A stretch of 35,448 nt of DNA from Candidatus Woesearchaeota archaeon (lineage in GTDB: Archaea; Nanobdellota; Nanobdellia; Woesearchaeales; JAGWAF01). A program made the translations under genes and the position numbers. This document shows positions 1 through 35,448 of the stretch, piece after piece. Within the stretch, counting starts at the first letter, position 1, and every line of letters begins with the position of its first letter. A model generated the notes under the pieces. It did not search any database, was not told where the DNA came from, and worked only from the letters and a program-made list of their open reading frames with translations. The stretch is from assembly GCA_018303205.1 (NCBI GenBank), contig JAGVYP010000031.1, positions 1 to 35,448 on the forward strand, read 5' to 3'.

Positions 1-1642
1 TAATCTTTTCTTTGCTTATTTGAGAGCAAGAAAAGGAAAAAGTACAAGGCAGTATGTTCTTGATTTTGAAAAAAATTTAAATCAAAGTCTGATGCAATTA
101 CAACAAGAATTGATTACGCAAATCTACAAGCCAAAACCGCTAGAAACTTTTATCTTGCGTGATCCTAAAACTAGAAAGATCAGCAAATCAGATTTTAGGG
201 ATAGGGTTGTGCATCATGCACTCTGCGCCATCATCGAGCCATTATTTGATAAAAGGTTCATCTATGATTCGTATGCTAACAGAATAGGTAAAGGAACGCT
301 CAAAGCTATAGAGCGTTTTGATGAATTTAAGAGAAAAGTTTCAAAAAATAATACGAGAACTTGCTATGTTTTGAAGGCTGATGTCAAGCATTACTTTGAT
401 ACCGTGGATCATAAAATTCTTATAAATATGATCAGTAAAAAAGTGAATGATGAAAATATAATATGGTTGATACAATGTATTCTTGATAATCACAAAACTA
501 ATGATAAGTGTATAGGCATGCCTTTGGGTAATCTTACTTCACAATTCTTTGCAAATATTTACCTTAATGAGCTTGACCAATTTGTTAAACATCAATTGAA
601 AGCAGAATACTATCTCAGATATGTTGATGATTTTGTCATCCTGCATCATGAAAAAAGTCTTTTGAATATCTATAAGCAAAAAATAGATGAATTTCTAAAA
701 AACACTTTAAGATTAGAACTTCATCCTGACAAATCAAAAATTATCAACCTTCATCATGGCATTAGTTTTCTTGGTTTCAGAATTTTTTATCATCATAAGA
801 TTATACGAAAAAAGAACAGAAGAAAATTAGAATCAGCGCTGGATATTATGAAAAAAGAATACAAACAAAACATGATTGATAGAGAGAAAATTGTAGAACG
901 CTTCGAAGGATGGATCAACTACCTAAGCCATGCAAACACTTTCAAATACAGAAGACATCTCTTAAGGCTTTTCAATCAAAACTTCCCATTGAACGCCCCC
1001 CCCTGTACACAGAACACTACGACAACAAGGGGAATACAGTCTGCTAAAAAACATGAAAATTTCATCACCAAACTAGAAACAAACAATTCTCCATTCAGCA
1101 GACAAAAAACACTACAACTCTACAAAAAAGGATTAAAAATCAATGAAATAGCAAAAAGAAGAATCATCAAAGAATCAACAGTATGGGAACACCTCATCAA
1201 AAGCATAGAATACAACCAACTATCAGTCTGGAAAATTCTGCCTAAAGAAAAAATACAAAAAATACAAGAAAAAATATACAGTGCGGAAGACAAACTCAAA
1301 GACATCAAAACAAGAATAAAAGACAATACCATAACCTACAATGAAATCGCTTGCGTACTCGCACATTTCAAAAGCAAAACAAGAACAAAAAATATTATCC
1401 ATCACCTCAACGGGTACAAAAAAAACCATTGCAAAAGAAAATGCTATTTTAATCCAGAACAAAGAAAGCAATGCGAACAAAAATTCAATCAACTCCTAAC
1501 ACAAAATCCTGCCTTAGCAATGCAAAGAAAAGAATTCCTAGACTTCTTTAATAATCAACTTATTATTTGCATACTTCCAGAAAAAGAAAAAAGAGCATAT
1601 CTGAGCTGGAAAGAGTTCAGAAATAATATCAAAAAAAGTTAA
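1..1642 (+). CDS. Reverse transcriptase, DGR-like, with C-terminal HTH_40-like domain; 5' end truncated by the window
   Basis: Frame is open upstream of the listed start (NLFFAYLRARKGKSTRQYVLDFE). RT motifs: frDRVVHHAL, LKADVKHYFDTVDH, GMPLGNLTSQFFANIYLNELDQFVK, YYLRYVDDF, ISFLGFR. The GNLTSQ motif is DGR-type rather than the QGxxxSP of group II introns. C-term 'TLQLYKKGLKINEIAKRRIIKESTVWEHL' resembles RecQ/YpbB HTH_40. Confidence 0.9.
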   Translation, partial: NLFFAYLRARKGKSTRQYVLDFEKNLNQSLMQLQQELITQIYKPKPLETFILRDPKTRKISKSDFRDRVVHHALCAIIEPLFDKRFIYDSYANRIGKGTLKAIERFDEFKRKVSKNNTRTCYVLKADVKHYFDTVDHKILINMISKKVNDENIIWLIQCILDNHKTNDKCIGMPLGNLTSQFFANIYLNELDQFVKHQLKAEYYLRYVDDFVILHHEKSLLNIYKQKIDEFLKNTLRLELHPDKSKIINLHHGISFLGFRIFYHHKIIRKKNRRKLESALDIMKKEYKQNMIDREKIVERFEGWINYLSHANTFKYRRHLLRLFNQNFPLNAPPCTQNTTTTRGIQSAKKHENFITKLETNNSPFSRQKTLQLYKKGLKINEIAKRRIIKESTVWEHLIKSIEYNQLSVWKILPKEKIQKIQEKIYSAEDKLKDIKTRIKDNTITYNEIACVLAHFKSKTRTKNIIHHLNGYKKNHCKRKCYFNPEQRKQCEQKFNQLLTQNPALAMQRKEFLDFFNNQLIICILPEKEKRAYLSWKEFRNNIKKS

Positions 1643-2181
1643 GGCCGCGTATAGATAGCGACTGGTGTTCCTCCTATTCTGAAGGAGCGTATTTTTTTGA
1701 GGGATTGGGGATGGAATTCATAGCCGTACACGACAAGTTTTCCGTTGAGTTCTTTAAGGAATTTTTTTTCAAGTGCTAAATCGTGTTTATCAGGATGAAG
1801 AAAGATAAGATCATAGGTTGAAAGGTTGTGGTGCATGTAATCTCCTTGGATAAAGGTTGCGGGAAGTTTGAAATGGTTTGCCATATGTTGCGCAACGTGA
1901 TGAAGCTGTTCGTCATATTCAATACCATGCGCTTTAGTGAAGAGTGATGCGAGGAGAACAACTTTTCCGTCTCCTGATCCTAAGTCAAGGAAAGATTTGG
2001 TTTGGTAGAGGTTGAGGTATCCTATGAACAAGTCCCAGATTTCGTCATGTACTGCTGGTCCCCAGAATCCGACTTGAGTAGACCGAAGGGGTAGTTTTCC
2101 TGTTTTGAAAAGTGATTGGTAATAGGCATGGTAAGCTTCTTTTAATGCTGTATTCCAGGCTTTGAGATCGTCCTTCCCCAT
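1639..2181 (-). CDS. Class I SAM-dependent methyltransferase
   Basis: Motif I FLDLGSGDGKVVLLAS; acidic motif HGIEYD; shares the palindromic stop TTAA with the convergent RT gene. Confidence 0.8.
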   Translation of the reverse strand: MGKDDLKAWNTALKEAYHAYYQSLFKTGKLPLRSTQVGFWGPAVHDEIWDLFIGYLNLYQTKSFLDLGSGDGKVVLLASLFTKAHGIEYDEQLHHVAQHMANHFKLPATFIQGDYMHHNLSTYDLIFLHPDKHDLALEKKFLKELNGKLVVYGYEFHPQSLKKIRSFRIGGTPVAIYTRP

Positions 2182-2273
2182 AGTTCTGCTTAAGCAGGAA
2201 GGGATTTTTAAGGTTTGTGGTAGAAAATCCTTTTTTTCCTTTGTTACTTATTTTTTATTATCTTCTTTAGAAG

Positions 2274-2370
2274 GTCATCACGGAGATCTGCTGTTCCGTT
2301 GATCACAGGTTTTGCGTCGAACATCCTGCATAAATCGGGTGTTCTCCTGGTTGTGCTCCAAGGTGATGAC
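2274..2370 (+). repeat. 97-nt structured repeat element, copy 1
   Basis: GTCATCACGGAG...CTGCATAAATCGG...CTCCAAGGTGATGAC; ungapped alignment to copies at 11851-11947 and 21805-21901 (reverse strand); terminal inverted repeats. Confidence 0.8.
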
Positions 2371-2436
2371 CATGCTAACAGTGAATTTCGACCTGAGGAT
2401 GGTGACCTTAAAGAAGAATACAAACTCTTTTTTTAT

Positions 2437-3210
2437 TCAATTGACGAGGTCAAAGGTTCCTGCTGGGAGTGCTCTGATGATGGCATCGAGGTCTTGATAA
2501 GAAAGTTGTTTTGCTATTTTTTTTGCTATGTTGCTCACTTTTTCTTTGCCTTGGCGTATTCGTACTAGTGTTTTGCAGTGTTGTTTTACAGCTTCATAGG
2601 GTCCTGCCATGATCTCATAATCCGGTGTAATGCCTAGGGCGAGGTTGATCTTATTTTCTACATAAGTTGTTTTGCCTCTGATCATAAATGCTCCTTTCGC
2701 TAGGTATTCTCCTGCTTGTGCTTCTTTGCTGACTTGTTCTGGTTGTACAGAAAAGACTGATTGGGTGCTTAATCCTAACTGGAATGCTCTGCTGAAGGTG
2801 CAGGTTGCATCTGCTGTTTCTGCAATTGCTTGCTGGGAGATTTTTCTTCCTTCGCTTTGGATGACAAAGAAGGGGCTTCCTGCCATGTCGGTATGAAAGA
2901 CGAGGTCTTCTTTTGCAGTGTGTTTTTTGATAACGATTTCGTTTGTTGTTGCATCCCTGCCTCCAAGGACTAGAAATCCGTCGCTGGTTTTAAACCATCT
3001 GAACTTATGATACCATTTTTTGGGTGCTGTTTGAAAAGGGGTTTTTTGTACTGTTTTTTCTTCTTCTTGAAGGAGTTTTTTCTTTTGGGCTTCCCAATGG
3101 ATAATGGCGGTGTGTGCTCCTTCTGCTTTTTTCTTTGCTTTTTTAGCTTTCTCAAAGTAGGATTGCGCATTTTCTTCTAGGGATTTCATGAGGGAAAGCA
3201 CGATTTTCAT
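2437..3210 (-). CDS. NFACT-R (RqcH/Tae2 C-terminal) domain protein lacking NFACT-N
   Basis: KWYHKFRWFKTSDGFLVLGGRDATTNEIVIKKHTAKEDLVFHTDMAGSPFFVI matches the NFACT-R/DUF814 pattern; preceded by a short coiled coil. Confidence 0.85.
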   Translation of the reverse strand: MKIVLSLMKSLEENAQSYFEKAKKAKKKAEGAHTAIIHWEAQKKKLLQEEEKTVQKTPFQTAPKKWYHKFRWFKTSDGFLVLGGRDATTNEIVIKKHTAKEDLVFHTDMAGSPFFVIQSEGRKISQQAIAETADATCTFSRAFQLGLSTQSVFSVQPEQVSKEAQAGEYLAKGAFMIRGKTTYVENKINLALGITPDYEIMAGPYEAVKQHCKTLVRIRQGKEKVSNIAKKIAKQLSYQDLDAIIRALPAGTFDLVN

Positions 3211-3288
3211 ATGCGAAAGTGGAGGGAAATATTATATAAATGTTCGTAAATAGAAAAAGATAAAAACTCAAGAGAGAAATAAACCAGT

Positions 3289-3939
3289 ATGGTGCAAAAG
3301 AAGGATAAGTTTAGGAAATTAGGTTTGCCTGTTCCTGATTATCAGCCTCGCTTTTCTAAGGATTTTCCGCGTCTTGAGCCTCGTGATGATGAGGAGCTAG
3401 TTGAAGTAGATGAGGACCAAGAGGAGGAAGGAGAGATTTTTGATGCGGGTAATTATAAGTCTGAAGAGGAAGTTGAAGGAGAGGTAGAGGAAGCTCATGA
3501 AGAAGTAGAAGAAAAAGGTGGTTTTTTCAGATGGCTTCTTGGTAAGGAAAAAAAGAGAGAAGGGGTAATAGAAAAACCTGCAGAGCTTGCGAGGGTAACA
3601 GAGTTTATTCATAAAAAGCAAAAGAAGGAAGTTCCCCAAGTAAAGGAAACAGAAGAAGGCACTGTGGTTATGCAGCCTCGGGAAGAAACGATAGTAAAGA
3701 GTGAAAAACCCGAGATTGCTTCTGGTTTTGAAATTCCCCAAGAGATATTAAAATCTGAGCATACCGAGAAGATGATAAAGAAAACAAGAAAGATCAGGTT
3801 ACCAAAAGAGAAGAAGATGCATATTGAAAGGATTATAGAGCAGCATAAGCCAAAGACGTACACCAAACCGTATGTTGATTATAAGAATCTCAAGCAGGAC
3901 TTGGAAAGTGTTAATAAAAGACTGGCAGAGTTGCAATAG
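3289..3939 (+). CDS. Hypothetical highly charged protein
   Basis: 216-aa ORF with acidic and Lys-rich stretches; no family recognised. Confidence 0.65.
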   Translation: MVQKKDKFRKLGLPVPDYQPRFSKDFPRLEPRDDEELVEVDEDQEEEGEIFDAGNYKSEEEVEGEVEEAHEEVEEKGGFFRWLLGKEKKREGVIEKPAELARVTEFIHKKQKKEVPQVKETEEGTVVMQPREETIVKSEKPEIASGFEIPQEILKSEHTEKMIKKTRKIRLPKEKKMHIERIIEQHKPKTYTKPYVDYKNLKQDLESVNKRLAELQ

Positions 3940-3993
3940 AGCTGTACTTATTTTCTAAGTTTTTTTGTCTATTTTAGATTTTTGTTTTGAAAT

Positions 3994-4135
3994 GTCAAAA
4001 ACCACCAATCAGAGATTGGTGGCATGTGGCGACATGCCACTATCAAGAGGTTTTTGAGCATGCTCAAAAATTTTTTACTATTGAGAGTCCATTGGCTTCC
4101 AGCCACTAGTCAGAGACTAGTGGAAAATTTTTGAC
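3994..4135. repeat. Hairpin-rich intergenic element with terminal inverted repeats, copy 1
   Basis: Ends GTCAAAAA...TTTTTGAC; hairpins CCACCAATC-AGA-GATTGGTGG, GTGGCATGT-GGCG-ACATGCCAC, palindrome TTTTTGAGCATGCTCAAAAA, CCACTAGTC-AGA-GACTAGTGG. Second copy at 22025-22224. Confidence 0.85.
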
Positions 4136-4163
4136 ATTTTTATGTTTTTTAGTTTGTTGGTGG

Positions 4164-4206
4164 TTTTATAAAAAGAAAAATAAAAATTCCTTGTGCCTAA
4201 CTTTTA
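4164..4206 (+). repeat. Intergenic motif repeat copy 1 (TATA-like block + CCTTGTGCCTAACTTTT)
   Basis: ttttataaaaagaaaaataaaaattccttgtgcctaactttta; 41/43 identical to 5485-5527. Confidence 0.85.
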
Positions 4207-4420
4207 TACACCCTAACTTCTAAAAACAGTCAAATGACGATAAACCAACAAATTCATTTCATCGGCTTAGTAGAAGGGGGGGGTTGAGAGCTTAAGTCGA
4301 GCTTCTTCAACTTGGTCTATTATAATAGTATATTTAACCATACTGTTTCTATAATAAGATTATATATAAAACTATCGGCAGTATTTTAAGACAAAAAATG
4401 AGAAGTTTTTTATCTACGTT

Positions 4421-5452
4421 CTAACAAGTAACTCTTTGCCAAGTATGTCTATATAATCTTGTTGGAGGATTATCTCCTCTAAATTGCCAGGCCCATGATT
4501 CCGGACCAACATAACTTGCTGTTACTAAGGTAGTGTGAATTGGTTTCATTATAAAATGTTTAAATAATTCGTACATAAATCTTGGGTTAGTGAAAAGAGC
4601 TTTTTTATAAGATTGACACCAATGTTCGGAAGTCAATCTATAATCCTCTGTTCCATCAACTTCTTTGACCAAATCAAATTTTCCATTTGCACAATTTGAA
4701 AGCTGACCTCTTATTGGATAATATCCACCATACCCTACATGAAGAATTGAAGCATGAAACCCAATCTCATCAAATATTTGTAAAAGAGGGTTTCTTAAGA
4801 ATTTTTTTGGGTCTATATGCTCTCCACTAAAATGAATCGCAGTTGTAGCTACTCTTCGACTTAGAGATTTAGGATCTAACAGGCGATGGAAAATATCAAA
4901 CATTTCTCTATAAACTCCGTCTTGCCTTCCTTCTAATGCATCTTCTGGCTGGCAAAAATGTTCCAATGAACCATTTGCAATTATCCCATCAAATTTTTCA
5001 AACCAATCAGAAGGCAAGGATCTATAATTTAATAGATGAACATCCAGTCCTTTTGCTCTGCATTTTTTAACTTGATCCTGAGAAATTGTTATTCCGGTTC
5101 CAACAACACCTCTTTCTCTAGCTGCCTGCAGAAGTGTGCCCAGACCGCATCCAATTTCTAAAAGTCTAAAACCTTCTATTGCTAAAATCTCATCTAATAG
5201 ATATTCATGTTGATTTCTCTTTGCAGTCGTGTGATCTAAATTTTGGTTCCCATGATAAATTCCTTCAGTATAATCTTCAATACCTGCTAAGGGGGTTATT
5301 CCAGTAACTTCATATAACTTTGTTACATTTTCCGGGGCAATCCTTTGTGACATAATTCTTAGAAAATATCTTGATTTATATGTCTTACCTATCATACGTG
5401 GTGCATGAGCGTCGTGGGTAGCTAGTCTAGGTTTTATTTTATGCTTTTTCAT
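4421..5452 (-). CDS. Cyclopropane-fatty-acyl-phospholipid synthase-like SAM methyltransferase
   Basis: RLLEIGCGLGTLLQAARERGVVGTGITISQDQVKKCRAKGL (CFAS-like TGITxSxxQ), SLEHF motif. Confidence 0.8.
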   Translation of the reverse strand: MKKHKIKPRLATHDAHAPRMIGKTYKSRYFLRIMSQRIAPENVTKLYEVTGITPLAGIEDYTEGIYHGNQNLDHTTAKRNQHEYLLDEILAIEGFRLLEIGCGLGTLLQAARERGVVGTGITISQDQVKKCRAKGLDVHLLNYRSLPSDWFEKFDGIIANGSLEHFCQPEDALEGRQDGVYREMFDIFHRLLDPKSLSRRVATTAIHFSGEHIDPKKFLRNPLLQIFDEIGFHASILHVGYGGYYPIRGQLSNCANGKFDLVKEVDGTEDYRLTSEHWCQSYKKALFTNPRFMYELFKHFIMKPIHTTLVTASYVGPESWAWQFRGDNPPTRLYRHTWQRVTC

Positions 5453-5484
5453 ATTTTTTATGTTGTTAAAATGGGTCTTGAATT

Positions 5485-5527
5485 TTTTATAAAAAGAAAA
5501 ATAAAAAATACTTGTGCCTAACTTTTA
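5485..5527 (+). repeat. Intergenic motif repeat copy 2
   Basis: ttttataaaaagaaaaataaaaaatacttgtgcctaactttta; overlaps the stop codon of the CDS at 5525-6991 (-). Confidence 0.85.
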
Positions 5528-6991
5528 GTCTGACCCTTTGATTTCTTTGATGAGTTCCCAGAGAGTCAGGAGGTATCCTCCAACGTAAAAGAGTACGGTT
5601 AAGACAAGGAAGAGGAAGAAGAGGAAAAGAATAAACCAATTTTCTTGAAGAAGAATGGGAATGGCAAAAGCGTAATATTTAATTTGGTCATAAAAAAAGA
5701 GTGTGATATATAATCCAAAGAAGAAGAAAATGCCTGCACCTCCTAAACCAACAAAGAAGTGTTTTATTTTTCGTACAAGAGAAAGGAGTGTAACAATAAG
5801 AGCTACTGCAAAGGAGATGCCGATGACCATAACAGGATGGAATCCAAAAAGAGGTGTAAAAAGATGGTTTTGAATATCAACTCCAACTAAGACCTGAGGA
5901 TTATTAATAGGTGTTATGGTAAAGACAGAAGCGAGAAGAAAACAGGTAAGAGAGATATAAAAGAGGAAAAGATAAACAAGAGGGATATGGATTTGTTTAT
6001 CACGAAAGAGGTTATACCATAAGACAGTGGGTGCTGCCATGAGAAAAATAATTCCGAGGATATTAAAAAAATAAATCCATGCAATGCTAATAATTTCTCC
6101 TAAGCTTGTTGCACCAATAATTTGTTGGGAAAAGAGTGAAAAGAACGTTTGTCTTCCTGTAAAACCGATTTGATTGAGATAAATTGCATCGTGAACACCC
6201 ATCAGCATGGGAATAACAAAATTTGCTAGGTCAGTTAAGAGGTGAAGAACAAGCATTCCTGAAATACCGAGCGCTATCGTTTCTTTTTGATGAAAGAGGT
6301 AAATGAATTTTTTATAGAATTCTTCACCTACTGCACCTAAGCGAAATAAGAGTCCTTCTGAGCTGAATCTTCTTCTGATAAGCACAAGAAAGACATACGC
6401 AAGAAGAGCCACCATGAGGAGGGGTGCATCAACAGCAACAGCTGCCCATTCCATGAAGAGGTTAAAGAATATGACAAAGAATCCGAAAAGGGTAAAGGTG
6501 ATCAGGAAAAATCGACGCGAGCTATACCAAAAAGTGTGTTGGGGATATCCTTCAGGATGAAGAACACAGAGCAAGCTTGGTTTTTTAAAGGGAAAACGGA
6601 GAGCAGCAATAAAGGAAAGAAGAAGGATCGCACTTCCGCCGATGATCAGTCCTGTAAATTCTATGGTTTTTGCATGATCGATGAGAAAGATAAAGAACTC
6701 CTTGACATAGACCACTTCGTCAACAACAGAATAAGCATAGCCAACAAGTTCTTTGAGAATGAGAAAAAAATAGCTAAAGATAAGGCTAAGGTCAAACCAT
6801 TTTTTTTGTTCTCCAAAAAAAACTTCTGTTAAGTGAGTATGATAGAGCAAGTATCCTAAAATTGCCCAAGACATAATTTTGTCAAGATAATCAAAGTCTC
6901 CTGGTAAGATTTCAAAAAAGTCAAGAACATTTAAGACAATAGCAAGTAAGAGAATAAGTTCTTCAATGCGTTTTCCAAATGTGAAGGTCAT
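5525..6991 (-). CDS. Polytopic membrane protein of unknown function
   Basis: 488 aa, many hydrophobic segments; start abuts the stop of the upstream pilin-like gene. Confidence 0.75.
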   Translation of the reverse strand: MTFTFGKRIEELILLLAIVLNVLDFFEILPGDFDYLDKIMSWAILGYLLYHTHLTEVFFGEQKKWFDLSLIFSYFFLILKELVGYAYSVVDEVVYVKEFFIFLIDHAKTIEFTGLIIGGSAILLLSFIAALRFPFKKPSLLCVLHPEGYPQHTFWYSSRRFFLITFTLFGFFVIFFNLFMEWAAVAVDAPLLMVALLAYVFLVLIRRRFSSEGLLFRLGAVGEEFYKKFIYLFHQKETIALGISGMLVLHLLTDLANFVIPMLMGVHDAIYLNQIGFTGRQTFFSLFSQQIIGATSLGEIISIAWIYFFNILGIIFLMAAPTVLWYNLFRDKQIHIPLVYLFLFYISLTCFLLASVFTITPINNPQVLVGVDIQNHLFTPLFGFHPVMVIGISFAVALIVTLLSLVRKIKHFFVGLGGAGIFFFFGLYITLFFYDQIKYYAFAIPILLQENWFILFLFFLFLVLTVLFYVGGYLLTLWELIKEIKGSD

Positions 6992-7476
6992 TATACACAG
7001 GAATGAAGTGCGTCTTCTATGATCAAACTCGTTTCGCTGCAGTATAATTCAACATTATTAACATTAATTAAGGGTGTAAGTTTCACTTGAAGTGGTTTTC
7101 CTATGCCTGAATAAGGAATAGTTTTCTTTAAAGCGTGTGTTCTTTTAAGAGGCTCTTTTAATATTCCTTCAATAGTTTGCACGCCTTCTGTTCCGATCAC
7201 TTGAACGTTAAAGTTTTGAATAGCTACCTCAGGTCCGTTTTCAAGCATAATCTCAAGATGAGTGTCTTGGTAGCATGCTTGAACTTTTCCGGCTACGGTG
7301 ATTAAAGAAAGTTGTACATTGGAACATCCTGAAAATTCAGGTTGACCGACAAATTCTGCTTGATCTTCAATATAGGATTTTCCCCAGCTCATGACAACAG
7401 TTCCTAGGGCAATGGCAAATCCCATGAGGAGTAAGGTAGCGAGTAAGGGTGATACTGCTTTTTTGTTCCTGAACAT
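6991..7476 (-). CDS. Archaeal type IV pilin-like protein
   Basis: N-terminus MFRNKKAVSPLLATLLLMGFAIALGTVVMSWG is a class III signal peptide plus pilin helix. Confidence 0.75.
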   Translation of the reverse strand: MFRNKKAVSPLLATLLLMGFAIALGTVVMSWGKSYIEDQAEFVGQPEFSGCSNVQLSLITVAGKVQACYQDTHLEIMLENGPEVAIQNFNVQVIGTEGVQTIEGILKEPLKRTHALKKTIPYSGIGKPLQVKLTPLINVNNVELYCSETSLIIEDALHSCV

Positions 7477-7550
7477 GCTTCTTCTCTCGTCATAACACTA
7501 TATAAACCTTTCGGCAAGATACCTTTTGGTGTTATTTTTATTATTTTTTT

Positions 7551-7740
7551 CTATCACCTTCTGTTTTATTCGTTTTTTACAATCCTCTTTTTTATCGTCT
7601 CTTTTCCTATTTTTGTTTGTGACTTTTTATATTTCCTTTAATTTGTTTTCGATTTTTTTATAAAAAATAATAGAAACGAAAAAAAGACATTTTTCCTTGT
7701 GCCTAACTTTTTCAAAGAAAGGTATTTTTATGTTTTTGTT
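7551..7740 (+). repeat. Long intergenic repeat R1, contains CCTTGTGCCTAACTTTTT copy 3 (7695-7712)
   Basis: Shares ordered blocks with 9420-9585: TTATTCRTTTTTTACAATCCTCTT, TTTTTTATAAAAAA, ACGAAAA, CCTTGTGCCTAACTTTTTCA, TTTTTATGTTT. Confidence 0.7.
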
Positions 7741-7880
7741 CGTTTTTTCTCTATACCTTTTTTTTATAGTCTTTATTGTGGTTTTTGATAGGGGTTTGAA
7801 GTTTTATAATCAAGAAAAAGAATAAACGGATGTACCTTTTGCTCGCAAGGTTTTTATAGAAACAAAAAAAGAAAGGTGTA

Positions 7881-8849
7881 ATGGAAGAAGAAACATCACT
7901 CAAGGATGCTGAGAAAGAGATATCTTCTCAGCAATGCTTGTTTTGTGCTCTCGCTGCGAGAAAAATTCCTGCGAAAGTGGTTTTTGAAGATGAGCATTGT
8001 ATTGCTATGCTTGACATAAAGCCTGCTGTTCCCGGTCATCTTTTGGTGCTTCCTAAAGATCATGTCATGATTCTTGCTCAGTTACAAGAGAAGAAGATTG
8101 AGCATCTGGCAAGAGTGATAAAACAGCTCAGTCAAGTGTTGCTTCGTGCGGTGAAGGCAAGGGGAACGACAACGTTTCTTGCGCAAGGGAGCTATGCTGG
8201 ACAGAAAGCTCCTCATGTGATGTTTCACATCATTCCCCGTTATGAAGAGGATAAACTTAATTTTGATATTCCTCAAAATGAGATTGCAAATATTTCTGAG
8301 TTAATTACGATCCTGCGTCCTGCGTTGGAGCGTATAGAGGCATTGCCTGAAGAAGCATTGCTTGGAAAAAAGCAACGCAAGGAAAAAACAGAAGAAGATG
8401 AGATCCTTTCTTCTGAAGAGGAAGAAGGAGAAGTGGGAGGAGAAAGAGAAGAAGTGCAGAGTACAAGTGATGAAGAGAATGAGGAAGAAACGTCTGAAGA
8501 CGCGATTTTTTCTGGTCTTGATTTTGGGAGCATAGCAAAAGAGCTTGAGGGGGATGAAGAAGAAAAAGAAGAGAGGGATGAGGAGAGCAGTGATGAGGAA
8601 GAGGGAGAAGAGGAGAGAAGTGTGAATGAAGAAAGAGAGCGTGAACAAAAAGAGGGTGAAGGGGATAAGAAAAAACAGAAAAGAAAAGAGGAGAAGGAAA
8701 AGCGAAAAGAAGGAAAGACAAAAAAGAAAAGTGAAAAAGAAGATGTGGAAGAATTTCCATTAGACGATGAAGAGGATGAAGAAGGAAATGATGACGTTGA
8801 AGAATTAAATCTTGATGAATTAAGTGAGCGATTTGGCCATGGCTTGTGA
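7881..8849 (+). CDS. HIT-family protein with long acidic tail; catalytic His replaced
   Basis: CLFCALAARKIPAKVVFEDEHCIAMLDIKPAVPGHLLVLPKDHV is HIT-like; triad region reads PHVMFHIIPR (H-x-M-x-H). Confidence 0.85.
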   Translation: MEEETSLKDAEKEISSQQCLFCALAARKIPAKVVFEDEHCIAMLDIKPAVPGHLLVLPKDHVMILAQLQEKKIEHLARVIKQLSQVLLRAVKARGTTTFLAQGSYAGQKAPHVMFHIIPRYEEDKLNFDIPQNEIANISELITILRPALERIEALPEEALLGKKQRKEKTEEDEILSSEEEEGEVGGEREEVQSTSDEENEEETSEDAIFSGLDFGSIAKELEGDEEEKEERDEESSDEEEGEEERSVNEEREREQKEGEGDKKKQKRKEEKEKRKEGKTKKKSEKEDVEEFPLDDEEDEEGNDDVEELNLDELSERFGHGL

Positions 8850-9366
8850 ATATTGTGAGATGATACAAAAAGGAGAACTGGTGTTGTTTCAAGATAAGGA
8901 GATAGCTGTCATGCTCCATCCAAGACCTGCATTGAAGGGCCATGTGATGGTTGTTCCTAAAGAGCATTATGCGATTATGGAGCAAATACCGCATGAAGTC
9001 ATAGCAAAGATGATGGTCCATGCTTCAAGAACTTCATTAGTACTTTTTGAACAGTTGAAAGCGCAGGGAGCAAATGTCCTGATTCAAAATGGCATTGCTG
9101 CAGGACAAACCATTCCCCATACTGTTATCCAGGTGCTTCCCAGATATGGGGGAGATGGTATTTCCCTTACTTGGGATCCTCAAGAAGCTTCTGAAAACGA
9201 TCTTAAAGAGATGGAAATAAAGTTGAAAGAAGAATCCCAGCATATGAACATACAAAAGGAAGTTGTGCAGCAACATCCTATTGAAGAGAGAAAAGAACAG
9301 CCGAGAAAGGATCAAAATGATCAGGAAGAGAACTATCTGATTAAACATTTGCGAAGAGTGCCCTGA
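8824..9366 (+). CDS. HIT-family paralogue with degenerate triad; start may be the ATG at 8838
   Basis: CEYCEMIQKGELVLFQDKEIAVMLHPRPALKGHVMVVPKEHY; triad region reads PHTVIQVLPR. Overlaps the previous CDS. Confidence 0.8.
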   Translation: MSDLAMACEYCEMIQKGELVLFQDKEIAVMLHPRPALKGHVMVVPKEHYAIMEQIPHEVIAKMMVHASRTSLVLFEQLKAQGANVLIQNGIAAGQTIPHTVIQVLPRYGGDGISLTWDPQEASENDLKEMEIKLKEESQHMNIQKEVVQQHPIEERKEQPRKDQNDQEENYLIKHLRRVP

Positions 9367-9375
9367 GAAGATATT

Positions 9376-9393
9376 TCTTGTGCCTAACTTTTT
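9376..9393 (+). repeat. TTCTTGTGCCTAACTTTT motif copy 4
   Basis: Lies 10 bp after the stop codon at 9366; ends in a T tract. Confidence 0.75.
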
Positions 9394-9419
9394 AAAATAT
9401 TTTTTATATATCCTTATTT

Positions 9420-9585
9420 CTACACCATCTTATTTTTTTATTCATTTTTTACAATCCTCTTATTATCATCTATATTTTTGGTTTACTCATGATTCTTGTT
9501 TGTGTTTTTTATAAAAAAAGATAAGAATAAACGAAAATACCTTTTTTCCTTGTGCCTAACTTTTTCAGATTTTTATGTTTATTTG
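9420..9585 (+). repeat. Long intergenic repeat R2, contains motif copy 5 (9548-9565)
   Basis: Same block order as 7551-7740. Confidence 0.7.
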
Positions 9586-9695
9586 AGAATTTTAGTTTTG
9601 TTTTTTTTCATAAAAAAATAAGAGAAATAAAGGGAAACAAAAGAGGAATAATAAAACTGAAACATTTATAAATCAGGATTTCCAAGAAAGAGAGT

Positions 9696-11147
9696 ATGGG
9701 CGCTATAGGCATTAGTAAAGAGAAGTATTTTGGAAAAAAAGAAGAAGGAGGTCTTGGCTATACGCGTGATGAGGTAGAAGTTCAGTTTATGCAGCTTATG
9801 GAACAGGACTGGCCAAAGCCGGGAAAAGCCCAGCCTTTTACGAGAAGAGTGTTCTATGAAAGCTTTCAAAAAAGTATTGAAGCATGTTATTTTTGGAGTT
9901 TAAACCATTGGAGGTATGACCAGCACATGCCTATTATTGAAAAGATTACAGATACGTTTGCTGCTGCTGAACATTCTTCTTTCTTCGGTGTGCAACAACA
10001 ACGTTTGGGCTTACAACAGGATAAGGTAAGCCAGTTTCTTGCCACGATTGGTAAGATGGTCAAGGAATTATTCCAAATCGTGAGGGAATTGCGTGTTATT
10101 GATGAGAGAATGGGATATTATGAAGATAGTTATCATCCTAACTCCAGAGTATCGGGTCCTGCTGATATTACCTTGAAAGGAATTTATATTGATTTAGTAG
10201 AAGGGGGTTCTAAGAATCCGGCGTCCATTTATGGTATGGCAGCTCAGCTTCAATTTACGACATTACCTGATCTTTTTTTTAATATCCATCCTGTAACGAG
10301 CAAGCAAGTGGGAGAAATGGTAGAACGACTTGATTTTAATAAGAAAGTAAAAGAGGTTCTCCAAAGAAAATTGTATTCTTATTTGCGTTGGAAAGAAGAA
10401 ACCTTTCACGAGATTAAGGTAAGGAGAACCTTTACCATTAAGTATCTCAGACAACATTTTGCTTCTATTCGTTTGTACATTACCTGGGTAAAGCCTTATT
10501 TGAAAAATGTTGCGAGGTTAAGCACAGAAGAAAGTAAACTAGAAACTCCTGATCTTATTTCTGCATTTGAGGGAAGTATGGTAGAAATTGAGATTCTCTG
10601 CAGAATGAAGCCTGAGAAAAATAAGAAGTATTACGGCGTTGTTATTCAAACCTTTGAATATCGTACCAGACCAAGTTTGAGTTATCAACAAGAAGGATAC
10701 CAGCGTGGTCCTATTCATGTAGGTGAAACCAAAGTGTATTGGAGGAGTTACGCATGGACTGAAAAAGATATTGAAAATTACAAAGCCATGCGCGCATATG
10801 AAGATTACGAGCTTCTTGCCTATGTTGATGAGTCTGTTAAGTCTGCAATGGACGCTCTGGGAGCTGATCTTGAACGTTACCTTACTGAAGCAGGAGAACG
10901 TTATCCCACAGGTGATGTTGAGCCAAAGCTCAAACAGCCTGGTCCTGCTCATAAAAAAGCCAGTGTGCTTGAGCCTTTTACTGCTGCGTTTAAAGGATGG
11001 AAAGTTTTGCTTCCTAAGAAGGGAGAGTCTAAGGCTGATAAGATAAAAGATGAAAAAGAGATAAAAAGTGCGGAAGAAGAGCTCAAAGGCCGTATTTATA
11101 ACCATTACAAAAACTTTAAGAAAGAATTTCAATTCTTCCACTGGTAA
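9696..11147 (+). CDS. Conserved hypothetical protein (483 aa)
   Basis: Long ORF; stop overlaps the next start (TAATG). Confidence 0.75.
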   Translation: MGAIGISKEKYFGKKEEGGLGYTRDEVEVQFMQLMEQDWPKPGKAQPFTRRVFYESFQKSIEACYFWSLNHWRYDQHMPIIEKITDTFAAAEHSSFFGVQQQRLGLQQDKVSQFLATIGKMVKELFQIVRELRVIDERMGYYEDSYHPNSRVSGPADITLKGIYIDLVEGGSKNPASIYGMAAQLQFTTLPDLFFNIHPVTSKQVGEMVERLDFNKKVKEVLQRKLYSYLRWKEETFHEIKVRRTFTIKYLRQHFASIRLYITWVKPYLKNVARLSTEESKLETPDLISAFEGSMVEIEILCRMKPEKNKKYYGVVIQTFEYRTRPSLSYQQEGYQRGPIHVGETKVYWRSYAWTEKDIENYKAMRAYEDYELLAYVDESVKSAMDALGADLERYLTEAGERYPTGDVEPKLKQPGPAHKKASVLEPFTAAFKGWKVLLPKKGESKADKIKDEKEIKSAEEELKGRIYNHYKNFKKEFQFFHW

Positions 11148-11833
11148 TGGGCTTTGAAGAACTCAAAAAGCTTTCCCCTGCTGAGAGACTTAAAAAGCTG
11201 AAGGAGCTGGAGAAAGAGAAAAAGAAAGAGATAGAAGAAGCTCAAAAGCTTATCTCATCTTCTGAAGAAGAGCTTGCTTCTGAAGAAAAAAAGAAGCAGG
11301 ACATTCCTATTGAACAATTGAAAGCAGATGATGCGGGAGTTCTTTTTGGTCAGGAAGAGAAAGAGTTGTTTGAAACCAAAAGATTTGTGCAGTTGAATAA
11401 AAAGAAAGAGAAGGAAAAAAAAGCGAAGGAAGAAAAAAAAGAGGAAACGCTTGAGGAAGAAGTGAAAACTGCTCGGGTGCAGAGAAAAACAGCTGAAAGA
11501 CCGTATGGAACCGGGGATTTTCATCCGGGTATGAGCGGGTATGAAGCAACAACCACAAGCGTTACTGATCTCTATGCAGAAATTAAAAATTTGTATGATA
11601 CAACGAGAATAGCAGATATCTTTCGACCTACGCATACCTATGAAAGAGCAGATATAGGAGATTTGCGAAGAGCTCCGCATCAGTTTACGGATGAGCAGAG
11701 AAAAGAGCTGTATCGTTTGGAAGAAGAAGCTACAGCAAAGCAGCAAGCAATTGAAGAAGGCAGTTATACCACTTCTCAGGCAGTAAAAGAAAAACTTGAT
11801 TTGGCAACAAGAATCATAAAATATATGAGATGA
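11147..11833 (+). CDS. Hypothetical charged coiled-coil protein
   Basis: 228 aa; translationally coupled to the upstream ORF via TAATG. Confidence 0.7.
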   Translation: MGFEELKKLSPAERLKKLKELEKEKKKEIEEAQKLISSSEEELASEEKKKQDIPIEQLKADDAGVLFGQEEKELFETKRFVQLNKKKEKEKKAKEEKKEETLEEEVKTARVQRKTAERPYGTGDFHPGMSGYEATTTSVTDLYAEIKNLYDTTRIADIFRPTHTYERADIGDLRRAPHQFTDEQRKELYRLEEEATAKQQAIEEGSYTTSQAVKEKLDLATRIIKYMR

Positions 11834-11850
11834 GCAAGGAAGAGAAAAAA

Positions 11851-11947
11851 GTCATTGCCTTGTAGTAAGATCAGAAAATGATCCGATTCATGCAGGATCA
11901 TTTTCGCAATGTCTGCGATCAACGGAGCAGCCTAACTACGCAATGAC
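11851..11947 (-). repeat. 97-nt structured repeat element, copy 2
   Basis: Reverse complement GTCATTGCGTAGT...AAAATGATCC-TGCATGAATC-GGATCATTTT...ACTACAAGGCAATGAC; perfect 10-bp central stem and outer inverted repeat. Confidence 0.85.
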
Positions 11948-12021
11948 TTTTAAAAGAGAAAAATAAGCCAGAAAGATCTCCGCAACAACACAAAAGAAGA
12001 AAAAGACAACAAACAAATTTA

Positions 12022-12046
12022 GCTACGCAATGACTTTTGAGAAGAG
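12022..12046. repeat. Partial duplicate of the end of the 97-nt element
   Basis: GCTACGCAATGACTTTTGAGAAGAG versus ACTACGCAATGACTTTTAAAAGAG near 11935. Confidence 0.6.
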
Positions 12047-12292
12047 TGAAATAACATTTGACAAAACACTATGATCTTTTTGTCGCACCAGCTTCTTAAA
12101 TTCGCAACATTTATATTACCGTATTGTCACAGAAACAGTTTATTATTTAGTTTATTATTTTAGAGAAGAAAAATGAGTACGTAAAAGAAAAATAAAAAAG
12201 AATAGATAAAGGATAAGAAATAAAAATTGATAAAATAAAAAAGATACAAAAAAGATTGATATAAAAAATAAAAAAAACAATAAGAGACGACC

Positions 12293-14437
12293 ATGGAATT
12301 TCACACTGCACCGTACACAACGCCTTACACTCCTATGGAGCGAGGATACTATGAACCACCCAAGGACTCCGTATCGATAGAAGAACCTATTGTCTCTATT
12401 AGTTCTATAGGACAGACAGTTCCTGAAAAAGATCCGAGAACAGGAGCGCATATTATTCAAACAACCCAGGCTGCAATCAGAGCAGGAGCAAGTAGAATTC
12501 AATGGGTGCAAACTACGCCATCTACAAATCCTATTGGAGGAAGGGTAAAGAGTTATGGTAAAGATGCAAGAGAAGCATTGCGAGAGTTAATCAAAGTAAA
12601 TGAAGTGCAGGTTGCAGGTTGGGAAATGCCAACCAGTAGCATTACTAATCTTTCAGGATACAATCCTCAATCAGGAAATATCAGTGAAGAAAAAAGACAT
12701 GAGGACATGAATGAGGTACGAGATGCTATTCGTTTTGTAGGAGAAGTTTCCAATGGTGGTGGAGTTGACATTTGGAGTCAGGAATTTCCAAGAACCATGT
12801 TTGATGCTCCTTTTAATCGTAGCAAAGAAGCTGCAAAAGGCTGGACCTTTAAGGCATATGATCTTGAAAATAATATGGCTGTAAAACATTTGGTAGACGA
12901 TCGTTCGGGAAGAATTATTCAAGAAATTCGTATGAATCAGGAAATTAATTACCCTGAATGGAGCAGGTATAATGAAAAAAATAAAAAGGTGTGGGAAAAG
13001 TATGAAGGAAGGCCTTATCATGATGAGAAGGGCAACTTGGTAAAGCCCCATGAGTATATTGATTATGAAGGGAATAAGGTAGAAAGAAAAGAGCGTGTTG
13101 CACTTTATGATTTTGACAGGCATACGCTTGTGATCCAGAAAAGAACCTGGAAGGATTTTGAAGATGAGGCAAGAGAAATTAATGAAGAGCGTGCACGCAA
13201 AAAGGGAATTCCCGTGCACATGCTTCCTGAGGATGACCGTGCAACTCCCCAAGAAGCGTTTATCTTTGCAAGTACAGAATCACAGCAAGCTATTGCAGAA
13301 GCTTATGGAAGAGAATATCAGAGTAATATTGAAGAAGCAAACAGGCTCTTAGAAAAGCTCAAGGAAGCAAAAAAGTATTATGAACAAATAGAAGCGAGTG
13401 TTGGTCATGATAAAGAAGCTTTGATGCGTTTGAAAAGTGAGGATAAAATAAAAAGGTATAATGAGTTTATCACACCTGATTTTCGTTTACCAACAGAGAT
13501 TATTGAAGAAGAGATCAGAGGGACACGTGATAGGGTTCGTTTTAGCAGGGACATGGCAATGGGTCAGTTTCAGTCTGCAAAAGATCTTGAAATTCAAAGG
13601 CAGCATATTCAGACTGCTGAGCGATACGCAAAAAATAGGACTGTGGAAAGTTATGCAGAATTAGGAATTTACGCAATGCAGGAAAGCAAGGCGATGAAAA
13701 CAGAAAGACCTGTCCATGTAGGACCTGAGATAGGTTGGCCCGGAGCATGGGGTGGGCATCCTGAAGAATTTGTTGATCTCGTGAAAACATCGAGACAAAA
13801 AATGATAGATTTACTAACCAGTCCACAAATCACTGATGGAAAAGAAAAAGGAAAAGCTAATCCTTACTTTGATCCTGGCATTTCAAAAAAACAAGCAGAA
13901 GAGTATGCAAATACCCATATTCGTGGTGTTTGGGACGCTTCCCACCAGGGAATGTGGCTGAATTATTTTAGAAGGAAACCCGGAGAAAGTGAAGATGAAC
14001 GTTTGCAAGAGTTTAACAAATGGTATCTCGAGCAAGTGAATAAGATTATTCAGGAAGATGTTGTGGGAGACATTCAAGCTGTTGATTCTGCAAGTGGTGC
14101 TCACGGACATTTGCCTGCAGGTCAAGGTATTTTTCCTGTTGTGGAAGCTGTTAAACGTTTCAGAGAAGCTGGCTGGGATGGTTCTGTCTTAAGTGAAGGT
14201 CATGAAGAAGAACAGTTTGGACAATCGCGAATTTTAATTGAAACTTGGAAAGCATTTGGTGCGGGTATTGGTACTCCGGGTTATCATTCTGTAGTTCCTG
14301 GAGGCCCTATGGGTGGTCCTACGTGGGGTAGTGTGCAGCATGCTTATTTTGGTCAAGCGCATACTCCGTATTTTGTCTTTGGTGCTTATGCTCCCAGTAA
14401 TGATTGGAGCTTATGGAGCCAAGTGCAGTTAGAGTAA
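12293..14437 (+). CDS. Large protein with probable xylose-isomerase-like TIM-barrel regions
   Basis: HVGPEIGWPGAWGGHPEEF, GVWDASHQGMW, VGDIQAVDSASGAHGHLPAGQG, WDGSVLSEGHEEE resemble metal-binding strands of sugar isomerase/AP-endonuclease-2 barrels. Confidence 0.6.
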   Translation: MEFHTAPYTTPYTPMERGYYEPPKDSVSIEEPIVSISSIGQTVPEKDPRTGAHIIQTTQAAIRAGASRIQWVQTTPSTNPIGGRVKSYGKDAREALRELIKVNEVQVAGWEMPTSSITNLSGYNPQSGNISEEKRHEDMNEVRDAIRFVGEVSNGGGVDIWSQEFPRTMFDAPFNRSKEAAKGWTFKAYDLENNMAVKHLVDDRSGRIIQEIRMNQEINYPEWSRYNEKNKKVWEKYEGRPYHDEKGNLVKPHEYIDYEGNKVERKERVALYDFDRHTLVIQKRTWKDFEDEAREINEERARKKGIPVHMLPEDDRATPQEAFIFASTESQQAIAEAYGREYQSNIEEANRLLEKLKEAKKYYEQIEASVGHDKEALMRLKSEDKIKRYNEFITPDFRLPTEIIEEEIRGTRDRVRFSRDMAMGQFQSAKDLEIQRQHIQTAERYAKNRTVESYAELGIYAMQESKAMKTERPVHVGPEIGWPGAWGGHPEEFVDLVKTSRQKMIDLLTSPQITDGKEKGKANPYFDPGISKKQAEEYANTHIRGVWDASHQGMWLNYFRRKPGESEDERLQEFNKWYLEQVNKIIQEDVVGDIQAVDSASGAHGHLPAGQGIFPVVEAVKRFREAGWDGSVLSEGHEEEQFGQSRILIETWKAFGAGIGTPGYHSVVPGGPMGGPTWGSVQHAYFGQAHTPYFVFGAYAPSNDWSLWSQVQLE

Positions 14438-14525
14438 AATTATGTTCTATTTTTGATTATTTTTTGATATTTTATAATTCATTTCTCTCCTATTCTATTT
14501 TTTAAAAAAAGTAACCAAGAAAATC

Positions 14526-15170
14526 CTAATTCAATGCTAGTGTATATTTTACTTTGTTCCAGGAATGTCTCCAGGTTATTTTGCTTAAGAAAGTTCGTAA
14601 TTGTTCTTCTTCAGTACCTATATGTAACATGCGGGGTAGTGCATCTGAATAGGTGCGGTTGATGCGCATGAGGTTTTCCATCTTTTTTTCGTTAAGGTAT
14701 TTTTCCCAGTCTTGATTTGTGAAAGTTTCTCCTTCTTGTGCATAGACGATCTTTGCTGGTTTTTGGGTTGTACCTTCATAATAAGATTTTCCAAATTGAG
14801 ATGTGTAAGAAAATGATTCTCCTTGGTCAAGGCGATAACCACTTTCATAGATGCCATCAACAAATTTTTCTCTTAAACGGGGTTGGGTAATTGGTTCTTC
14901 TTTGGTTGTTTTCTTTTTTTCAGAGGGTTCTTCTTTTTTGTTTTTTTTGAGAACTGTCTCAAGAACGCTTTTGAGGTGTTCAAAGTCCTGCTTTTCCTGC
15001 GCATGTTCTTGCGTGCTTTCTTCTAAGCTTCTTTTTTTTCCTTGAACAGTATGGATGGCATTAAGAATTTCTTTTCGTATTTCTTCCCAAGTAGATGAAC
15101 TAGGCAAGGTTAAGAGTGTTGTAAGCATAATCCCCATGTTCTTGAGCAAATCAGACCTCTTTATAAACAT
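14526..15170 (-). CDS. Hypothetical protein
   Basis: 214-aa ORF; charged central region; start uncertain. Confidence 0.6.
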   Translation of the reverse strand: MFIKRSDLLKNMGIMLTTLLTLPSSSTWEEIRKEILNAIHTVQGKKRSLEESTQEHAQEKQDFEHLKSVLETVLKKNKKEEPSEKKKTTKEEPITQPRLREKFVDGIYESGYRLDQGESFSYTSQFGKSYYEGTTQKPAKIVYAQEGETFTNQDWEKYLNEKKMENLMRINRTYSDALPRMLHIGTEEEQLRTFLSKITWRHSWNKVKYTLALN

Positions 15171-15281
15171 TGAGTTTTTTGCTTCAAAAGAGAAAAATTA
15201 TTTTGTTCTTATTATTTCATAGTGACAAAGTTATATAAAGGCTTCTTTATCATTTGGGGGTGGGAAAAAGAGGGATAAACT

Positions 15282-16103
15282 TTGGTAGACTTTGTTTTAA
15301 AAAAGCCACAATCTGTTCGTGATCTTCCTTTGCATACAGAGGATTTCAAGCGAGCAAAGGCTTTTGCAGAGGAAGTGCAAAAGGAATTTGGGAATTTTGT
15401 AAGGTCCATCATTCTTTTTGGCAGTTCTGTACGTCCTGGAGATCTTGCGAAAGAGTCCATGCAGGGAAAAGATATTGATGTGCTTATCCTTATTGATGAT
15501 CTTTCGCTAGAGCTTACAGCTGAGACAAGCCAGAGTTATAGAGTAATTGTACAAGCAATAGCTGCGAGACACTCAAAGCTTCTTCATATTACGACGATGA
15601 AGTTAACGAATTTTTGGGATTATCTGAAAAGCGGAGATCCTATTATGATTAATATGCTTCGTGACGGTATCATTTTGACTGATAGTGGTATTTTTGCTCC
15701 GATGCAAAAATTGCTATACCAAGGAAGGATTAGGCCTACGCAAGAGGCTGTTTGGATTTATTTTAGCAAAGCTCCTTTGACCATAAAAAATAGTCAATGG
15801 CATATCTTACAAGCTATGGTTGATTTGTACTGGGCTGTGATTGATGCAAGCCATGCTATTCTCATGCAATATGGGCATATGCCTCCTTCTCCTTCTCAAG
15901 TTGCAGGATTATTGCGCAGAACTTTGTGCAAGCAAGGAGTTCTTCCCGCAAAGTATGCTGATGAAATGAACGAGTTTTATACGACAGCAAAGAAGATTTT
16001 GCATCGTGAAGTCTCCTGGATTTCTGGAAAAGAGTACGATCAATATTTGAAGAGAGCACAGCAGTTTGTAAAAACCATTGAAGACATCATTGGAAGAAAA
16101 TAA
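15282..16103 (+). CDS. MNT-type nucleotidyltransferase-domain protein
   Basis: SIILFGSSVRPGDLAKESMQGKDIDVLILIDD = GS-x-DxD nucleotidyltransferase signature; TTG start. Confidence 0.8.
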   Translation: MVDFVLKKPQSVRDLPLHTEDFKRAKAFAEEVQKEFGNFVRSIILFGSSVRPGDLAKESMQGKDIDVLILIDDLSLELTAETSQSYRVIVQAIAARHSKLLHITTMKLTNFWDYLKSGDPIMINMLRDGIILTDSGIFAPMQKLLYQGRIRPTQEAVWIYFSKAPLTIKNSQWHILQAMVDLYWAVIDASHAILMQYGHMPPSPSQVAGLLRRTLCKQGVLPAKYADEMNEFYTTAKKILHREVSWISGKEYDQYLKRAQQFVKTIEDIIGRK

Positions 16104-16316
16104 GAAAAAGGATTATAGTTCGGTATTTTTATTTCTCTTTTAAAAAAAGATAAAACAAACGTAGAAACAAATAACAAAAAATGTTTTGTATCAACAATAA
16201 AGATGAAAGAAGTGTAGAGGAAAATTAAAACAAAATACTGTATAATATAGAAATGATAAAATAACATAAAAAATTTTGAAAAAAGATAAAAGGAGAAGAG
16301 AATGTGATATGAAAAA

Positions 16317-17579
16317 TTATTTTTTTCTATAGAACAAAATGTATACAAGAGCACAAAAAGCAAAAATGACAACGCTATAGATAAGCAATGCTTTGTATTT
16401 AGAAGCAAGCTCGTTATCTTTTGGGGGAAGAATGATTTCAGAAGCTTCCTCTTTTTTTTCTTCAGAGAGAATGGGAAGAATGGATTGTTCTTCTAGAATA
16501 CCGTCTTTATTTTTTTCGTTCTGATCTTCTTTACTTTTAGAGTCATCTTCAAGAACTTGAACACCTTCGTTGCTCAACAAAACAGTATTTCCTTGGGGCT
16601 TTTCTTCTTGGGATAACGTTTCTTGAACAGCACTCTTTTCTTTTTCTCGAGGAAGAGTGTGTAGGGTTAAGACAGTAGTATAATAATCCAGTCTTTCTCT
16701 TTCTTCAGTATCTGGACCAAATAAAACAAGTTGGTTATGATACTGATCCACAACCCAGAGATGACATTTTTGAAAATCATCTTCAAAAACAGCAAGTTCC
16801 TTAGGAAGAAGTATTTTGGTTATGCGATGAAGCATTTGCCCATCTGAAGAAAGATGAACGAGTTCATTATGGTTAGCGTCTGCCACCCAGAGACTTCCGT
16901 CAGAAGTGCAAAGAGCAATGTCTTGGGGATTGAAAAATCCAGATATTTTAAGGATTTCAGTGCCATCTGAAGTAAAACTGTATAAAGCGTCATCTTTGCT
17001 GTGCAATCCCCAAAGCACATCACGTTGAGAATCATAAGCAAGTTTCTTTAGGGCATATGATGTGCTGATGAGCTCTTTTCCTTTTTCATTGAGTTGGACT
17101 AAGCGATTATTTCCCGTATCCGCAATCCAGACATGACCTTTTGTGGTAACGACCAAATCTTGTGGAAGAACAAATCCTGAAATGCTCATCTCTTCTTTTC
17201 CTTCCTGATCAAGTTTAACAACCTGTTTTGCGTATGCTATCCATACTCCCTGATCAGATGATGCTGCCAAGGCTTGTGGTTGCCTATAAGATTGGCGATG
17301 AAAAGTACTGAGCAAATCACCATGAATCGTGTAATGATAAACTTTATTATTTTCCCTCTCTGCAATCCAAACCATCTTGTTAAGTGTAGCAGTAATACTT
17401 GTTGGCCCTCTGAGATTAGAAATTTGTGTTTCCCTACCAAACTCTTCATTAAGAAGAGAAACTTGGTCAAGCTTTGCGATCCAAACACTTTGCGCATGAA
17501 CAAGAGGGAAAAAAAGTGAAAAGAAGAGAAAAGAAGAAATGAAGAATGACAAAAAAGATTTTATTTTTTCTCGTTTCAT
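16317..17579 (-). CDS. NHL-repeat beta-propeller protein, signal peptide and C-terminal TM
   Basis: VWIADTGNNRLVQLNEKGKE, LWVADANHNELVHL; C-term YSVVIFAFCALVYILFYRKK. Confidence 0.85.
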   Translation of the reverse strand: MKREKIKSFLSFFISSFLFFSLFFPLVHAQSVWIAKLDQVSLLNEEFGRETQISNLRGPTSITATLNKMVWIAERENNKVYHYTIHGDLLSTFHRQSYRQPQALAASSDQGVWIAYAKQVVKLDQEGKEEMSISGFVLPQDLVVTTKGHVWIADTGNNRLVQLNEKGKELISTSYALKKLAYDSQRDVLWGLHSKDDALYSFTSDGTEILKISGFFNPQDIALCTSDGSLWVADANHNELVHLSSDGQMLHRITKILLPKELAVFEDDFQKCHLWVVDQYHNQLVLFGPDTEERERLDYYTTVLTLHTLPREKEKSAVQETLSQEEKPQGNTVLLSNEGVQVLEDDSKSKEDQNEKNKDGILEEQSILPILSEEKKEEASEIILPPKDNELASKYKALLIYSVVIFAFCALVYILFYRKK

Positions 17580-18766
17580 TTTTTCTTGATCACTCCGAGT
17601 AGAATAAAGAAAATAAGAAGGATAAAGAGAGCTGCTAAGCCAATCCAGTAAGGAGATAACGTGTTCCAGGAAAAAGAAGATGTATCTTTTTGCTGTGTTG
17701 GTAAAGAAGGAGCAAGAGAAGTATTGGTCCTATTTTCTTGTGCTTGTTCTTGTTTCTCTTCAGTTTTATCTTCAGGAGTTTCTTCAACATCTTTTTTTAA
17801 GGATGGACTCTTTTTTATGGACTCTTTTTTTGGTGAGGTTTGTTTGGGAGAGGGAACAACAAGAGGAACAAAAGAAGGTTGCACAACAGAGATATCTCCT
17901 GGATAAGGAATTTCATCTAGGGTTAGAATGATTTCTCCTGTTTTTTTAAATTGGTAAACCAGAGTGTCTGCAATAACCCAGAGTGTTGAGGTTGCAGGGT
18001 CATAACTTATTTTTTTAGGATTGGAAAGCACGATCTCATTGATAAGGTGTATTTCAGTGCCTTCTGCATCAAGGTATACAATTTTTCTGCTGTCTTTGTC
18101 TAATAAAAAAACTCCCCCGTCAGAAAGAGGTGCAAGATCGCTAATTCTTCTATAACGATCGATAACAAAGAGCGTTTCACCTTGAGCATTGACTCGTGTT
18201 AAGGACCGTGTTGTTTCATCTGCAATCCAGGCTCCATCATCAAGAGTAGGGGCAATCACATCTACATCTTTGAAAGGAAGTGAAAATTGTTTTTCTCCAG
18301 AGGAGTTCATTTTGGTAACTGCATCAGCATCTCCTACCCAAAATCCGTTTCTGGCTTCTTCTAGGATGCTAGGGATGCGAAATCTTTCCCAGCGTTGTTG
18401 TTCTTTTCCCTCCTGATTCAAATAAAGGATAAGACCATGGGAGCCATCAACGATAAGTACACCCTCTTGATAAGGTGCAAGATCAACGACACCTACAGCG
18501 ACAGGGATTTTGGTTATAATACGTGCTTGCGAATCATACGCAACGATCTGTTGTTCTCCTTTGTCTAAAACCCATGCTCCCCCCTCTCTTGTTGCAACAA
18601 TCTTATCTGGAAATGTAAGATGCCCATCTTTATACAATAATTTTCCTGTTGCGTCAAAAAGATAGCCATTTCCTTTTTGATAATCAATGATCCAAACATC
18701 TCCTGAGGAAGCAGAGACAAAAGGAAGGAAAAGAAAAAAAAGGAAGAAGAGTATTTTTTTGTTCAT
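17576..18766 (-). CDS. NHL-like beta-propeller protein, signal peptide and C-terminal TM
   Basis: N-term KKILFFLFFLFLPFVSA; repeated DGAWIADETTRSLTRVNAQGE-type units; C-term IGLAALFILLIFFILLGVIKKK. Overlaps the next gene by 4 nt. Confidence 0.85.
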   Translation of the reverse strand: MNKKILFFLFFLFLPFVSASSGDVWIIDYQKGNGYLFDATGKLLYKDGHLTFPDKIVATREGGAWVLDKGEQQIVAYDSQARIITKIPVAVGVVDLAPYQEGVLIVDGSHGLILYLNQEGKEQQRWERFRIPSILEEARNGFWVGDADAVTKMNSSGEKQFSLPFKDVDVIAPTLDDGAWIADETTRSLTRVNAQGETLFVIDRYRRISDLAPLSDGGVFLLDKDSRKIVYLDAEGTEIHLINEIVLSNPKKISYDPATSTLWVIADTLVYQFKKTGEIILTLDEIPYPGDISVVQPSFVPLVVPSPKQTSPKKESIKKSPSLKKDVEETPEDKTEEKQEQAQENRTNTSLAPSLPTQQKDTSSFSWNTLSPYWIGLAALFILLIFFILLGVIKKK

Positions 18767-18873
18767 AAAGAAGAGAAAAGAAAAGGTATTATAAAAAATG
18801 TTATGGTTATAGCTCTATAGAAAAGATTTGACAACCTAAAATATCACAAAAAAAAGATAAAAAAATAAGGAAA

Positions 18874-20226
18874 TTATTCCTTCTTCTTTCGCAGCATCAT
18901 TCCGCCAAGGAATGCAAGCACGAGCAAGATCAAGAAGGTAACAACCAAGACAGCAATGATTTCAGAGTTCTTATCTTCTTGTGCAACTGGCTGTTTTGTT
19001 ATGATTTCATTCATGACTTGTCTTTGCTCTGCTACTTGTTGTCGCAATTGAGTTACTTCTTCATTCATTTCTTCTTCAGCATAATCAGGAGCTGAAACAG
19101 GAGCTGATCTTGTTTCTTCCCTCGTTGTTTCCTCTGAAGGAGGTACTTGCTGGGGAGTACGTGTTTGAATACTACTCATGTCTCTGCGCTGTACTGCTGA
19201 TGAGCTTGCCCTCATGTCTTGGTAGGAAGTACTTGAAACAGAAGGCGCTGGAAGACTTGTGGGGATATAGGATGAAGAAGCTCCCAGATCAAGTGCGATA
19301 TCACTAATAGGCTGATCAAAAGTGATGACTAATTTTACTTTACCTTCCTTAGTAAGTCTCCAAAGATCTTCTTTGTCAACAACAAAAAGATCATTGGTTG
19401 CATGATCTACAAAAATCTCTTTGGGAACACCAATCTCAGAATTGATAATGTCATTCTCGAGATGTTGACCAAAAGGACTAAATTGCATAATCTTTCTATC
19501 AAGAGTATTGACAACCCAAAGATTTCCGTTGCTATCAAAAGCTGTTGCATACGGTTGACGTACTCCAAGAGTATAACTTTGAAGCACATAGCCTTGCATG
19601 GAGAATAATTTGACAACACTGTTGTCAGTGTCAGCTACAGCAATCATACCGGTAGGCTGGTAGATATCAATATCTTTTGGATTTTTGAAACCAGAGATGC
19701 GGTACAAGGGTTTTCCGAGAAGATCATATTTTACAAGGTCATATCTTCCTACAGCAACAAGAGTATCGTCTCTTTCACTATAGGAAACATAGCGTGGAAA
19801 TTGAATACCATCTACTCCTGTAATTTTAAAAATGACTCTTCCAAAACTGTCTAATTTTATTATAGCCTCTGCGTCAGCAACCCAGATGTTTCCATCTGCA
19901 TCTACTGTAGAATCTAAAGGCCATGAGAAGTCTGGATTATAAACAGATTCTGGTCCAACATGTACGGGAATGGTACCTGAAGGTGTCACAATAAGGAGTT
20001 CCTTATTTTCAGAAATGAGTACTATTGCATTTCCTGTATGAGGATCAACCGTTACGCTTGAAGGATTGTCCAAGTCTCGCACGACAAAATTTACCGTGCC
20101 TCCATCATTCAAGTTGGTAAGTTCTCCTTGAACTCCGCTTGTTGCCCAAAATGTTGCTTGCGCTATACTCGTAAGCATGAGCATCATGCTTATTAATGTA
20201 ATGAATAGTTTTTTCATAAGATTCAA
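18874..20226 (-). CDS. NHL-like beta-propeller protein, signal peptide and C-terminal TM
   Basis: DGNIWVADAEAIIKLDSFGRVI, GMIAVADTDNSVVKLFSMQG; C-term IIAVLVVTFLILLVLAFLGGMMLRKKKE. Confidence 0.85.
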   Translation of the reverse strand: MNLMKKLFITLISMMLMLTSIAQATFWATSGVQGELTNLNDGGTVNFVVRDLDNPSSVTVDPHTGNAIVLISENKELLIVTPSGTIPVHVGPESVYNPDFSWPLDSTVDADGNIWVADAEAIIKLDSFGRVIFKITGVDGIQFPRYVSYSERDDTLVAVGRYDLVKYDLLGKPLYRISGFKNPKDIDIYQPTGMIAVADTDNSVVKLFSMQGYVLQSYTLGVRQPYATAFDSNGNLWVVNTLDRKIMQFSPFGQHLENDIINSEIGVPKEIFVDHATNDLFVVDKEDLWRLTKEGKVKLVITFDQPISDIALDLGASSSYIPTSLPAPSVSSTSYQDMRASSSAVQRRDMSSIQTRTPQQVPPSEETTREETRSAPVSAPDYAEEEMNEEVTQLRQQVAEQRQVMNEIITKQPVAQEDKNSEIIAVLVVTFLILLVLAFLGGMMLRKKKE

Positions 20227-21653
20227 CCTCCTTGATAGGGTGCTACTGATTGTTTTTGCATTTCCTGAACACTAGGAATAGGAGATAAGGTTCTCAAGTC
20301 AATGAACGGTTCTTCGTAAGGAAGGAATCCTGCATAAAAACCAAGAGCCTCATAGCGTGATGCACATTCTGCCATAAAAACATGGGATCTTACCAATTGT
20401 TGGTAGGGCGAATATCTGAAGGGTTCTCTTCCTCTGCTGAGGAGTTGCTGACAATAGTTGAACAGTGCTGCAGAAACACTATCTTGAGGAGTATGGAGTG
20501 GATAAGGATTTATACGATAATCATATGCTTTAAATACAGCGAGATTTGCAGGACTTCTCATATATTCTCGTAAAGAACTTCTCAGTACACCTTTATCCCC
20601 TCCTGTATCTGACTCAGTGATGGTTACAGGTTCAAAAAGAGGAGTTGATACTCTGCTCGGTATTTGTGGCCTTGATAAATCTTTTACTGTAGGAAAATAA
20701 GTGTTAGAAACTGCTGAGTTTTTACTAAAATCAAAAGCGATATCACGAGGATAAAAAAATCCTGCCATATTATGGACCATTACACCTCCATCAACAGTAT
20801 ATCTTTTAAGTGTTCCCCGATCATTGGTTGAGGTAGCTAGCCATAAATGCCCCTGTTGGGGGTCAATAGCAATAGCATGAGGATAGTCTATTCCTTCTGA
20901 GATGGTTTTGAACAAAACTCCGCGCTCATCTATAAAGTGAACTTGTCTATTGAGCTGGTCAAGTACTGCAATTCCTCCAAAAGGAATATTGAGTGCGATT
21001 TGTTTTGGGCTTCGCACAGGCGTTCTGCTTAACACTTTGCCATCAGGAGCTAAGCGTAAAATTTCAGAATGCCATACGTTTGCAATCCAGATTTCTCCTG
21101 TGACAGGATCTACTTGAATATCTTCTGCCCTATTCACCATGCCTCGAAATTCTTGGACGACAGTACCTGCTTGATCGAGTTGGTAAATCTTGTCTCTTCC
21201 TCCTATCCAGATATCACCATTGACAGGATTAACATCAACAGAGAGAGGGAAGCTCAATTCTGTTTTCCAGAGCACAATCGCATCAGGAGTTACTCGTGCA
21301 ACCTCATTCCTTCCTTGGTCAATGACAATAGCTGAATCATCTAGAGGGTCAATAGCAATCTTGGTTACTGCACTAAATCCTTCCATGACAAATTCTTCGT
21401 CCATAGAAGAAGGATCAAGACGATGCAATGTTTGACTTGCCAAGTCTGCAACCCATACTCTTCCGTGAGTGTCAACAGCAACAGCGTAAGGTCTTCGCAC
21501 ATCCATATTTCTTCCTAAGTACTGCACTCCTGTATCATCTACAAAAAACTTAGCTACTCCCCTGTAAGAATCTGCTACCCAAACTGCATAGTTTGCAGAG
21601 ACAGGGACTACCAAAAGGAGAGAGAGAATGAATAAGACCATCCATAAACGCAT
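20223..21653 (-). CDS. NHL-repeat beta-propeller protein, secreted, no obvious C-terminal TM
   Basis: VWVADSYRGVAKFFVDDTG, GRVWVADLASQTLHRLD, GEIWIANVWHSEILRLAPDGK; 4-nt overlap with the next gene. Confidence 0.85.
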   Translation of the reverse strand: MRLWMVLFILSLLLVVPVSANYAVWVADSYRGVAKFFVDDTGVQYLGRNMDVRRPYAVAVDTHGRVWVADLASQTLHRLDPSSMDEEFVMEGFSAVTKIAIDPLDDSAIVIDQGRNEVARVTPDAIVLWKTELSFPLSVDVNPVNGDIWIGGRDKIYQLDQAGTVVQEFRGMVNRAEDIQVDPVTGEIWIANVWHSEILRLAPDGKVLSRTPVRSPKQIALNIPFGGIAVLDQLNRQVHFIDERGVLFKTISEGIDYPHAIAIDPQQGHLWLATSTNDRGTLKRYTVDGGVMVHNMAGFFYPRDIAFDFSKNSAVSNTYFPTVKDLSRPQIPSRVSTPLFEPVTITESDTGGDKGVLRSSLREYMRSPANLAVFKAYDYRINPYPLHTPQDSVSAALFNYCQQLLSRGREPFRYSPYQQLVRSHVFMAECASRYEALGFYAGFLPYEEPFIDLRTLSPIPSVQEMQKQSVAPYQGG

Positions 21654-21804
21654 GATGCACCTCTTTTTCTGAACCCCTGTCTAGCCTTATACTTCTTCCA
21701 GGATTAGCATATATAAATCTTTTGGTTACTCCTGACGAGGAAAAAAAGAAGAGGTTTTCTGTAAAGAATAAGAGAGCTGAATATCAGTTAAATTAGGTAT
21801 GAGC

Positions 21805-21901
21805 ACTCCTGCCTTGGAGTATTGCCAAAAAAACAGCCGATTCATGCAGTTCGATTTTGGCAAGAGTTGCGATGGAACGAGCAGTAAGCCTCCGTGACGA
21901 C
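21805..21901 (-). repeat. 97-nt structured repeat element, copy 3 (most diverged)
   Basis: Reverse complement GTCGTCACGGAGGCTTACTGCTC...CTGCATGAATCGG...CTCCAAGGCAGGAGT; ungapped relative to the other copies. Confidence 0.75.
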
Positions 21902-22024
21902 CTACTATAAAAAAAGAAGAGAAAAATAAAAAGGTAAAATAAACATAAAAAATTTTGAAGAGGATAACAAAAAAGAAAAAATTTGTCTAAAGAATAGTTT
22001 TGGATGTTCAGATCAGTTTCTTTT

Positions 22025-22224
22025 GTCAAAAACCACCAATCATAGATTGATGGCATGTCGCGACATGCCACTATCAAAAGTGGTTCATCAAAAATCGGTA
22101 AGATTTTTGAGTGTGCTCAAAAATGCATTGCATTTTTGACATTTGAGCATGCTCAAAAATTTTTCACTGTGTATAGTCCATTGGCTTCCTGCTACTAGTC
22201 AGAGACTAGTGGAAAATTTTTGAC
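22025..22224. repeat. Hairpin-rich TIR element, copy 2 (expanded centre)
   Basis: GTCAAAAACCACCAATCATAGATTGATGG...ACTAGTCAGAGACTAGTGGAAAATTTTTGAC, with additional TTTTTGAG..GCTCAAAAA units. Confidence 0.85.
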
Positions 22225-22839
22225 ATTTTCAAGCCAGGTTTTAATCTGTGAATACATAAAGTCATACCCTGCCTTATTAGGATGCACACCATCTTCTAAA
22301 AATAAGGTATACTTTCGCTTATGCATTTTCTTAAACATGTCTAAAAATAAAACTTTTTCTTTGGAACAGCATTCTTTGACGATCTTATTGAAAAATGCAA
22401 CTCTTTTATTCGTGAAAGAAGTTTCTTCATAAGGTAGTGTTCTTGTTTCGTCAACAGGAGGAAGACCTATACACCCTAATTGAGCAGGGTAACTTTTCGC
22501 CTTTTTGAGAAGTGTTCTCATATTTTTTCTAAAAGTTTCTTCTTTCATTCTTGGATTTTTCTGTTCTGGCATGCCGTCCCATTTACAATCATTACTTCCC
22601 ATAGCGATAAGAATGATATACTGATCTGAAGGTCTTTTTAGTTTGATCCTTGCTTTGCATTCAATATCAAAACGTTGAAGAAGGTCTTGGGAAGTATTTC
22701 CAGGAATGCCGAGATTATATACTGCATGATATTTATCTTTTGCTTCAAAAAATTCTTTAAGCCTACCACACCATCCATAAGAAGGAGTTTCTCCTCTTCC
22801 AAAAGTAATGCTATCTCCAAAGCAGAGGATTCCAAACAT
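22195..22839 (-). CDS. SGNH/GDSL hydrolase
   Basis: ILCFGDSITFGRGE (block I), GIPGNTSQD, AMGSNDCKWDG, DGVHPNKAGYDF (block V). Confidence 0.9.
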   Translation of the reverse strand: MFGILCFGDSITFGRGETPSYGWCGRLKEFFEAKDKYHAVYNLGIPGNTSQDLLQRFDIECKARIKLKRPSDQYIILIAMGSNDCKWDGMPEQKNPRMKEETFRKNMRTLLKKAKSYPAQLGCIGLPPVDETRTLPYEETSFTNKRVAFFNKIVKECCSKEKVLFLDMFKKMHKRKYTLFLEDGVHPNKAGYDFMYSQIKTWLENVKNFPLVSD

Positions 22840-22905
22840 GAAGAAAATAAAACATTTCCCTTAATAAAACTTGCTAGCAAGGTGTTAAAAAGAGATAAGA
22901 CAAAA

Positions 22906-23763
22906 TTACAGAAAAAAATAAAGCAGATTTCCTGTCCAGAGTGTGAGAAGAAGTGTAATGAGAAATGCGGGAACAAAAGGCATGCCTTCTTTGATAGTTA
23001 CCTTTTTTATTTTTCCTTTACGCGCGTATTGTTGTAAGAGTGTAAGATCTTCTTTGCTGAGTCCTGTCTTGGTTTTACTCACAATAATCTTGTTACTTAT
23101 TTTGATATCTTCTTTGATCCAGTCTCCTTCAGTAAGTTTTGAAGGATGTACTATTTTATAGAAACAAAGCGCATCCAGTGTGATCATAAAAACATAAAGA
23201 TACGTACTGGAAATCACCAGGAAAGCTAGGAGAAGAAGAGCAACAGGGGTTTTGCTCCAGAAGGAGAAGAGGAGAAGAATAACGCTAATGATCAGTGCAA
23301 GGATTCTGAAAAAAACAATTTTTTTCTGAGAAAGAGCATGTTTGAAAAAGGTTAGAAAAGATTTTCCTTTTTTTACTGCTGCTAGGAAGCTCCACAATAG
23401 ACCGTAGATACTTCCTACTGCAAGAAGGTTGATAAGAAAGCTGAGCATGATTTGGTCATCGTTGAGATTAACACCTAATAAAGAGCCGAGCGCCATGAGC
23501 ACTTTGCTATCCCCTCCACCCCATTGTCCGAGATAAAAAAAGAGTGCGCCAAGAGCAAAGAAGAGAACAAAACCTGCAACTCCTTCAAAGAAGTAATGCC
23601 AATCAGTAGTGACAAGAGAGTACAAACAACGTAATCCAAGGCCAAGGATCATCATGCCATAAGAAAGATAATCAGGAACTTCTCTTGTCTTGAAATCTGT
23701 AATTGAACCCAGGAAGAGCATGATAAAAGCTAAGCTGAGCATGAGAATCGTGAATGGTTCCAT
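22906..23763 (-). CDS. A24-family prepilin/preflagellin peptidase
   Basis: TDFKTREVPDYLSY and GGGDSKVLMALGSLLG (GxGD) with multiple TM segments. Confidence 0.85.
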   Translation of the reverse strand: MEPFTILMLSLAFIMLFLGSITDFKTREVPDYLSYGMMILGLGLRCLYSLVTTDWHYFFEGVAGFVLFFALGALFFYLGQWGGGDSKVLMALGSLLGVNLNDDQIMLSFLINLLAVGSIYGLLWSFLAAVKKGKSFLTFFKHALSQKKIVFFRILALIISVILLLFSFWSKTPVALLLLAFLVISSTYLYVFMITLDALCFYKIVHPSKLTEGDWIKEDIKISNKIIVSKTKTGLSKEDLTLLQQYARKGKIKKVTIKEGMPFVPAFLITLLLTLWTGNLLYFFL

Positions 23764-23825
23764 GAAAAAATATCTTTATCTTAAGTATATAAGCTTTGTC
23801 GAATAAGATTTTGTTGAAATGTTCC

Positions 23826-24043
23826 TCAGTCTTTTTGGGAAGTGGTAAGCCTTGTTTTTTGGCCAGTGACCATATCTATACTGTATAAATCAAGAGTAGT
23901 AGAAGTTTCTCTTGCGTCCAATAATTTATTTCCTTGCTTATACCAAGCTAATCCGTTAGTGTCAAAATTAGAGTCAGATCCTCCAGGAATTAAGTGTTTG
24001 ATCTGTTCCATCTCAGTCCATAGAATAGAAATGTTAATATACT
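23826..24043 (-). pseudogene. Remnant of a TolB-like beta-propeller gene
   Basis: ILWTEMEQIKHLIPGGSDSNFDTNGLAWYKQGNKLLDARETSTTLDLYSIDMVTGQKTRLTT resembles isolated propeller blades. Confidence 0.45.
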
Positions 24044-24071
24044 AGTTGATTCGTTTTTAGAGCAGAGAGGT

Positions 24072-25460
24072 TTGATAGCAACGACAAAACAGAAGTATAT
24101 CCTTTTATTTGTACTTTTCAGTATTGTATTGATTTCTGTGAATGCTGCATCCTCTGTAAAGACAACTTCTTCTATAATTAAAACGATTTCATCTCCTACA
24201 GTGTCTCCAATTCTGAAAACAACATCCACCCCATCATATTCGCTTCCGCCCTATACAGCTCCTCCTGGCTCTCCTCATGCAAAGAAGGCATTGACTAGAA
24301 AACAAATTTCTATGACTCCTGCTGTCACAACTCCGCCAATGTCATTTATTGTTCCTCCCTGTTTACAATATATTTCAGGAGACTGTGATGGAGATTGCTT
24401 TGTAACGATATTAGATGCGTATCTCGCTTCGCAAGTTGCAGCAGGTCTTGCAACTTTGGATGAGATGCAGTTCAGAGCGTGTAATGTAGAAGGCATTTTA
24501 GGTGGCCCTGATGTTCCGGGCGCTCAAATATCTGTGGCAGATTCTTTAGTAATTGCACAGTTCGTTTCCGGTTTATTGTCTTCAATACAGAGCATTGTTG
24601 AAGCACCCATTTTCTTTCAACACTGGGAATTTCTAGGTCCTTGGCCTAATGGAACAGGTATAAATGTTTCCATTATTAAAATGAATACTGATGGTAGCAA
24701 TCAAGTTTCAATAAAAAATGATGATTGGACAAGCTATTATGATTTTACAATATCTCCCGACGGATCAAAGATAGCATATACTTACTATGGACCTTATAAT
24801 GCTACTGATAATGCATCACATATTTATGTAATGGATTCTGATGGTCAAAACGATGTCCAAATAACCTTTGGCAATAATATATATGATTATGCTCCAACAT
24901 GGTCTCCGAATGGAACAAGAATCGCATATGGCTCAAATAAAGACGGACGTTATGAAATTTATACGATGAACATCGACGGAAGCAATGATGTTAGAGTAAC
25001 AAATAGTGTCGACGACGAAGACTGGCCAACGTGGTCCCCCCGTGAAAACAAAATAATGTACGAATTAGATCCTGCAGGAGATTGGGATCATACTCAAATA
25101 TTTACAGTGAATCCTGATGGCACGAATGTGATACAATTAACAAATAGCAGTCTTGACAATGAATGGTCTAGCTGGAGTCCAGATGGAAGCAGAATTCTTT
25201 TTACATTGAGAAACTTGACTTCAGGAGGTTTTGTATACATTATGGATTCTGATGGTAGTAATCCACGCCTCATTGCTCCCTCTATTTCACCAGTTACATC
25301 TGGTCTTTACATAGGAGATGAATTTTGGGGAAGAAATGGACTCATATATTTTGGCGGCGACTTTGCAAATATGTATAGCATTGATGAATTTGGAAATAAT
25401 CTTTTGCAATATACAAATGATACTCTCCCATCCATACTAAACTGGTGGCCAACACAATAA
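24072..25460 (+). CDS. Secreted dockerin-like + TolB/PD40 beta-propeller protein
   Basis: Signal peptide KYILLFVLFSIVLISVNA; GDCDGDCFVTILDAYLAS...ISVADSLVIAQFVSG; repeated SPDGSKIAYT/SPNGTRIAYGS/SPDGSRILFT. Confidence 0.85.
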   Translation: MIATTKQKYILLFVLFSIVLISVNAASSVKTTSSIIKTISSPTVSPILKTTSTPSYSLPPYTAPPGSPHAKKALTRKQISMTPAVTTPPMSFIVPPCLQYISGDCDGDCFVTILDAYLASQVAAGLATLDEMQFRACNVEGILGGPDVPGAQISVADSLVIAQFVSGLLSSIQSIVEAPIFFQHWEFLGPWPNGTGINVSIIKMNTDGSNQVSIKNDDWTSYYDFTISPDGSKIAYTYYGPYNATDNASHIYVMDSDGQNDVQITFGNNIYDYAPTWSPNGTRIAYGSNKDGRYEIYTMNIDGSNDVRVTNSVDDEDWPTWSPRENKIMYELDPAGDWDHTQIFTVNPDGTNVIQLTNSSLDNEWSSWSPDGSRILFTLRNLTSGGFVYIMDSDGSNPRLIAPSISPVTSGLYIGDEFWGRNGLIYFGGDFANMYSIDEFGNNLLQYTNDTLPSILNWWPTQ

Positions 25461-25468
25461 TTGAGTTC

Positions 25469-28030
25469 TTATTGCATGGCATCTCTGTCTGTGCTAAATA
25501 AAGGAGCTTGTGAAGTAAGCTCAGTTACTATTCCACCCGGAAAAGAAACAACTTTTCTGATGGAGAGATTAGCTCCTCCTTGCTGATCACCATGGAATAA
25601 AATACTGTTAGAATCGCGCATCCATGCAGGATTATCAGCGCCAGTTCCGAGATAGGTTATTTGTTGTTGGTCTGATCCGTCACTATCCATCATCCAAACT
25701 TGATTGGTATCTCTGCAACCCGCAGGTAAACATCGTGGATCGCTTCTTATAAACGTAATTTTTCCATTTCTTCCCCAATGAGGATGACGTTCAGATCTAG
25801 GAAGGAATGGTGTAAGATATTCCGTAGGAATATGTGTTAATTCCTGGTCATTCATTCCATCTTTATCTATTTTGTAAATTCCATTAAATCCTTTTGTATA
25901 GACTATTTGTCTTCCATCAGGACTCCACGCTGGTTGATTGCCTGCGATTACGAAATTAATAGCACGTGTTCGCAAATCCAAAACATATATTCCTTGAGGT
26001 ATACGATTTTCGGAAACAAATGCAATATCATCCCCTGTAGGACTCCATACGGGACTAGTATCATGAAATGGCAATGTTGTTAATTGTTCTGGTTCGTAAT
26101 TTGGATCTGTATTATTCGTGGGAACACGATAAATGGTATCAGGATAAAATGGAGTTGCTGCATCCCTGTCAGTTTGAAAAACAATCCATTGACCATCTGG
26201 AGAAAGTGATGGATGACTATCCGTACTTTGTAGACTTCCATTAAATCGAACAGGTTGTTCATTAGTACCGTCTTTGTTCATAGTATAAATTTCAGAGTGC
26301 GATGGTTCACGTTGACTATAGAATACAACTTTTTCTTCTTCAGCACAGGTGAGGCTTGGAATTCTTCCCACCACATATTGTGCGATAGTTAGCGCATCAA
26401 GTGTAGTCACATCTGCATAAGGATTATAACGACTTCCTCTGGCACCTTGGACATTACAAGCTCTAAACTGAGAATCGTCTAAAGTAGCTGAACCCACAGC
26501 ATATTTTGCTGCCTTATACGAATCTAAAACATCAACAAATCCACTTCCATCACAATCACCGCATGTTAGAGCATAAGAAGGCGCTGGAGGAAATGGAGTA
26601 GGAGCTATAAAAATGGGTTGCCCACTACTATTTGCGGTTTTGGTAACATCTTCTGTTCCATTGTAATAGAGAACACGTGCATTATTAATAAGAGATGAAC
26701 CCGGCGTTGCATTAGGTGTTACTTTCAAAGAAATATTAATTTCGTAAACACTTGCAATCGGAATAAAAGGTATTATGATTTCTGCTTGAGTATCATTGTA
26801 ATTATAAGAGAATGGTGACGATCCTCCATAACGAGTACCCTGTGGAAAAATATCAGTGACTACAACATTTGTTGCGTCTTGACCGATGTTAGTAAGTCTG
26901 ATTTGATAATCAACAATACCTCCTTGTCTCGTTTCTGACATACTGGTTACTTTTGATAGAAGGAGATTTGGTCTCAGATGAGGTAGTACTGTAATAGGTT
27001 GAAGAGTAGTATATGCAATTGCAGAAACATTAGCTAGTCCATTGTTAAAACTCACATTTACCTCATTGATTAATGACGCATTGATCGTTGCATTTCTGTG
27101 TACATCGAGTGTTAAATTCATAAGCAGAGTTTCTCCTGGACTCATAAAAAATATCGTCGGAAATACCACATGAGTTGCATTAAATGATAACGCAGCTGGT
27201 TCTGAACGATTATAACTTGTGGAAGGGGGTAAAGTATCTACTGCTACTATATCAATCCCAAAGCTTGTAGTAAAATTAAGAAGAATTTGATAAGTCACTT
27301 GACCACCTTGCCTAACTGTGGTCATGTTTGTAGTTTTATTGAGCATAAAACCTGGTGGAGGTGGCGGAGGCGGGGGAGGTGGAGTTATATTTGATAGTAC
27401 AGTGATAGGTGGTGCAATAGCAAATCTCGTTACGGGTACACCAGAAACATCGTAGCTAATGCCAACTACATTAATCAAATCAAAACCAATAGTTGCATTG
27501 GGTGATACATCTAAAAAAAGGTCAATGTACCCTGCAGTTCTTCTTGGTAAAATAGGAACGAACCAAGCTACAGCTGTAGCATTATAAAACCCTGCAGGAG
27601 GTGATGAACTATTATAACTTGTATATGGCGGTAACAGATCTGCAATTGTAATATCTATTGCGTCTCCATTACCCACATTATCAAGAAGTATACGATAATA
27701 TACTTGACTACCTTGTGTAACATTAGTCATGTTTGTTGTTTTGTATACGTCCACATCAGGTCCAGGAGGTGCAGCTGCTAAAGGTGATGATAAAGGAGGA
27801 GTGGATGATGAAGAAGTTCCATTCACGAATGATAATGCAGTAAACAAAGCAGCGTACTGTTCTTAGGTACTATTCGAAACATTTGTCGTAGTAATTACCG
27901 TTCCTATAGAGGACACTTTTAAAGATGTAGTTAAATTTGCAGCATAAACAGAATATATAACAAGAAGCATTAAGAAAATTCCAACAAAAACAATTTTCCC
28001 CCTCATAAGATACTTGGAATTCAAACTCAT
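25469..28030 (-). pseudogene. Secreted DUF11 x3 + dockerin-like + TolB propeller gene with in-frame TAA at 27863-27865
   Basis: Listed ORF is 25469-27847. The same frame continues upstream of the TAA to ATG 28030, encoding MSLNSKYLMRGKIVFVGIFLMLLVIYSVYAANLTTS (signal peptide). DUF11-like units, GDCDGSGFVDVLDSYKAAKYAVG dockerin, PD40 repeats. Confidence 0.8.
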
Positions 28031-28130
28031 TTAAAAAGATGGTGGTAGAGAAATTGAGCTCTCAAAAAACAGAAAAAACCACCGCAACCTTTATAAACCC
28101 CTTAAAATCCCCTTATGATATACCAATGAA

Positions 28131-28508
28131 ATGATGACCCTGCAGGTGCAGGTGAGTGAGGTTCGCTTTTCTTGGCAGCCTCAGGAGATGAGAATAATGG
28201 CTGATGACGAAAAAGTTTTGGAAATTATTGAAGTGAGCAAAGCTACAGGAAAACTCAAAAAGGGAACGAATGAGGTAACCAAAGCAATTGAGAGGGGAAC
28301 TGCTAAATTGGTAGCAGTTGCAAAAGATGTTTCTCCTCCGGAAATTGTCATGCACTTGCCTATGCTTTGTAAAGAAAAACGCATTCCTTTCTTTGAAGTA
28401 AAAAGTAAAGAAGAACTCGGAGCTGCTGCTGGCTTAACCGTGGGAACAGGAGCTGTTGCTGTTATTGAAGAAGGAGAAGCAAAGAAGCTTCTTGAAGCTT
28501 TGAGGTAA
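28131..28508 (+). CDS. rpl7ae: 50S ribosomal protein L7Ae (start codon uncertain)
   Basis: [52 protein letters not shown]. Confidence 0.95.
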
Positions 28509-28510
28509 GT

Positions 28511-28798
28511 ATGGCAGAAAATCCTAAGCCACAGAAAAAAGAAGAACAAACTGCTCAAAAGGGCAGTGTTACATTTTCTCCTGCAGTTCCTGCAATGGTT
28601 GAGGAAGTTATTGGAAGAACTGGTTCAAGAGGAGAAGCTGTACAAGTGCGATGCAGGGTTCTTGAAGGACGGGACAAAGATAAGATTTTGAGAAGAAACG
28701 TGAAAGGTCCTATACAATTAAAAGATGTTCTGATGTTGAGAGAAACAGAAATTGAAGCACGCCCTCTGAATAAGGCAGGAAGAGGAGGAAACGGATAA
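28511..28798 (+). CDS. rps28e: 30S ribosomal protein S28e
   Basis: AMVEEVIGRTGSRGEAVQVRCRVLEGRDKDKILRRNVKGPIQLKDVLMLRETEIEAR. Confidence 0.95.
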   Translation: MAENPKPQKKEEQTAQKGSVTFSPAVPAMVEEVIGRTGSRGEAVQVRCRVLEGRDKDKILRRNVKGPIQLKDVLMLRETEIEARPLNKAGRGGNG

Positions 28799-28998
28799 TG
28801 GCTACTTGTTCATTTTGCGAATCAAAAATTCCTAAGGGAACCGGAAAGATGTTTGTGCAGAAAGATGGGAAAATTCTCTATTTTTGTTCTTTGAAATGTG
28901 AAAAAAATATGAATACGTTACTGCGTAAGCCAAGAGAAACTCGTTGGACATTTACTGCACAGCGTGTAAAAAAAGGAAAAGCTAAGGAGAAATCATGA
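28798..28998 (+). CDS. rpl24e: 50S ribosomal protein L24e
   Basis: CSFCESKIPKGTGKMFVQKDGKILYFCSLKCEKN zinc-binding fold; overlaps the S28e stop. Confidence 0.95.
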   Translation: MATCSFCESKIPKGTGKMFVQKDGKILYFCSLKCEKNMNTLLRKPRETRWTFTAQRVKKGKAKEKS

Positions 28999-29468
28999 TA
29001 GAACAAACTTTGATTCTCATAAAACCTGATGCGATAAATCGTGGATTGTTAGGAGAAATTGTTCATCGTTTTGAGAGAAAAGGATTAAAAATTGTTGCGA
29101 TGAAGATGATGCATCTCAAAGATAGTCTTCTCGAAGAGCATTATGCTCATATCAAAGATAAACCTTTTTTTCCGGGAGTAAAAAAGTTTATGCAAGCTTC
29201 TCCAACGGTTATTATGGTGGTGGAAGGTTTTGAAGCTGTGGAAATTGCGCGTTTGATGTGCGGACCAACCAAAGCAAGCCAAGCTCCTGCAGGAACCATA
29301 AGAGGAGATTATGCGTTAAGTGTGCAAAGTAATGTAGTTCATGCTTCTGATTCAAAAGAAACAGCACGACAGGAAATTAAGCGCTTCTTTAAGAAAGAGG
29401 AAGTTCTCGAATATGACAAGATTGATTTTGAACTGCTTCTTGCCCCTGATGAAAAAAGAAAAAGGTGA
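28995..29468 (+). CDS. ndk: Nucleoside diphosphate kinase
   Basis: TLILIKPDAINRGLLGEI...NVVHASDSKETA (active-site His). Confidence 0.95.
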   Translation: MIEQTLILIKPDAINRGLLGEIVHRFERKGLKIVAMKMMHLKDSLLEEHYAHIKDKPFFPGVKKFMQASPTVIMVVEGFEAVEIARLMCGPTKASQAPAGTIRGDYALSVQSNVVHASDSKETARQEIKRFFKKEEVLEYDKIDFELLLAPDEKRKR

Positions 29469-30535
29469 CGATGATGGCTGCTGATGAAAAGATGACTGAG
29501 CGCGTTATGCGCATCGCTGCAAGACCTGAATTTATTAGAAATATTTGTACCAGTGCACATATACATCACGGCAAGTGTGTTGCTCCAAAAACACGATTAC
29601 TTTTGACGCACGGAGAGGTTATCACTGCAGAACATCTTTATGAAAAAGCAAGTCAGCAAGGAATAAAGGTACAAGAAAATGAAGAAGAAATAGTATATGA
29701 TGTTTCTCAATGTGATCTTGAAGTTTTTTCATTAAATAAAAATGCAGGAAAGATTGAAAAGAAGAAAATAAGTCATGCTTGGAAATTAAAAGGCGGTAAT
29801 GTCATCAAAGCAACGTTAAGAAATGGTGCTTCAGTCACTACAACACCCGAGCATCGCTATCTGGTTCTTGAAGACATGCAATTTATAGAAAAAGAAGCAC
29901 AAGAACTAAGATTAGGAGATAGAGTTATTTGTGCAAGAAAAATTGAGATCGATGAAAAAGACACTCTTAAGGAAGAAATATTGTCAAAACTAGTATCACA
30001 ACCTTGTTATGTGAAATTGAAGAATCTGTTTGGTATGAGGATAAAAGATCGTATTCTTGAAAAAGGATTACCTCAAATATATGAAAAAATAAGTCCAAAC
30101 ATAAATAAAAAATCATTCTACCATGGGATATGGAAACATCGTTATGCACTACAAGATCTTTTGAAACTATGCAATGATTTTAATATAAAAAAAGAAAACA
30201 TCTACGATCAGATTGAATATGTCTCTTTTCGAAAATCAACTAAAAGCACTAAATCAATGCATCTTCCTCAAAATTTTGAAGAATTTTTTTATCTTGCAGG
30301 GCTTTTCTTTGGTGATGGAAGTGGTATGAAGTTTGTTGTGGGTAAAGAAGAATTGAAAGATAAATGCGTAAAGATTTGTAACGATCTTGGTATAAAGGAA
30401 ATTTTTATGCTTCCTCGAGAAAGAACGCCTTACTTGATTACCAATACAACACTCATGTATATGTTACATGCTCTTTTTGATTATCCTTTAAAACAAAAAA
30501 GTCATAACCGCGCAATTTTTAAGAGCATATTTTGA
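29465..30535 (+). CDS. fusA: aEF-2 N-extein (37 aa) + N-terminal part of intein, ends at a frameshift
   Basis: RNICTSAHIHHGK|CVAPKTRLLLTHGEVITAEHLY; intein block B TTTPEHRYLVL; first LAGLIDADG-like motif FEEFFYLAGLFFGDGSG. Confidence 0.9.
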   Translation: MTMMAADEKMTERVMRIAARPEFIRNICTSAHIHHGKCVAPKTRLLLTHGEVITAEHLYEKASQQGIKVQENEEEIVYDVSQCDLEVFSLNKNAGKIEKKKISHAWKLKGGNVIKATLRNGASVTTTPEHRYLVLEDMQFIEKEAQELRLGDRVICARKIEIDEKDTLKEEILSKLVSQPCYVKLKNLFGMRIKDRILEKGLPQIYEKISPNINKKSFYHGIWKHRYALQDLLKLCNDFNIKKENIYDQIEYVSFRKSTKSTKSMHLPQNFEEFFYLAGLFFGDGSGMKFVVGKEELKDKCVKICNDLGIKEIFMLPRERTPYLITNTTLMYMLHALFDYPLKQKSHNRAIFKSIF

Positions 30536-31082
30536 TTGTGATGGTACTGTGGAAAAAGCGAGAGGGGCTGTTTCTATCACTTCAGCAAGTCCGCAGATGT
30601 TAAAAGATGTACAGCTTTTATTATTACGGTTCTCATGCCCAAGTATTCTCCAGAAGGATACCCTTTATATCTCAGGCATAGCTGCACGCGAGTTTGAAAA
30701 AAATATTGGATTTGGTATGCAGGAGAAAAGAATAAAATCAGAAAGATTAACAGAAAAAGTGCAAGGAAGCCAAGTCATTGATACTATTCCTTTATCAAAC
30801 GAGAAATTAATTAAGGTAAGAAAGATACCTCAGGCATCTATTGATCATCATTATTACAAATATGAGAAGGGAATCTTAACTCCAACTGTTGATACGGTTT
30901 TAAAATTACAACAAAGATTTAAAGACCTTCAATTAGAAACGCATTGGTTTGGGAAATTAACTACAGGAGATCTTACATTTGTTGAAGTTATTTCTTTAGA
31001 GCAGGACTATGAATCTATCGTCTATGATTTTTCTGTTCCGGATCACAAAAATTTTATTGCTGAGGGTATGGTCATTCATAAT
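29576..31082 (+). other. Intein-coding insert in aEF-2 (1507 nt, not a multiple of 3)
   Basis: Starts Cys (TGT 29576), ends NFIAEGMVIHN (AAT 31080-31082) followed by Thr; two LAGLIDADG-type motifs in different frames. Confidence 0.9.
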
Positions 31083-33182
31083 ACGGCTTTCACAGACAAT
31101 CTCATGGCTGCTGCTGGTCAGATGGCTTCAAAATATGCAGGTAATTTGGATCAAGGAATGACCACTTGGCAACATAAGGATGAACAAGAACGTTTAATGA
31201 CGGTTGATGCTGCAAATGTTTCCATGGTGCATGAGTATAAAGATAATGAGTATCTTATTAATTTGATTGACACTCCTGGCCACATTGATTTTGGCGGAAA
31301 TGTAACCAGAGCAATGAGAGCTATTGATGGAACTATTGTGCTTGTTTGTGCTAGTGAAGGGATCATGCCTCAGACAGAAACCGTGTTAAAGCAGGCATTG
31401 CGAGAAAGAGTTAAACCCATTCTGTTCATTAACAAAGTAGATCGATTAATCAAAGAAATGAAGTTGCCTCCAGAAAAAATTCAGGAACGTTTTCTTAAAA
31501 CGATTAATGCTTTTAATAAATTGATTGAAAGAATTGCAGAGCCTGAGTATAAAGAAAAGTGGAAAGTGGATATTATGGCAGGTTCTGTAGCGTTTGGTTC
31601 TGCTCGCGATAACTGGGCATTGTCATTTCCTTTTATGCAGAAGAAAGGTGTCAAGTTTAATGATATTATGAAAATTTATGAGATGGATGAAGAGACAAGG
31701 AAAAAGTGGGTTTGGGAGAATGCTGCTTTATTTGAGGTTATTCTTGATATGGTTATTACGCATCATCCTACTCCTTTGGAAGCGCAGAAGTATCGTATTC
31801 CTAAAATCTGGCGGGGTGAGTTAGAAAGCGAATTGGGGCAAAGCTTGTTGAATTGTGATAGAAATGGAAAACTTGCGTTTGTGATTACCAGAGTGGTCAT
31901 TGATCCTCGTTCTGGAAAAGAGCTTTCTGCAGGAAGATTATTTTCAGGAACGATTCAGCAAGGTCAGGAAGTCTATTTGAACTTGAATAAGCAACGACAG
32001 CGCATTCAACAAGTGTACATTTACAATGGGATTAAACCTGATTCTCTGGAGTCCTTGCCTGCGGGAAATGTACTTGCTATTTCTGGGGTTATTGGAAATG
32101 CAGGAGAAACCATTACCTTAGAACCTGAGCAGCCTTTTGAAGAGTTAAGACATATTTTTGAGCCTGTGATTACCAAAGCAGTGAAGCCTGCAAAAATTCA
32201 GGATTTGCCCAAAGTTGTGGAAGTACTCCAAAAAGTGGGGAAAGAAGATCCTTCTATTAAAATTGAAATTAATGATGAGACCAAAGAGATTCTGATGAGT
32301 GGGATGGGAGAATTGCATTTGGAAATTGTTGAAAATAGGATTAAGACAGAAAAAGGAGTTGAGATCATTACGTCTGCTCCTATTGTGGTGTATCGTGAAT
32401 CGATTACAAAAAAGTCTATAGAAGTGGAAGGAAAATCTCCTAATAAACATAACAAGTATTATTTTGTTGTCGAGCCTGTTCCTGAACAACTCAAGCAAGC
32501 AATGAAGGATGACATGATTCCTGAAGGAAGAGTGAAAAAGAAAAATATAGAATTGCGGAAGGCATTGATGACAGCAGGAATGGATAGTGATGATGCTGAG
32601 AAAGTCAAAGATATTTTTGAAGGTAATATTTTTATTGATAGAACAAGAGGACAAGTGCACATGATTGAGGTTATTGAGATGATCCTTGACATGTTTGAAG
32701 ACGTGATGAAACATGGCCCTCTTGCAAGAGAACCGTGTATTAATGTAATCGTTACTCTTACGGATATGAAATTGCACGAAGACGCTATTCATAGAGGACC
32801 TGCGCAGACCTATCCTGCTATTCGTGAAGGTATTCGTGGAGCAATGATGACCGGAGCTCCGGTTATTTATGAACCGTTGCAAGTTATTTTGATAGAAGCA
32901 CCTTCTGATTTCATGGGAACCTTATCTAAGCTCGCTGCTGCAAAACGCGGACAACTGTTAGATATTATTACTGAAGAAGAAGGAGAAACAACGTTAAAAG
33001 TAAAAATGCCAGTCAATGAAATGATTGGTTGGGCTTCTGATTTGCGCTCTGCAACCAATGGAAGAGGAACCTCTTCTTTAATGGATCAAGCATTTGAAAA
33101 GCTTCCTTCTGAGTTACAGCCTAAGATTAGAGATCAAATTGTCAAAAGAAAAGGCTTAACAGAAGCACAGTTAGGAGCGTAA
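30549..33182 (+). CDS. fusA: C-terminal part of intein + aEF-2 C-extein
   Basis: Frame open from 30492 (VITAQFLRAYFDCDGTVEKARG); VIHN|TAFTDNLMAAAG; EF-2 motifs DTPGHIDFGGNVTRAMRAIDG, NKVDRLIKE, MGELHLEI. Confidence 0.9.
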   Translation: MEKARGAVSITSASPQMLKDVQLLLLRFSCPSILQKDTLYISGIAAREFEKNIGFGMQEKRIKSERLTEKVQGSQVIDTIPLSNEKLIKVRKIPQASIDHHYYKYEKGILTPTVDTVLKLQQRFKDLQLETHWFGKLTTGDLTFVEVISLEQDYESIVYDFSVPDHKNFIAEGMVIHNTAFTDNLMAAAGQMASKYAGNLDQGMTTWQHKDEQERLMTVDAANVSMVHEYKDNEYLINLIDTPGHIDFGGNVTRAMRAIDGTIVLVCASEGIMPQTETVLKQALRERVKPILFINKVDRLIKEMKLPPEKIQERFLKTINAFNKLIERIAEPEYKEKWKVDIMAGSVAFGSARDNWALSFPFMQKKGVKFNDIMKIYEMDEETRKKWVWENAALFEVILDMVITHHPTPLEAQKYRIPKIWRGELESELGQSLLNCDRNGKLAFVITRVVIDPRSGKELSAGRLFSGTIQQGQEVYLNLNKQRQRIQQVYIYNGIKPDSLESLPAGNVLAISGVIGNAGETITLEPEQPFEELRHIFEPVITKAVKPAKIQDLPKVVEVLQKVGKEDPSIKIEINDETKEILMSGMGELHLEIVENRIKTEKGVEIITSAPIVVYRESITKKSIEVEGKSPNKHNKYYFVVEPVPEQLKQAMKDDMIPEGRVKKKNIELRKALMTAGMDSDDAEKVKDIFEGNIFIDRTRGQVHMIEVIEMILDMFEDVMKHGPLAREPCINVIVTLTDMKLHEDAIHRGPAQTYPAIREGIRGAMMTGAPVIYEPLQVILIEAPSDFMGTLSKLAAAKRGQLLDIITEEEGETTLKVKMPVNEMIGWASDLRSATNGRGTSSLMDQAFEKLPSELQPKIRDQIVKRKGLTEAQLGA

Positions 33183-33236
33183 GAACGTATTTTCTTAAGT
33201 TTATTTTTTCTTATGATTTGATATGTTAATTTTATT

Positions 33237-33665
33237 TTAATCAGCTTTCAAAAGCATTGGTATATATTGTTCTGGTAAAGTATTTCCTCCTGCTTCGCAT
33301 TTCATTTCAATGAGAGCTCCTCCTGGTAATGCAACTACACCAAGAGCAGCTCGCGCTGGAAAACGTTTTTGAAATCTTCTTTGATAAACACCATTAACAA
33401 GTTCATAATGACTCATGTCTGTTAAATAAGCCCTTATACAGATCACGTGATTCCAATTCCATTGTACTTCACCTAAAAGAGTTTCTATATTATTCAATGT
33501 TTGTTCTGTTTGTGCTTCAATGCCTTCTGCAAGTTTTCCCGTTTTTGGGTCTCTGCCACTTTGGCCAGAAATATGCAGCCTATACTTCCAAGATTCTAAC
33601 ACAGCATGAGCATAAGGACCCAATGGTTTGGGTGCATGTTCTGAAACTATTAAAATTTGTGACAT
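33237..33665 (-). CDS. ridA: RidA/YjgF/UK114 family protein
   Basis: LHISGQSGRDPKTGKLAEGIEAQTEQTLNNIETLL...PARAALGVVALPGGALIEMKCEA. Confidence 0.9.
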   Translation of the reverse strand: MSQILIVSEHAPKPLGPYAHAVLESWKYRLHISGQSGRDPKTGKLAEGIEAQTEQTLNNIETLLGEVQWNWNHVICIRAYLTDMSHYELVNGVYQRRFQKRFPARAALGVVALPGGALIEMKCEAGGNTLPEQYIPMLLKAD

Positions 33666-33798
33666 AAAAGGAAGGATATTGCAATACTATATAAAATTAA
33701 GTTTTGAAACGACCAATCTTTTATTTTCTCTTAAATTTTGACAAGATAATAATAGTTTCCGTAATTCTTCCGCCCATTTCACCAAAACATTTAAATAA

Positions 33799-33817
33799 TA
33801 CTATGTACTACATAGTA
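33799..33817. promoter_or_regulatory. Operator-like inverted repeat TACTATGTA-C-TACATAGTA after an AT-rich TATA-like box
   Basis: Perfect 9-bp arms, 1-nt spacer, 6 bp before the RHH start codon. Confidence 0.75.
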
Positions 33818-33822
33818 CTACC

Positions 33823-34107
33823 ATGGAAACCGTGAGTATAAAGCTTGATGAAAGCATTCTCAAAGAGATAGATAGAAATCTCAAAAAACATCGTTACAGT
33901 ACGAGAACAGAGTTTTTAAGAGATGCTGTAAGAGATAAGCTCATAGAACTGGAAAGAAATCCGTTAACCGAAAAGGAAAAAGAAGAATTACTGCAAAAAA
34001 TGGCTTCTATAAGAGGCACGTTTAGAAGAAAGACGCCAACAACAGATGAAGCATTGCATGCTGCTCGAGAAAGAGCGTTTAGAGCGATAGAAAAAAAGTT
34101 TAGGTAA
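33823..34107 (+). CDS. Ribbon-helix-helix (CopG/VapB-like) antitoxin
   Basis: ETVSIKLDESILKEIDRNLKKHRYSTRTEFLRDAVRDKL. Confidence 0.85.
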   Translation: METVSIKLDESILKEIDRNLKKHRYSTRTEFLRDAVRDKLIELERNPLTEKEKEELLQKMASIRGTFRRKTPTTDEALHAARERAFRAIEKKFR

Positions 34108-34522
34108 TATCTTCTGGTTTTTTTGCTATGATGATATCTGTTATTTTTTCAAAATCATGGTCCCGTGTTATAAATTCTGCCTGATGTTTTCTTGCTAAAA
34201 TGGCATGTAATGCGTCCCCATAAGGAATGTTTCTTTTTGAACTGAGATCTTTTGCTTTCCTTACATATTCATCAGTAGTATCAATATGGCAGAGTATTCT
34301 TTTAAACATTTGAAAGAGAGGTTCTATTTTGTAGAAAGGATATCCATACCCTTGCGTGAGTTCTTCGATAATCATGTCTGAGTAGATAATGATACCTTCT
34401 TCTTTTAGAATTTTTTTGAAAAGGTTCCAAGCATAGTCTCCCCTTGGCAACAAAGATTCATTTCGATCTTCCAAGAGATCTAACCAGATACATGCATCAA
34501 AATAATATTTAACCATGAACAA
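34100..34522 (-). CDS. PIN-domain (VapC-like) toxin
   Basis: YYFDACIWLDLLEDR, IIEEL, IPYGDALHAILARKHQAEFITRDHDF acidic residues; 3' overlap with the RHH gene. Confidence 0.85.
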   Translation of the reverse strand: MFMVKYYFDACIWLDLLEDRNESLLPRGDYAWNLFKKILKEEGIIIYSDMIIEELTQGYGYPFYKIEPLFQMFKRILCHIDTTDEYVRKAKDLSSKRNIPYGDALHAILARKHQAEFITRDHDFEKITDIIIAKKPEDIT

Positions 34523-34629
34523 ATGATTACTTTAGTCTTTATATGTGCTTACAACAAAAAATCGGAAGATTTTCGGACATAAAAACACAGGATAAAGTAT
34601 TTAAAGAAGAGAAAGAAAGGGCTAGAGTC

Positions 34630-35448
34630 ATGCAGCAACAGGTAAAACAGTATTTTAAGAATTTTTTTATCTATGATTTGAAAGCGGGTTTTATTACGGC
34701 AATTGTCGCGTTGCCTTTGGCGATTGCTTTTGCGATAGCGTCTGGTGTTGAACCTATTATGGGTTTGTACACTGCGATTATTGCGGGAATGTTAGGTTCT
34801 TTTTTGGGAGGTTCAACGTTTAGCATTACAGGACCGACAGGTGCTATGACGGTTATTATCTTGTCTACCGTGCATAAATTTGGTATGGAAGGTTTATTTC
34901 TTGCGGGTTTTCTTGCTGGTCTTTTTCAGATTTTATTTGGAGTATTACGATTGGGAATTGTGGTAAAGTATATTCCTGTTCCTGTGGTTACGGGTTTTAC
35001 TGCGGGTATTGGTGTTATCATTTTTATTGGTCAGATTGCAAATGGTCTTGGTCTTTCTCTTGCTCCTCAGGAACATGTGTGGGAAACTTTTTTTGTGATT
35101 TTTGAGCATATCCAAGAAAGTGATCCTATTGCGATCGGTATCGCTCTGTTTACTATAGGATGTTTGATGTTTCTTCCCAAGATCTTTATGAAGTTTTCTT
35201 TTTTGAAAAATGTTCCTGCGTCGATGATTGCATTGATCCTGTCAACAACTGCTGTATTTTGGTGGGGATGGGATATTCCTCAGGTAGGAATGATTCCTAC
35301 AGGGCTTCCTCCTTTTTCTTGGCCCTCTTTTGATTTTCCCCTCATAAAAAATGTGCTTCCTGCAGCGTTTACCATTGCGTTATTGGGTTCTATTGAAGCA
35401 TTGTTGTGTGCTGTCGTGTGTGATGCTATGGCAAATACGAAGCATAAG
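34630..35448 (+). CDS. SulP/SLC26-family anion transporter, truncated at window end (absent from the ORF track)
   Basis: ATG 34630: MQQQVKQYFKNFFIYDLKAGFITAIVALPLAIAFAIASGVEPIMGLYTAIIAGMLGSFLGGSTFSITGPTGAMTVII. Confidence 0.9.
   Translation, partial: MQQQVKQYFKNFFIYDLKAGFITAIVALPLAIAFAIASGVEPIMGLYTAIIAGMLGSFLGGSTFSITGPTGAMTVIILSTVHKFGMEGLFLAGFLAGLFQILFGVLRLGIVVKYIPVPVVTGFTAGIGVIIFIGQIANGLGLSLAPQEHVWETFFVIFEHIQESDPIAIGIALFTIGCLMFLPKIFMKFSFLKNVPASMIALILSTTAVFWWGWDIPQVGMIPTGLPPFSWPSFDFPLIKNVLPAAFTIALLGSIEALLCAVVCDAMANTKHK

Follow-up and report, generated by a model that had tools for sequence, protein, structure and literature searches.

The 144-bp hairpin-rich unit near the start of the analyzed stretch of 35,448 nucleotides (the window), from a Candidatus Woesearchaeota archaeon, is best explained as a non-autonomous element built of two hairpins, of REPIN/BIME type, most likely moved as single-stranded DNA by a Y1 (HUH) transposase of the IS200/IS605 TnpA type acting in trans, a reading to which we assign a probability of about 70%. 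It is preferred because the hairpin, the guide at the hairpin foot, the target at one end and the absence of duplication match the IS200/IS605 mode, in which the enzyme binds a hairpin, a guide tetranucleotide lies at the hairpin foot and the target flanks the left end (PMC6006769). By its working the element is an IS200/IS605-REP system, and by membership it is REPIN-like, without the GTAG or CGTC tag or an adjacent RAYT. The features of the element and of a second copy in the window are listed in Table 1.

Table 1. Features of the double-hairpin element in the window
Feature	Position	Strand	Basis or remark
Element copy 1, complete, 144 bp	3993..4136	-	homology
Hairpin module A: outer stem TCAAAAACC (3995-4003) with GGTTTTTGA (4049-4057)	3995..4057	.	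covarying stem
Inner hairpin CCACCAATC-AGA-GATTGGTGG	4002..4022	.	sequence
Inner hairpin GTGGCATGT-GGCG-ACATGCCAC	4019..4040	.	4-nt overlap with the 4002..4022 hairpin
Palindromic linker GCATGC between modules A and B	4058..4063	.	
Hairpin module B: outer stem TCAAAAATTTT (4064-4074) with AAAATTTTTGA (4124-4134)	4064..4134	.	covarying stem
Inner hairpin CCACTAGTC-AGA-GACTAGTGG, adjacent to the element end bordering the target motif	4103..4123	.	
Proposed guide: minus-strand TTTT immediately 5' of the hairpin foot	4124..4127	-	guide-target correlation
Target motif, minus-strand TAAAAA, directly 5' of copy 1	4137..4142	-	
Element copy 2, same family, 202 bp, bearing a nested insertion	22024..22225	-	homology
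Nested 56-bp mini double-hairpin CATCAAAAATCGGTAAGATTTTTGAGTGTGCTCAAAAATGCATTGCATTTTTGACA in copy 2	22086..22141	.	

A first-pass annotation had placed a hairpin-studded element at 3994-4135 (142 bp). The hairpins, ends and coordinates that it gave are found in the sequence, and comparison with homologs moves each end by one base, setting the unit as TGTC...GACA. The termini GTCAAAAA/TTTTTGAC, the matching subterminal hairpins with AGA triloops, the internal hairpin with the GGCG loop and the palindrome TTTTTGAGCATGCTCAAAAA (4051-4070) are all present as it described, and bases 4019-4022 (GTGG) do belong to the arms of both hairpin 1 and hairpin 2. Hairpin 2 (4019-4040) shows no conservation in the other genomes aligned. 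What look like terminal inverted repeats (TGTCAAAAA/TTTTTGACA) belong to two hairpins abutting at GCATGC, whose outer arms they form; this linker can pair through its CA and TG with the TG and CA at the extremities of the element. The minus strand is proposed as the active one, on which copy 1 reads 5'-TAAAAA^TGTCAAAAATTTT...TTTTTGACA-3'.

Homologs define the architecture of the family. A BLAST search gave matches at E<=0.001 in 15 of 60 genomes of the order, and a core pattern with two mismatches allowed was found in 36 of 118 genomes of the order, compared with none for the reversed control pattern; named assemblies of Woesearchaeota, Pacearchaeota, Nanoarchaeota and Aenigmatarchaeota also carry homologs. 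The minimal form, of about 54 bp (53-58), consists of two perfect hairpins, TGTCAAAAACC-AAA-GGTTTTTGA-GCATGC-TCAGAAATCC-TTT-GGATTTCTGACA, and larger copies keep both outer stems with extra hairpins inside. Compensatory changes are seen in the outer stems, such as TCAAAAACC/GGTTTTTGA against TCAAGAACC/GGTTCTTGA, and TCAGAAATT/AATTTCTGA. Watson-Crick pairs outnumber all others by 254 to 32 in stem A and by 302 to 28 in stem B, and 10 of the 21 outer-stem positions show at least two Watson-Crick pair types. The CA/TG of the linker co-vary with the outermost dinucleotides of the element (TG..CA, CG..CG, CA..TG), and the TGTC tag is present in nearly all copies. The few non-canonical stem cells are evenly split between G.T (9) and A.C (12), and there is therefore no sign of one strand folding as RNA. 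In a short copy, L118 (G002:C40), a deletion between repeated CCACC hairpin arms has apparently joined one module's left end to the right end of a different module. A minimal copy also occurs in LBZW01000015.1, in an assembly labelled Candidatus Nomurabacteria (a CPR bacterium), reflecting either transfer or mis-binning. Viral carriage was rejected, as the core pattern had no match in IMG/VR.

The host assembly (1.42 Mb, 74 contigs, 85% complete) contains at least 23 copies on both strands, of which 11 are full length with 88-95% identity to copy 1, in agreement with the proposal of the first-pass annotation that this is a multi-copy, REP-like mobile family and well above the two copies that, together with the lack of a target-site signature, would have spoken against it; a signature of this kind is present and is described below. 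The copy number and the 15 genomes with matches also speak against a chance arrangement of hairpins. The copies are dispersed rather than positional, because they lie in both orientations and in all gene contexts, between tandem, convergent and divergent genes. The 56-bp insert of copy 2 sits within the central T run without duplication; it is a scaled-down double hairpin built like the element (hairpin, GTGTGC, hairpin), and two other host copies contain the same insert. The loop of hairpin 1 holds another insert in two further host copies, and the right half differs in four, which have GCACGC as linker and AGCG at the end. At two loci the element end provides the stop codon of the preceding gene: a glpX FBPase gene (G000:C56 near 26937; L047 2038-2169) and a PEP-utiliser-like gene (G000:C66 near 34760; L046).

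Mobility is seen in a pair of DUF424 orthologs from the same genus. The gene of G112 is split by a 162-bp element copy, with stop codons following, and that of G054, with flanks 82% identical, has the empty site. Alignment of the two shows a clean insertion at CTGATT^TTTAY with no duplication and no loss, and G112 has near-identical element copies at different places. Four further genic copies, in relatives rather than in the window, are in frame and stop-free: they add 18 residues to gatA (MSEIQRISEHAQKPLVFD), 18 to a gatB/gatE-like gene, 48 to a TrxR-like (thioredoxin-reductase-like) gene and 49 to a radical-SAM-like gene (named by eye). The gatA, gatB/gatE-like and TrxR-like inserts coincide with gaps in alignments to solved homologs. 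Target-site duplication was found neither in the filled/empty DUF424 pair nor in the four joined reading frames.

The sites of 123 insertions, drawn from 37 genomes, were compared in minus-strand orientation, 5'-flank^TGTCAGAAA...TTTTTGACA^. The last six nucleotides of the 5' flank form a motif, TWRAWA^, with T at -6 (75%), W, R, A at -3 (93%), W and A at -1 (98%), and the 3' flank of the same insertions has no motif. This one-sided signature is matched at five or more of the six positions in 107 of the 123 insertions; at control positions within these flanks the rate is 11.7%, a difference whose p-value is only indicative since the consensus was derived from the data on which it was tested. 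A sequence resembling the motif, TTGACA^, forms the element's own 3' end. Next to the foot of the first hairpin, on its 5' side, lies the guide, for which 70 copies have TTTT and 17 have TATA; TTTT elements follow AAA, with A at -2 in 67 of 70, and TATA elements follow ATA, with T at -2 in 16 of 17. Counted by genome, the guide-target relation is 14/14 versus 0/7 (p=9e-6), a correlation that rests on two main guide classes, so that subfamily descent contributes to it. Descent of two subfamilies could yield part of the correlation if the flank belonged to the element; the one empty DUF424 site already has the motif, indicating that there the motif was in the target. Both guide kinds coexist in three genomes.

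These features can be arranged into a scheme for transposition. The element consists of two palindromes, each with its tag (TGTC-hairpin ... hairpin-GACA), that have opposite orientations and are linked by GCATGC. A Y1 enzyme would bind to the subterminal hairpin of the active strand, and base pairing by the tetranucleotide next to the hairpin foot on its 5' side would then select the target, AAAA in the case of TTTT and AATA in that of TATA. The element would be joined precisely 3' of the target motif with no target duplication, its 3' end TTGACA serving as the equivalent cleavage site. We infer that such an enzyme, working through a single-stranded intermediate, may currently be active in the host.

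Other explanations fit parts of these data. The small size, the many copies and the GTCAAAAA/TTTTTGAC repeats would suit a classical MITE, here a derivative of a DDE insertion sequence that has lost internal parts and kept TGTCAAAAA as its terminal inverted repeats; a MITE was among the possibilities named in the first-pass annotation. That reading does not survive the comparison, given that the repeats are outer arms of two hairpins, that neither the DUF424 pair nor the four joined reading frames show a target-site duplication and that the conserved motif is confined to one flank; nor was a parent IS with these ends present at 80 named loci, and we regard a MITE as very improbable. A unit maintained for a function in 3' untranslated regions, as a structured RNA or transcription terminator, might be suspected from the many copies downstream of genes and from T-runs that could end archaeal transcripts. 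Copies occur, however, in either orientation and in every context, among them the gaps between divergent genes and the interior of coding sequences, the wobble mismatches favor neither strand, and no Rfam match reached gathering score. The dispersed, nested pattern rules out this function as the main explanation, and we give it hardly any credence.

Mitochondrial double-hairpin elements of fungi consist of two adjacent hairpins and show nested insertions. An element of this type, spread by replication or template switching with no dedicated transposase, would account for the similar two-hairpin architecture, for hairpin pairs nested in hairpin pairs and for several element-rich genomes in which no transposase was found. 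The sharp one-sided target and the guide-dependent choice of target nevertheless argue for a sequence-specific enzyme and make this origin unlikely. The DPANN element differs further in its prokaryotic host.

The candidate enzyme was sought in the window, the host and related genomes. The first-pass annotation had noted no transposase in the window, and none was present among the window genes scanned. Two other genes of the window may be recorded in their own right. A 540-residue reverse transcriptase (20-1642, plus strand) matches RVT_1, falls below the group II intron maturase cut-off and has a C-terminal HTH_40 domain. The elongation-factor-2-like gene at 30549-33182 (plus strand) probably bears an intein, with its N-terminal part upstream, because the ORF begins with LAGLIDADG and intein-splicing matches. 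Y1_Tnp genes were absent from the host genome at its 85% completeness and from the element-rich genomes G002 and G054 (94-96% complete). Across 118 genomes, Y1 genes occur in 17 of 36 element-bearing versus 22 of 82 other genomes (p=0.036), a weak association; in 60 genomes p was 0.76. No complete element adjoins the Y1 loci of relatives, canonical ones included, and no autonomous long element bounded by both modules was found at the named loci. A TnpB/Cas12f-like partner scored above cut-off in G010 only and not in the element-rich genomes.

A divergent Y1 family of 143-159 residues in the same order is a lead to the cognate enzyme. Its genes are bounded by element-like hairpins (CCACCGGTCAGAGACCGGTGG, CCACTGGTGTTTCACCGGTGG), and the double-hairpin elements may derive from the ends of this IS (G017:C37, G042:C82, G063:C89), a tentative identification that we would sooner expect to fail than to hold. 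Hairpins of the form CCACYRRTC-NNN-GAYYRGTGG occur at the divergent loci and are absent at canonical Y1 loci, where the one listed match is a duplicate divergent locus. An exact 22-bp match, CCACCAGTCAAAGACTGGATGG, which includes an unpaired base, links the G017 IS end with G054 elements, the right ends read TTTGACA or TTTTACA, and a relic lies in G001, a member of the window genome's own family. Against this assignment, co-occurrence of the family with the element is not significant (p=0.13), the left flanks, judged by eye, lack the TWRAWA motif, and the family is absent from the host genome. The loci at G042:C82:5842-6282, G017:C155 and G063:C89 have conserved left and right ends of their own, and decayed copies are seen in G001, G040, G052, G055, G080 and G094.

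Comparison with known systems places the element closest to REPINs and BIMEs, the paired REPs mobilized by RAYT (TnpA_REP), with which it shares short tagged palindromes in inverted pairs, dispersal, extragenic preference and non-autonomy. It differs in having a TGTC tag and a GCATGC linker instead of a GTAG or CGTC tag, and its copies have no adjacent RAYT, whereas the single-copy cognate RAYT of REPINs is flanked by the same REPs. In a survey of 172 archaeal genomes, Y1 proteins were of the IS200 subclass only, with no REP-associated ones (PMC6006769). CGTC-tagged REPs and Rickettsia palindromic elements (RPEs; PMC3733652) likewise form head-head dimers, lie in some cases in frame within genes and have no dedicated transposase known; they differ in tag, sequence and domain of life, and the guide-target correlation is a feature of the DPANN element. 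With IS200/IS605 and its non-autonomous derivatives the element shares subterminal hairpins, duplication-free insertion, a short one-sided target, the foot guide and a matching motif at the other end. It contains no internal transposase or TnpB, reaches a minimum of 54 bp, and shows a strong near-symmetry, with two hairpins abutting at a palindromic linker, that is unlike the standard IS200/IS605 form. REP dimers and in-frame RPEs have been reported in bacteria (PMC3733652, PMC10969869), and no description of such repeats in DPANN was found in the literature searched.

A wider reading, which we hold tentatively and at somewhat short of even odds, is that DPANN archaea have a REP-like system of their own, in which a new Y1 branch would act in trans on double-hairpin elements guided by four nucleotides, and these elements would have entered genes for basic proteins as in-frame peptides. 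If true, this would be a REP-like system in DPANN, archaea with small genomes, and two guides with two targets, sometimes in one cell, would provide a natural experiment on guide-directed target choice. The in-frame GatA and GatB/GatE-like inserts have a parallel in Rickettsia palindromic elements, which suggests that in this second lineage, likewise marked by genome reduction, core proteins gain peptides from such elements.

Follow-up and report, generated by a model that had tools for sequence, protein, structure and literature searches.

Target duplications of 9 bp are typical of the IS903-like subgroup of the IS5 family, and the ERIC, Correia and Rickettsia palindromic elements are dispersed imperfect palindromes of approximately 100–150 nucleotides whose fold is conserved. 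A conserved folded structure is also characteristic of the bcr1 repeats of the Bacillus cereus group. These repeats are approximately 100–400 nucleotides in length, dispersed, mobile and present in tens of copies, and the mobility of bcr elements has been linked to TTTAT motifs and possible site-specific recombination (PMC6542083). REP families tagged with GTAG or CGTC, including dRS3, RPE-4 and RPE-6, are intergenic palindromes with stem variants, some of which reside inside larger palindromes (PMC3733652).

The element described here is a 97-nucleotide core that recurs in archaeal genomes of the order Woesearchaeales. It shares with the REP families their intergenic palindromes, stem variants within a family and nesting in larger palindromes. 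However, REPs measure 20–40 bp and carry an unpaired end tag, and the GTAG families accompany Y1 transposases, none of which was found in the two genomes with the most core copies. Size range, dispersal, mobility and tens of copies are held in common with bcr1, but the core elements are archaeal, have a sequence that is unrelated as far as seen, and possess terminal inverted repeats (TIRs) and 9-bp duplications of varying sequence rather than a TTTAT target. The ERIC, Correia and Rickettsia elements are similar in size, dispersal and conserved fold but are not archaeal; their sequences were compared via Rfam only. The closest parallel is offered by MITEs of the IS5 family (IS903-like), which resemble the present units in being short, gene-free, bounded by TIRs, flanked by 9-bp duplications and present in many copies, with two full-length partners of the same TIRs in the genome. 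The ends found here presumably resemble those of IS903. What sets the present units apart is a covarying three-way-junction core that is common to MITEs with different TIRs. We consider it most likely, with a probability of approximately 0.75 for the reading as a whole, that this core is the folded centre of a MITE family of Woesearchaeales, that the family is mobilized in trans by IS5-type enzymes, that pairing in the core is maintained at the level of DNA, and that the core is recognized by some factor.

The window, by which we mean the entire 35,448-nucleotide stretch of Candidatus Woesearchaeota DNA analysed (contig JAGVYP010000031.1), carries three copies of the core. The first-pass annotation had placed these at 2274..2370 (+), 11851..11947 (−) and 21805..21901 (−), and their positions, strands and gap-free alignment over the whole 97 nucleotides are correct. 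The fold is a three-way junction of stems P1, P2 and P3. On the model strand, P1a pairs positions 1–8 with 90–97 and P1b pairs 9–12 with 83–86 (GGAG/CTCC or GTAG/CTAC); the two are separated by a 3-nucleotide AAG bulge at 87–89, which reads CTT on the opposite strand as had been described. P2 pairs 18–21 with 32–35, and P3 pairs 43–53 with 64–74 to close a 10-nucleotide loop. In the reported copy at 11851..11947, established by sequence, alignment, fold and a covariance-model score of 106.5 bits, the helices of the element strand lie, in plus-strand coordinates, at 11940–11947 with 11851–11858 (P1a), 11936–11939 with 11862–11865 (P1b), 11927–11930 with 11913–11916 (P2) and 11895–11905 with 11874–11884 (P3), with the bulge at 11859–11861 and the loop TGCATGAATC at 11885–11894. 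Adjoining this copy, at 12019..12035 (−), the sequence reveals a solo remnant of the 5′ arm of P1 (AGTCATTGCGTAGCTAA on the minus strand).

The copy at 2274 belongs to the GTCATCAC subfamily, scores 104 bits and has the loop TGCATAAATC at 2327–2336. Near it lies a candidate outer end, GACCTGAGGATGGTGACCTT at 2390..2409 (+), identified from a listing of flanks in which this sequence occurs 15–37 nucleotides past the 3′ end of the core in several copies of the subfamily; it is probably the outer end of a longer GTCATCAC-subfamily element with ends GGTCACCGTC / GACGGTGACC. The third copy, with the loop TGCATGAATC at 21839–21848, scores only 54.6 bits and is probably a hybrid of two subfamilies. 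An outer inverted repeat had been described and is present at 2274 and 11851, but the outer stem is broken at 21805, where the 5′ arm GTCGTCAC and the 3′ arm GCAGGAGT are not complementary. The loop TGCATRAATC is found in all three, as are the compensatory change in P2 (CTGC/GCAG versus CTGT/ACAG) and the change in the P3 stem between copies. When compared with dinucleotide shuffles, the fold of the 11851 copy has a z-score of −4.5 to −5.4, and those of the other two are weaker (−1.6 to −2.6). A clear pair of TIRs with a target duplication is absent from all three copies in the window, and their assignment to MITEs is made via sister copies.

Several other features of the window were recorded. 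The gene at 20–1642 (+) encodes a protein in which a reverse transcriptase (RVT_1) is joined to HTH_40; it is group II intron RT-like, but scores 165 bits against an NCBIfam cut-off of 300 and has many weak DRT/UG matches. A search with Rfam revealed no group II intron RNA, and the protein could be a diversity-generating or stand-alone reverse transcriptase. The archaeal EF-2 gene at 30549–33182 (+), with LAGLIDADG sequence ahead, appears to hold an in-frame intein, and the intein part is also matched by several Woesearchaeota relatives. Two clusters of four or five hairpins at 3993–4140 and 22024–22229, 92–93% identical and bounded by TGTCAAAAA / TTTTTGACA, constitute another palindromic repeat family. 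The motif TTCCTTGTGCCTAACTTTT occurs, with small variations, five times in intergenic DNA of the window (4187, 5507, 7693, 9374 and 9546), and similar sequence lies near other genes of the genome.

A genome-wide collection of copies, as the first-pass annotation had proposed, yielded 40 copies by blastn and 72 by a covariance model built from 54 copies in the window's genome (G000), which is a 1.42-Mb draft assembly estimated to be 85% complete; the E-values of the model are rough. The loop pattern TGCATRAATCGG occurs 33 times in this genome and its reversed control not once, which, together with the 72 model copies, excludes a chance origin. A relative within the same family (G003) carries 39 copies, and two further family members carry none. 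Across the order Woesearchaeales, at least one match was found in 20 of 295 genomes, in a patchy distribution, and all 11 matches obtained from a phylum sample of 382 genomes fall within this order. No copy was found in the viral contigs, phages and plasmids searched. The copies occupy intergenic positions, and no constantly adjoining gene recurs among the 608 ORFs that neighbour them.

Inspection of the flanks revealed that many cores reside within longer inverted repeats. TIR-bearing units with the core at their centre are mostly 141–166 nucleotides in length and gene-free. End types comprise GGTAAAGTCAAG, GGCAATTATGAAACCC, GGCTCTGTAGAAA or GGCTCTGTCCC, and GGGTGTGTCCC; TIRs were found for the GGTAAAGTCAAG, GGCAATTATGAAACCC and GGCTCTGT types and were not found in GTCATCAC-type copies or in copies of GC-rich relatives, whose mobility we suggest by analogy. 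Among 21 copies with candidate ends, 9-bp direct repeats occur immediately outside the ends in 11 exact cases and in four more at 8 of 9 positions. Because these ends were picked by visual inspection of the flanks, an independent grid of offsets provides the better statistic: 25 matches were observed versus 0.9 expected at offsets near (24–27, 16–19), and 15 versus 1.1 at offsets near (36–39, 28–31), with overlapping matches of one copy counted more than once. G003 adds two exact target duplications and four at 8 of 9 positions, and 9-bp duplications accompany MITE-type copies in six genomes (G000, G003, G024, G101, G241 and G264). A solo TIR match (L198) looked like a chance occurrence and was set aside.

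Two full-length insertion sequences in the window's genome have the same ends as core-bearing units. One, of 1,076 bp (L314/L342), has the ends GGCTCTGTAGAA and an 8–9-bp duplication, and encodes a 323-amino-acid DDE_Tnp_1 protein that exceeds the PF01609 cut-off and scores 139.1 bits against NCBIfam model NF033579 (IS5_2), for which the cut-off is 140. The other, of 1,018 bp (L351), has the ends GGCTAATATGAAACCCT and matches a second MITE type. The units are thus short, non-coding and dispersed, with TIRs, target duplications and, for two TIR types only, an autonomous partner. TIRs, 9-bp duplications and two same-ended IS5-type elements in the genome together argue that the MITEs moved in trans, and we infer that the enzyme of the matching insertion sequences acts on the core-bearing units. 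The suggestion of an ‘ssDNA-folded mobile element’ therefore holds with respect to mobility, but the traces are those of IS5-type DDE transposition rather than of IS200/REP-type single-strand movement; a folded-DNA role for the core is possible.

Two related observations concern other elements. In another genome (G011), in which the core was not found, L343 carries a 1,019-bp IS5-type element with the 17-bp TIR GGCTAATATGAAACCCT and an exact 9-bp duplication, AAATAGAAG. In addition, G000 and G003 contain MITEs of 158–203 nucleotides with the TIR GGSTSTGTCCYAAAT and a different palindromic interior, GTTAGCAGC...AGGTCGAG (L281 1501–1666, L275, L289, L264 and L280), which is perhaps a second type of structured core with a variable outer stem.

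Mobility leaves the conserved core unexplained, because DDE transposition of a MITE needs no internal structure. That stems change in pairs while loops and length hold had been proposed from the three window copies, and covariation in their own and other genomes bears this out. Among 54 copies in G000, 94.6% of pair cells are standard; the corresponding figure is 70.9% for shuffles and does not exceed 47% for slid controls. Two-sided changes occur in 22 of 27 pairs and, apart from the number of pair types, shuffles never attain the observed values. Other genomes supplied 83 distinct copies; in these, 93.1% of cells are paired and two-sided changes are present at 26 of 27 pairs. In five of seven genomes, the outer stems also reach further outward than chance predicts (in G000, 3.6 bp versus 0.6). 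We considered whether these copy-specific outer stems arose because the core had inserted into palindromes that already existed; no empty sites were found when they were looked for.

The nature of the mismatches indicates the level at which pairing is maintained. With both TC/TC internal-loop positions omitted, 3,400 pair cells contain 59 G·T (10 + 49), 60 A·C (19 + 41) and 59 other mismatches (11 + 48). Selection on an RNA would preserve G·U and eliminate A·C on the strand of that RNA, and any bias in the A·C count would be downward, because the covariance model tolerates G·U. In the stems of 19 tRNAs from the same genome, 35 of 409 pairs are G·U, or 8.6% versus 1.7% for the core; the G·U fraction is the fair comparison here, since the absence of A·C from the tRNA set is partly inherent in the tRNA finder. 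The stems of the core are thus Watson–Crick and strand-symmetric, and we infer that their pairing is maintained on DNA.

The unpaired parts of the core have a different character. A survey of 155 copies drawn from all genomes found an uninterrupted loop of TGCA, one to three bases and AATC in 136, and TGCA and AATC split by an insert in 11 more; the C-AAG-G context of the bulge is retained in 147. The loop is forward in 134 of 138 copies and inverted in none, and a 2×2 TC/TC mismatch is kept across families without correction. Because the loop and bulge are fixed and oriented, recognition by some factor is suggested, and because one core occurs inside MITEs of differing ends, it is not simply the binding site of one transposase. 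We favour a folded-DNA module as the identity of the core. A more specific form of this idea, namely that an independent module read by protein as a cruciform or hairpin was captured by MITEs of different TIRs, with its stems diversifying under Watson–Crick pairing alone and with selection for a DNA rather than an RNA structure, is tentative, with the odds somewhat against it.

The strongest competing explanation, though still unlikely, is that mutation alone is responsible: template switching and hairpin mismatch repair would keep any palindrome perfect, such that the covariation is functionless and the core is MITE filler. This would account for strand-symmetric Watson–Crick pairing and for double changes across a whole stem at an orthologous site, and a single template-switching event is documented to yield compensatory changes at several bases (PMC8794818). 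However, it would not be expected to leave the loop, the bulge and the TC/TC mismatch conserved across families, nor to spare the orientation of the loop, given that template switching also inverts spacers (PMC8604942).

Sites shared between genomes reveal how the stems turn over. Two filled sites, in regions of approximately 90% identity, are common to G199 and G243. Flanks and outer stem are largely retained at both, with P3 (L216/L229) or both P2 and P3 (L222/L237) swapped for other self-complementary versions. The P3 region of L237 is identical to that of L226, at another location in its genome, and this identity suggests ectopic gene conversion; from these sequences the replaced interiors are probably products of gene conversion. 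Identical P3 stems also recur with differing P1 stems, and 10 P3 types are present in G000. In several core copies (L012 2861–3049, L173 1001–1149, L199 and L074 476–626), other hairpin repeats have been inserted solely at unpaired positions, namely the P2 loop, the P3 loop and the P1 bulge. A portion of the L173 composite recurs in L199, and this composite probably moved as a unit.

A structured ncRNA, as the first-pass annotation had allowed, or an mRNA 3′-UTR element is less probable still. According to this proposal, the transcript corresponds to the reverse complement of the model and folds just past stop codons, where it would govern the stability of the mRNA, its termination or its translation, with mobility serving only to spread the element. 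Gene context provides its best support: in G000, both flanking genes lie on the opposite strand for 33 copies versus 8 (p ~1e-4), and copies often lie 15–60 nucleotides past a stop codon. Loops conserved across families are also consistent with an RNA. The bias just after stop codons is strong for non-TIR copies (35:8 in G000) but absent from MITE types (12:12), a contrast with p ~0.01 for which types were split by hand and gene calls were mechanical. Among the non-MITE copies, this bias could arise if A-rich intergenic strands are preferred as targets, or if the copies act as RNA or in regulation. An RNA should tolerate G·U above A·C, whereas wobble tolerance is absent on both strands of the core (59 versus 60); Rfam searches at gathering and permissive thresholds returned nothing relevant, and the distribution across genomes is patchy.

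Very improbable is a site for site-specific recombination that forms when one strand folds, similar to the attC sites of integrons, even though the core combines copy-specific stems with fixed unpaired bases and has hairpins nested in its loops. The outer boxes of attC sites are conserved, whereas the outer ends of the core are its variable part; furthermore, no cassette arrays and, by eye, no R/L boxes were seen, and many copies have 9-bp duplications. The archaeal bulge-helix-bulge splicing motif, considered on account of the 3-nucleotide bulge beside a 4-bp helix, was rejected, because the core lacks both the second bulge and the inner helix and its sites are intergenic. Slightly more improbable again is a REP/REPIN or IS200/IS605-type single-strand element moved by a Y1 (RAYT) transposase, which hairpins with conserved unpaired bases, the GGAG or GTAG motif of P1b and intergenic sites might suggest, but Y1_Tnp was not found in G000 (72 copies; assembly 85% complete) or G003 (39 copies) and is not associated with the core over 36 genomes, and TIRs with 9-bp target duplications are a DDE signature.

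For the core as the folded centre of a MITE, the following series of events can be proposed. A typical TIR-bearing unit consists, in order, of a TIR, a short left arm, the 97-nucleotide three-way-junction core, a shorter right arm and a second TIR. IS5-type DDE transposases encoded elsewhere would act on the TIRs in trans, and the unit would be pasted into a new site with the 9-bp target duplication seen at many copies and, at 8–9 bp, at a matching insertion sequence. After insertion, copies may trade interiors, with ectopic gene conversion as the probable mechanism, as the orthologous sites suggest. The two arms of each stem would be held complementary on DNA, probably through a combination of template switching, gene conversion and selection for the fold, and the folded core would be recognized as a hairpin or cruciform by some factor, most likely a protein.

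Compensatory changes are usually read as proof of a functional RNA, yet the core exhibits dense covariation without wobble tolerance. A count of G·T versus A·C mismatches is therefore a simple test for pairing at the level of DNA that can be used in surveys of both repeats and ncRNAs. In the literature searched, no report was found that combines ERIC with compensatory change, and none that describes MITEs of Woesearchaeota. For the Woesearchaeales, the findings point to an apparently undescribed MITE family with matching insertion sequences, and to a module that is common to MITEs with different ends.
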